A DNA stretch of 38,582 bases from a virus. Positions 1-38,582 of the stretch are shown piece by piece. A program made the position numbers and the translations under genes. The notes under the pieces are model-generated. The model saw only the letters and a program-made list of their open reading frames with translations, was not told the DNA's origin and ran no database searches. The stretch spans positions 1 to 38,582 of the IMG/VR virus record IMGVR_UViG_3300050821_007104. One strand, 5' to 3'. Every line of letters starts with the position of its first letter. Position 1 is the first letter of the stretch.

Positions 1-104
1 TGGACCGCCCCCTCGGCGAAAGTTTTTCGACCGCCCCCCCGAAAGCATGCTTTTTTTTTCAAAAATATTTGAAAGCATGCTTATTTTTTTTCGCGGGTCG
101 TCGC
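1..104. repeat. Left genome end: repeats, A/T tracts and GCATGC palindromes (possible cos-flanking region)
   Basis: This stretch holds no gene. Two copies of a GACCGCCCCC...CGAAAG block occur at 3-22 and 29-45. Two copies of the palindrome AAGCATGCTT occur at 43-52 and 73-82, each followed by a run of T. Between them, TTTCAAA (58-64) and TTTGAAA (69-75) form a further inverted repeat. The region lies between the HNH gene and the left end. With the terminase genes at the other end, this suggests a packaging or cohesive-end region, or a strong structured terminator. The exact terminus cannot be defined from the sequence. Confidence 0.5.
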
Positions 105-398
105 TCACCATTGCCTCGACCTCGCACCGAGCGGCAGCGCGCCGCCGTCCATGCCCGCCGAGTGGTTGCAATCCCAATGCGAGGCAGCCACGTTGCCGGG
201 GTCCTCCGCGAGCTCGGGGTGCTGCGCGAGTGATTGCTTGTGCTCCAGTGAGCCAGAGTCGCGATTGACTGCACCTGTGTACGGGTCGGCATGTGGTATC
301 GACCAGTCGATCGGTTGTCCGCATCGGTAGCAGGTGCTCTCGGTTGCCCGTACGCGCTGCCGTAGTCGTCGTACGACCGAGCCGCTTCGACCTCGCAT
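105..398 (-). CDS. HNH endonuclease (packaging-associated)
   Basis: A 97-residue HNH homing-type nuclease fold. A zinc-binding CxxC pair lies at residues 23-26. The catalytic E-H pair is in SLEHK (about 50-54), the central N is at about 69, and the closing SHWDCNHSAG segment spans 73-82. Small HNH proteins next to terminase genes are common in long-tailed phages and are known in some of them to assist terminase cleavage at cos. Here the gene would sit directly before the terminase genes if the two genome ends join. I chose the ATG at 398 because a purine-rich AGGCAGG stretch precedes it; an in-frame ATG at 437 would add 13 residues but has no visible ribosome site. A hairpin at 486-514 separates it from the upstream operon. 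Confidence 0.85.
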   Translation of the reverse strand: MRGRSGSVVRRLRQRVRATESTCYRCGQPIDWSIPHADPYTGAVNRDSGSLEHKQSLAQHPELAEDPGNVAASHWDCNHSAGMDGGALPLGARSRQW

Positions 399-485
399 GT
401 CTGCCTGCCTCGTCGTTTCGTCACGGTGACGAATCATCACAACGTCGACAACGATAGACGTTCGCTCGACCTGCGGATACAGAAC

Positions 486-514
486 GAGACCGCACGCGTG
501 ATGCGTGCGGCCTC
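486..514 (-). terminator. Hairpin terminator after the 1.4-0.55 kb operon
   Basis: On the minus strand GAGGCCGCACGC pairs with GCGTGCGGTCTC around a 5-nt loop: 12 pairs with one G-U. It lies 40 nt after the stop of the HTH gene ending at 554 and before HNH. Only a weak T stretch follows, so strength is uncertain. Confidence 0.5.
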
Positions 515-528
515 GTGTCTTACGTCAG
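515..528. promoter_or_regulatory. Degenerate copy of the palindromic operator
   Basis: GTGTCTTACGTCAG differs at two positions from CTGACTTACGTCAG seen perfectly at 14104-14117. It sits between the stop codon of the HTH gene (554) and the hairpin at 486-514, with no promoter-like -10 behind it. It may be a decayed or weak repressor site. Confidence 0.3.
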
Positions 529-553
529 GTGCTGCGTGTCGGTGGGTGCGAGG

Positions 554-784
554 TCAGAGCTCGGCTGCTCGCTTGGTCGCCTCGGCGTGCCGGATCATCG
601 TGCGCACTGCCTTGGTCGTGATGCCGAGGAGTTGCGCGATCGGTGCGACTGCGATGCCGCGCTCGGCGAGTGCGCGTACCGCCTCGTTGCGCTCGTCGCG
701 GTATGACTCGGTCAGTCGCTCGGCGCGCTGCAGTGCGAGCTGCGCGTCGGCGAGGACTGACCACGGGTCGACCGGCTCGGTCAT
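554..784 (-). CDS. Small helix-turn-helix protein
   Basis: A 76-residue protein. An N-terminal amphipathic helix (about 10-40, rich in R/E/A) is followed by a predicted helix-turn-helix, IAPIAQLLGIT-like, at about 46-66 (VAPIAQLLGITTKAVRTMIR). It belongs to a set of four small proteins here with the same plan (see 6143, 9503 and 9952): a charged helix, then GxxxxxIAxxxGIT and an R-rich recognition helix. The start ATG overlaps the upstream stop as ATGA, so translation is probably coupled. Last gene of the three-gene operon driven by the promoter at 1479-1506. A DNA-binding or transcriptional role is inferred; the target is unknown. Confidence 0.75.
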   Translation of the reverse strand: MTEPVDPWSVLADAQLALQRAERLTESYRDERNEAVRALAERGIAVAPIAQLLGITTKAVRTMIRHAEATKRAAEL

Positions 785-1056
785 GTCTGCGGTCCTCTCG
801 GGTCGTACTCGGTGTAGGTCAGCTCCTGCTCGTCGATCCAGTCGACGAGCGCCTCCCATGCGTCCTGCTCGTTGTTGGTCATGTGCGAGGTTGGGTGCGT
901 GCTGCGCTCGATCGCCTTGGCGAACGTGTCCCACCTGCCGTGCAGGATGCGGTACGGCTCCTGCTGCTCGGGTGTCAGCTTGGTCGGCTCGGGTGCACCG
1001 CAGCCGACGCACGTGCCGCCCTCGTACGCGTGCCCGTATGCGTGGCAGTCGTTCAT
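781..1056 (-). CDS. Conserved-looking hypothetical protein with zinc-binding motif
   Basis: A 91-residue protein. The N-terminus has a histidine/cysteine cluster, CHAYGHAYEGGTCVGCGAP (residues 4-22), that looks like a small zinc ribbon. An acidic helical C-terminal part rich in D, E, W and Y follows. It starts with ATGA overlap at 1053-1056 and ends with ATGA overlap at 781-784, so it is the middle cistron of a coupled three-gene operon. Function not recognised. Proteins like this (one metal-binding knuckle plus an acidic tail) are frequent in the accessory operons of actinophages. Confidence 0.75.
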   Translation of the reverse strand: MNDCHAYGHAYEGGTCVGCGAPEPTKLTPEQQEPYRILHGRWDTFAKAIERSTHPTSHMTNNEQDAWEALVDWIDEQELTYTEYDPRGPQT

Positions 1057-1442
1057 GCCTGCGCCTTGGCGTCGAGCTCGACTGCGCGCTGCGTCAGGTT
1101 GGCCAGCGTCGCCGCGTACTTGGCGAGGTCGCGCGCGGTGTTGGCTGCCGCGAGTGGCTTGAGGTTGCCGCGCTCGACGATCTGCTCGACGATGCCCGCG
1201 AGCCGCGCGATTTCCTTGGCGACGAGCTTGGTCTCGCGGTCGAGTCCCGGCTGCGGCTCGCGCACGTGCTGCGGCTCCGGCTGCAGGGTGAGCTTGCCGT
1301 CGCAGCCCCTGCGCTTGTGCGCCCCGCGCCAGCGCATGAGCCACGCGCGCAGCTCGCCGCCGGTCGCGTTGACGTCGGGCACGAGCACGCCGCACTCGGT
1401 GCAGGTCAGGCTCGGCAGCTTGGCGGTGGTGGTGTCGGTCAT
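1053..1442 (-). CDS. Hypothetical protein with N-terminal zinc knuckle and helical C-terminus
   Basis: A 129-residue protein, first gene of the operon. CTECG near residue 14 and a C47-type cysteine around RRGCDGKL form a possible metal site. Residues from about 65 onward are a long charged helix (ETKLVAKEIARLAGIVEQIV) suited to oligomerisation. Start support is strong: an AACC-repeat leader and an AAGGAG Shine-Dalgarno directly precede ATG 1442. A promoter with overlapping operator lies at 1479-1506. No enzyme motif is visible; a DNA- or protein-binding role is a guess. Confidence 0.75.
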   Translation of the reverse strand: MTDTTTAKLPSLTCTECGVLVPDVNATGGELRAWLMRWRGAHKRRGCDGKLTLQPEPQHVREPQPGLDRETKLVAKEIARLAGIVEQIVERGNLKPLAAANTARDLAKYAATLANLTQRAVELDAKAQA

Positions 1443-1478
1443 GGTTGGTTGCTCCTTGGTTGGTTGGTTGGTGGTTCC

Positions 1479-1506
1479 ATCCTAACTCATGCCTGACTTA
1501 AGTCAG
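1479..1506 (-). promoter_or_regulatory. Promoter with palindromic operator (P1)
   Basis: On the minus strand, -35 CTGACT (1501-1506), a 16-nt spacer and -10 TAGGAT (1479-1484). The -35 is embedded in the perfect 14-bp palindrome CTGACTTAAGTCAG (1493-1506). The TGA stop of the upstream membrane-protein gene (1503-1505) also lies in the palindrome. It drives the 1442-554 operon. Repression by a dimeric regulator binding the palindrome is inferred. Confidence 0.7.
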
Positions 1507-1916
1507 ACCGTATCGCCACCTCGATCGGGTGAACTCGCGACGAGCCTGCGTCGGCTCGTGACGAGCCAGCCGAGCCCGACGAGGGTGACGACCGCACCGA
1601 CGCCCGTCGACGTCCAGGCGAGCGCGTCGCGTTGATTCTGGTAGCACTCCAGCTCGCTATTGGTGTCCATGAGCGCGCGCTGCGCGAACGGCAGCGCAGT
1701 CACGCGCGGGTCGGTCGAGATCGTCTCGAATGTCGCGACCTGACTTGAGTTGATCGAGTAGTTGGTGCCGCAGCTCTGCACGTCGCCGAAATACGTCGCG
1801 TCAGTGTGTACCGGCCGCGTGCCGACGATGACGCCGAGGATGAGCACGAGCAGCCCGAGCGCGAGCGTGATGAGCGCAGCGAGCGAGCTGCGTGCCTTGG
1901 TGGTCGTGGTGGTCAT
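1503..1916 (-). CDS. Two-segment membrane protein
   Basis: A 137-residue protein with a hydrophobic segment at about residues 11-34 (SLAALITLALGLLVLILGV), an extracytoplasmic-type middle with several cysteines (SCGTN, ELECYQ), and a second hydrophobic segment at about 100-122. The C-terminus is basic then polar. I placed the start at ATG 1916 because AAGGAG lies 8 nt upstream inside an AACC-repeat leader. An in-frame ATG at 1949, overlapping the stop of the 23-residue gene as ATGA, would add 11 residues encoded by the leader itself. Two starts a few codons apart is a pattern known from holins, but the holin candidate is elsewhere. Role unknown; an envelope or superinfection function is possible. 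Confidence 0.7.
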   Translation of the reverse strand: MTTTTTKARSSLAALITLALGLLVLILGVIVGTRPVHTDATYFGDVQSCGTNYSINSSQVATFETISTDPRVTALPFAQRALMDTNSELECYQNQRDALAWTSTGVGAVVTLVGLGWLVTSRRRLVASSPDRGGDTV

Positions 1917-1945
1917 GGTTGGTGCTCCTTGGTTGGTTGTCGCGC

Positions 1946-2017
1946 TCATGAGAGCGCCTTGCCGATCGTGCGGCACACGTGCGCCGCGAACAGTAGAACG
2001 AGAATGATCATTTGCAT
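1946..2017 (-). CDS. Tiny hydrophobic peptide (23 residues)
   Basis: A short reading frame, MQMIILVLLFAAHVCRTIGK plus three residues, preceded by a perfect AGGAGG ribosome site 4 nt before the ATG. It ends in an ATGA overlap with the alternative start of the membrane-protein gene at 1949. It is one short membrane segment followed by a basic end. It could be a genuine small membrane peptide or a leader that couples translation. The strong ribosome site is the main support. Confidence 0.5.
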   Translation of the reverse strand: MQMIILVLLFAAHVCRTIGKALS

Positions 2018-2059
2018 AGCCTCCTGAGAGCTTGGATTGATAGGGTCGGCTGCGCGGGT

Positions 2060-2080
2060 GTTCTTCCTTGGTTGGTTGCA
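2060..2080 (-). promoter_or_regulatory. Orphan AACC leader / Shine-Dalgarno without a gene
   Basis: On the minus strand, GCAACCAACCAAGGAAG matches the leader found before about ten genes here, but no ATG, GTG or TTG follows at a usable distance. It sits between the hairpin at 2089-2125 and the 23-residue frame. Probably the remnant of a cassette that lost its gene. Confidence 0.4.
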
Positions 2081-2088
2081 CCTGCAGC

Positions 2089-2125
2089 GCGAGGACCGTC
2101 AGACCCATAGGGTGACGGTCCTCGC
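2089..2125. terminator. Hairpin terminator after the SprT-like gene
   Basis: GCGAGGACCGTC (2089-2100) pairs perfectly with GACGGTCCTCGC (2114-2125): 12 bp with a 13-nt loop. It begins 13 nt beyond the stop of the SprT-like gene at 2138. No clear T tract follows. Confidence 0.6.
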
Positions 2126-2137
2126 GTCATATTCGCG

Positions 2138-2890
2138 TCAGGCTGCCTCGGCGAATACCTCGCCGCAGAGCTTGCACGTCGGCGTGCAGTCCTCCAGCAC
2201 GCCGCGCGACGCGCGGATCGACTTGCCGCAGCCGCACTCGGCCTTGATGAGGTTGCGGTTGCCGCGCTTGCGAGGCTCGACCGGGGTCGACTCCTCGCCG
2301 CCCTCGACCGCAGGCGCGGTGCCCTTGATCGCGACGCCCGCGACGACCGGCCGCACCGAGACCGCTGCAGCCTTGGCGAGTCCGGCCGAGAGTGCCTTGA
2401 GGATCGCCGCGTGCGACGCCTTGCCCTCGTCCGAGAGCTCGGTGCCGGTCCAGCCGTGCCAGCCGACCGAGGTGACCGTCAGGCCATGCTCCTCGGCGCG
2501 AGCCTTGAACTGCAGGTTATGGCGACCGTTGACGTCGGTGTCAAGGATGCCCGCGTGCAGGTTGCGCGCGTGCGCAGCCTCGTGCAGCAGCGTCGCGAGG
2601 ACGAACTCGGGACCGCGCCGCAGGTTCTCACCCGAGATCATGATCTCGTAATGGGTCGCGTTGTCCTCGTCCTCGACGAGTTTCGCCGAGCTCCAGACCT
2701 TGCCGACGGTCGTGTGACCCCACGCCTTGCTATCGCGCTTGACGACGATCGTCGCGTCGGGGGTGCCGGGGTAGCGCTTGGCGATCTTGCGGTATGCCGC
2801 CTCGATCGCAGCGACTGCAGGCGAGAGGTCCGCGCCGAGCATCGTCGACGGCTGAACGTCCTCGCGGGCAATGGTTTCGTTGCTGGTCAT
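2138..2890 (-). CDS. SprT-like zinc metalloprotease-family protein
   Basis: A 250-residue protein with the zinc-metalloprotease signature HEAAH at residues 103-107 within LATLLHEAAHARN, as in SprT/Spartan-like proteins. A further histidine-containing helix (GRHNLQFKARAEEHG) follows, and a C-terminal zinc ribbon carries cysteines at about 219, 221, 235, 239 and 242. SprT-like proteins cut DNA-crosslinked proteins in eukaryotes; phage members are of unknown role, possibly clearing host proteins from DNA. It is a single-gene cassette: promoter with two operator copies (2918-2958), AACC leader and AAGGAG before the ATG at 2890, and a hairpin terminator at 2089-2125. The family call is fairly secure, the substrate unknown. 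Confidence 0.8.
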   Translation of the reverse strand: MTSNETIAREDVQPSTMLGADLSPAVAAIEAAYRKIAKRYPGTPDATIVVKRDSKAWGHTTVGKVWSSAKLVEDEDNATHYEIMISGENLRRGPEFVLATLLHEAAHARNLHAGILDTDVNGRHNLQFKARAEEHGLTVTSVGWHGWTGTELSDEGKASHAAILKALSAGLAKAAAVSVRPVVAGVAIKGTAPAVEGGEESTPVEPRKRGNRNLIKAECGCGKSIRASRGVLEDCTPTCKLCGEVFAEAA

Positions 2891-2917
2891 GGTGTACTCC
2901 TTGGGTTGGTTGGTTGC

Positions 2918-2958
2918 TGACGTAAGTCAGAATATGCGAGGTGTCTGACGTAAGTCAA
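2918..2958 (-). promoter_or_regulatory. Promoter with two palindromic operators (P2)
   Basis: Two operator copies lie 27 bp apart: CTGACGTAAGTCAG at 2918-2931 and a one-mismatch copy at 2945-2958. The upstream copy contains -35 TTGACT (2953-2958); with a 17-nt spacer the -10 is TATTCT (2930-2935). The second palindrome falls over the -10 and the expected transcription start. Double occupancy would block both polymerase binding and escape. It drives the SprT-like gene. Confidence 0.7.
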
Positions 2959-2982
2959 ACCACGTTCGGGTGAAAACACCGA

Positions 2983-3008
2983 GAGCCGGACCCCGCAGGG
3001 TCCGGCTC
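2983..3008 (-). terminator. Hairpin terminator after the 81-residue gene
   Basis: GAGCCGGACCC pairs with GGGTCCGGCTC, 11 bp with a 4-nt loop, 8 nt past the stop at 3016. On the minus strand it is followed by TCGGTGTTTTC, a moderate T tract. The stem sequence closely resembles the terminator at 3356-3383. Confidence 0.75.
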
Positions 3009-3015
3009 CTTGATG

Positions 3016-3261
3016 TCAGTCGGTCGCGTCGAGCTTGGCCCACGTCAGCGAGTGCGCGCGGCCGGTGCGCTGGCCATCGGCATCGAAAATGTGCCAATCC
3101 TGCCCGGTCATCTGCCAACCCTTGCGGATCGCTTGCCCGGTCCAAGGGTTGAGGTATTCGCTGACGTAGAGCTCGCCGTCGACGCGAAAGCTGCTGCCCT
3201 TGCTCTTGATCCACACGAGATCGTTGCGGTGCGCTTGGTTCTGCTCGACTGTCCGGTGCAT
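3016..3261 (-). CDS. Hypothetical protein, single-gene cassette
   Basis: An 81-residue protein rich in W, H and charged residues, with beta-strand-like alternation (GSSFRVDGELYVSEYLN, GWQMTGQDWHIFDADGQRTG). No transmembrane segment and no cysteines. Not recognised. It has its own promoter-operator (3294-3321), an AACC leader with AAGGAG before the ATG at 3261, and its own terminator (2983-3008), so it is expressed independently. This layout is typical of cargo (moron-like) genes in temperate phages. Confidence 0.75.
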   Translation of the reverse strand: MHRTVEQNQAHRNDLVWIKSKGSSFRVDGELYVSEYLNPWTGQAIRKGWQMTGQDWHIFDADGQRTGRAHSLTWAKLDATD

Positions 3262-3293
3262 GTTGACTCCTTGGCTTGGTTGGTTGTTCCTCT

Positions 3294-3321
3294 AGTCTAA
3301 CTCGCGTCCTGACTTAAGTCA
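3294..3321 (-). promoter_or_regulatory. Promoter with palindromic operator (P3)
   Basis: -35 GTGACT (3317-3322) overlaps CTGACTTAAGTCA (3309-3321); 17-nt spacer; -10 TAGACT (3294-3299). It drives the 81-residue gene at 3261. Confidence 0.7.
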
Positions 3322-3355
3322 CATCGGCACGGTATGGCATGCGCCACAAACGAAA

Positions 3356-3383
3356 GGAGCCGGACCCCGTAGGGTCCGGCTCC
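3356..3383 (-). terminator. Hairpin terminator after the 273-residue gene
   Basis: GGAGCCGGACCC pairs with GGGTCCGGCTCC, 12 bp with a 4-nt loop. On the minus strand it is followed by TTTCGTTTG. It lies 14 nt beyond the stop at 3398. Confidence 0.8.
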
Positions 3384-3397
3384 GGCTCGGCTCTCGG

Positions 3398-4219
3398 TCA
3401 GCGACTCTCGCGCTTGATCTTGGCGGCTGCCTTGGCCTGCAGCTCGGCCGTGACCTGCTCGACCGACTGCCCGCGCTTGTGTGCGAGCGCCTCGGTCAGC
3501 TTGGCCACGTACTCGGCATCGAACCGGTAGCCGTAGAGCGTGTGATCGGCGATCTCGTTCACTGCCTCGGTCTGCGCGGTGCGCTCGGCCTTGATGACGC
3601 CGTAGCGCCCGCGCAGCGGTGAGCCGTCGACGTCCGTGATGCCGGTCGCTGCAGCCTTGGCAGCGCGAGCGGCAGCCTTGGCCTCGCGCTCGATGCGCGC
3701 AGCCTTGCGGTCGGGAGCCTCGAAAGTGCTCTTGCGCTTGAGCACGTCGACCGGTGCGCTCGGGTAGCACACCGTGCAGGCTGCCTCGCCTGCGCGCTCG
3801 ACGATCTCGCTCTCGGCGTCGCCCGAGACCTCCGGCAGCCAGGCGAATTGGGTCGAGGGGAAGCATGACGCGCAGTACATCGAGGAGTGCACGTGCCCGC
3901 CAGTGTTGGTGACGAGGTAGGCCCGCGTCCAGGTGCCGCGCCGAATGTATTCGGCCTGCAGCGGGTCCGACTCGGCGATGATCGCGTCGAGCGCATCGCG
4001 CGCGTCGGCGAGCTCACTCTCGGTCTGCGCGAGCGATGCCTTATAGCTCTCGGTCATGAGCGAGAACGTCTCGCGCGCAATGTATGTGCGGTAGTTCTCG
4101 ATGCGCTTGGCCAGCATCGCGACGTGCTGCTGCGCCTTGCCCTGCCGTGTCCAGATCTCGGCGAGCTGCGCGTCGATCTCTTTCGGCGTCTGCGCCTGCA
4201 GGTTGGTGGTGGTGGTCAT
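3398..4219 (-). CDS. Hypothetical protein: coiled coil plus zinc-binding centre
   Basis: A 273-residue protein. Residues about 10-90 form long charged helices (coiled-coil like, EIDAQLAEIWTRQGKAQQHV). The centre contains a metal-binding arrangement, HSSMYCASCFPSTQ (about 112-125) and CTVCYPSAP (about 148-156). An alanine/arginine-rich helix follows, and a C-terminal segment (GQSVEQVTAELQAKAAAKIK) resembles a small helical DNA-binding tail. ATG 4219 has AAGGAG and an AACC leader; its own promoter-operator is at 4256-4283 and its terminator at 3356-3383. Proteins with this plan recur in actinophage accessory regions with no known role. Nucleic-acid binding is inferred only. Confidence 0.75.
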   Translation of the reverse strand: MTTTTNLQAQTPKEIDAQLAEIWTRQGKAQQHVAMLAKRIENYRTYIARETFSLMTESYKASLAQTESELADARDALDAIIAESDPLQAEYIRRGTWTRAYLVTNTGGHVHSSMYCASCFPSTQFAWLPEVSGDAESEIVERAGEAACTVCYPSAPVDVLKRKSTFEAPDRKAARIEREAKAAARAAKAAATGITDVDGSPLRGRYGVIKAERTAQTEAVNEIADHTLYGYRFDAEYVAKLTEALAHKRGQSVEQVTAELQAKAAAKIKRESR

Positions 4220-4255
4220 GTCGAGCTCCTTGGTTGGTTGGTTGCTTGCTCGTTG

Positions 4256-4283
4256 AGCTTACCTCCTGTCCTGACTTAAGTCA
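4256..4283 (-). promoter_or_regulatory. Promoter with palindromic operator (P4)
   Basis: -35 ATGACT (4279-4284) overlaps CTGACTTAAGTCA (4271-4283); 17-nt spacer; -10 TAAGCT (4256-4261). The TGA stop of the upstream 79-residue gene (4281-4283) is inside the palindrome. A 31-bp block including the palindrome and CCCGATCGGGTGAA is nearly identical to the one at 6155-6185. Confidence 0.7.
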
Positions 4284-4520
4284 TAATCCCGATCGGGTGA
4301 ACTCTGCGGCAGCGTCCTCCGGTCCCTGCGTCGAGCCGACCCTGCTCGGATCGCCGTCGCCTGCGCGCCAGCCCTGCGCCTCGGCGATCGCCGTCACGTG
4401 CTGCCAGCTGACCGAGTCGCTCGGCATGCGCCAGAACGTGCGCGGGTTGAATCGGTTGCCGCCCTTGACGATGACGTCGGCCTGCGCGGTGACGCGCTCC
4501 AGCCGATGCCTGCCGCTCAT
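4281..4520 (-). CDS. Hypothetical protein, last gene of the 5.66-4.28 kb operon
   Basis: A 79-residue protein with a basic N-terminus and a W-containing middle (NPRTFWRMPSDSVSWQHVTA). No membrane segment or cysteines. Its ATG overlaps the upstream stop (ATGA, 4517-4520). Its stop codon lies within the operator of the next promoter, so binding of a regulator there would also meet polymerase leaving this gene. Function not recognised. Confidence 0.7.
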   Translation of the reverse strand: MSGRHRLERVTAQADVIVKGGNRFNPRTFWRMPSDSVSWQHVTAIAEAQGWRAGDGDPSRVGSTQGPEDAAAEFTRSGL

Positions 4521-4720
4521 GGCTGCTCGTAATGCTCGGCTGCCGCGCGCAGCACCCGCTGCTCATCGGGTGCGAGCACCGCGTCATCGAGCTCGACCTC
4601 GACATACCCGCGCTCGCGCAGCATCTGCTGCACCGCCGCGAGCGCCTCGGCACTCGTCAGCCCGCCGTACCGCGTCGTCAATGTGTCGACGATCGATCGC
4701 ACAGTGCGGGTGCCCATCAT
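4517..4720 (-). CDS. Small hypothetical protein
   Basis: A 67-residue helical protein (SIVDTLTTRYGGLTSAEALAA, MLRERGYVEVELDDAVLAPDE). It looks like a small winged or three-helix domain, but no family is recognised. ATG 4720 overlaps the upstream TGA as ATGATG, and it overlaps the next gene by ATGA. Translational coupling along the operon is likely. Confidence 0.7.
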   Translation of the reverse strand: MMGTRTVRSIVDTLTTRYGGLTSAEALAAVQQMLRERGYVEVELDDAVLAPDEQRVLRAAAEHYEQP

Positions 4721-5379
4721 GAGCCGACCGGGGTGAGATCCATGAGCCGCCGCAGTGCCTTGGTCACGCGCCCGTCGAGCACCGCCGCCTCGTTCTCCTC
4801 GGATACCTGCCCGGTGCCGGACACGAGCAACCAAGGCTCGCCGCCGCCGCGCTCGGTGATCGTCTGATAGGTGCGCCCCGCTCGGTCGGTCATGACCACG
4901 ATCCTGCACTCGACGCGGTCGGGGTGCTTGTGCATCTCGCGCGCCGCTGCTGCCGCCTCGTATTGGTCACGCTTGGCGACGTCGCGGTTGGCCGTCGAAA
5001 GCATCCATGCCTCGGTCACGAACAACCAAGCGACGATGTCAGCGTGTGGCATGTGAACGATCTCGGACTCGTCGCGCATGATGCTGCAGAGCATCTCGAT
5101 ATAGGCGATCGGGTGCGTCTCGCCCGGCAGCGGTGGCAGGTGCAGCTGCCCGACCGAGAGCCCGAGCAGATCATCCTCGGCGTCCTCGACGCGCATGACC
5201 GTGCAGAGTCGCGCGTCGTCATCCCATACGTCACGCTCGGCGAGCTCGATGGTCGAGAGCGCCAGCGCACACGCGAGGGTGTACGTCATCGCGTCGACCG
5301 ACTCGTCGTCGAGTAGTCGCACGAGCGTCTCGCTCATCGTGTGAGGCTGACCGACTGCCCGGCCGTCATCGTCCGGCAT
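4717..5379 (-). CDS. Hypothetical acidic protein
   Basis: A 220-residue acidic protein without recognisable motifs. A helical N-terminal half (LVRLLDDESVDAMTYTLACALALSTIELAERD) and a mixed C-terminal half (VECRIVVMTDRAGRTYQTI). It starts inside the end of the 99-residue gene (14-nt overlap); GAGGAG about 8 nt before ATG 5379 supports this start. An internal ATG 14 codons downstream (MSETLVRLL) is an alternative. Part of the 5665-4281 operon. Function unknown. Confidence 0.7.
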   Translation of the reverse strand: MPDDDGRAVGQPHTMSETLVRLLDDESVDAMTYTLACALALSTIELAERDVWDDDARLCTVMRVEDAEDDLLGLSVGQLHLPPLPGETHPIAYIEMLCSIMRDESEIVHMPHADIVAWLFVTEAWMLSTANRDVAKRDQYEAAAAAREMHKHPDRVECRIVVMTDRAGRTYQTITERGGGEPWLLVSGTGQVSEENEAAVLDGRVTKALRRLMDLTPVGS

Positions 5380-5665
5380 TGCGTAGCTCCTCCTCGTGCT
5401 TGGCCGTCAGCGCCGCGCCGAGCGCTGCGAGTGCCGCAGCCTTGGCTGCCTGCAGCGTCGGCTCGTTGCCGGTCGTGATGAGCAGCGACTCGCCGAGCGC
5501 GTTGCGCTTGGTCCGGTCGAATACCTTCCACGTCCACTCGTGGTACTCGGCCTTGACGACGAGATAGCAGCCGGTGCCCGGTACGTCGAGCTTGCGGTGT
5601 GAGATCTTGCGACGCCAATCGACGCCGTCGATGTAGCGCACGGTCTCCCACTTGGTGCCGGTCAT
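5366..5665 (-). CDS. Hypothetical protein
   Basis: A 99-residue protein. The first 60 residues look like a beta-sheet domain (TVRYIDGVDWRRKISHRKLD, CYLVVKAEYHEWTWKVFDR) and the last 35 are a helix (LQAAKAAALAALGAALTAKHEEELRNAG). ATG 5665 has an AACC leader with AAGGAG. No promoter is visible between this gene and the terminator at 5710-5740, so transcription must come from read-through or a promoter I do not recognise. First gene of a four-gene operon to 4281. Confidence 0.75.
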   Translation of the reverse strand: MTGTKWETVRYIDGVDWRRKISHRKLDVPGTGCYLVVKAEYHEWTWKVFDRTKRNALGESLLITTGNEPTLQAAKAAALAALGAALTAKHEEELRNAGR

Positions 5666-5709
5666 GTGTCGCTCCTTGCTTGGTTGGTTGGTTGGTGGGG
5701 AAACGCGAA

Positions 5710-5740
5710 AGGACCCCCGGCAGTATCTGCCGGGGGTCCT
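5710..5740 (-). terminator. Hairpin terminator after the 116-residue gene
   Basis: AGGACCCCCGGCA pairs with TGCCGGGGGTCCT: 13 bp with a 5-nt loop, followed on the minus strand by TTTCGCGTTTCC. It starts 8 nt past the stop at 5748. Confidence 0.8.
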
Positions 5741-5747
5741 CATTTTG

Positions 5748-6098
5748 TCAGTACATGATCGAGTAGATCGCGCTGTTCCACACGCCGAGCTTGTTCGCGT
5801 TGACGCCGAGCCGCTTGCACTCGGCCGCGATCTGACTGCGGTATGTCTTGCGACCGAGGTGCGCAGGCAGGTCGATCTGCACCCGGCAGTGCCGCCCGTC
5901 GGCGAGCTCACCCATCGCATAGGAAAGATCGAATACCGGGTAGCCGTACTCGGTCAGCAGCCGCACGCGGGTCAGCTTGGCGATCTCATCGAGCCCGAAC
6001 GCGCGCCCGTTGTCGGCGAGCGTGTCGAGGTATTGACCCCAATCGTTCGTGAAGTCGTTGATGTTGTTGGTTTCGATGACGCCGTAGTTGTCGCTCAT
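5748..6098 (-). CDS. Hypothetical protein, single-gene cassette
   Basis: A 116-residue soluble protein (DFTNDWGQYLDTLADNGRAFG; a later segment GRHCRVQIDLPAHLGRKTY). Asparagine-rich ends and one or two cysteines; no known motif. It has its own promoter-operator (6140-6167), AACC leader and GGGAG before ATG 6098, and a strong terminator, so it is an autonomous unit. Function not recognised. Confidence 0.75.
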   Translation of the reverse strand: MSDNYGVIETNNINDFTNDWGQYLDTLADNGRAFGLDEIAKLTRVRLLTEYGYPVFDLSYAMGELADGRHCRVQIDLPAHLGRKTYRSQIAAECKRLGVNANKLGVWNSAIYSIMY

Positions 6099-6139
6099 GG
6101 TGTGCTCCCTTGGTTGGTTGGTGTTGCGGTTGTTCCACT

Positions 6140-6167
6140 ACCTTACCGCACGTCCTGACTTAAGTCA
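6140..6167 (-). promoter_or_regulatory. Promoter with palindromic operator (P5)
   Basis: -35 ATGACT (6163-6168) overlaps CTGACTTAAGTCA (6155-6167); 17-nt spacer; -10 TAAGGT (6140-6145). The whole promoter lies inside the 3' end of the upstream HTH gene, whose TAA stop is part of the -10. Confidence 0.7.
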
Positions 6168-6373
6168 TAATCCCGATCGGGTGAAACGCGATACACACGC
6201 GCTCGGGTTATGCCTGCCGCGCTCGCGATCTCGATGACTGACATACCGAGATCTCGCGCCACGCCGATCGCCTCGTCGCGATCGCGCCGCAGCTCGGCGA
6301 GCTGCTCGTCGCAGATCGCGATGCAGTATGCGAGCCGCCGCAGGCGCGCGATTTGGACGTCGCGGCGCGTCAT
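6143..6373 (-). CDS. Small helix-turn-helix protein
   Basis: A 76-residue protein: a charged helix (AICDEQLAELRRDRDEAIGVA) followed by a helix-turn-helix (MSVIEIASAAGITRARVYRV). Same design as the proteins at 554, 9503 and 9952. Its last ten codons run through the operator and promoter P5, so the operator is also coding sequence here (DYDLSQDVR). Last gene of the long 9451-6143 operon, with ATGA overlap at its start. Probably a DNA-binding regulator; target unknown. Confidence 0.75.
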   Translation of the reverse strand: MTRRDVQIARLRRLAYCIAICDEQLAELRRDRDEAIGVARDLGMSVIEIASAAGITRARVYRVSPDRDYDLSQDVR

Positions 6374-6576
6374 CTCGGACCACTGCAGCCGCGCACGTCA
6401 CGCCTGCCGCCGAGCTTGTTGTAATGCTCGGCGAGCGGCTCGCCGCATAGACACCTGCCGTAGGGGAGGAGCGTGCGAAATACGCCGCAGCGCATGCACA
6501 TGTCCTCGGTGACGACGAACTCGCGCGCCCCGTTGTCAGGGAACCAATCATGCCCGCGCTTGTCGCACTTGCTCAT
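6370..6576 (-). CDS. Zinc-ribbon hypothetical protein
   Basis: A 68-residue protein with cysteine pairs CMRCG (about 27-31) and CLCGE (about 42-46), plus further C/H residues (MSKCDKRGHDW). This pattern of a histidine/cysteine N-terminus and two CxxC knuckles suggests one or two zinc sites. ATGA overlaps at both ends place it in a coupled operon. Similar treble-clef or zinc-ribbon peptides are abundant in this genome; role unknown. Confidence 0.7.
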   Translation of the reverse strand: MSKCDKRGHDWFPDNGAREFVVTEDMCMRCGVFRTLLPYGRCLCGEPLAEHYNKLGGRRDVRGCSGPR

Positions 6577-6881
6577 CGGATGACGTGTTCCATCTGCACT
6601 TGGATCGCGCAGCGTATCGGCAGCTTGTCGGCCGAGATCGAGGTGAGCGCGCCGAGCTCCAGTATCTGCACCGACTGCCAGACGTCGACGCCGCCCTGAC
6701 GGCCGAGGTACGTCAGGTCGAGCGCGACCGTCGAGCCGTCGCGCAGATGCGCCCGCGCGTTGGTCGGCATCGCTTTCGGTCGCCGCCTGCGCCCCGCTAT
6801 GCCGGTCCAGACGAGGACGTTCAGAACGATCGCCAGACCGAGGAGAGCGAACGCCGTCAGCTGCAGCGCGTGCGTGCTCAT
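6573..6881 (-). CDS. Membrane-anchored hypothetical protein
   Basis: A 102-residue protein with one N-terminal membrane segment (residues about 6-27, LQLTAFALLGLAIVLNVLVW), a basic stop-transfer patch (GRRRRPK), then a cytoplasmic domain with beta character (AHLRDGSTVALDLTYLG, DVWQSVQILELGALTSIS). The topology is probably N-out, C-in by the positive-inside rule. ATGA overlap with both neighbours. Function unknown. Confidence 0.7.
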   Translation of the reverse strand: MSTHALQLTAFALLGLAIVLNVLVWTGIAGRRRRPKAMPTNARAHLRDGSTVALDLTYLGRQGGVDVWQSVQILELGALTSISADKLPIRCAIQVQMEHVIR

Positions 6882-7048
6882 GCTGGCCACGGCTGCGCGG
6901 GGTCGTGCCGCACGTAGATGCCGGAGAGCGTCGACTTGCCGCAGCGTGCGCAGACCTCGACGACCGGCTTGACGAGCGCGACCGGGGTGCGACCGGGGTG
7001 CAGGACGAGCCAACAGTATCGGCAGACCGGTCGGGTGAATCGACTCAC
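6878..7048 (-). CDS. Zinc-ribbon hypothetical protein (GTG start)
   Basis: A 56-residue protein with paired cysteines CRYC (about 9-12) and CARCGK (about 33-38), the classic four-cysteine zinc ribbon with about 20 residues between the knuckles. The GTG at 7048 overlaps the upstream TGA as GTGA, the same coupling arrangement as its neighbours. Likely a small nucleic-acid or protein adaptor; no specific family recognised. Confidence 0.7.
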   Translation of the reverse strand: MSRFTRPVCRYCWLVLHPGRTPVALVKPVVEVCARCGKSTLSGIYVRHDPAQPWPA

Positions 7049-7374
7049 CTGCGCCTCGCCTCGTCTCGCTCTCGTGCGACTGCCTGCTCGTGCCCGGCGA
7101 CCGCCGCGAGCTCGGTCGGGTACCGGTCGAATATCTCGCCGTCGTGCGCCCCGCCGAACGTCATCGTCTCGAAAATGATCGGGGGACCGGAGCCGAAAGC
7201 GTGATCTATACCGAGCCAGACCGTCGAGACGCTGACCTCGCGCTCGGTGTTCTCGTTGACGTAGGTGCGCCGTACGACGATGTACGTCACGTCTCGGTGC
7301 AGCTCGGCCCACTGCCGGAACGAGATCGGCGCGCCCTCTCGGTCGTAGTACGGCGGCTCGATTGGCCAGCTCAT
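7045..7374 (-). CDS. Conserved actinophage-type hypothetical protein
   Basis: A 109-residue protein whose central part (VSTVWLGIDHAFGSGPPIIF then ETMTFGG) and end (RYPTELAAVAGHEQAV) match, from memory, a very widespread phage family of unknown function: a WLGxDH...PxxFETMxFGG core followed by a tyrosine/glutamate helix with GH. ATGA overlap with its upstream neighbour and GTGA overlap downstream. The family is recognised but its role is not known. Confidence 0.75.
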   Translation of the reverse strand: MSWPIEPPYYDREGAPISFRQWAELHRDVTYIVVRRTYVNENTEREVSVSTVWLGIDHAFGSGPPIIFETMTFGGAHDGEIFDRYPTELAAVAGHEQAVARERDEARRR

Positions 7375-7568
7375 GCAAGGTCGGCCTCGATGGAATCGGC
7401 GAGCCCGCGCAGCAATGACGGCAGTACGTCGGTAAAGCCTGCCGGTGCCTGCACGCTAAAGCCGGAGCCCTTGACGCCGTCGATGACGACGAGAACGACT
7501 GCAGTTGCCTCGGTCTCGACGCGCACCCGCGTCGCCTGCTCGTCGTACTTACCCGGTCCGAGTGGCAT
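7371..7568 (-). CDS. Small hypothetical protein
   Basis: A 65-residue soluble protein with alternating hydrophobic strands (ATRVRVETEATAVVLVVIDG) and a C-terminal helix (VLPSLLRGLADSIEADLA). The ATG at 7568 overlaps the stop of the 48-residue gene by one base (TGATG). Function unknown. Confidence 0.65.
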   Translation of the reverse strand: MPLGPGKYDEQATRVRVETEATAVVLVVIDGVKGSGFSVQAPAGFTDVLPSLLRGLADSIEADLA

Positions 7569-7714
7569 CAATGCCCCCGCATGATGTCAGCCTGCAGCGT
7601 CGCCGCCATTGCGTCGACCTCGCGACACGAGCGCTTGAGCCTGAGACCGAGCCGCATATTGTTCGCCGCCCCGACGAGGTTGAGACCAACTGCCGCCCAT
7701 AGGAACCAAGTCAT
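7568..7714 (-). CDS. Small membrane protein (48 residues)
   Basis: Reads MTWFLWAAVGLNLVGAANNM then a basic, amphipathic tail to H48. It has one N-terminal membrane helix and a cationic cytoplasmic tail. ATG 7714 overlaps the upstream stop as ATGA and the stop overlaps the next ATG as TGATG, so it fills an otherwise unexplained 140-nt gap in the operon exactly. That fit is the main support. Function unknown. Confidence 0.65.
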   Translation of the reverse strand: MTWFLWAAVGLNLVGAANNMRLGLRLKRSCREVDAMAATLQADIMRGH

Positions 7715-7938
7715 CGGTCATCGAGTCCGAACTCGTGTTTGATGTCTGTTGCGATCTTGCGCAGCGCCGCGTCGGCCTCGGCATCGCTGAACGGGTTGTA
7801 ATCCTCGGGTGCCGGACTCGCGACGAGGATGCCGTACGGCTTGACCGCCGCCGCGAGCTCGTAAAGCATCTCGACCGGACCGTCGAGATACCCGCGCATC
7901 TCGACATCCTCGCCGCGCAGGGTGAGCCGGAACCTCAT
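7711..7938 (-). CDS. Small hypothetical protein
   Basis: A 75-residue acidic protein (RGYLDGPVEMLYELAAAVKP; DYNPFSDAEADAALRKIATD). The beginning resembles a beta-strand-rich module (RFRLTLRGEDVEM) and the end is helical. ATGA overlaps at both ends. No recognised motif. Confidence 0.7.
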   Translation of the reverse strand: MRFRLTLRGEDVEMRGYLDGPVEMLYELAAAVKPYGILVASPAPEDYNPFSDAEADAALRKIATDIKHEFGLDDR

Positions 7939-8138
7939 CGCAGATCCTCGATCGGGTCGGCGATCCCGGTCGCCCGGCCGATGAGCCTGCCGTGATGCCC
8001 CGCGCGGTCGGCGAGCCGCCACTGCGCCCGCGCCATTGTCAGCAGGTAGAACGCCATAGCCTCGTGGTACGCCTGCGAGCCGTAGCCGAGAGCCTCGATC
8101 TCGCGCTCGATCTCGGCGATCGTCACCCCCGCACCCAT
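7935..8138 (-). CDS. Small helical hypothetical protein
   Basis: A 67-residue, almost all helical protein (IAEIEREIEALGYGSQAYHE; FYLLTMARAQWRLADRAG). It starts at ATG 8138, one base overlapping the previous stop; the GTG at 8141 overlapping as GTGA is an equally possible start. It lies in the middle of the coupled operon. Function unknown. Confidence 0.7.
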   Translation of the reverse strand: MGAGVTIAEIEREIEALGYGSQAYHEAMAFYLLTMARAQWRLADRAGHHGRLIGRATGIADPIEDLR

Positions 8139-8458
8139 CACTTGCCGCCGATCACTCGTGCGACTGCCGCGCGCACCTGCCGCGCACCCGCCTGCGAGAG
8201 CAGGTCGCCGACCTCGACGATCTCGTCGGCGACCTGCGCGAGCTTGGCCGGTATCCGCATGCCCGGCGAGACGATCAGCACGATCGGCTTGTCGAGCATG
8301 ATCGAGACGCCGAGCTCGACCGCGAACTTGACGTCAGTGTCGCCGGTCGGCACGAGCGAGATCGTCACGGCCGAACCTTGAACCATCGGCACGAGCTCGT
8401 CGACGACGTGCCGCGCCCACGCCTCGGCGTCGGGGTCGTCGAGCCAGTCCTCACCCAT
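8138..8458 (-). CDS. Nucleoside 2-deoxyribosyltransferase-like protein
   Basis: A 106-residue protein with the flavodoxin-like core seen in nucleoside 2-deoxyribosyltransferase-related phage proteins: a strand (AVTISLVPTGDTDVKFAVEL), then GVSIMLDKPIVLIVSPGMRI, then IPAKLAQVADEIVEVGDL. It is shorter than true enzymes (about 150 residues) and lacks an obvious second catalytic segment, so it may bind nucleotides rather than transfer sugar. From memory, a common actinophage family. ATG 8458 overlaps the end of the shifted reading frame described at 8451-8637. Confidence 0.65.
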   Translation of the reverse strand: MGEDWLDDPDAEAWARHVVDELVPMVQGSAVTISLVPTGDTDVKFAVELGVSIMLDKPIVLIVSPGMRIPAKLAQVADEIVEVGDLLSQAGARQVRAAVARVIGGK

Positions 8459-8520
8459 CGTCGCCGCCTCGGATGCCTGCCGCGATGCCGAAGCATTGCC
8501 GCGCGACCTCGGTGACCGAT

Positions 8521-8637
8521 TCAAGGGGTGACCTCGCCGACCGTGTCGAGCGCGAGCTGCGTCGTCAGACCCTGCCAGACGATCCGCACACTTATGCGGT
8601 TGTCCTCGGTCAGCGCCCGCACGTCGTCGTCGGTCAT
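8521..8637 (-). CDS. Short protein ending at CCT TGA, possibly frameshift-extended to 8451
   Basis: The direct product is 38 residues (MTDDDVRALTEDNRISVRIV, then WQGLTTQLALDTVGEVTP). The +1 frame immediately after continues ESVTEVARQCFGIAAGIRGG to a stop at 8451-8453, overlapping the next gene by 8 nt. The shifted peptide has normal protein composition but no start codon of its own. The last sense codon and stop read CCT TGA, a slippery proline codon before a slow stop, as in known +1 sites. Either a programmed +1 frameshift (about 61 residues), a natural frameshift mutation, or a sequencing error. Coupled by ATGA to the gene at 8634. Confidence 0.55.
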   Translation of the reverse strand: MTDDDVRALTEDNRISVRIVWQGLTTQLALDTVGEVTP

Positions 8638-9047
8638 GCGACCTTGACCCGCTTGCCGTCGAACGTGACCCGAGACCAATCGGTCTTGGTTTGGAAATAC
8701 TCGGGATGCGTTGAGCGCACATGGATCGCGATGCCGGTGCCCTCCTTGTACCAAGACTGACAGAACGGGCAGGCGACCTCCTGCAGATCCTCGCCGCGCG
8801 GCGCGCCCCTCGTGGCGCGTGGCGGCTTGTCGCCCGCCGTCGGCACGTAAGGCTTGCCGATCATCTGGTCAGCGTTAATCAGATCAGCGACCGAGACACT
8901 GCCGAGGTGCTCGTCGCAGAGCTCGATGACGCGACTCGCGCCGCCGCCGTACGTCAAGCCATAAACGAGCGTGCCGGTCGCCTGCACCTTGGTCTGCGTC
9001 TCGTCGAAACAGACATCGCACGAGACGATGACCTCAACGCTTCTCAT
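8634..9047 (-). CDS. Zinc-finger protein (treble clef plus C2H2)
   Basis: A 137-residue protein. The N-terminal half has CDVCFDETQ (about 10-18) and a later LCDEHL (about 43-48), making a CxxC...CxxH site around a beta sheet (ATGTLVYGLTYGG). The C-terminal half contains a C2H2-type finger, CPFCQSWYKEGTGIAIHVRS then TH (about 93-114). This combination occurs in phage proteins thought to bind DNA, including Lsr2-like N-terminal folds, but the assignment is tentative. ATGA overlap at both ends. Confidence 0.75.
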   Translation of the reverse strand: MRSVEVIVSCDVCFDETQTKVQATGTLVYGLTYGGGASRVIELCDEHLGSVSVADLINADQMIGKPYVPTAGDKPPRATRGAPRGEDLQEVACPFCQSWYKEGTGIAIHVRSTHPEYFQTKTDWSRVTFDGKRVKVA

Positions 9048-9451
9048 GACTCACCCGCCGTCAGAGTCGCCTTGTGAGTCGGAGCCTTGCCAGCTTTCAA
9101 CGTGCGCAGGTTGCCGCGCTCCAGACTGGCGACTCGAATCGTTGCGCGAGCGTCCGAATCCATGAAACCTGCCGCCGAAAGATAGCCCTCGGGATAGGTG
9201 TACCAACTAGCCGTGATACGACCTCGACCGTCGAGCTCTTGATGCTTGACCGTGCCGCATCGTATGCATTCCATCTCGACCGAGTAATACCGATACCGCT
9301 TGCTATAGCTTGCGTTTCGACCTTCCCATGCATGCATGAGCGAGCGGCAGACCAGTATCTGATCTGACCAGCGAGCCGCCTCCTGCTCGACGGTGACCTC
9401 GTGCCCCGGTGTTGGCTCGCTTGTGACCATTTTTAACCTCGGCTGACTCAT
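9044..9451 (-). CDS. Hypothetical protein with CxxC knuckle, first gene of the 9.45-6.14 kb operon
   Basis: A 135-residue protein. The middle contains H-A-W and Y-rich stretches and an EMECIRCGTVKHQEL knuckle (about 58-72), suggesting a zinc site shared with C35 and H40. The pattern resembles a widespread actinophage family of unknown function (short CRSLMHAW...CxRCGT). ATG 9451 is preceded by a double AACC leader (9452-9480) and GAAAGGA. The operon it heads contains about 13 tightly coupled genes. Confidence 0.75.
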   Translation of the reverse strand: MSQPRLKMVTSEPTPGHEVTVEQEAARWSDQILVCRSLMHAWEGRNASYSKRYRYYSVEMECIRCGTVKHQELDGRGRITASWYTYPEGYLSAAGFMDSDARATIRVASLERGNLRTLKAGKAPTHKATLTAGES

Positions 9452-9500
9452 TTGGTTGGTTGTTCCTTTCGTTGGTTGGTTGCGCAGCTTAGACCGGCTG
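9452..9500 (-). promoter_or_regulatory. Leader and possible promoter of the 9.45-6.14 kb operon
   Basis: On the minus strand, TAAGCT (a -10 identical to P4's) is followed by GCGCAACCAACCAACGAAAGGAACAACC and the start codon. No good -35 is visible at the right distance and there is no operator palindrome. Weak promoter call; transcription may also arrive from the HTH gene upstream. Confidence 0.35.
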
Positions 9501-9502
9501 AC

Positions 9503-9772
9503 CTAGCTCGCCTCGTCATCATCGTCTGGCTCGACCCCGATCTGCCGTTGCGACTCGCGAGCCTTGCGCAGTTGGTAGAACCGCTGCCGACTCATACCGG
9601 TCGCCCAGACGAGGACCGAGACCGGGGTGCCTTGGTCGAGCGCAGTGTCGATGACATCGAGCAGCCGCCGCCGCGTCGACTCCTCGGCGAGCCTTGCCTT
9701 GGTGTGAGCTCGCGCCGCCTTGCGTAGTCGCTCGACGAGCTCGGGTGAACCGTTGCCCGGCTCGACGCTCAT
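9503..9772 (-). CDS. Small helix-turn-helix protein
   Basis: An 89-residue protein: a long basic helix (ELVERLRKAARAHTKARLAE, RRRLLDVIDTAL) followed by a helix-turn-helix (TPVSVLVWATGMSRQRFYQL) and an acidic tail (PDDDDEAS). Same family design as the proteins at 554, 6143 and 9952. ATG 9772 overlaps the stop of a 20-residue leader frame as ATGA. It is divergent from the plus-strand HTH gene across a 120-bp control region. A regulatory role at that switch point is a reasonable inference. Confidence 0.75.
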   Translation of the reverse strand: MSVEPGNGSPELVERLRKAARAHTKARLAEESTRRRLLDVIDTALDQGTPVSVLVWATGMSRQRFYQLRKARESQRQIGVEPDDDDEAS

Positions 9773-9831
9773 CGTCGCGCACTGCCGCGCTCGTCCTCGT
9801 TCGGCGTGCCCGTTGTATGCCGTTGTGCCAT
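9769..9831 (-). CDS. 20-residue leader peptide
   Basis: Reads MAQRHTTGTPNEDERGSARR and stops in ATGA overlap with the HTH gene. It has the AACC leader and an AAGG(TGGGG) ribosome site in front, so ribosomes are loaded here rather than at the HTH start, which has no site of its own. Likely a translational coupling leader. The peptide itself may have no function. Confidence 0.5.
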   Translation of the reverse strand: MAQRHTTGTPNEDERGSARR

Positions 9832-9951
9832 GTTTGCCCCACCTTGGTTGGTTACGTCGAGGTAAACGTACCGAGTGCAAGCGGCTGAGTACAGTGCGCT
9901 ACCTGTTCGGCGCAACCGCACTGTCAATTCGGCACGCATACGCTGGAGCAG
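9832..9951. promoter_or_regulatory. Divergent control region between the two HTH genes
   Basis: On the minus strand TTGACA (9922-9927) is a perfect -35; AGGTAG-like bases (9899-9904) stand at -10 distance, a poor match. The inverted repeat GGTA-AACG-TACC (9861-9872) could be an operator. For the plus strand no convincing promoter is seen; GGAG 3 nt before ATG 9952 is its ribosome site. The common TGACTTAAGTCA operator is absent, so this region is under different control. Confidence 0.45.
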
Positions 9952-10197
9952 ATGAGCCAGGAGGGGGACGATCTTGACCGTCGCATCGCCGCGCAGCTGG
10001 CCCTGCGCGATGCCGTTCTCGCATGTGAGAGCGCTCGCGTAGCCGCCGACCGAGCATTGATAGTGCGCGATGAACTAATCCGCGCTGCGCTCAATGCCGG
10101 AGTCCGTTCGGGTGACGTTCGCGCCATTGCCGGGGTGAGCTCGACGCGACTATCGCAGATCCGCCGCCAGCGCCCCGACGTCGACGAAACGCCCTGA
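9952..10197 (+). CDS. Small helix-turn-helix protein, only plus-strand gene
   Basis: An 81-residue protein: charged helices (DLDRRIAAQLALRDAVLACE, RDELIRAALNAG) followed by a helix-turn-helix (RSGDVRAIAGVSSTRLSQIR). It is the only gene reading rightward and faces the rest of the genome divergently (from 9503) and convergently (with rusA), the position typical of a Cro/CI-type switch regulator. It is shorter than typical immunity repressors and has no C-terminal dimer domain. Candidate for the factor that binds the recurrent palindromes, but nothing in the sequence proves this. Confidence 0.75.
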   Translation: MSQEGDDLDRRIAAQLALRDAVLACESARVAADRALIVRDELIRAALNAGVRSGDVRAIAGVSSTRLSQIRRQRPDVDETP

Positions 10198-10217
10198 GAG
10201 CGTCTGTAAGCGTTTCG
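10185..10217. terminator. Bidirectional hairpin between convergent genes
   Basis: CGAAACGC (10185-10192) pairs with GCGTTTCG (10210-10217): 8 bp, 17-nt loop, overlapping the end of the plus-strand HTH gene and lying 9 nt past the stop of the RusA gene. A modest terminator. Confidence 0.45.
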
Positions 10218-10226
10218 GGGGTGTCG

Positions 10227-10730
10227 TCATACCGGCGAGGCACTGCCAGCGCGCCCACGACGCCGCTGCGCGGCAGGACGAGGCTCCTGCGGCAGAGCGA
10301 GCCAGCCGAGATGCATGCCCGGCTGCTCTAGCGTGCCGTCGAGCCGCAGCGCCGCGTACCGCTTGGCCGAGACGAGCCGGACGACCTGCGCGTCGTCGCG
10401 GTAGACGATGCCGGTCAGTGAGTCGAGCAGCGCGCGCCCGAGCTTGTCGAGGTCAGGCTTGACCACGTGCGCAGGTGACCACTCCTCGATGCGCAGTGTC
10501 ATGTCGGCCGCGCGCCTCGGCATGACGAACTCGGCGAATACGACGACCGGGCCGGTCGGGATCGCGACGTCCGGCCCGACGTGCGAGCGGACGATCGCCG
10601 AGACGAGCTCGCGCCACGGTCGCATCCTCGGGTTGTCCGAGGTGACGTGCGCCTTGCCCGCCTTGTCGACGAATGCCTTGGTCGAGCCCTGCGGTGCAGG
10701 AATACCGGCCACGAATACGCGCTCGATCAT
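10227..10730 (-). CDS. rusA: RusA-like Holliday junction resolvase
   Basis: A 167-residue protein with the RusA core: N-terminal PAPQGSTKAFV (about 11-21), KPDLDKLGRALLDSLTGIVY (91-110) and RDDAQVV (111-117), giving the catalytic aspartates at about 93, 95 and 112-113. The family cuts four-way DNA junctions made during recombination and replication. The basic tail (RPAAQRRRGRAG) fits DNA binding. Last gene of the recombination operon. Upstream is a 13-residue frame (10727-10768) overlapping as ATGA, and a promoter-like pair (10773-10802) that could drive it separately. Confidence 0.9.
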   Translation of the reverse strand: MIERVFVAGIPAPQGSTKAFVDKAGKAHVTSDNPRMRPWRELVSAIVRSHVGPDVAIPTGPVVVFAEFVMPRRAADMTLRIEEWSPAHVVKPDLDKLGRALLDSLTGIVYRDDAQVVRLVSAKRYAALRLDGTLEQPGMHLGWLALPQEPRPAAQRRRGRAGSASPV

Positions 10731-10768
10731 GAGCAGCGCACCGCGCGCGAGCGCGTTACGTTTCGCAT
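10727..10768 (-). other. 13-residue possible leader frame before rusA
   Basis: Starts at ATG 10768 only 5 nt past a -10-like TAGTAT, so the transcript could be leaderless, which is common in Actinobacteria. It ends in ATGA overlap with rusA, whose own ATG lacks a good ribosome site. Suggests coupling; may be chance. Confidence 0.3.
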
Positions 10769-10772
10769 CGAA

Positions 10773-10802
10773 ATACTATCTTTCTAGTAGTAGGGGGGTT
10801 AA
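10773..10802 (-). promoter_or_regulatory. Candidate promoter for rusA
   Basis: TTAACC (10797-10802), 18-nt spacer, TAGTAT (10773-10778) on the minus strand: four of six matches each to the sigma70 boxes. It lies in a locally A/T-richer stretch (10765-10815) between rusA and the iteron-like repeats. Confidence 0.4.
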
Positions 10803-10874
10803 GTAGTTGGTAGTCCTCTGTTCCTCTACTCCTGCACTTTGCGTTTTCGCAGGTCGCAGAGTTGGCGTTGTCCT

Positions 10875-10957
10875 CCAATAGGTCACTCACTGCCACCCAA
10901 TAGGTCACTCACTGCCACCCAATGCGATCCCGATTGGGTGGCACTCACTGCCACCCA
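10875..10957. repeat. Iteron-like direct repeats with hairpin (replication origin candidate)
   Basis: Two exact 22-bp tandem units (10875-10896 and 10897-10918) share the core GGTCACTCACTGCCAC. A third partial copy, GCACTCACTGCCACCCA, spans 10941-10957. The last copy is also one arm of a perfect 9-bp hairpin (TGGGTGGCA ... TGCCACCCA, 10935-10957, 5-nt loop). A further inverted pair CCAAT/ATTGG encloses 10919-10937. The repeats begin inside the stop region of a winged-helix-like gene and are followed by an A/T-richer stretch. This arrangement of initiator-like gene, iterons and A/T-rich DNA suggests an origin, but a regulatory site is also possible. Confidence 0.55.
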
Positions 10958-11292
10958 TTACCGGTATCGCGATCGAGTAGGAGCGCGTACTCACGCGACC
11001 GGCCGCGACCCTCGCGTCGAGCGACCTTGATCGCCCCGACCTTGATCAACTGCGCGACGATCCGAGTCGTCCGCCGGTAGACCGCTGCGAGCCGCTGCAC
11101 CGAGTAGGTATCCGTCGCCTCGTCGCTCGGCAGCGGTCCGAACAACGCCTCGGCCATCGCTCGACGCCCGCCGAAATACCGCCGCGCCTCGCTGCCGTGC
11201 CTCGGCTCGTCGAGCGCCACGACCGCCATGTGCACGAGCAGTCGCATCGGCTGGTCGTCGAGATCCGACCAGTAGACCAACGCCGCCGTCAC
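10945..11292 (-). CDS. Winged-helix-like DNA-binding protein (possible replication initiator)
   Basis: A 115-residue protein. VYWSDLDDQPMRLLVHMAVVALDEP opens a helical bundle; YSVQRLAAVYRRTTRIVAQL (about 68-87) looks like the recognition region and IKVGAIKVARREGRGRSREY like the wing, as in small winged-helix replication proteins. The GTG at 11292 is preferred over the TTG at 11307 that directly follows the upstream stop; neither has a strong ribosome site. Iteron-like repeats overlap its stop codon. Initiator function is inferred from position and fold, not from a recognised family. Confidence 0.65.
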   Translation of the reverse strand: MTAALVYWSDLDDQPMRLLVHMAVVALDEPRHGSEARRYFGGRRAMAEALFGPLPSDEATDTYSVQRLAAVYRRTTRIVAQLIKVGAIKVARREGRGRSREYALLLDRDTGNGWQ

Positions 11293-11307
11293 GTTGCCCG
11301 CACCCAA

Positions 11308-11511
11308 CTAGATCGCGTCCGTGAGCCGTTGGGGGTGCGCGTAGTGCTCCAGTGCCCGGCCGGTGAGTTTGTTCGTGCACGGCTGCCCTACGTCGGCGTG
11401 GCAGTACCGGCAGCCGCGTCGCAGCGCCTCGTCGACCCACGCCGCGTAGTCGAGCCGCGTCTGCTCGCGCTCCTGCGCCTCGATGACCGACCGTCGCACA
11501 TAGTCAGGCAT
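11308..11511 (-). CDS. Zinc-binding hypothetical protein
   Basis: A 67-residue protein: a charged N-terminal helix (EAQEREQTRLDYAAWVDEAL), then a CRYCHADVGQPCTNKLTGRA motif (34-53) and HYAHPQRL (56-63). The C-x2-C...G-x-PC...G...HPxR pattern is a very common small zinc-binding module of actinophages, of unknown role. ATG 11511 lies 4 nt after the upstream stop. Confidence 0.75.
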   Translation of the reverse strand: MPDYVRRSVIEAQEREQTRLDYAAWVDEALRRGCRYCHADVGQPCTNKLTGRALEHYAHPQRLTDAI

Positions 11512-11515
11512 GACG

Positions 11516-11899
11516 TCACGGCCGCCAGATGACGAGCGCAGGCAGCATGCCCGGCTCGGTCGAGTAGCTCCAGATGTCCATGCCCGCCGGATGCCAGATC
11601 CTGACGTAAGTCAGCGAGTCAGTCTCGGCCTCGTATCCATCGAGGGTGCCCGCCTGCCACGCCTTGCCGTCCGTCGTCACGATGACCGAGAGTGGCGGCA
11701 GCGCAACGAGCTCGGCGACCGTGGTGACCGGCTCGGCCGGAGGTCTCCAGCCCGCCGCGATGACCGCGTTAGCTGCGCTCGCCGAGTAGCTCGACGCTTG
11801 GAATGACGCCGCCTCGATGATGTGGAACAACCGCTCGCGGTTGGTGTTGGCCAGCCGACCGAGGACGCGCGCCTCGACCTGCCACGGATCGCCGGTCAT
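11516..11899 (-). CDS. Hypothetical protein containing an operator palindrome
   Basis: A 127-residue protein. A helical first half (RVLGRLANTNRERLFHIIEA) is followed by a small beta-rich domain (PLSVIVTTDGKAWQAGTLDG, LTYVRIWHPAGMDIWSYS) that resembles a compact SH3-like fold. Not recognised. A perfect 14-bp operator CTGACGTAAGTCAG (11601-11614) lies within the coding sequence (codons for L-T-Y-V-R region) and no promoter is associated with it. ATGA overlap with the gene upstream at 11896. Confidence 0.7.
   Translation of the reverse strand: MTGDPWQVEARVLGRLANTNRERLFHIIEAASFQASSYSASAANAVIAAGWRPPAEPVTTVAELVALPPLSVIVTTDGKAWQAGTLDGYEAETDSLTYVRIWHPAGMDIWSYSTEPGMLPALVIWRP
11601..11614. promoter_or_regulatory. 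Operator palindrome inside a gene (stoperator-like)
   Basis: CTGACGTAAGTCAG, a perfect copy of the 2918 site, in the middle of the 127-residue gene. No -10 at the usual distance in either direction was found. It could act as a roadblock to transcription of the downstream replication genes when bound. Confidence 0.5.
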
Positions 11900-12066
11900 G
11901 GCAGCATGCTCTCGATGAGTGCAGCGATCCCGAGCGCCGCGTGCGCGACCGCGACTAGCGCGAGCACCTCGGCGTGCGAGGTCGGCAGCGTCTCCTCGTT
12001 GAGCTTGCGCAGCAGCGCCTCGGCCTCGTCCATGTGCCAGTTGGCGGGGGGTGCATCGTCGGTCAT
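11896..12066 (-). CDS. Small hypothetical protein
   Basis: A 56-residue helical acidic protein (MDEAEALLRKLNEETLPTSH; hydrophobic end EVLALVAVAHAALGIAALIE). The last 25 residues could be a membrane helix or a buried helix. ATG 12066 has GGAAGGA 9 nt upstream and overlaps the previous stop as ATGA. Function unknown. Confidence 0.65.
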   Translation of the reverse strand: MTDDAPPANWHMDEAEALLRKLNEETLPTSHAEVLALVAVAHAALGIAALIESMLP

Positions 12067-12248
12067 CGTTTGTATTCCTTCCATCCTGGGGTGCATGCCG
12101 GGCAGCGGTGCAGCTCACGCGGCTCGTCGCCGAACTCGTGCGCCCGGCACAGGTTTCGCCCGGTGCGCAGGTTGAGGCAGCCGTGCACGATGCAGAGCTC
12201 ATCGAGCCGCACGAGCACCTCGTCAGGCACGAGCTCCGGCTCGCGCAC
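12063..12248 (-). CDS. Zinc-binding hypothetical protein (GTG start)
   Basis: A 61-residue protein with CIVHGC (about 19-24), CRAH (about 33-36) and HRCPAC (about 45-50): a cysteine/histidine set fitting one or two zinc sites. The GTG at 12248 follows the ParB-like gene's stop by 2 nt. There is no good ribosome site, so coupling is likely. Role unknown; one of about ten tiny zinc-binding products in this genome. Confidence 0.65.
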   Translation of the reverse strand: MREPELVPDEVLVRLDELCIVHGCLNLRTGRNLCRAHEFGDEPRELHRCPACTPGWKEYKR

Positions 12249-12250
12249 AG

Positions 12251-13228
12251 TTAGCCGGTCGGCTGCACGAGTCGGAGCACCGCAGCCATGTCGTCGCGCT
12301 GCGTCATGTCGTAGATCGCGCGCTCGCGCTGCCCCTTGTCGACGAGGACGCCGTCGAGTCGCCGCAGATATGCATGCACGTCGCCGACGATCTGCTGCGC
12401 CCGAATGAGCCAATCCTGATCGGCCGCAGCCAGTGCGTCGCCTACATCGTTCGCGAAACGATTCTCGGCGTTGTCATTGCGCAGCTCCTGCAGGATCGCC
12501 GTCAGCAGCTGCAGCGTCGTCGAGACCTTGTACGGGGTCGGGGGGTCGATCCGCAGATTGGTGTCGACGTCCTTGTGATGCGACCGGCTCGGCATGTTAC
12601 GCGGTGGCAGTCGCCGCGAGTCGCGCCAGTCGTACGGCTGCAGCGGCTCGGCTGGCTCCTTGTATCGCCGTGAGCCGCTCGCCTCGCTGCCGAGGTATGT
12701 GCGGATCGTGCTGATCGAGCCGAAACCAAGTGCGTCGCGGATTGTTTCGGTCCGATAGCCCTTGCGCCACTGCTCTAGACAGAATGCGCGGATACGGTCT
12801 CGCTCGGTCGCCGTCGGCTTGCGTATCTTGCCGAGCTCTCGTTCAGTTGGGCCAATTGGCCCAACTGATGGTGAGAGGGTGCGAGACACGGTTCGCCGTG
12901 GGACGCCCGTTAGATCGGCGATCGCGTGATCCGTCAAGCCTTCGTCCGCAAGGTGTCGCATGTGCTCTTTCATCTCCTGCCTTGTGAGTTGCCGCCGCGC
13001 CGCATTGAGCACCTCAGCGAGCCGCCGCGCAGTGTCGTCGCTGACGTCGATAATCATTGTCGGGCAGTCGATCCCGAGCTCCTCGGTGATGCGCTTGCGG
13101 TTGTGTCCGTCGATGATGGTGCCGTCGGCCCGTGTTGCGATCGGAATCTGCACGCCGTCGGCCTTGATCGCGTCATAGAGCGCGCGATACTCGCTCTTGG
13201 TGAGGTCGCGCATCGGTTGATCGGTCAT
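12251..13228 (-). CDS. ParB-like nuclease-domain protein with HTH
   Basis: A 325-residue protein. The N-terminus carries the ParB/Srx signature (DGTIIDGHNRKRITEELG, about 35-52). A helix-turn-helix follows (LTDHAIADLTGVPRRTVSRT, about 97-116), and a second HTH-like segment (TIRDALGFGSISTIRTYLG) at about 160-178. The C-terminal 120 residues are helical. In plasmids ParB-type proteins bind partition sites; phage homologues are often nucleases or transcription/replication factors. It directly follows a second ParB-like gene with ATGA overlap, so the two probably act together. No ParA ATPase is present. Confidence 0.85.
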   Translation of the reverse strand: MTDQPMRDLTKSEYRALYDAIKADGVQIPIATRADGTIIDGHNRKRITEELGIDCPTMIIDVSDDTARRLAEVLNAARRQLTRQEMKEHMRHLADEGLTDHAIADLTGVPRRTVSRTLSPSVGPIGPTERELGKIRKPTATERDRIRAFCLEQWRKGYRTETIRDALGFGSISTIRTYLGSEASGSRRYKEPAEPLQPYDWRDSRRLPPRNMPSRSHHKDVDTNLRIDPPTPYKVSTTLQLLTAILQELRNDNAENRFANDVGDALAAADQDWLIRAQQIVGDVHAYLRRLDGVLVDKGQRERAIYDMTQRDDMAAVLRLVQPTG

Positions 13229-14079
13229 GAGAGTCTGCCCTTGCGTCGATTGCGGTTGTATTCACTGGTCAGGCTCGACAGGATCGCCGCCTCGGGTGCG
13301 GGTTTCACTCCTCGGGTCATCGCAGTCCATTGCCCAGCAGGTCGCACGCGCAGCGACATTGAGAGCCGCCGATCGTCGAGATCCGGCCAGCGCACGACCG
13401 CCTGCGAGACCGCGAGCAGTAGGTACCGATCCCATCGAGATACGTTGCTCTCGTGGTCATGTGTAGGGAACGCCGCCCCGATGATCCCGAGGACTCGGTC
13501 GAGGATGTCTGCCCCGTACTCGGGTGAAAAATGCCCGCCGTGCACGATGCGCTTGACCGTCTGGACCGCGCCGATCGTCATCGCCGAGGTTGACTTGCCG
13601 ACGCGCATCGCATGTTTTTCGAGGATCGCCGTCGCGTATATCTCGTGCGGCTGCCCTGCGTTGTAGCGCAGCCGCCACTGCTCGAATGCCGAGTGCCCGC
13701 GCCGCCCTTGGACGATGTCGAGAGCGATCTGCGATTGTTGCTTGTCGGTGGTGGTGGCCTCCAGAATCATGCAGGGCACGAGCAGGTCGAGATCGCCGCA
13801 GACCCGCGCGGCCGAGGCTCGATGCTGCCCCTCGACGACGTCGAAACCTGCATCGGTGCGCGCACATACGGTCAGCGCCTCGAATCGCGCCCAATTCCAC
13901 TCGTTGGCGATCTTGGCGACTTTCTCGGGGTCGATCTCTCGTTGCTTGCGCTCGTCGATGACGAGGTCGCCGACGCGTATTCGCCGGAAGTCTCGCGGGT
14001 CGGGCTTGGCTCGCTTGACCGCTTTCGTGCGCTTGCTCGGTTGCTGCTCGCCCGGCTCCTCAAACAGTGCTGCAGTCAT
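13225..14079 (-). CDS. ParB-like nuclease-domain protein
   Basis: A 284-residue protein with a basic N-terminus (KRTKAVKRAKPD) and a ParB/Srx domain: a VGDLVIDERKQREID strand, then FDVVEGQHRASAARVCG (79-95) containing the EGQHR box. The remainder is helical with an AMTIGAVQTVKRIVHGGHFS-type segment that may bind DNA or partner. ATG 14079 has AAAGGGG 8 nt before it. An operator palindrome sits at 14104-14117, between this gene and the one upstream, without a -10 box. Forms a pair with the ParB-like protein at 12251; role in partition, replication or host DNA attack is unknown. Confidence 0.85.
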   Translation of the reverse strand: MTAALFEEPGEQQPSKRTKAVKRAKPDPRDFRRIRVGDLVIDERKQREIDPEKVAKIANEWNWARFEALTVCARTDAGFDVVEGQHRASAARVCGDLDLLVPCMILEATTTDKQQSQIALDIVQGRRGHSAFEQWRLRYNAGQPHEIYATAILEKHAMRVGKSTSAMTIGAVQTVKRIVHGGHFSPEYGADILDRVLGIIGAAFPTHDHESNVSRWDRYLLLAVSQAVVRWPDLDDRRLSMSLRVRPAGQWTAMTRGVKPAPEAAILSSLTSEYNRNRRKGRLS

Positions 14080-14103
14080 GACGTGTCCCCTTTCGCTTGA
14101 CTG

Positions 14104-14117
14104 CTGACTTACGTCAG
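14104..14117. promoter_or_regulatory. Operator palindrome over a stop codon, no promoter
   Basis: CTGACTTACGTCAG, perfect palindrome variant. The TGA stop of the 86-residue gene (14114-14116) lies in it. Minus-strand sequence downstream lacks a -10 at 16-18 nt, so it may act on passing polymerase rather than on initiation. Confidence 0.5.
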
Positions 14118-14374
14118 CTCTCGATCTGCCCGGTGACTGCGTCGACGACGTCGGCGTCGACGACCGTGCCGTCCTCGTTCACGGGGAATAGCGGCTCGGT
14201 GATGATCGGCGAGCCGCAGATATGCTCTACCGCTTGCGCTTTCACGCGCAGCGATAGCTGACTCTTACCGGGGTCGACGACGAGCCGCGTCGACGCCGCG
14301 ATCGGCATCGTGACCTCGGTGCCGCACTCGGGACACACGAGCCGCGCTCGATGGTTGCCGGGGGTGAGCATCAT
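14114..14374 (-). CDS. Zinc-ribbon hypothetical protein
   Basis: An 86-residue protein with CPECGTEV (about 14-21), a later EHICGSP (about 50-56), and an acidic tail (VNEDGTVVDADVVDAVTG). AAGGAG 8 nt before ATG 14374 supports the start; ATG 14371 directly after it is an alternative. Its stop lies within an operator palindrome. Function unknown. Confidence 0.7.
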   Translation of the reverse strand: MMLTPGNHRARLVCPECGTEVTMPIAASTRLVVDPGKSQLSLRVKAQAVEHICGSPIITEPLFPVNEDGTVVDADVVDAVTGQIES

Positions 14375-14511
14375 TCTGCTGTCTCCTTCTCGGGTTGGGT
14401 TGGTCCTTGCGCCGCAACGCGTATCGCTGCGGTGACTGCGTCGCGCCTGCGCTGCCGCTGCCGGTCGGTGCGGCGCATGCTGCGCAGTAGGTCAGGGTGC
14501 CGAGCTGCCAT
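14371..14511 (-). CDS. Small basic protein (46 residues)
   Basis: Sequence begins MAARHPDLLRSMRRTDRQRQ and continues with RRRDAVTAAIRVAAQG and an acidic end. It is highly basic and helical and may bind nucleic acid. AAAGGA 8 nt before ATG 14511 and overlap with both neighbours (20 nt upstream, 4 nt downstream) support it as a gene rather than a shadow. Confidence 0.6.
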   Translation of the reverse strand: MAARHPDLLRSMRRTDRQRQRRRDAVTAAIRVAAQGPTQPEKETAE

Positions 14512-14716
14512 GCGGGTGATCCTTTCGGTGGTGTGTGCAGACCGGGCAGATCGTGACGACGTCGCCGCTGCCCATGACGACGACCGACCAGCGCCGCGCC
14601 GAGATGTACTGCAGCGCATCGTCTGGCGTCTGCGCCTTGGCATAGATGAACGCCGACCGGCAGCCGTCACAAACGACCTGCAGGTGATCGGGGTGTTCGG
14701 TGAACCTGACCGTCAT
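14492..14716 (-). CDS. Zinc-binding hypothetical protein
   Basis: A 74-residue protein: a strand pair (HLQVVCDGCRSAFIYAKAQT) with CDGC, a helix, then VVTICPVCTHHRKDHPHG with a C-x2-C-x-HH motif. Four cysteines and several histidines suit a zinc ribbon. ATG 14716 overlaps the upstream TGA as ATGA. No specific function recognised. Confidence 0.7.
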   Translation of the reverse strand: MTVRFTEHPDHLQVVCDGCRSAFIYAKAQTPDDALQYISARRWSVVVMGSGDVVTICPVCTHHRKDHPHGSSAP

Positions 14717-14832
14717 CGGTCCTTCTCTCGGTGCCGCTTGTCGGCGATCTCGACTGCGATGCGCGCCGCGCAGACGACGAGGATCGCGACGACAATGACC
14801 GGCCACGTCATGAACCAATCGGTAAAGCTCAT
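14713..14832 (-). CDS. Small membrane protein (39 residues)
   Basis: MSFTDWFMTWPVIVVAILVV then CAARIAVEIADKRHREKDR: one membrane helix (about 9-27) and a charged cytoplasmic tail. ATGA overlaps at both ends fix its frame between two zinc-binding genes. Function unknown. Confidence 0.65.
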   Translation of the reverse strand: MSFTDWFMTWPVIVVAILVVCAARIAVEIADKRHREKDR

Positions 14833-15071
14833 CGGTGCGGTTTCCATGCCCTGCCCAGTGTTTTCGAGGTGACATGCTCGGCGCAGAGCCAGAGCGAGAC
14901 GTCGACGATCTCGACCGCGTCGCACCCTTGATAGGCACACGGCCGAGGCTCGACGAGGTCGCCGTCCGGGCAGCCGACCCAACGCCCCCGGTCGTCGCGG
15001 TGCGCTGCGATGAGCGAGCCGCAGCGCGCGCAGGTGACGAGGTTGACGACCGTCGGGTAATGCCGCGTCAC
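14829..15071 (-). CDS. Zinc-binding hypothetical protein
   Basis: An 80-residue protein with CARCGSL (about 14-20), GCPD, a CAYQGCD segment (about 45-51) and LCAEH (about 61-65). This looks like two small metal sites. It immediately follows recT with ATGA overlap. The double knuckle and its place next to the recombination genes suggest nucleic-acid contact, but this is only inference. Confidence 0.7.
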   Translation of the reverse strand: MTRHYPTVVNLVTCARCGSLIAAHRDDRGRWVGCPDGDLVEPRPCAYQGCDAVEIVDVSLWLCAEHVTSKTLGRAWKPHR

Positions 15072-16072
15072 GGCTCGACCGGGGGGAGTGAGCGCAGCTT
15101 GTCGATGACCGTCGACGCCTCGGCGATCGTCAGGTCGGACGAGGACGCGATCTCGCGCTCGATGGTCAGCGAGACGAACGAGAGCCGGTCGTCGCGCTCG
15201 ATGATGTTCGCGTCCGAGAGCAACGCGTGCATCATCCGCAGCTGCGCCTGCGTCGCGTGCTCCTGCACCGCCGCCTGCTCGACCTCGTCCGGCTCGGCCT
15301 CGGGTGCCTCGTCGACGACGACCGGCTCGGCCGGTGCCTCGTCGAGCGGTGGCTCGTCCTCGGGTGCGGCAGGCTGCTCGGCGACCGGGGGACGATTGGC
15401 CAGCACCTGCCGAGGCTGCGTCGCCCGCCGCGCTCGCCGAGGACCGGCTGCCGGGGGTGCGTCGAGCACCTCGACGCCGTCGGCGTCCTCCAGCTCCTCG
15501 GCGGTGTAGGGAACGCCGAGCAGCGCGTCGGCCGCGACGAGCCGAGCGACCTCGGAGGTAGCCCGCGCAATGAGCATGTTCCGAGGTTGGCTGCGCCAGT
15601 TGGACTTACCCGCGAGCCCGCGCGCCCTTGCGTCGTCGAGCGTCCAGGTGACTCGCTGCACGTGCTCGGAACCCTTGCGCTGACCGGCGACCGTCGCGCG
15701 GTTGTTCGTCGCCTCCTCGACCCATATCTCGTGACCGTGCGCCTGCAGGATCGCGCGCAGTGCGATCGCCCGCAGCGCTGGCGTGCCCTGCACGATGTCG
15801 ATCGAGCGCAGCGAGGCTATCCGGTCGAGCCCGAGCTCCTGCCCCGTCAGAATGGCTGCGGTGACCTGCGCAGCAGTCGCCTCTGCGTCGTAGTCGTGCG
15901 GTCGGTAGTTGGCCGATCTGCGCGCCTCGTCTCGGAACACGCGCAGCGATACCGGGATGAACGCCGTGCGCGAGAGCGCCCCACTGACCTCGGCGAGCCG
16001 CGTGAAATCGTCGACCCACGCCTCGATTGCGCTCGGTCCGGTCTGCACGAGCTCGATCTCGGTGCCGGTCAT
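15068..16072 (-). CDS. recT: RecT-family single-strand annealing protein
   Basis: A 334-residue protein with the RecT core: GQELGLDRIASLRSIDIVQG then TPALRAIALRAILQAHGHEI (about 96-135), a conserved strand set (VQRVTWTLDDARARGL), and a SNWRSQPRNMLIARATSEVA helix (about 177-196) followed by GVPYTAEEL. RecT proteins pair complementary single strands. The C-terminal part from about 215 is a long acidic proline/alanine linker ending in a small helical domain, unlike short RecT proteins, and may bind SSB-like or replication partners. It lies after an exonuclease gene and a 61-residue gene, forming a RecE/RecT-like module. Confidence 0.9.
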   Translation of the reverse strand: MTGTEIELVQTGPSAIEAWVDDFTRLAEVSGALSRTAFIPVSLRVFRDEARRSANYRPHDYDAEATAAQVTAAILTGQELGLDRIASLRSIDIVQGTPALRAIALRAILQAHGHEIWVEEATNNRATVAGQRKGSEHVQRVTWTLDDARARGLAGKSNWRSQPRNMLIARATSEVARLVAADALLGVPYTAEELEDADGVEVLDAPPAAGPRRARRATQPRQVLANRPPVAEQPAAPEDEPPLDEAPAEPVVVDEAPEAEPDEVEQAAVQEHATQAQLRMMHALLSDANIIERDDRLSFVSLTIEREIASSSDLTIAEASTVIDKLRSLPPVEP

Positions 16073-16254
16073 GCCTGCGCCTCCTGCCGATCCTGCCGGT
16101 CGATCAGCACCGCCGCGTCGAGCCGCCGGTCGAAAAACTGCAGCATGTCCAGCGCCCGCGCCCGCTGCAGCGGGTCCTCGATGACCCGCTCGACCTCGTG
16201 CCGCTCCCGCGTGACCTCGTGCCGCAGGTACTGCAGCGCCCGGCTCGTGCTCAT
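16069..16254 (-). CDS. Small helical protein between exonuclease and recT
   Basis: A 61-residue, strongly charged, all-helical protein (ALQYLRHEVTRERHEVERVI, LDMLQFFDRRLDAAVLIDRQ). ATGA overlaps with both the exonuclease and recT genes. Conserved position between a nuclease and its annealing partner suggests an accessory or inhibitor role, but nothing is recognised. Confidence 0.7.
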   Translation of the reverse strand: MSTSRALQYLRHEVTRERHEVERVIEDPLQRARALDMLQFFDRRLDAAVLIDRQDRQEAQA

Positions 16255-17012
16255 GACGCGACCCGTACCGGTGCGAGGTCGGAGCCGATCCACTCCTGCA
16301 GCTGCTCGGCCCGCCGGTAGAGCCAGCACAGGTGCCGGAAGTAGTCCCACACGCGCTCGCTATCCTCGACCGGCTGCAGCGAGTAGCCGTCCGCGCGCAG
16401 GTGCAGCGCCCCGGCTCGCTCGATGCCGAGCTCGGCGAGGTCGTGCTCCTCGCCGTCCTGCCCGACGTAGGACTCGGCCCGCCGGTACGCCGCGAGCTGC
16501 AGCGCAGTCTCGGGGAAAATGCCGGACCGGCTTGTCTTGTAGTCGAGGAACCAACGATGCCCGTCGGCGAGGTCGGCGATGACGTCGCCGGTGCCGCAGT
16601 AGCCGAGCGTGCGGTGCGCGACGACCGCCTCGATCGCGACCGGCTCGGGGTGCCAGTCGGCGAGGAACTGCTCGTAACTGCGGAAATGCCCCTCTAGCTC
16701 GTCCGGCACGAGCACCTCGTGCCCGGCCATGTGCTTCTCGGCGAGCATGTGTACCTCGGTGCCACGCCCGCTGGCAGCGTCGAGATCCTCGTACCGGGAC
16801 CGCTGCAGCCGGTCGAGCCGCTTGGATAGCGGCAGCTGCGCGAGCTCGTCCCAATGATCGACCGCGTACCCGGCTGTCGTGTTCGCCGCCCAGCCGACGA
16901 GCGCAGGCTTGGGCATCGTCGCGCCGAGAATTGTAGTAACGCCCGGCACCTTATTACCGTCGATGTAGTAGGCATGGCCTCGGCCGAAATTACGGCGAGT
17001 AATGGTCGGCAT
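16251..17012 (-). CDS. PD-(D/E)XK exonuclease (RecB/Cas4-like)
   Basis: A 253-residue nuclease. GRGTEVHMLAE (82-92) supplies the helix with G-T-x-x-H; D143 in GTGDVIADL and D157-Y-K159 in WFLDYKT are the metal and catalytic residues; QLAAY (172-176) is the QxxxY motif. This is the RecB-nuclease/Cas4-type fold. Paired with RecT it would resect DNA ends to give 3' single strands for annealing. ATG 17012 has AAGGGG at proper distance. Four tandem 21-bp repeats lie just upstream (17041-17122). First gene of the operon running to rusA. Confidence 0.9.
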   Translation of the reverse strand: MPTITRRNFGRGHAYYIDGNKVPGVTTILGATMPKPALVGWAANTTAGYAVDHWDELAQLPLSKRLDRLQRSRYEDLDAASGRGTEVHMLAEKHMAGHEVLVPDELEGHFRSYEQFLADWHPEPVAIEAVVAHRTLGYCGTGDVIADLADGHRWFLDYKTSRSGIFPETALQLAAYRRAESYVGQDGEEHDLAELGIERAGALHLRADGYSLQPVEDSERVWDYFRHLCWLYRRAEQLQEWIGSDLAPVRVAS

Positions 17013-17040
17013 AGTTGTCCCCTTGAACGAATGGCCGAAT

Positions 17041-17122
17041 GAAATGACTAGCCCGACTCGGAATTGACTAGCACCACGTCGGAAATGACTAGCACGACGT
17101 CGGAAATGACTAACGACTTGTC
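17041..17122. repeat. Four tandem 21-bp repeats upstream of the recombination operon
   Basis: Units at 17041-17060, 17061-17081, 17082-17102 and 17103-17122 share GAAATGACTAGCACGACGTC with a few changes; spacing is 20-21 bp, two helical turns, so bound proteins would line up on one face. They occupy the whole gap between the excisionase-like gene and the exonuclease ribosome site. Likely operator array, activator sites or replication iterons. Not related to the CTGACTTAAGTCAG palindrome. No clear sigma70 promoter is seen beside them. Confidence 0.65.
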
Positions 17123-17131
17123 AGCCGACCG

Positions 17132-17341
17132 CTATTGAAAGAGCGCATCGAGGTCGGTGCGCAGGAGCCGAATGTCGCCGTTATGCCACGCCCGCCACGC
17201 CTTGAGCCGACCGTCAGAGATCCACTTGCGCAACGTCTTCTCGCTAAATCCTGTGTAGATCGCGCCCTCGGCGAGCGAGAGCCACCGACGCTCCTCGATG
17301 ACCTGCTCGGGTTGCGCCTGCGTAGTCATGCGTCGAGGCAT
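17132..17341 (-). CDS. xis: Excisionase-like HTH protein
   Basis: A 69-residue protein with a MerR/excisionase-type winged HTH: RWLSLAEGAIYTGFSEKTLR (19-38), KWISDGRLKAWRAWHNGDIR (39-58), then LLRTDLDALFQ. This is the common layout of phage Xis proteins, which direct integrase toward excision. ATG 17341 has GGAAGGA about 8 nt upstream; ATG 17329 is an alternative. It lies 250 bp beyond the integrase gene, so the location fits. A general DNA-binding regulator cannot be excluded. Confidence 0.7.
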   Translation of the reverse strand: MPRRMTTQAQPEQVIEERRWLSLAEGAIYTGFSEKTLRKWISDGRLKAWRAWHNGDIRLLRTDLDALFQ

Positions 17342-17476
17342 GCGTGGGGTCCTTCCCTCGTGTCAGGCATGGGTGAACTACCCGGCAGGTCGCACCCTAT
17401 TCGGGGTGACGTCCGGGGGATGTCTAGGAATTGGACCCGTAGATTAGCGCTGAGTGCGTGTCGTGACAATGCGAAA

Positions 17477-17505
17477 CGACCCCCGAGCAATACGCTCGGG
17501 GGTCG
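17477..17505. terminator. Bidirectional terminator after the integrase gene
   Basis: CGACCCCCGAGC pairs with GCTCGGGGGTCG, 12 bp, 5-nt loop. T-rich sequence flanks both sides (CCTTGTTAACTTTG on plus, TTTCGCATTG on minus). Confidence 0.8.
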
Positions 17506-17536
17506 CCTTGTTAACTTTGTAAGGGTGTGGCGCGGG

Positions 17537-17554
17537 GTAGGTACGGGGTAGGTC
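17537..17554. repeat. Direct repeat flanking integrase, copy 1
   Basis: GTAGGTACGGGGTAGGTC; matches 18900-18917 at 16 of 18 positions. Each copy is itself a tandem of GTAGGT. Possible integrase arm site or scar of cassette exchange. Confidence 0.5.
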
Positions 17555-17592
17555 TCACCTCCTTTCGACGTGCCCTAGAGAGCTCTCTTAAT

Positions 17593-18834
17593 TCACCCGT
17601 TCGCCGAGACGTTGTCCGGGATACCGGACACCTTGACCGCCGATAAGCTGCGCCCGACTGCCGCTTGATGGTCGTCGGTCGTGTGCTGGTAGATCGTCGA
17701 CGCCCCGCTGCCGGGGGTATGACCGGCCTGCCGCTCCAGCTCGGCCAGCGTCACGCCCGGCAGCCTGCCGTACATCGTGAGGTGCGAGTGCCGCAGGTCG
17801 TGGTACGAGAGTCCGGGCAGTCCGGCAGCCGCCGCGACTCTGCGCCATTGCTTGTTGAACGTCGCCTGCTGCAGGTGCCGCGCAGGGTCGGACGCGCTCG
17901 GGAATAGCAGCGCGTCCTCGCCGCCGAAATAGTTGCCGAGGTGCTCGACGAGTGCCGGTCGCAGCTGCGCAGGGATCATGACGTCACGCACGCCCGCCTT
18001 GCTCTTGGGGGTGCCGACGACGAACTCGCCCGGCTTGCCGCCGGTCCCACGGACCCACACGACGCCCCGGCTGACATGGATCACGCCCGCCTTGAGGTCG
18101 ATGTCCTTGCGTCGCAGCTCGGTCGCCTCGCCGTACCGCAGACCGGTCCAGATGCCAAGGAGAGGCATCAACGCGAGGCGCTCGGGCAGACCGACCTCGT
18201 CGGCCGAACGACCGACCCAATGCCCGTCAGCGTCGCGGGGTCGGTCCGGCAGTCCGATCGTCAGCTTGGCCAGAATGTCCGTCGATTGGATCATCTCCAG
18301 CGTGACGAGCTGCTGCGGCTTGGCGCGCTCGGGTGACTGCCCCGCGCCCCGCGTCGTGCATGGGTTGGACGCGACGCCGTAGTCCTCCTCGGCGATCGCC
18401 CACGCCATGATCGACTTGAGCAGCGAGTAACAGTGCGCGCGCTGCGTCGCCGTCGCCTCGGGCATCGCCCGGTGCCAGCGCTTGACCGTGCGCCGATCGA
18501 GCTCGTCGACCGGGATCGCGCCGAGCGTCGGCAGGATGAGCCGGTCGAGCTGACTGCGGTAGAGCCGCCGCGTCGAGTCCTTGAGCTTGCGCACGGTCAG
18601 GAACTCGTCGGCGACCTCGGCGAGCGTCGCGTGCTCGCTGACCTCCTCCGGCTCCGGTGTGAGCGGCTCGTTGCGCGCGATCTTGCCCGAGGCACTCTGC
18701 AGCCACGCCCGCGCCTCGCCCTTCTGCGCGAACGTGACGGGCGCATACTGCCGACGCCCGTCGAGCATGAAACTCGCCTGCCAGCGGGTCGAGCGCATCT
18801 TGACGATGCTGCCGAACGACTCCCTTGATGCCAT
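17593..18834 (-). CDS. int: Tyrosine integrase
   Basis: A 413-residue site-specific recombinase. An N-terminal arm-binding region (about 1-65, with YAPVTFAQKGEARAWLQ), a core-binding domain (about 70-160) and a catalytic domain with R233 (GLRYGEATELRRKDI), K278 region, H345-x-x-R348 (YHDLRHSHLTM), H372 (QAGHTP) and the nucleophile Y382 (TIYQHT). ATG 18834 has AAGGGAG and the AACC leader in front. attP lies about 170 bp upstream, the usual arrangement. It indicates a temperate phage that integrates at a tRNA-Pro gene. No operator palindrome is near, so its control differs from that of the cassette genes. Confidence 0.95.
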   Translation of the reverse strand: MASRESFGSIVKMRSTRWQASFMLDGRRQYAPVTFAQKGEARAWLQSASGKIARNEPLTPEPEEVSEHATLAEVADEFLTVRKLKDSTRRLYRSQLDRLILPTLGAIPVDELDRRTVKRWHRAMPEATATQRAHCYSLLKSIMAWAIAEEDYGVASNPCTTRGAGQSPERAKPQQLVTLEMIQSTDILAKLTIGLPDRPRDADGHWVGRSADEVGLPERLALMPLLGIWTGLRYGEATELRRKDIDLKAGVIHVSRGVVWVRGTGGKPGEFVVGTPKSKAGVRDVMIPAQLRPALVEHLGNYFGGEDALLFPSASDPARHLQQATFNKQWRRVAAAAGLPGLSYHDLRHSHLTMYGRLPGVTLAELERQAGHTPGSGASTIYQHTTDDHQAAVGRSLSAVKVSGIPDNVSANG

Positions 18835-18899
18835 GATCCGACTCCCTTGGTTGGTTGAGTCTGCACGTTCTATGCACGTCATAGATTGGAAAGTAACGA

Positions 18900-18917
18900 G
18901 TAGGTCCGGGGTAGGTT
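18900..18917. repeat. Direct repeat flanking integrase, copy 2
   Basis: GTAGGTCCGGGGTAGGTT, partner of 17537-17554. Located between the integrase leader and the attP core. Confidence 0.5.
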
Positions 18918-18941
18918 CCGGCATCTCTTTACTATGTTTGT

Positions 18942-19042
18942 GCAGGTCAGAGCACTATATGCGCAGGTCGGCAGGTATGGCAAACAGGGTCGATGATAGA
19001 TTCAAATCCTGTCATCCCGACAGAATCGCCGCAGGTCAGAGC
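18942..19042. other. attP: attP site: tRNA-Pro 3' end core with flanking arm-type repeats
   Basis: TTCAAATCCTGTCATCCCGA at 19001-19020, followed by CA, equals the T-loop to acceptor end of a typical bacterial tRNA-Pro gene whose 5' end would read CGGGATG. No 5' half of a tRNA is present, so this is an attachment core, not a tRNA gene. Two exact copies of GCAGGTCAGAGC flank it (18942-18953 and 19031-19042), with a third partial copy GCAGGTCGG at 18963-18971; these fit integrase arm-type sites. An attB in the host tRNA-Pro gene is inferred. Confidence 0.75.
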
Positions 19043-19070
19043 GTCAAGTCTGATCTTGGCGGAAAATTGC

Positions 19071-19104
19071 ACGACCCCCGCACGTCATAGCTTGCGGGGG
19101 TCGT
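19071..19104 (-). terminator. Terminator closing the structural/lysis unit
   Basis: ACGACCCCCGCA pairs with TGCGGGGGTCGT, 12 bp, 10-nt loop; GCAATTTTCC follows on the minus strand. It separates the late genes from attP and the integrase. Confidence 0.8.
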
Positions 19105-19154
19105 CCGGGGGTGCTTGCGGGTACGTCCGAGCTCTCAACGAGGGTCAGCCCCGG

Positions 19155-19340
19155 TCATGTCGCGGATAGGTGCGGCCGGTGCCGCCGGTCGGCGAGCTCG
19201 TTGGTCCAGTAGACGCGGCACTCATGATCGGACGCGTCGAGATAGTTGTGCACGTCCGGCAGCGCGCACCGGAACGTCTCGCCGTCGAGCCGGAACGATG
19301 CCGGGCAGTCTCGACGGTCGGGGTCGGCCGTTGCTGGCAT
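19155..19340 (-). CDS. Small hypothetical protein, end of the late unit
   Basis: A 61-residue protein with CPASFRLDGETFRCALPDVH (12-31) and DHECRVYWTNEL: three cysteines and two histidines suggest a zinc site. Its ATG (19340) follows the previous TGA by 3 nt inside CTGACTTATG, a half-site of the recurrent operator, and there is no ribosome site, so it depends on coupling. Function unknown. Confidence 0.65.
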   Translation of the reverse strand: MPATADPDRRDCPASFRLDGETFRCALPDVHNYLDASDHECRVYWTNELADRRHRPHLSAT

Positions 19341-19343
19341 AAG

Positions 19344-19505
19344 TCAGGCAGGGTCGGGGGTGCGCGGGTCGTCGTCGCTGCCGCCCTCGTCGTCGTCGTA
19401 CGGTGCGAGCACCTCCTCGGCGACCTCGACCTCGGGTGCCGGTAGGTCGGGGGTCGCAGGCTCGGCAGGCTCCTCCGGCTCGCGTATCTGCATGTCGTCA
19501 CTCAT
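19344..19505 (-). CDS. Very acidic small protein next to the holin
   Basis: A 53-residue protein rich in P, E and D (REPEEPAEPATPDLPAPEVE, VAPYDDDEGGSDDDP-like end). No hydrophobic segment. ATGA overlap with the holin gene. It is shorter than the usual 60-residue cutoff for gene calling but has the right composition and coupling. It could be a lysis regulator (antiholin-like partner) or a linker protein; not recognised. Confidence 0.6.
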   Translation of the reverse strand: MSDDMQIREPEEPAEPATPDLPAPEVEVAEEVLAPYDDDEGGSDDDPRTPDPA

Positions 19506-19852
19506 GGCTCTCTCGTCCTCTCGTTGGTGGTGGGGTGAATCTCTTGCGGGTCGTCGCTCGGGTGCGGGTACGGGGGTGCGGGTGCCGCGATCGGTGCGTC
19601 AGGTACCTCGGCGATGAGATGCCCGCGAGCCAGCCAGCCGGACACTGCGCCGACGGTCGCCGCAGCGACCGTCGAGAGCGCAGTGAGCGCGTCGGCTGCC
19701 TCGGCATTTTGCGTCGGCTTGACGACGACGACGATGATGCCGCAGACCGCGAGCACGCCGACCGCGCCGAGCATGAACAGACCGGCCAGCCCGAGCACCC
19801 GCTGCGTGCGTTGGTTGGACTCGGCTGCGCGGTGCCGCCCCCCGTTGGCCAC
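19502..19852 (-). CDS. Holin (two membrane segments)
   Basis: A 116-residue protein with a basic N-terminus (residues 1-20), a first membrane helix (about 24-44, GLAGLFMLGAVGVLAVCGII), a short loop (KPTQNAEAAD), a second weaker helix (about 55-75, LSTVAAATVGAVSGWLARG), and a long proline-rich hydrophilic tail. Small two-helix proteins just after the endolysin are typical actinophage holins. The GTG at 19852 starts 1 nt after the endolysin stop. Holin function is inferred from topology and position. Confidence 0.75.
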   Translation of the reverse strand: MANGGRHRAAESNQRTQRVLGLAGLFMLGAVGVLAVCGIIVVVVKPTQNAEAADALTALSTVAAATVGAVSGWLARGHLIAEVPDAPIAAPAPPYPHPSDDPQEIHPTTNERTREP

Positions 19853-19853
19853 G

Positions 19854-20096
19854 TCAGCCGATACCCGCGCGCTTGAGTGCCTCCTGACACGCGACCATGA
19901 CGCGGTCCTTGAACTCCTGCGTTGCACCGAACTGCGTCGAGCCTGCTTTCGCCTGCGCGGTGGCGGTGCTCGCGTTGCGCGAGAGCGACTCGTTGCACGC
20001 CTGCATCACGCGGTCTCGGAACTCCTGCGTTGCCGCGAACGAGCGTGCGCCCGCCTCGGCGAACGACTTCATCTGCGCCTCGGTGTATGGCGTCAT
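19854..20096 (-). other. Probable internal start: endolysin C-terminal domain made separately
   Basis: In-frame ATG 20096 inside the endolysin gene is preceded by CCACCAACCCAAGGAG and GAAGAC, the same AACC leader and Shine-Dalgarno used before whole genes here. The resulting 80-residue product would be the two repeats ATQEFRDRVMQACNESL and ATQEFKDRVMVACQEAL. Some endolysins of other phages are known to make such a wall-binding subunit from an internal start. Product not proven. Confidence 0.55.
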
Positions 20097-20756
20097 GTCT
20101 TCCTCTCCTTGGGTTGGTGGTACTGGGGTCGTGCCACTACTGCCGCCGCCGCTCACACGTGCAGCGACTCGCTTGCGCAGCTCGACGCCACCCGGACCAC
20201 CCGGACCGCCGAGCCAACTCATGTCGATCTTTCGGTTGGTGTGCTCGCCGTGCATGATGCTCGTGTTTGGCGACTGCCCGAGGACGATGCAGCGCGACGC
20301 GTTGAGCGCGACCGTCGCGTCGATCATCGCGTCGGGGTACGGCGAGGAGTCGCCCGGATGCAGCAGCTCGACGCCGTCGAGATCTTGGTTGCCGGTGTAG
20401 TCATTCTTTGGCGGGTGCCAGCCGGTCGGAGCCTGCCCCGCCTTGATCCGCGCCAGCACCGACGAGTCACCCTTGCCCGCGTGATTCATCGGCCCGGTAC
20501 CGCACAGGTAGATCACTCCAGCCGCGTCGATGACCCAGTTGACCGTCTTGCCGTTGGTGAGCGAGTCGACGAACGGCTGCGGGTTGGCGGGGGGTGCCAG
20601 CGGGCAGACGTAATGGTGATTCACCTGCCCGGCACGGTCGCCGCCGTGCCAGCTCGTGCCGTTGCTGCGCCCGTAGCAGCCCGGCTGCTCCTTGACGGTG
20701 AACCCCCACGACCGGAGCAGCTTGACCTGCTCGGGGTAGCTCGTGCTCGCGCTCAT
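19854..20756 (-). CDS. Endolysin: N-acetylmuramoyl-L-alanine amidase
   Basis: A 300-residue lysin. The amidase-2/PGRP domain spans about 1-180: VNHHYVCP (45-52) with the first zinc histidine, a central NWVIDAAGVIYLCGTGPMNH strand and H92, and HGEHTNRKIDMSW (169-181) with the last zinc and catalytic residues. A glycine/proline linker (about 184-218) leads to a C-terminal region with two copies of an ATQEF(R/K)DRVM-x-AC-x-E-x-L repeat (residues about 242-258 and 277-295), likely the cell-wall binding part. It cleaves the peptide from the glycan at lysis. ATG 20756 overlaps the upstream gene as ATGA; an internal start at 20096 is proposed. Confidence 0.9.
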   Translation of the reverse strand: MSASTSYPEQVKLLRSWGFTVKEQPGCYGRSNGTSWHGGDRAGQVNHHYVCPLAPPANPQPFVDSLTNGKTVNWVIDAAGVIYLCGTGPMNHAGKGDSSVLARIKAGQAPTGWHPPKNDYTGNQDLDGVELLHPGDSSPYPDAMIDATVALNASRCIVLGQSPNTSIMHGEHTNRKIDMSWLGGPGGPGGVELRKRVAARVSGGGSSGTTPVPPTQGEEDMTPYTEAQMKSFAEAGARSFAATQEFRDRVMQACNESLSRNASTATAQAKAGSTQFGATQEFKDRVMVACQEALKRAGIG

Positions 20757-21028
20757 GCCTGCACCTCGTCGCCCTCGGCCTCGCTGGAGAGCCACGCCTG
20801 CACCGACGAAAGGATCATGCCGTCGGTGATGACTGCGGGGTCCTTGCCCGGCAGCGGGTCGTCGGATGCGAGCGCACTGGCCCACGCCTCGGCCCAGCCT
20901 GGCGCGCCGCAGATGACGAGGAAATCGACGGTGCGATCCTGCGAGCCGGTCTCCTGCGCCACGCATGCGTAGATACGGCTCTGCAGGTCGAGATCGCGCG
21001 CCATACTTGCGATGTCCCAATAACTCAT
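20753..21028 (-). CDS. Hypothetical protein upstream of endolysin
   Basis: A 91-residue protein (MSYWDIASMARDLDLQSRIY, VDFLVICGAPGWAEAWASAL, then a helical acidic end). From memory, similar small proteins beginning with W-x-IA-x-M-x-xD stand between the last tail gene and the lysin in many actinophages; their role is not known to me. AAAGGA 8 nt before ATG 21028; ATGA overlap with the endolysin. Confidence 0.7.
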   Translation of the reverse strand: MSYWDIASMARDLDLQSRIYACVAQETGSQDRTVDFLVICGAPGWAEAWASALASDDPLPGKDPAVITDGMILSSVQAWLSSEAEGDEVQA

Positions 21029-21056
21029 GACGAGATCCTTTCGTTGGTGGGAGTTT

Positions 21057-21674
21057 TCACATCGGCCACGTCTGCGCGATGAGCTGCCCGAGCGGCGCAC
21101 CGTAGAGCCCCGCCGCCACGCCGCAGCTGATCGTCGCGCTGGCGGTGCCCGATGCGTTGGCAGCCAGAGCGACGAACGCCTCCAGATGGATTCCCTGGTA
21201 AGGGGTGACGCCGCGCGTACCGTTGCCGATCGAGCCGCCATTCCATAGCAGCGTGAACGAGCAGAACGTCGTCGCGGTTGCGAGCACGACGTCGAGCGAA
21301 ATCCGCACGAGCCGTTGATATGGCTGCGCGGTGATCGGGCAGCCCGAGCCGATCCCCAGGGTGCCGCCGCCGGAGCCGATGTTCACTGTAGGGAGCGCAG
21401 GTGCCGCATAGTTGAGCGCCTTGGGGATCGCCGCGACGTCGGTCGCGTCGGTCAGCTGCACCCATACGCCCGCGCGCAGCCGGTACGGCACGCCCGCGAC
21501 GAAACACATGCCGAACGTCGCGCCCGCCGTCACTGCCGCGTCACGCGCCGCCGTCGTGGCGAATGCCGGAACGATGACGTTGTCGAGTTGGTTGGCGAGC
21601 GAGAGCATGTCGCTCGGCACGTTCGGGGGTGCCCCGATGTCAGGTACGACGAGCCCTGTCTTGCTAGTTGCCAT
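21057..21674 (-). CDS. Minor tail / receptor-binding-type protein
   Basis: A 205-residue protein. The N-terminus contains PDIGAPPNVPSDMLSLANQL, then AFATTAARDAAVTAGATFGM, a segment often found at the start of phage tail-tip proteins ('TTAARDAA...G' head binding repeat). The rest is beta-rich (GVWVQLTDATDVAAI; LVRISLDVVLATATTFCSFTL), as in fibre heads. Being the last tail gene before lysis suits a host-range role. ATG 21674 was chosen because AAGGAG lies 8 nt upstream; the GTG at 21683 overlaps the ribosome site. Confidence 0.7.
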   Translation of the reverse strand: MATSKTGLVVPDIGAPPNVPSDMLSLANQLDNVIVPAFATTAARDAAVTAGATFGMCFVAGVPYRLRAGVWVQLTDATDVAAIPKALNYAAPALPTVNIGSGGGTLGIGSGCPITAQPYQRLVRISLDVVLATATTFCSFTLLWNGGSIGNGTRGVTPYQGIHLEAFVALAANASGTASATISCGVAAGLYGAPLGQLIAQTWPM

Positions 21675-21689
21675 GTCCTGCACTCCTTC

Positions 21690-22445
21690 TCATCGTGACC
21701 ACGTCAGCTCCAGCAGCCCGCTCTGCGGGTCGACGTCGCGCCCGTCGACGACGAGGAAATCGCCGCCTGCGATGTAGAGCCCGCCGCCGACGTCGAGCAG
21801 GTGCTGCCCCCACGCGGTCGGCAGCGTGACCCACGCCGCGAGCCCGATCTGCAGCCCGAGGCTCGCCGGTCCATCGCCGCCGACCCGCGTCACGTTGCCG
21901 CTCGGCCGCGTGTCCGACGAGTGCGGATAGACATTGACCGTCTGCGTCGCCGTCGAGCCGCCGCTGCGCCTGCGCAGCCGTACCCGCGCCTGCGTGACCG
22001 TCGCGCCCGCCAGCGCAGAGCGAGGGGTGACGCCGTAGAACCAAGCGCCCGTGTTCGGCACGCCGCTCGGCGGGGTGCCCTGCACGAGCGTCGCCGTGTC
22101 GGTGCGCCAGCTCGTGCCCGCGTAGGTCGCCGCGTCGATCGCAGGGAACGACTGCACGCCGATCGTCGGCCGCGTCGGTGGCGGGGTCGGGGTGCTCGCC
22201 GTGCCGGTCAGCCTGCCGAGCACGATCGGCTTGCCGTTGACGTGCCCGACGACGACGAGGTCGCCGAGGACCGGTGCGAGGTCGACCGGCACGAGGCAGA
22301 TCTCGGTCGAGCCGGAGCAGTTGACCGCGATCGTCTGCTGCGCCGAGAGCGTGCCCACGACGACGCCCGCGTCGAGCGTCGGGGGTGACGCGAGGTCGCG
22401 CTGCCGGTCGATCTCGCGCAGCTGCTGCAGGGTCATCCCGGCCAT
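21690..22445 (-). CDS. Minor tail protein
   Basis: A 251-residue protein. A helical start (MTLQQLREIDRQRDLASPPT), a beta barrel-like domain (VVGTLSAQQTIAVNCSGSTE; LGDLVVVGHVNGKPIVLGRL), then a proline/threonine linker (TPTPPPTRP) and a C-terminal beta-rich domain. This is the plan of tail-tip proteins with an OB-like baseplate domain and a carbohydrate or receptor-facing end. Stop/start overlap TAATG at 22445. Specific role unknown. Confidence 0.75.
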   Translation of the reverse strand: MAGMTLQQLREIDRQRDLASPPTLDAGVVVGTLSAQQTIAVNCSGSTEICLVPVDLAPVLGDLVVVGHVNGKPIVLGRLTGTASTPTPPPTRPTIGVQSFPAIDAATYAGTSWRTDTATLVQGTPPSGVPNTGAWFYGVTPRSALAGATVTQARVRLRRRSGGSTATQTVNVYPHSSDTRPSGNVTRVGGDGPASLGLQIGLAAWVTLPTAWGQHLLDVGGGLYIAGGDFLVVDGRDVDPQSGLLELTWSR

Positions 22446-23608
22446 TACGAGACCCCCTCCAGCTCGTCGGCATTGACCGATACCGAGAGCTGCATCGGTG
22501 CCGGGGTGAGTGGCCATTGCGCCGCGACGATGACGCCGTCGACGTTGCCGTGCGGTGCCGGAATCGTGACCGTGTCGCCGATCTCCAGCGCAGGATTGGA
22601 CACGCACGAAATGACGACGATCTGCGAGCGCTGCACGATGAGCCGCGCGAGCTCGTCCTTGGCTGCCGAGTCGACCTGCGCCTGCGTGCCGTAGGTCGCG
22701 CTCGTCACGAAATACGGCACCTGCCCAAACGGACCATTCCACGCGAGCGGTCCCTCGGTGATGACCGCCTGACCGACGAGGGTCGCCCCGTTGAAAGCGG
22801 TGCCGCGCACGATGACGCCGTTGTACGTCGCGTCGGCGTTGAGCTCGCGATCGAACGTGACGACCGCGCCGCCGCGTACCGGGATCGTCCAGACCGACTG
22901 CCCCGCCGCGCCACCCTGCCCGCCGGTGTCGGTCTCACCGCGCGTGATGAGCGTTGCGGTGCCGGAGGAGTCGAGGATGACGTCGCAGTTGAGCACCGCT
23001 GCGAGGTCGCCGACCGCCTTGAGCCGGTCGTCGTCGTAGGTGATGCCGCTCGGGATCGCGACGTCGGCGAGACCGGCCGGAGCGTGCCACGGCACGACGC
23101 CCTGCAGGAGCTGCCCGATCTCGACGAGGACCGTCGCAGCGACCGGCTGCGTGCGCGCCATGAACCGCGCCGCCGCGATGATCTGCGCCCGGTCGGTGCC
23201 GGTCACCTGCGTCGCCTGACCGCGCGAGACGAGCGCCATGCCGCCGGTCGGCTTGTGATACGTCTGCCAGCGCTCGGACGTCGTCGAGACCGTGATCGGC
23301 GACCAGCACATCGAGACGAGCTCGACGAGGGTGCCCGCCTGCACGCCGAGGGAGACGTGCAGCTCGGAGCCGTACGGTGAGAGCGCCCCGTCGGCTTGCG
23401 GTATCCACACGCCGTCGGGGTCGGCGACCGTCGCCGCGAGTGCGGTGCGGATCGCCTGCCCCGCCGTGATCGTCACGCTGCCGTCGGAGATCGGCAGACC
23501 GGGGTCGGGTGAGAGCAGCTGCCCGTCGCGCCACGCGTCGACCCGCGCGATCGGTTGGTGTGAGCCGAGGAGCGCGTTTAGAAAATTGGTCGAGACCGCC
23601 TGCATCAT
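22445..23608 (-). CDS. Minor tail protein (DUF5047-like)
   Basis: A 387-residue protein. The start FLNALLGSHQPIARVDAWRD followed by GLPISDGSVTITAGQAIRTA resembles, from memory, the DUF5047 tail-tip family: a baseplate-hub type protein with repeated beta sandwich modules. Later parts (LVELVSMCWSPITVSTTSERW; IPVRGGAVVTFDRELNADAT) fit hub domains. ATG 23608 overlaps the preceding stop as ATGATG. It follows the distal-tail-like gene directly, the usual place for a hub protein. Confidence 0.75.
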   Translation of the reverse strand: MMQAVSTNFLNALLGSHQPIARVDAWRDGQLLSPDPGLPISDGSVTITAGQAIRTALAATVADPDGVWIPQADGALSPYGSELHVSLGVQAGTLVELVSMCWSPITVSTTSERWQTYHKPTGGMALVSRGQATQVTGTDRAQIIAAARFMARTQPVAATVLVEIGQLLQGVVPWHAPAGLADVAIPSGITYDDDRLKAVGDLAAVLNCDVILDSSGTATLITRGETDTGGQGGAAGQSVWTIPVRGGAVVTFDRELNADATYNGVIVRGTAFNGATLVGQAVITEGPLAWNGPFGQVPYFVTSATYGTQAQVDSAAKDELARLIVQRSQIVVISCVSNPALEIGDTVTIPAPHGNVDGVIVAAQWPLTPAPMQLSVSVNADELEGVS

Positions 23609-24402
23609 GCGCCGCCGAGCAGCACGCCGAGATACGTCGAGTGCTGCGTCGTCAGGTCGCCGTACGTGCTCGCCTCGGTCAGCAGCGTCGCGTACGTGCG
23701 CGGCAGGATCGCCTGCGTCTGCCCCGGTGCCTGCACGAGATCGAACGACGTCGAGAGATGCGTGCGCCCGTACAGACCGCCGAACAATGTCTCGGTGATC
23801 TGCGCCGCGAGGCAGTAGGCCAGCGCAGGCAGCGGCACCTGCCAGCGGATAGGGGTGCGCAGCAGGAAAGGTGCCGCGTAGCGCAGCACCTCGCGGATCG
23901 GTCCGGCCTCGGCCTGCGTTTCGCAGATGATCGTCAGCGGTACCGACGAGGCTGCCTGTCTTACGCCAGATAGCCCGACCGGCAGCTCTTGCCCCTCGGT
24001 CGGTGTGACCGCCGTCGTGAGCGCGTAGGTCAGTGTCCCGAACGACTCGGGTGACTTGACGCCGCGCACCGGAGCCGAGACGACCGGTGCCAGCGGGTCG
24101 GAGATCCACATGACGTCGACGTCCAGCAGCGTCGAAACCTGCGCGGTGCCAAGCGATGCCCCGTTACTGTCGTACGCCGTCACGGTGTAGACCGTCGAGA
24201 CCCCGAACGGTGCCTCGTAATCGACGACCCCAGTAATGGTGCCCTGCACCGGTACTTTCATTGCGCCGCGCACCGCTGCCGGGGTGAGTCCGGCCGCGCT
24301 GCGCGAGATCGTCGTGGTGACCGCCCCGGCGAGGATCGCCGAGACGTCGAGCCGGACGGTCGGAGGAGTGGCCAGCGGGTCGGGGGTCGCGACGATGTTC
24401 AT
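23605..24402 (-). CDS. Minor tail protein (distal tail / Dit-like)
   Basis: A 265-residue beta-rich protein directly after the tape measure, where siphophages encode the distal tail protein. Segments VRLDVSAILAGAVTTTISRS, FGVSTVYTVTAYDSNGASLG and SVPLTIICETQAEAGPIREV support a tail-tube-tip fold. ATGA overlap at both ends. The Dit-like label comes from position and size; no strict motif is visible. Confidence 0.7.
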   Translation of the reverse strand: MNIVATPDPLATPPTVRLDVSAILAGAVTTTISRSAAGLTPAAVRGAMKVPVQGTITGVVDYEAPFGVSTVYTVTAYDSNGASLGTAQVSTLLDVDVMWISDPLAPVVSAPVRGVKSPESFGTLTYALTTAVTPTEGQELPVGLSGVRQAASSVPLTIICETQAEAGPIREVLRYAAPFLLRTPIRWQVPLPALAYCLAAQITETLFGGLYGRTHLSTSFDLVQAPGQTQAILPRTYATLLTEASTYGDLTTQHSTYLGVLLGGA

Positions 24403-27400
24403 CGGTAGCCTGCCGCCTGCCGGACCGCAGCCGACGACTCGGCCGCGACGACGCTCTTGACGACCGCCTGCAGTTGCGCGTTGCCGATCGCGATCGTGAC
24501 GCGCTGCCCGGTCATCGCCGCTCGGGTCGCCGCCGCGATCGTGTTGCCGATCTTGGCAGCCTCGGCAGCCTCGACGCGCAGCTGCAGGTTGGTCGCCGAG
24601 ATCTGCAGGTTGGTCGCCGAGATCTGCGCCCCGTACTCGGCTCCGGCGATCCGCTTACCGGTCGTCGCACCGATCGAGGCTTGCTGCGCGAGTAGCGCGT
24701 TGATCTGCGCGACCTGCGCCTTGGTGGCTCCGGCGAGCGCCTGCGCGACGACGCCGCCGCGCCCCGTCGGGTCGGCGTTGGCGACCTGCTCGGCCGCTGC
24801 CGGGTTGAGCCCGAGCGAGACGAGTTTCGCGATGTTCGCGTCGAAACCTTTAGCGGTGGCTGCATTTTGCTGCAGCGATGTGATGATGTCCCCTGCGGTG
24901 GTCGCGCTGCCGGTGAACGAGTCCGACCCGAGGATGCCGCCACCGATGCCGGTCACGTTGCCTTGAATCGAGCTCGTGACGTCGGCAGCCTTGCTCTGCA
25001 GGTCGGCGAGCTTGTCGGTCAGCGTGCCGAGCTTGGTCTCGTTCGCGTCGTACTGCCTGCCGAGGGTGACGAGCTCGGAGCGCATGCCCGCCTCGGCGCG
25101 CTGCACCCGCGCCTCGGCCGCAGCACGCGACGTCGCGACCGCCGCAGCCCGCGCGTCCGCAGTCGCGGTGCGCTGCGCCGCCGCCGCGTGCGCCGCCGCC
25201 GCCGCATTGGCCTTCTGCTGCGCGGTGGTCGCCTTGGCCAGTGCCTGCGCGTTGGCCGTGCGGGTCGCCGTCAGCTTTTCCTCGGCCTTGGTGATCGCCG
25301 CGTTGCGCGACGCCGCCTCGGCCGCGCTCTTGTGACTCTTGTTGCGCGCCGCCGTCAGCGCCTGCTCGGCCGAGGTCAGCCTCGCCGCGTTGCTCGCCCG
25401 TACGTCGGCGACCTTGCTCGCTTGATCGCCGCGCGTCGAGGCTTGGTCGCTCTTGGCCTGCCGCGCCGCCGTCGCCGCGTCGGCCGACGTCGAGCGCGCG
25501 TCGGCCGCAGCCTGCGCGAAATCGCTGACCGCCGAGGCAAGGTCGGCGATCGCACTGGAGACGTTGCCCTCGCGGTTGCCGGGTTGGTACGCGTCCAGAC
25601 CGGCCAGCGAGCCGCCTGACGGCACGCTGCCGCCGCTGGCGTACCTGCCGACTCGTCCGGCCGCGAGCTCTCTGCGGAACCGGTAGACCCCCGCCTGACC
25701 GCCGAGCAGCCCGACGTCGTTCGTCGTCAGCACATGCTCGCCCGGCATGCCGAGCATCGGTACCGAGTCCGTGCCGGGGATGCCGCCGCTGACCTCGCCG
25801 CCGACCGCGTAGCCGCCTGCGGTGGCCTCGTTGACGTTCGGGTTGAGCTTGCCGTATCCCGGTGTCAGCGTCATGCGTTGAATCGCGCCGATCGCCGAGT
25901 CGACCGCCTGCACGATCGACTGCGAGCTGCCCGAGATCGCGATCTGCACCGACCTCGGCAGCTGACCGAGCAGCGTCGAGACTTGGTTGATGTCCGGCGA
26001 TGCGCCGTCCTCGGCGATGATCGAGGTGCGCACGTTCGCCGGAATGAGACCGTACTTGTCGGCGAGCTTGGCGGCAGCGTCGGCCGAGAGTCCTGCCGCC
26101 TCTTGGCTCTTGATGAACTCGCCGCGCAGTACCGCCATTTTCGCGCCCGCCGCGTCGGACGCGGCAGCGAGCCCCCGCTGGTGCAGCGTGACGTCGGCAA
26201 CTGCCGAGACCTGCTGCTCGATCGCCCGGACCGCCTTGAGATCGGCGTCGGTCTTGGCATCGGTCTTGTCCTTGACATCGGCCTGCGCGTCGGCGAGGTC
26301 GCGCTCGGCCTTGCGCAGCGCCAGCGCGTTATCCGTTGCCGAGTGGTCCTTGTCGACGCCCTGCTTGCGCGCCGCCGTCAGATCCTCCTGCGCTTGGATG
26401 ACGTTGTCCTTGGCATCGGCCTCGTCGCGGCTCGCCTTGGCGATGCCCCGGAGCGAGGTCTCCTCCAGCCGCAGCGCATCCTCGGCCGTCTGCGAGCGCC
26501 CGGCGAGCCGGTCGAGGGTGGCCTGCAGGAACTGCGTCGAGTTGTCGGCGTCGGTCGCCGCAGTCGAGACGAGCGAGAGTTGATCCGAGATGCCCTTGAC
26601 GTTCGGAACCGCGTCGGCAGCCGAGTCGCCGACGAGCTTGAACGAGCCCGCCGCGAGTTGGTTCGCCGCCGTCGCGTCTGCTGTCTTCTCGCTCGCATCT
26701 GCGGCTGCCTGCGAGAAATAGTGCAGCCCGCCAGCGCCCTCGGTGACCTTGTCACCCATCGCCCCGATAAACTTGGTCGCCGACGCCCCGGTGATGCCGA
26801 ACTGCCCGAGGACGCTCTCGACGCTCTTACCCGCCTTGCTCGCCTTGTCCAGTCCGGCGATGAGCTGCTCGGGTGAACCCTTGAACCCTGCCAGCTTCTC
26901 GGCTGCGGTGGCAGCGTCAAGGAACGAGGTGCGCGCCTGTTTGCTCGCGTCGTCAGCCGCCGATACCGCAGCGTCGAACGCCTGCAGACCGGGGTGCGCC
27001 GCCTCGACCGAGGCTCGGAACCCGTTCATATTCGCCGAGACCGCGTCGAGGTCGACCCCGTACGGTCGCAGCTTGGCCAGCGCGTCGGCCTGCGCCTGCC
27101 CGCCCTTGACGGCAGCCGCCGCGAGGTCGATGCCGTACCGCTCGCTCAAACTCTTGACCGCGCGCGAGTTGTCGTCCTGTTTGGCCGTCGCGATCGCCTG
27201 CGCGAGCGACATGCCGAGGAGCTTCTCGCGGTACTTGTCGAGCTCGTCGCCGCCCTCGGTGATCGCCGCGCTGGCCTCGCCGACCGAGGAGCCGATCGCT
27301 TTGTACGCGTCCGAGCTGCCCTCTAGCTCCTTGTTGAGCGACTCGGTCGACGCCTCGGTCAGCGCACCCGAGACCTTGTCGAGCGAGTCGGTCAGATCCT

Positions 27401-28532
27401 GCACGGCTGCGTTGTGCTCGTCGACTTGCGCCTTGGCCTTGGCGTTTTCGTTGCTCCAGATCGCCATGACGGCAGTAACGCCGACGATCGCGAGCCCGAG
27501 CGGCCCGCCGAACATGCCGAGCACCTTGCTACCCATTGATGCCAGACCGGAGCCGACCTGCCGCGCCGCCAGCCCGAGACGCGAGATGCCTTGCTCGGCC
27601 GAGGCAGTCGAGCTCGACATGAGCCGGAATACCGCGACGTTGTCCTTGACCTTGGCCAGCCCGCCGGTCAGCCCGGAAAATAGCCCGACCTTGGTGACCG
27701 CGTAGACCGCCGCGAGCGCCAGTGCGGTATCCCGGACCGGACCGGGCAGCTTGGCGAAACCCTCTGCCGCCGCCTGCGCGCCCTGCGCGATCTGCCCGAG
27801 CGGGGTCGCGACCTCCTCCAGAATCGGCACGAGGACCGACCCGAGCGCCACTTTCATCTCGTCGAGTTGCTTGTTGAAATTGGCCATCCGACCGGCAGCG
27901 GTGGTCAGATCCTTCTGCGCGTACCCGGCCGTTTTCTGCCCGACGAGGGTGAATACTGTCGCGAGATCCTTGGCCCTGTCGTGCGTGGCCTTCATGTCGA
28001 TGCCGATATTCTTGAGCGCCCTCGTCGACCCGAGTGCCGCCTTGCCGAGAGCGCTTGCCGCCGCAGGAATGTCCTGCCCGGTCCGCGCCGCGTAGTCGAC
28101 GAGGATCGGCATATCGGCTGCGAGTTGCTTGCCGGTCAGCCCGAACTGCGCCAGCTGCGCCGCGCCTTGGTCGAGCGATGCGACTGTGTACCGACTATTT
28201 TTCGAGAGCTCCTCGTTGAGTGAGTGAATCGCCTCGGCACTGGAGTCGGCCAGTTTCGGGGTGCGCTCGAAAACGTCGTTTAGCTTGGTCGTCGCCTGCT
28301 CGGCCTCGGAAAACGCCTCGACGGATTGCTTGGCGAACTCGGCGATTGCCAGCTCGCCGAGCTCGCTGCCGAACTTCTTGAACGCCGACCCGATGCGGTT
28401 CGCCGAGCTCTCGCCATGCGCAGCCGTCTCGGCCATTTTCGCGTCAGTCTTGGCCAAGCCAGCCGTCAGACCGGCCGTGTCGAGATCCATCTTGGCCGTG
28501 AGAGTGCCGACGGTCAGCGAACTATCAGACAT
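24399..28532 (-). CDS. Tape measure protein
   Basis: A 1377-residue protein, by far the largest in the window. It starts with a typical tape-measure N-terminus (LTVGTLTAKMDLDTAGLTAG), continues with long alanine/lysine/glutamate-rich coiled coils, has hydrophobic segments (about 265-285 and 335-360) for the membrane passage, and a glycine-rich C-terminal segment (GGIPGTDSVPMLGMPGEHVL). A late section has many RAA/ADAR-type helical repeats and two exact tandem 7-residue repeats (QISATNL) near the end. It sets tail length and enters the host at infection. GAGGGGG about 9 nt before ATG 28532; overlaps the chaperone gene by 8 nt. Confidence 0.95.
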   Translation of the reverse strand: MSDSSLTVGTLTAKMDLDTAGLTAGLAKTDAKMAETAAHGESSANRIGSAFKKFGSELGELAIAEFAKQSVEAFSEAEQATTKLNDVFERTPKLADSSAEAIHSLNEELSKNSRYTVASLDQGAAQLAQFGLTGKQLAADMPILVDYAARTGQDIPAAASALGKAALGSTRALKNIGIDMKATHDRAKDLATVFTLVGQKTAGYAQKDLTTAAGRMANFNKQLDEMKVALGSVLVPILEEVATPLGQIAQGAQAAAEGFAKLPGPVRDTALALAAVYAVTKVGLFSGLTGGLAKVKDNVAVFRLMSSSTASAEQGISRLGLAARQVGSGLASMGSKVLGMFGGPLGLAIVGVTAVMAIWSNENAKAKAQVDEHNAAVQDLTDSLDKVSGALTEASTESLNKELEGSSDAYKAIGSSVGEASAAITEGGDELDKYREKLLGMSLAQAIATAKQDDNSRAVKSLSERYGIDLAAAAVKGGQAQADALAKLRPYGVDLDAVSANMNGFRASVEAAHPGLQAFDAAVSAADDASKQARTSFLDAATAAEKLAGFKGSPEQLIAGLDKASKAGKSVESVLGQFGITGASATKFIGAMGDKVTEGAGGLHYFSQAAADASEKTADATAANQLAAGSFKLVGDSAADAVPNVKGISDQLSLVSTAATDADNSTQFLQATLDRLAGRSQTAEDALRLEETSLRGIAKASRDEADAKDNVIQAQEDLTAARKQGVDKDHSATDNALALRKAERDLADAQADVKDKTDAKTDADLKAVRAIEQQVSAVADVTLHQRGLAAASDAAGAKMAVLRGEFIKSQEAAGLSADAAAKLADKYGLIPANVRTSIIAEDGASPDINQVSTLLGQLPRSVQIAISGSSQSIVQAVDSAIGAIQRMTLTPGYGKLNPNVNEATAGGYAVGGEVSGGIPGTDSVPMLGMPGEHVLTTNDVGLLGGQAGVYRFRRELAAGRVGRYASGGSVPSGGSLAGLDAYQPGNREGNVSSAIADLASAVSDFAQAAADARSTSADAATAARQAKSDQASTRGDQASKVADVRASNAARLTSAEQALTAARNKSHKSAAEAASRNAAITKAEEKLTATRTANAQALAKATTAQQKANAAAAAHAAAAQRTATADARAAAVATSRAAAEARVQRAEAGMRSELVTLGRQYDANETKLGTLTDKLADLQSKAADVTSSIQGNVTGIGGGILGSDSFTGSATTAGDIITSLQQNAATAKGFDANIAKLVSLGLNPAAAEQVANADPTGRGGVVAQALAGATKAQVAQINALLAQQASIGATTGKRIAGAEYGAQISATNLQISATNLQLRVEAAEAAKIGNTIAAATRAAMTGQRVTIAIGNAQLQAVVKSVVAAESSAAVRQAAGYR
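24584..24625. repeat. Exact 21-bp tandem repeat in the tape measure gene
   Basis: Two identical 21-bp units (24584-24604, 24605-24625) encode the heptad QISATNL twice. Duplication by slippage that keeps the reading frame; would add one helical heptad. Confidence 0.8.
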
Positions 28533-29264
28533 ACTGCGCGACCCCCTCGACGACCGCCTGCGGCTGCGGTGGCGGTGGCGGCTGCAGCGCCCGCCGCAGC
28601 CGCGAGTCGATGGTCAGCAGCTGCTCGACGTGCACGCGCAGCCAGCGAGCCGTGCGCTGCCGCAGGATGCCCGAGGAGAGATCGACGCCGAACTCGGAAT
28701 GCAGATCGGCCTCGATCTCGTCGAGGTGCGCCCAGATGCGGTGCCACGGCAGGAATGTCATGCCGACCGGGCCTGTGAGCTTGGCGAGGACTTCTGCCGG
28801 GATGTCGTAGAACTCGAACGTTTGCGTCTCGGGGTCATAGTCGCCGGACCCGTACTGGTCGATGTCGAGTCCGGCGTCGTTTCCCCCTTCTCCCATGCTG
28901 CCTCGGCCCGCGAGACGTCACCTCCACTCACATGCCAGACGAGCGCAGTCGTGTGCGCCCGCCGAATGTCGGCCGAGGAGACCCCGTCGTCGAGCATCGC
29001 CTGCAGCACGTCCGCGCCGAGGGTCGCTTGATGTACGCCCGTCACTCCCATCGAGGAGATGCCGTCGATTGCCTTGGCGTCCTCCGGTGCGATCGCGCGC
29101 CCGGCGAACGAGTCCTCGAATGCCTGCCCCAGCGCCGAGAATCGGAACCAAGCCTCGCCCGAGGCAGGCTGCACCCGGTAAATGTGGAACGTGCCATCCG
29201 AGGTCATGAGCGGCAGCTCTAGCGGCTCGTCCGGCACTGTCTGTATTGGCTTGAGTCGTGGCAT
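28525..29264 (-). CDS. Tail assembly chaperone, frameshifted long form (GT type)
   Basis: Read by -1 frameshift from the short chaperone frame. After residue 128, ribosomes slipping at GGGGGAA (28881-28887) enter the frame ending at 28525, adding 118 residues (GLDIDQYGSGDYDPETQTFE ... QPPPPPQPQAVVEG), 246 in total. This mirrors G and GT of lambda: the long form binds the tape measure and recruits tube protein. The second frame also has an ATG at 28896 in the slip area. It overlaps the tape measure start by 8 nt, as expected. The slip heptamer is G-rich rather than the strict X XXY YYZ form. Confidence 0.8.
28758..29264 (-). CDS. Tail assembly chaperone, short form (G type)
   Basis: A 168-residue frame: DEPLELPLMTSDGTFHIYRV, SGEAWFRFSALGQAFEDSFA, DAKAIDGISSMGVTGVHQAT, then helices to W124-E-K-G-E. 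After that the sequence is low-complexity (STSTSTGPATMTPRRKRSSS), consistent with the frame being abandoned by part of the ribosomes. ATG 29264 lies in CTGACTTATG, a half-site of the recurrent operator, with no clear ribosome site (only GGGG at about -13). Located between major tail protein and tape measure, as always for this function. Confidence 0.85.
   Translation of the reverse strand: MPRLKPIQTVPDEPLELPLMTSDGTFHIYRVQPASGEAWFRFSALGQAFEDSFAGRAIAPEDAKAIDGISSMGVTGVHQATLGADVLQAMLDDGVSSADIRRAHTTALVWHVSGGDVSRAEAAWEKGETTPDSTSTSTGPATMTPRRKRSSSTTSRQKSSPSSQARSA
28881..28887 (-). other. Frameshift slip site GGGGGAA
   Basis: Frame 0 reads GAG AAG GGG GAA ACG; the -1 frame reads GGG GGA AAC. The downstream frame is open and protein-like to 28525. 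Confidence 0.7.
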
Positions 29265-29278
29265 AAGTCAGGACCCCG

Positions 29279-29484
29279 TCATACTGCCGGACCGTTGACC
29301 CATGCCGAGCCGTCCCATGAAATCTGATCGGCCGGAGCGGCCGAGGTCGTCGGCACGTACTGGCCAGTCGTCCATGCCGCAGGGACGCTCGGCGTGATCG
29401 CCTTGCCCGCGACTGCGTCCGGTGTTGCTGCACCCGTTGGGAGCCAATGACCGGGGGTACCGGCCGTTACGTCATTGGCTTCTA
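29279..29484 (-). other. Probable -1 frameshift extension of the major tail protein
   Basis: The frame one base back from the major tail protein stop (CCT TAG at 29487-29482) continues for 68 codons (LEANDVTAGTPGHWLPTGAA; ending DQISWDGSAWVNGPAV) to a stop at 29279. The peptide is protein-like and resembles surface domains of phage tails (WDGSAWV). It has no start codon of its own: the only in-frame GTG codons lie 110 nt back inside the tail gene and have no ribosome site. Frameshifted tail-tube proteins with an extra surface domain are known from SPP1 (gp17.1*) and Listeria phage PSA. Confidence 0.6.
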
Positions 29485-29973
29485 AGGGGTTGGCGGCTCG
29501 GGGTTGGTGATGGTGACCCGCGCACCGACGCCCGAGAGCGTGAACTGCGCAGTCTCCAGATCGGTCGGCGAGCCACCCTGCGGTGCCCACTGGCACGTGA
29601 CCGTGCCGGAGTACGCCTCGACGCCGCCGAACCGGTCGTAAATCTGCACCTCCAGCTGCGTCGGCTGCGCCTCGCCGACCGGGATCGCCGCCTCACGGAT
29701 CATCTGCTGACCGGGGTCCTCGGTGCCTGCGTAGAGCTTGCGCATCGCCGTGCCGGTGACCTCCCACGCGAGCTGAGTGACGAACTGACCGCCGCTCCAC
29801 ATGCCGTCGTCATAGGTCGTTTGATCCTGCTGCGTGTAGTTGATGGTCATCTGCACCTGCGTCAGTGCCTTGACCTTGGTGTACGGGTCGGCTGCCTGCC
29901 CGCCTGCGGTGCGTACCGCGATGATCCATTTCTTGGCGAGCTGCGGGGTCGGAGCCGCTGCCGGTGCTGTCAT
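29482..29973 (-). CDS. Major tail (tube) protein
   Basis: A 163-residue protein: APTPQLAKKWIIAVRTAGGQ, VKALTQVQMTINYTQQDQTT, DDGMWSGGQFVTQLAWEVTG, LEVQIYDRFGGVEAYSGTVT, FTLSGVGARVTITNPEPPTP. The pattern of a small beta-sandwich with a WxV-T-G strand and a closing TLSGVGxRVxIxNP is typical of siphophage tube proteins. AAAGGA 8 nt before ATG 29973. Position between tail terminator and chaperones confirms it. Its 3' end probably carries a -1 frameshift producing a longer minor form. Confidence 0.9.
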   Translation of the reverse strand: MTAPAAAPTPQLAKKWIIAVRTAGGQAADPYTKVKALTQVQMTINYTQQDQTTYDDGMWSGGQFVTQLAWEVTGTAMRKLYAGTEDPGQQMIREAAIPVGEAQPTQLEVQIYDRFGGVEAYSGTVTCQWAPQGGSPTDLETAQFTLSGVGARVTITNPEPPTP

Positions 29974-30001
29974 GTCCGTGCGTCCTTTCGGTTGGGGGTC
30001 C

Positions 30002-30457
30002 TCACGTCTCGATCCATTCGCTGCCGTTGGTCGAGACGTCGATGAGGTAGTTGTCGCTGCGCTGCCAGCGCCGCGAGTCGTCGCGCCCGAGGGAGACCGT
30101 CGAGACGCGCCAGCAATGCGCGATGACCGAGTTGCCTGCCGGTATCCGCGAGGAGCCGTGCAGCGCTTGGTGTATCGCCTCGGCCATGTCGTCGACGTCG
30201 CGCGCGTCCTGCCCGCCGCGCGTGCGGAACTGCACGCCATAGCGCCGCAGACCGGTCGCCGCGTTGTCGGTGTAGAGCGAGAGCGAGATCGCGACGCCGT
30301 AGTCGGGTTGATCGTCGAGAGCCTTGCTCCTGACCGCGACGTCGGGAGTGAACAGTGCCGCGATGATGTCAGCGAGCGCATCGGTCAGCTCGTCCTCGAC
30401 GAGCTCGACCGCGTCGAGGATGCCAGCCCACGCGCCGCCAACCCTCGGCCGCGTCAT
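30002..30457 (-). CDS. Tail terminator / minor head-tail protein
   Basis: A 151-residue protein: an N-terminal helix (GILDAVELVEDELTDALADI), beta strands (YGVAISLSLYTDNAATGLRR; YGVQFRTRGGQDARDVDDMA), then another helix and strand (SVIAHCWRVSTVSLGRDDSR). The layout matches lambda gpU-like tail terminators that cap the tube. It lies directly before the major tail protein. ATGA overlap with the gene upstream. Assignment by position and fold impression. Confidence 0.75.
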   Translation of the reverse strand: MTRPRVGGAWAGILDAVELVEDELTDALADIIAALFTPDVAVRSKALDDQPDYGVAISLSLYTDNAATGLRRYGVQFRTRGGQDARDVDDMAEAIHQALHGSSRIPAGNSVIAHCWRVSTVSLGRDDSRRWQRSDNYLIDVSTNGSEWIET

Positions 30458-30837
30458 TCCGCGCCGCCGAACGCCTCAGCGATGCCCTTGGCCATCGTGT
30501 CGCGCAGCGTGTCGGCGTTGGCGAAAAACGGCTGCTCCAGAAACTTTGCCTGACCGACCGCGTGCCCGAAATCGAGCCGCTCGTGCTGCTCGATAGCCTC
30601 AATGTCGGTGTATTGCGTTGTGCCATAGGCGACTTGGCCGTGCACGACCGTCAGCTCGGCCTGCACCGATGCGACGCCCGAGTCGCGCAGCGCCCCGGTG
30701 TCGACCGGTACGAGGTCGTTGCTCATCTCCAGCAGTTGCTTGGTCGCCTCGTCCATGCCCCGGTGCGCACCCTGGCGTGCGCGCTCGGCGACGACCGCTG
30801 TGTGCGAGCTCCACTTGACCGATGAGCGCCCGGTCAT
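30454..30837 (-). CDS. HK97 gp10-like head-tail joining protein
   Basis: A 127-residue protein: a helix (RQGAHRGMDEATKQLLEMSN), then DLVPVDTGALRDSGVASVQA (about 40-59), VVHGQVAYGTTQYTDIEAIE with a Y/H-rich strand, and a closing helix (ADTLRDTMAKGIAEAFGG). The P-V-D-T-G-A-L-R-x-S motif marks the HK97 gp10/neck protein family, which joins head to tail. Overlaps both neighbours by 4 nt. Confidence 0.85.
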   Translation of the reverse strand: MTGRSSVKWSSHTAVVAERARQGAHRGMDEATKQLLEMSNDLVPVDTGALRDSGVASVQAELTVVHGQVAYGTTQYTDIEAIEQHERLDFGHAVGQAKFLEQPFFANADTLRDTMAKGIAEAFGGAE

Positions 30838-31151
30838 GTCACGCTCACCTCGACGTGCGCGAGCTGCCCCGGCGAGTCATGTGGGTCGACCGAGATCGCG
30901 AACCCAACGTGCCCGTTCGGCAGTGTCAGCCGGTCGCCCGGTGCGACGAACGGTGCCCGCTCGTCGAGCCAGACCCGCGCGCTCTCGATGATCTGCTCGC
31001 CGGTCGAGGAGTTGACGAGCCTGCGCCCGAGCTCGACCCACACGCCCGGCACGACGACCGGGGGGTCGTATGCCGGACCGTAGCGTCCTGCCGCCTGCAG
31101 CGCCTCCAGCTGCACACTGTGAGCTCGAAAACTTGGCGGTAGCACGATCAC
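30834..31151 (-). CDS. Head closure (head-tail stopper) protein
   Basis: A 105-residue beta-rich protein (DPPVVVPGVWVELGRRLVNS; ARVWLDERAPFVAPGDRLTL; PNGHVGFAISVDPHDSPGQL). The V-P-G-V-x-V...P..P.D.L beta barrel suits the head-closure or stopper ring of SPP1/HK97-type connectors. The GTG at 31151 overlaps the upstream stop as GTGA. Position between adaptor and gp10-like genes supports this. Confidence 0.7.
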   Translation of the reverse strand: MIVLPPSFRAHSVQLEALQAAGRYGPAYDPPVVVPGVWVELGRRLVNSSTGEQIIESARVWLDERAPFVAPGDRLTLPNGHVGFAISVDPHDSPGQLAHVEVSVT

Positions 31152-31801
31152 ACCGCCCTGCGCCCGTTGATGCGGTACAGGTCGAGCAGCGCCTGCTCAT
31201 ATCCGAGCAGGGTCATGCTGCCCGGCCGCTCGTCGACGTTGCGCCCGCCGTACGAGATCGTCGTGGTGCCGACCGTCTCGGCCGTCATATAGCCGTGCGG
31301 TGCCGCCATCGCCCGATCCGTGAGCGTGATGCAGAGCGCCGCCAGCTGCCCGCACTCCTCGGGGTCGAAACCGTGCGAGAGCTCGATGACGACGCCGCGC
31401 AGCGTCGACGTCCAGCGAGGACCGCCGCAGTAGCTCCAGCCCCAGCCCGAGCTCGCCGAGCCGTACCAAGCGCCCTCGGATCGCGCGCCGAGCATGCGCA
31501 TGTAGCCGTCGGCTGACCACTCCAGCGTGGCGACGTCGACGTCGGTGCCGCCGTTGGTCAGCGAGAGCACGTCGACGACGCGCAGGCTCGGCAGCCGCTG
31601 ACTGTATGAGCCGGAGCCGTCGAGCTGCAGTGTCATCGTCACGACCGGCGAGACGTGCCAGCCGCAATACCGCCGGATCGACGCCGAGCTCGCCGCGAGC
31701 ATGTCGTCGAGGTTGTCGGGTGGCACGGTGCCCTCGGGTTGCGCAGCGAGCCACTGATCGGCACTGGCGAGCGGTGGCAGCGTGACCGTCGGCGTGCTCA
31801 T
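31148..31801 (-). CDS. Head-tail adaptor (connector) protein
   Basis: A 217-residue protein. The N-terminus (PLASADQWLAAQPEGTVPPD, then DMLAASSASIRRYCGWHVSP) is typical of adaptor proteins in which a helical domain begins with a four-helix bundle and R-R-Y-C-G-W-H. Beta strands (TMTLQLDGSGSYSQRLPSLR; VVDVLSLTNGGTDVDVATLE) follow, and a C-terminal helix ends GYEQALLDLYRINGR. This suits HK97 gp6/SPP1 gp15-type connectors. ATGA overlap with the small membrane protein gene. Confidence 0.8.
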   Translation of the reverse strand: MSTPTVTLPPLASADQWLAAQPEGTVPPDNLDDMLAASSASIRRYCGWHVSPVVTMTLQLDGSGSYSQRLPSLRVVDVLSLTNGGTDVDVATLEWSADGYMRMLGARSEGAWYGSASSGWGWSYCGGPRWTSTLRGVVIELSHGFDPEECGQLAALCITLTDRAMAAPHGYMTAETVGTTTISYGGRNVDERPGSMTLLGYEQALLDLYRINGRRAV

Positions 31802-31977
31802 ACGCCCGCGCCCTTGTCACGTCCTCGGGTGAATACGCGGGTGACGAGCCCGAACACGAGCGCGACGACGAACACGATGAGCGCGACCCACGCGAGCCAC
31901 GCGAGCGCGTGCACGGCGAGCCCGAGCCCGCCGAGGACGACGCACACGACGAGGACGATGAGGAGCGCTATCAACAT
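31798..31977 (-). CDS. Small membrane protein inside the connector cluster
   Basis: A 59-residue protein: MLIALLIVLVVCVVLGGLGL, then AVHALAWLAWVALIVFVVAL and a basic tail (FTRGRDKGAGV). Two membrane helices (about 2-21 and 26-46) joined by a histidine-containing turn. It ends in ATGA overlap with the adaptor gene. Codon use is strongly biased to GTC/CTC as in its neighbours. Membrane proteins are unusual between capsid and connector genes. It may affect the envelope at infection or lysis; unknown. Ribosome site weak (AAGTAGGCG). Confidence 0.65.
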   Translation of the reverse strand: MLIALLIVLVVCVVLGGLGLAVHALAWLAWVALIVFVVALVFGLVTRVFTRGRDKGAGV

Positions 31978-31984
31978 GTTTCGC

Positions 31985-32203
31985 CTACTTGGTCGTGCCG
32001 CTGCGCGACTTGTTCGCCGGACTCATGACCGCTTTCGCCTCGGTCGTCGGCTGCTCGGACGAGACCGGCTCGGCAGCCTTGACCTTGCCGCCGCTCTTGC
32101 GCGCCGCGTCGCCGTAGCGCTTGGCCGTCTCCTCGTCGAGCTGCATCGTGTGCTCGATGCCGTTGATCTCGACCGTATATTCGCTTAATTCGTTGTCTGC
32201 CAT
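31985..32203 (-). CDS. Small hypothetical structural-region protein
   Basis: A 72-residue protein: a beta hairpin (LSEYTVEINGIEHTMQLDEE), a helix (ETAKRYGDAARKSGGKVKAA) and a flexible polar tail. The opening YTVEINGxxHTMxLDEExAKRYG is, from memory, a common actinophage head-region family of unknown role. AAGGAG 12 nt before ATG 32203. A near-perfect operator palindrome (32244-32257) lies 41 nt upstream and a hairpin (32260-32295) behind the capsid gene. Confidence 0.75.
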   Translation of the reverse strand: MADNELSEYTVEINGIEHTMQLDEETAKRYGDAARKSGGKVKAAEPVSSEQPTTEAKAVMSPANKSRSGTTK

Positions 32204-32243
32204 TGCTTCTCACTCACTCCTTGCGAATCTTTCGAGTTGGGTG

Positions 32244-32257
32244 CTGTCGTAAGTCAG
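32244..32257. promoter_or_regulatory. Operator palindrome between capsid and connector genes
   Basis: CTGTCGTAAGTCAG, one mismatch from the 2918 site. A -10 is weak (AAGATT at 32226-32231 would give a 20-nt spacer). It could be a repressible promoter for the connector/tail genes or a roadblock site in the late operon. Confidence 0.45.
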
Positions 32258-32259
32258 CA

Positions 32260-32295
32260 CTCGGCCCGGCCTGCATGGGGGACCGCCGAGCCGAG
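32260..32295 (-). terminator. Hairpin after the major capsid gene
   Basis: On the minus strand CTCGGCTCGGC pairs with GCCGGGCCGAG, 11 bp with one G-U and a 14-nt loop, 20 nt past the capsid stop. No T tract; may be a partial terminator or an mRNA 3' stabiliser that lets capsid mRNA accumulate. Confidence 0.5.
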
Positions 32296-32315
32296 CGCCG
32301 ACGACTCGGGATCGA

Positions 32316-33560
32316 CTACGGGGTCGGAGGAGTCGAGGAGAGGACGATCTTGACGAAAGCGGCCGGAATGTAGACCGCGAGGAGGATGCGCTCCTCTGCG
32401 CGGATCGCGATGCGGTTGAACCGGAAATCGTCGCCGTCGGAGTTGGTCGACTCGACCCGCACGCCGCCCCTGCGGAACAACTGCGCCGCAGCCGCGAAAG
32501 CACCGACGAGTGCGGTGCCCTGCGCGATGCCGGTCGTCACGACCGTCGGCAGACCCCAGATCGGCGGCACGAGGACGAGACCGCCGTTGCCGTACGGTCC
32601 TTGGAACGGACCGCCGCCGTAATACTGCCCGTTGGTGTCCTTGCCAAGTCGCAGGTTCTGGTAGTCGGTCGGATGGATGACGATGCCGGTCGCCGTCAGC
32701 TGCGTCGCCGTCTGGCACGCCGTCATGCCCCGATAGATCGCGTCGAGGTTGTCCGAGGAATCGGTCGCCGTCACGGTCTGCACGCCCGCGCGGTTGAGGA
32801 TGCCGCGCAGGTTCGGCGCGGTGCCCGAGCCCGCGCTGATCTGGTGCTCCTCTTGGATCGCGAGCCGCAGCCGCAGCTGCGAGTCGATGATCGAGACGAC
32901 CGCCGCCGCGTCCTCGGTGGTCTCGTCGGTGATCTTGGTGACGCCCGCGATCTTGGCGAGCGGCTCGGTGACCGGATCGAACGAGAACGTAATGCCCGGC
33001 TTCTCGGTGTTCTCGGCGACGGCACCGAAATCGCCGCTTGTGATGCCCTGTTGAAAGTAGGTGAGCGAGACCCCGTTGAGGGTGCCCGAGGAGAGCAGGT
33101 CGGCGATCGTCGGCCGCTGCAGCGCAGTCGGCACGACCGGACCGTATTGGACCTGACCGAGACCGGTCGAAAGCGTCGGGGGAGGCTCGGCCTTGCCGAG
33201 CACGAACTCGGACGAGCCTGCGGTGAAGCGGGTAACGGACCGCTTCTCGCGCATCTCCTCGTACGCGCCAGACTTGACGAAATGCTCGCCGAGGCTGCCC
33301 GCCTTGACCTCGCCGGAATCGTTGCGCTGCGCCGCCTTGGCGACGTCCGGCAGCGCCGCGATCTGCCGCACGAGGTCCTGCGTCGCCTCGCCCGCGCGAA
33401 TCTGGTCGTCGAACGCCTTGACCTTGGTCAGGTCAGCGCCGATCTGCTGCTGCTCGTCGGCCGTGAGGTTGCGGTTTTCGCTCTTGGCAGTCTCGGCGAC
33501 CTGGCGCACCTGCGCCGCTAGTGCCTCACGCTGCTCCCTGATGGTGACTGCTGCTGTCAT
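32316..33560 (-). CDS. Major capsid protein (HK97 fold)
   Basis: A 414-residue protein. Residues about 1-100 are a charged helical delta domain (REQREALAAQVRQVAETAKS; DEQQQIGADLTKVKAFDDQI) likely removed by the upstream protease. The mature part has HK97 features: PTALQRPTIADLLSSGTLNG, YFQQGITSGDFGAVAENTEK, the long spine helix (DAAAVVSIIDSQLRLRLAIQ) and the P-domain end (FNRIAIRAEERILLAVYIPA). ATG 33560 overlaps the protease gene by 35 nt. An operator site and hairpin follow the gene. Confidence 0.95.
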   Translation of the reverse strand: MTAAVTIREQREALAAQVRQVAETAKSENRNLTADEQQQIGADLTKVKAFDDQIRAGEATQDLVRQIAALPDVAKAAQRNDSGEVKAGSLGEHFVKSGAYEEMREKRSVTRFTAGSSEFVLGKAEPPPTLSTGLGQVQYGPVVPTALQRPTIADLLSSGTLNGVSLTYFQQGITSGDFGAVAENTEKPGITFSFDPVTEPLAKIAGVTKITDETTEDAAAVVSIIDSQLRLRLAIQEEHQISAGSGTAPNLRGILNRAGVQTVTATDSSDNLDAIYRGMTACQTATQLTATGIVIHPTDYQNLRLGKDTNGQYYGGGPFQGPYGNGGLVLVPPIWGLPTVVTTGIAQGTALVGAFAAAAQLFRRGGVRVESTNSDGDDFRFNRIAIRAEERILLAVYIPAAFVKIVLSSTPPTP

Positions 33561-34383
33561 TGGAGATACTCCAGATGTCGACGAGCGCCAGCGCGTCGAG
33601 CGCGTCGCTCGGGGTCGATAGGGGGATCGACATCTCGTCAATGACGGACAACGCTCGTCGGTCGGGGTCCTTGGCCTTGCCCCTCGCGGGGTCCTCGACC
33701 GTGCCCGAGCCGGTGCCGTTGCTGGCCTTACCGGTGTCGTCGGACGTTCCCTCGGCTGCCTTGATGACCGACGAGATCGCGTCTCGCGCAGATCGTAGCG
33801 TCGTGAGGTTGTTTTCCGATAGCACCCGCCCTTGCTTGATCCGCCGGACGAGGTCGGCCGCGACATTGCGCGCATCCTTGACCGCGAGTAGCTCGGTCTC
33901 GGAATTGGCACCGACCGGGGTCGGCCCGACCTCGAATAGGTCGATCTCGGTCAGCTCGTAATACTCCAGATCGGTCTCGGGGTCGGTCTTGATCGCGCCG
34001 CCGCCGGACGGCACCGAATACGAAAACGAGAATTGAGAGAGCCTGCCGCCCTTGAACAATCGGTAAACGGTCTCAGCCTTGGGCATGTCGAGGTCGAGCT
34101 GCCCGACGATCTGCAGACCCTTGTCGGTCTCGGTCGCCGAGACCACGTGCCCGAGGTTCATATCGGGATCGTCGAGCCGGTGCGAGTAGTAGATCGGAAT
34201 CGGCAGACCTTTCGCCTGCCAGTCGGCGAGCGTCGCAGAAAATGCGCCCTTGCGGATGACATCGCCGTACGAGTCGACGTTGTCGAATACCGAGACGAGC
34301 GCCTCGAATTGCCCCGCCGTGCCGCCGTCGCCGTCGGCCTTGGTCAGTACCCGCACCTTCGCCGGAAGTGTCTTGGTGAGCAT
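33526..34383 (-). CDS. HK97-family prohead protease
   Basis: A 285-residue protein. The S78 protease core: FEALVSVFDNVDSYGDVIRK, GAFSATLADW, then IPIYYSHRLDDPDMNLGHV (catalytic H) and GRLSQFSFSYSV (nucleophilic S), followed by LTEIDLFEVGPTPVGANSET. The C-terminal 90 residues are helical then low-complexity, ending in a serine/histidine tail, possibly a scaffold-like region. It cleaves the capsid delta domain during maturation. TAATG overlap with the portal-MuF gene. Confidence 0.9.
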   Translation of the reverse strand: MLTKTLPAKVRVLTKADGDGGTAGQFEALVSVFDNVDSYGDVIRKGAFSATLADWQAKGLPIPIYYSHRLDDPDMNLGHVVSATETDKGLQIVGQLDLDMPKAETVYRLFKGGRLSQFSFSYSVPSGGGAIKTDPETDLEYYELTEIDLFEVGPTPVGANSETELLAVKDARNVAADLVRRIKQGRVLSENNLTTLRSARDAISSVIKAAEGTSDDTGKASNGTGSGTVEDPARGKAKDPDRRALSVIDEMSIPLSTPSDALDALALVDIWSISNDSSSHHQGAA

Positions 34384-36542
34384 TACGCGTCGTCCTTTCG
34401 ATTGATGTCTACAACGCATGTGCACCCGGCGACGCCGTCCGCACCGAGGACCGGGTCGCCCGGCCAATTCGCGCCATTGGAGAAAACGTCGTCGACCGCC
34501 ACGGTCTCGCCGTCCATGTCGGCGTGCTCCGGCCGAGGGTTGGCACTCGTGACGATCCACGTCTTGGTGATGTTCGACGAGGTGCGCCCGTCGACGGTCG
34601 TCGTGACCACGAATTGATGCCCGACCTCGTTGGTCGTCAGATTTGAGAGGGTGTTCGCGAACGTCGCCGCAGACATCGCCGCGCGCACCGCGATCGCCTC
34701 GTCGAATACCGACCGGACCGCTGCCGGTGCCTGCGCGGGGTCGTCGAGGTCGGCGAGCGAGTCCTGCACCTGCTGCACAGTTGTCGAGTTGATCCACTTG
34801 GCGCGCGAGGCAGCCACCGACTGCAGGAAATTGTTCATGCGCTCGACGTCGAAATCGTCGGGGTCGTAGCCGAGCGCTTTCGCGTGAGCCGGACCGATCG
34901 CCGCCGCCGCTTTCATCGCGACCTCGTGCATGTCGTCGGTGAGCTCGCTATCCCAACGCTCGCCGTCCCACCATTCGGGTGCCTCGTCGGTGCCGTCGGC
35001 CTTGGTCAGCAGCGCGCCCCGCTTGGCAGCGCCGCCGACCGCCGACGCGATCGCGTCGGCCTGCCGCTTGAACGTGTGCGCGAGCGCCTCGGTCGAGTCG
35101 TCGACGAGCCACTGCGGCGCAGGAGTCGCCCGCGTCGAGTACGTGCGCGGCTTGGCCTTGGCCTCGGGTAGCTCCGGCACCCGGTAGCCGAGCACCTTGC
35201 GCAGCACGTCGAGCGAGTTGGCGTCGGTGATCGGCGGGGTCGCAGGGTCGCCGCCGTCCTGCGGTGACGCCTGCCCGCCGACGGTCACGTTCATCGGCAC
35301 GACGAGCTGATCGCCGCCCTCGACCGCTGGCAGGTTGAACCGCGCCCGACCCTCGTTCGGCGTCATGATCGGCGCGCCGACGAGCGTCGACATGACCGCC
35401 GCCTGCTCCTCGAACGAGCCCTGCAGCTTCTCGGCGATGTTGAACTCGACGTAACGCTCGGGAGGCTCGCCCAAACGTGGCAGCAGGAAAGCGTTTTGCC
35501 GGTCCTCCAGCGCCGCGAGGATGGGTCCGAGAGTGTCGCCGTAGAGCATGCGTCGAAACTCTCGGACGTTTGAATAGTTCGCCGAGTCCAGCTGCCCGAT
35601 CATCGTCGGGTTGATGTGATAGACCCCCGCGACCGTCGTCAGCGCCAGCTTGGACGCGTCGACGAACTCGTCCTCGTGCGCCGAGTAGCCGATGCGCTTG
35701 AGCTCCATGCCGTCCTGCAGGAGCGGGGTGCCGCCTGCCTCGCCGCCCTCGCCGGTCCAGCTGGCCCGCCAGTCCTCTTTAAACTGCGCCTCGGCCTCCG
35801 GTCCCCAGATCGGCGCGGCTGCCGGTCGCGTGAGGTACGCGTTGACGCGCCCGCTGCGCCTCCACAACTGCTCGCGGAACCGGTGCGCCGCAACCTGCTC
35901 GCCGAGGATCTCTTTCAACGTGGCGACCGGCGAGAGCCCCCGGTCGGCGTGACCAGGACTCCAGCCGTGAAATGCGAGCACGTTCGCCGCCGGTACGGTG
36001 ACCGTCGGCCCGCTGGCGTCCGCAGGCAGCATCTCGTACGCCGCAGGACCGTACCGATTACCGCCGACCGGGGTGACCCACGGTGCAGGCAGCTGATAGA
36101 GCTCGAAACCTGCCGGTGCGTCCGGTGCCGCCGTCAGCAGCCAGTACGCCCGGTCATGCAGCGCGAGGTCGCTGACGAGGTCGCGAAAGAGCTCATACCG
36201 CGTCGTCGTCGGGTTCGGTCTGCGCAGGAGCTCGGCCATCGGTCCGGTCGTGACGCGCTGCCGGTCCTCGTCGAGCCGGTCGAACACGTGCACGCCGAGC
36301 TGCGCGATATTGCGCGCGAGGAAATCGACGACGAGCCGCAGATATGGCTGCGAGGCATACATCTCGGCCGGAGTCATCCGACCGAGGGTGCTGTTCCAAT
36401 CGTCAGGGCTGAACCCTGTGTAGAACGGGATCGCCGCAGGGTAGTACCCCTCGGGCATCGGTATCGGTCCTTGGGTCGCCTTGCCCGCCCACTTGGCCAC
36501 GCGAGCCCGCACGCCCTCGGTCACATCGGTCAGGACGCTCAT
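34383..36542 (-). CDS. Portal protein fused to a MuF-like domain
   Basis: A 719-residue protein in one frame. Residues about 1-460 are an HK97-type portal (PYLRLVVDFLARNIAQLGVH; RPNPTTTRYELFRDLVSDLA; GYSAHEDEFVDASKLALTTV; FHGWSPGHADRGLSPVATLK). After a linker (about 440-480), the rest is a MuF/head-morphogenesis domain: helices (FDEAIAVRAAMSAATFANTL), then KTWIVTSANPRPEHADMDGE, with the final CTCVVDI cysteines. In most phages these are two genes. The true start is ATG 36542, which overlaps the terminase stop as ATGA; the longer upstream frame is a shadow. Confidence 0.9.
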   Translation of the reverse strand: MSVLTDVTEGVRARVAKWAGKATQGPIPMPEGYYPAAIPFYTGFSPDDWNSTLGRMTPAEMYASQPYLRLVVDFLARNIAQLGVHVFDRLDEDRQRVTTGPMAELLRRPNPTTTRYELFRDLVSDLALHDRAYWLLTAAPDAPAGFELYQLPAPWVTPVGGNRYGPAAYEMLPADASGPTVTVPAANVLAFHGWSPGHADRGLSPVATLKEILGEQVAAHRFREQLWRRSGRVNAYLTRPAAAPIWGPEAEAQFKEDWRASWTGEGGEAGGTPLLQDGMELKRIGYSAHEDEFVDASKLALTTVAGVYHINPTMIGQLDSANYSNVREFRRMLYGDTLGPILAALEDRQNAFLLPRLGEPPERYVEFNIAEKLQGSFEEQAAVMSTLVGAPIMTPNEGRARFNLPAVEGGDQLVVPMNVTVGGQASPQDGGDPATPPITDANSLDVLRKVLGYRVPELPEAKAKPRTYSTRATPAPQWLVDDSTEALAHTFKRQADAIASAVGGAAKRGALLTKADGTDEAPEWWDGERWDSELTDDMHEVAMKAAAAIGPAHAKALGYDPDDFDVERMNNFLQSVAASRAKWINSTTVQQVQDSLADLDDPAQAPAAVRSVFDEAIAVRAAMSAATFANTLSNLTTNEVGHQFVVTTTVDGRTSSNITKTWIVTSANPRPEHADMDGETVAVDDVFSNGANWPGDPVLGADGVAGCTCVVDINRKDDA

Positions 36543-38140
36543 ACCGAGACCAACCTTCTCGTTTCGTACGCCGAGACCCTCGGCGCGGCAGGCTTGGACA
36601 GCAGCGCCCAGACCGCGCCGATCGCCGCGACGAGGGGAGCCGCGTCGTCGGGTGAACGCTTGCGGTCGATGACCCACGCGTCGGTCAGTTGCCGCTTGAT
36701 CGCCGACGCCGCAGGCACGTCCAGGACCGGCTGCGGCAGGTGCCAGACCCTGCGGCCGGTCGGGTTGCCGTCCTCGCCGATCGGTGGCGCAACGAGGTCG
36801 TAGAACTGCCCCGTAGCGATCCCGAGATCCGCGTTGGCCCACGGCATGACCGGCAGACCCGCGTCGACGAGCTCGGCGAGCAGCGTCGAGACCGGAGCGC
36901 CCTTCTCCTGCACCGCGACGCCGACGAAACCCAGCCGCGCCTGCCGCTCGACGAGCCACGGCTTGACCCATGAGAGCCCCGCTCGGGTCGTCGCGACCTC
37001 GACGTGCAGATCGCCGTCGGACCGGTACCCGGCGACCGCCACATGCGCATAAGCGCGATCCCATGAGACATCGACGCACGCGCCGATCGCGCTGCCGTCG
37101 ACGATCGCCGAGTGCGTCGTCGAACCCGCGAGCCAACTGCCCGCAGGGAACGGACCGAGCGACGTCGTCGCCGCCCAGATGCCGAGGCACTCCTGCGCGA
37201 ACACGTGCGGGGGGTCGGTGCGCTGCGCCGCCGCGAGGCTGCGCTCGGAGATGCCCCCCGGCAGATTCATCGTCGGATTCGCCTGCGCCTGCGCGTGCCG
37301 GTCGCGTGGGTTGCTGCCAGCCGGTGCGCTCCACTCGAACAATGCCAGCGTGTCATCGGCCTCGACCTCGTCGACGTCGTCGTCGTCGATCAGAGCAGCC
37401 GTCTCCATGACCCGCTGCTGCAGCTCGGCCGCAGCGACCGCGTCGCCGTCGGCCGCGATCGACTCCAGCGCGACCCTGCGCAGATGCCGCAGCACGACCG
37501 AGGAAATGTCGCCCGCGCTTGACAAACCAAGGATGAGAGCCGCCTCGCGCGCGAGCGTCGTCTTGCTAACCGCGCTCCACGCCTCCCACGTCTGGTGCTC
37601 GCGCAGCTCGTCGAGCAGCACGAGGTCGCCGGAGAGCCCGCGCCCGCCGCGCCGCGTCGCGCTGGCCACTTTGTAGCGCCGCGTCTCCTTGGATTGCTCG
37701 TCGCGCGTCAGCCGCAGCGTTTTCTTACCCGATGTCCGGTCGATCCGCGCGATCTCGGCCGCGAGCTCCGGCGTCGACTCGGCGAGATCGACCGTCGCCT
37801 GCCACGACTCCTCAGCGATGTCCAGCGACTGCGCGGTGCCGATGACGAGCGCACGCCCGAGGACGTACATGAAAAACAACGCGATGACCTCGTCGATCGT
37901 CGTCTTGCCCGCCTGCCGCGCAACGATGAGGATCGCCGTGCGAAAGCGCAGCACGCCGCTCGGTCGACGCTCCAGCAGATGCACGAGCAGCCAGCGCTGC
38001 CAAGGAAAGAGCGTCATGCGCAGCACCTGCTCGGCGAAATCAATGCACGCGTAGCCGAGCGAGGTCGACCGGTCGAGCTCGACGAGCGGCCGAGTCCAGA
38101 TGCGCGGCTCGGTGCACCCGAGGACGAGCTCGCCACTCAC
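36539..38140 (-). CDS. terL: Terminase large subunit
   Basis: A 533-residue ATP-driven packaging motor. Walker A ARQAGKTT at 74-81 and Walker B LVLLDE at 173-178, with an upstream adenine-binding F-P-W-Q-R-W segment (45-50). The nuclease domain begins near 355 (IGACVDVSWDRAYAHVAVAG) with the first acidic residue, and further acidic sites follow (ELVDAGLPVMPWANAD; final DAAPLVAAIGAVWALL). ATGA overlap with the small subunit. No intein or frameshift. Confidence 0.95.
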   Translation of the reverse strand: MSGELVLGCTEPRIWTRPLVELDRSTSLGYACIDFAEQVLRMTLFPWQRWLLVHLLERRPSGVLRFRTAILIVARQAGKTTIDEVIALFFMYVLGRALVIGTAQSLDIAEESWQATVDLAESTPELAAEIARIDRTSGKKTLRLTRDEQSKETRRYKVASATRRGGRGLSGDLVLLDELREHQTWEAWSAVSKTTLAREAALILGLSSAGDISSVVLRHLRRVALESIAADGDAVAAAELQQRVMETAALIDDDDVDEVEADDTLALFEWSAPAGSNPRDRHAQAQANPTMNLPGGISERSLAAAQRTDPPHVFAQECLGIWAATTSLGPFPAGSWLAGSTTHSAIVDGSAIGACVDVSWDRAYAHVAVAGYRSDGDLHVEVATTRAGLSWVKPWLVERQARLGFVGVAVQEKGAPVSTLLAELVDAGLPVMPWANADLGIATGQFYDLVAPPIGEDGNPTGRRVWHLPQPVLDVPAASAIKRQLTDAWVIDRKRSPDDAAPLVAAIGAVWALLSKPAAPRVSAYETRRLVSV

Positions 38141-38496
38141 GACGCAACCTCGGACCGGATCGCCCGCAGCGACGAGCGACCGTCGACGCCCTGCGCGGTG
38201 CGCACCTCGGCCAGCAGCGCCCGCAGCTGCCCCGCCGCGCTCGGATGGTGCCTGCGCTCAAGCGGGTCGTCGAGGCACTGCGCCAGCACCCGCGCCGCCT
38301 CGCGCAGCGCAGGGAACCGGTCGGCGTTGCTCATCATCGCGAGCTCGGCCTCGACCGCCGCGACGACCGAGAGCGGCACCCGAGCGTCTGCCCCCGACTC
38401 TGCAGACGTCTCGGGTGCCGGACCGAGCCGAGCGGCCCGCTGACTGCGCCGATAGTTGCGCATGTACTCGGTGTGCTGCTCGCGTGTTTGTGCCAT
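38137..38496 (-). CDS. terS: Terminase small subunit
   Basis: A 119-residue basic/helical protein (EYMRNYRRSQRAARLGPAPE at the start; LSVVAAVEAELAMMSNADRF; a closing helix QLRALLAEVRTAQGVDGR). Position before terL, size and ATGA overlap support the small subunit, which recognises the packaging site. ATG 38496 lies in CTGACTTATG, an operator half-site, with GGCGGG as the only ribosome-site-like bases. First gene of the late operon, about 85 nt from the right end. Confidence 0.75.
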   Translation of the reverse strand: MAQTREQHTEYMRNYRRSQRAARLGPAPETSAESGADARVPLSVVAAVEAELAMMSNADRFPALREAARVLAQCLDDPLERRHHPSAAGQLRALLAEVRTAQGVDGRSSLRAIRSEVAS

Positions 38497-38582
38497 AAGT
38501 CAGCACCCGCCACGATTCACACGCGCTCGACCTGCGCCGACGCGCAGACTCACCTGCCGACTCACCCCAGCGGTACAGACGA
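38497..38582. other. Right genome end upstream of terminase genes
   Basis: 86 nt without a gene. It contains the hairpin CTGCGC-CGAC-GCGCAG (38532-38547) and two GACTCACC/GACTCACC direct repeats (38547-38554 and 38559-38566) that may be terminase recognition sites. No promoter is evident, so late transcription probably enters from the HNH side after the ends join, or from an unseen promoter. Confidence 0.4.

Follow-up and report, generated by a model that had tools for sequence, protein, structure and literature searches.

Does the endolysin gene of this phage encode one polypeptide or two? The window analysed here, meaning the whole stretch of 38,582 nucleotides, is a 38.6-kb phage record in which the minus strand carries most genes and a structural set (terminase, portal, head, tail and tape-measure genes) was identified. 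Inside the lysin gene, an in-frame start codon with its own ribosome-binding site lies between the catalytic part and the C-terminal module, and the stop codon is common to both possible products. We consider it very likely that the gene specifies a Type II two-polypeptide endolysin, comprising the full amidase and a separate 80-aa C-terminal piece. The features concerned are listed below, with a hyphen in peptide motifs marking the position of the start codon.

21057-21683: gene without assigned function, upstream of the 91-aa gene
20753..21028, minus strand: 91-aa gene with leader, directly upstream of the lysin
19854..20756, minus strand: endolysin, full-length, 300 aa, 31.7 kDa; Amidase_2 domain, linker and C-terminal helical repeat module
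20754..20756, minus strand: ATG of the main lysin start, which shares bases with the stop codon of the preceding gene (ATGA)
20097..20153, minus strand: linker, residues 202-220, containing the leader; disordered or of low confidence in the model
20105..20120, minus strand: in-frame leader copy CCACCAACCCAAGGAG, encoding PPTQG(E), 0 mismatches
20101..20110, minus strand: Shine-Dalgarno (SD) core AAGGAGAGGA; AAGGAG ends 8 nt, and GAGGA 4 nt, before the ATG
20094..20096, minus strand: internal ATG, Met221, in frame with the amidase ORF (PPTQGEED-M)
19854..20096, minus strand: predicted second product, 80 aa, 8.6 kDa (8615 Da), pI 8.8
19977..20060, minus strand: C-terminal repeat 1, AEAGARSFAATQEFRDRVMQACNESLSR
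19869..19952, minus strand: C-terminal repeat 2, AKAGSTQFGATQEFKDRVMVACQEALKR
19502..19852, minus strand: probable holin, GTG start 1 nt past the lysin stop
17593-18834: integrase, downstream of the probable holin

The lysin and its genomic setting

The catalytic part of the protein was recognized by the Pfam Amidase_2 profile (E=1.4e-7, 32.3 bits against a curated cut-off of 26), and the lysin matched the endolysin family phrog_880 (E=3e-17). Residues H37, E130, H169 and D178, which we take to be the zinc and catalytic residues by analogy with AmpD, are conserved in an alignment of 43 lysins. A structure model built on the same alignment reached a mean pLDDT of 69.6, with the best amidase blocks at 87-94, and comparison with solved structures placed AmpD and amidase endolysins on top, weakly (E=2-4e-3, the best 2.4e-3). 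The single-sequence fold was uninformative (pLDDT 39.6).

In the alignment-based model the linker is poorly ordered, with pLDDT <50 at residues 215-222 and no secondary structure across residues 202-225. Met221 is modelled at the end of this unstructured stretch, just before the helices of the short product (226-239, 244-270 and 279-296; confidence ~56-75). The first-pass annotation had described an 80-residue product consisting of two repeats, and this description holds: the ATG is in frame, the product is 80 aa long and the repeats are 51% identical across about 35 aa, with a period of 36 residues. A search for known binding or oligomerization domains recognized none in the 80-aa module, and comparison of the C-terminal module with solved chains found sequence similarity to none. 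A similar DRVxxAC-like stretch occurs in the repeats and in the 91-aa upstream protein, but kinship between the two was ruled out by profile comparison.

Hydropathy shows two hydrophobic segments in the probable holin, the stronger around residues 18-44 and the other around 52-74, and family searches with it returned no match. Homologues of the 91-aa gene product (37-51% identity) are encoded in Microbacterium phages, one to a few genes before lysin A. Together with L347-L350 it belongs to a conserved small family found near lysin A in Microbacterium phages, with the motif MSYxxIAxxARDxxLxxR...PGWAEAW...VITDxMILxxVQ. A host in the Micrococcales is likely, judging from sequence relationships, because the portal protein is nearest to those of Arthrobacter phages (45% identity) and the 91-aa protein to those of Microbacterium phages (up to 51%). 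Nearly the same phage is present in another record, L002 (IMGVR_UViG_3300021403_000070), a 14.9-kb contig with a portal protein 100% identical to that of the window, which stops short of the lysin.

A start leader used across the phage

Many gene starts of this phage carry a leader in which (CAAC)n precedes AAGGAG or a close variant; the leader stands 5-9 nt ahead of the ATG. At <=3 mismatches, 11 matches were found in the window, against 0.18 expected by chance. It had been proposed that the leader marks real gene starts elsewhere, and nine other starts do carry it at that distance (1442, 1916, 2890, 3261, 4219, 5665, 6098, 18834 and 21028). The lysin copy had been placed 10 nt before the internal ATG; it is present exactly, but the spacing is 8 nt. 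When a weight matrix was built from the nine other starts only, with the lysin site held out, the lysin site scored 21.1 and ranked sixth of all window positions, amid genuine gene starts. A first-order Markov null produced zero sites scoring as high.

Most of the leader-bearing starts lie at 1.4-6.1 kb (1440-6121, minus strand), mostly before small genes, and the structural genes that were checked are without the leader. It is possible that the starts in this region form a separate expression class. A strong orphan leader, GCAACCAACCAAGGAA, occurs at 2064-2079 (minus strand), upstream of the gene starting at 1916 and without ATG or GTG at the usual distance. Tandem leaders, CAACCAACGAAAGGAA then CAACCAACCAAATGAG, occur at 9447-9483 (minus strand), the second abutting a probable ATG. 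Outside this phage, CAACCAACCAAGGAG followed by ATG recurs in L062, L095, L104 and >100 other viral contigs, several of which contain 4-7 near-copies, all pointing the same way; on these sequence matches, leaders of this sort may be widespread.

The leader inside the lysin is spelled in unusual codons. Five of its codons (CCA CCA ACC CAA GGA GAG GAA GAC) are used by the genome in 4-18% of cases (CCA.09, CCA.09, CAA.18, GGA.05, GAA.04), and no other stretch of eight codons in the lysin is as rare; among 6005 such windows from 14 genes it falls in the lowest 0.2%. Synonymous recoding with the codon usage of the phage equalled the leader in 9 of 200,000 versions (P=4.5e-5, allowing up to one mismatch against the leader family).

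The RNA around the internal ATG is also unusually open. The stretch from -30 to +20 folds at -3.2 kcal/mol, compared with a gene median of about -16, which places the site in the top 0.1% of 5519 in-gene positions and makes it opener than each of the other 180 in-frame ATG/GTG codons within genes. In 3000 synonymous recodings (mean -14.4) this value was never reached. Other gene starts with the leader in this window are likewise open (-0.5 to -10.5). The main lysin start has no CAAC leader and lies in a structured context (-14.2 kcal/mol), with an SD duplex of -9.5. The internal SD pairs with CACCUCCU at -7.7 kcal/mol, and a value <= -7 is reached at 1 of the 180 other in-frame codons. It should be noted that a generic SD match is weak evidence here, as 49% of synonymous recodings reach -7. 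The combination of a rare-codon leader, its synonymous P value of 4.5e-5 and open RNA absent from all 3000 recodings leads us to conclude that selection acted on the nucleotides at the internal site, and not on the peptide alone. A second internal start, at 20221-20223 (CACCAACCGAAAGATCGACATG), was taken as chance on account of its low score, structured RNA and location inside a conserved K-x-D amidase motif.

Predicted internal starts at the domain boundary of other lysins

Close relatives of the lysin or of its 80-aa module were sought in viral contigs, genome contigs and phage records, and none were found. A sequence search of 23 records of portal-related phages, run without a positive control, also gave zero relatives; in one of these records (G018) the lysin is of another kind and carries peptidoglycan-binding repeats. 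Recurrence was examined at the level of the domain layout. An amidase profile search, annotated phages and the lysin of the window together gave 88 lysins, reduced to 50 by C-terminal clustering; this set is biased to relatives of Streptomyces phage lysins, and its 60%-identity clusters are partly dependent.

A boundary start was defined as an SD of <= -7 kcal/mol with an in-frame ATG or GTG 5-32 residues past the amidase. Such a start was present in 26 of the 50 non-redundant Amidase_2 lysins, that of the window included, whilst the control counts in the same lysins were 1 and 0 for the other frames and 1 for the module interior. The lysins that revealed the pattern also served to test it, although the controls by frame, valine and synonymous recoding are independent of that choice. 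A synonymous null gave 12.1±2.1 boundary starts (maximum 19 in 300 trials), and the peptide therefore explains about half of the boundary starts, with nucleotide-level selection as the remainder. Where a valine follows the acidic stretch it is encoded by GTG in 11/11 cases, against a background of 34% (P=6e-6). Portal genes of related phages contained 11 in-frame SD-starts in 12,716 codons, compared with 26 in 1,350 at the lysin boundaries. Compared with the rest of each gene, the RNA at the boundary starts is open (median at the 8th percentile), an openness that is partly a general property of linkers. Since 18 of the 50 lysins also have in-frame SD-starts within the amidase domain, predicting an internal start does not by itself amount to proof. 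Some of these amidase-internal starts adjoin a conserved MxxMRxRV helix.

The boundary start is mostly absent from lysins with peptidoglycan-binding or LysM C-termini, and it is not confined to amidases. VanY-type lysins carry it in Cicada (KEDD-M), in Warren (KESDN-V) and in 7/11 contigs of one VanY set. The lysins of Nicole72 and Smarties, which have a different catalytic part, read GGGGDD-M, with GGAGGAGG before the ATG. EEDD-M and GGGGDD-M use different residues for the same ribosome site, which matches the prediction of RNA-level selection. The CAAC leader itself is this phage's own; in distant relatives a predicted internal start lies at the corresponding boundary. Replication in genome contigs was underpowered, with 12 new clusters and EDD-M in 2 of the 3 that have a real C-terminal module. 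No relatives of the Smarties lysin were found in viral contigs, and two actinophage C-terminal modules sought as stand-alone genes in phage records gave none. Another C-terminal lysin module, ~140 aa long and probably rich in beta structure, recurs in L187, L199, L209, L210, L253 and L265; a query with the L209 copy had zero matches in phage records.

The predicted short product and known two-polypeptide lysins

In the first-pass annotation the C-terminal repeat module was given its own internal translation start, and the leader, codon bias, RNA openness, domain boundary and distant lysins agree with that reading. We infer from the sequence that the short piece is produced; by analogy with characterized lysins, it would assemble with the full-length enzyme and bind the wall. 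In the model we propose, initiation at 20756, probably by coupling to the stop codon of the preceding gene, would give the 300-aa amidase, while other ribosomes would load at the in-frame leader (20105-20120), start at the ATG at 20096 and make the 80-aa helical C-terminal piece. Free pieces would most likely join the C-terminal module of the full enzyme, as in Lys170 and LysIME-EF1, giving the enzyme extra wall-contacting modules. With the internal site open and the main start structured (-14.2), the short piece may outnumber the full enzyme, in line with published lysin complexes at 1:3 and 1:5 ratios in which the short piece is in excess. Against such an excess, the SD of the main start is the stronger by duplex energy (-9.5 vs -7.7).

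The short product could instead act alone, as a lysin regulator or separate lysis factor that does not join the full enzyme. There is a precedent in LysJavan488, whose two polypeptides showed no interaction (PMC9430671), and the module matches no recognized wall-binding family. We consider this unlikely, as assembly has been demonstrated in lysins with one catalytic and one binding part, which is the layout here (PMC9430671).

A further explanation, which we regard as improbable, is a recent in-frame fusion to an amidase gene: the module would have begun as an independent gene, complete with leader, and the leader would now be an unused fossil. The leader is indeed intact and complete, like those of stand-alone genes; very different actinophage modules follow the same SD-start boundary, as if modules were exchanged with their start signals; and a fusion origin has been raised for Type I lysins too (PMC12203907). 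However, a fossil would be expected to decay, and here neither the leader nor its rare codons nor the open RNA shows decay; the recurrence of the boundary start and the GTG kept in 11/11 cases also favour use. Nor was a stand-alone copy of the 80-aa module found in the viral contigs, genome contigs, phage records and related records searched. A fusion origin followed by continuing use is compatible with the two-polypeptide explanation.

It is most improbable that PPTQGEEDM was selected as a hydrophilic linker that spells the leader by accident: acidic linkers do spell GAGGAG in G+C-rich genomes, and about half of the synonymous versions of this gene's site reach the SD threshold, but this specific leader requires five rare codons and the open RNA was never reproduced. 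It is just as improbable that CAAC-AAGGAG serves as an attachment site for a phage regulator and not as a ribosome signal. One strong copy (2079) does lack an ATG at the expected spacing, but almost all strong ones are found on the coding strand, 5-9 nt ahead of an ATG, and include the SD.

Returning to the two-polypeptide reading, the comparison of lysins raises a broader idea. The chances seem to us about even that the border between catalytic and C-terminal parts in many actinophage lysins is a start cassette under nucleotide-level selection, with modules swapped together with the start and most of these lysins being heteromers. On this view the cassette, an SD with ATG or GTG written as EEDD-M/V or GGGGDD-M, would span unrelated catalytic parts and modules, and the window lysin would be its extreme form, with the start leader of the phage itself built in. 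Should boundary starts prove general in actinophages, a sequence rule (an acidic or glycine stretch spelling GGAGG, then M or GTG-coded V at the domain border) would flag lysins that probably need a co-expressed tail piece, and would suggest how C-terminal modules are exchanged. An assay of one lysin chain by itself may leave out a portion of the active enzyme.

Internal in-frame starts in endolysins and phage-specific start-associated sequences are both established. What is new is the in-frame use of a phage-wide start leader, together with nucleotide-level evidence in actinophage lysins; a limited literature search found no published description of the EEDD-M/V signature. The in-frame leader is unusually clean evidence because its rare-codon and RNA-structure footprint goes beyond protein-level selection.

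The closest parallel to the leader is the Start-Associated Sequences (SAS) of Cluster K mycobacteriophages, likewise a phage-specific repeated motif directly upstream of many starts (PMC3203893). The SAS sequence, GGGATAGGAGCCC, is unlike the leader of the window, and the part of that source available to us mentions no in-frame copy inside a lysin. The LysA proteins of mycobacteriophages Ms6 and Pollywog (Type I) are also actinobacterial phage lysins with two products per gene, but their short product retains the catalytic domain, whereas the piece predicted here is the C-terminal module only.

Of 3780 endolysins from phages that infect Gram-positive bacteria, about half were predicted to have internal starts, and four were confirmed (Pinto et al. 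2022, PMC9430671). The group with one catalytic and one binding part makes a binding-only piece, and heteromers are known there (PMC9430671). CTP1L, CD27L and CS74L of clostridial phages and LysP7951 of a Streptococcus phage have, like the window lysin, a catalytic domain and a C-terminal module with an internal start between them; their heteromers, 2:2 or 1:5, have been demonstrated, whereas assembly of the window lysin is proposed by analogy. For LysIME-EF1 and Lys170 of Enterococcus phages, the sources as far as available to us report no phage-wide leader of the CAAC kind, and describe a binding domain that forms a tetramer ring, in contrast to the two helical repeats predicted here. The catalytic part of LysIME-EF1 is a CHAP domain, as opposed to Amidase_2. 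Nevertheless, the same accounts place an internal RBS and ATG between the catalytic and C-terminal parts of both enzymes, as in the window lysin, and in LysIME-EF1 the proven internal RBS, AAGGAGA, which yields an 8-kDa piece (PMC7098653), is identical as reported to the heptamer of the window lysin.
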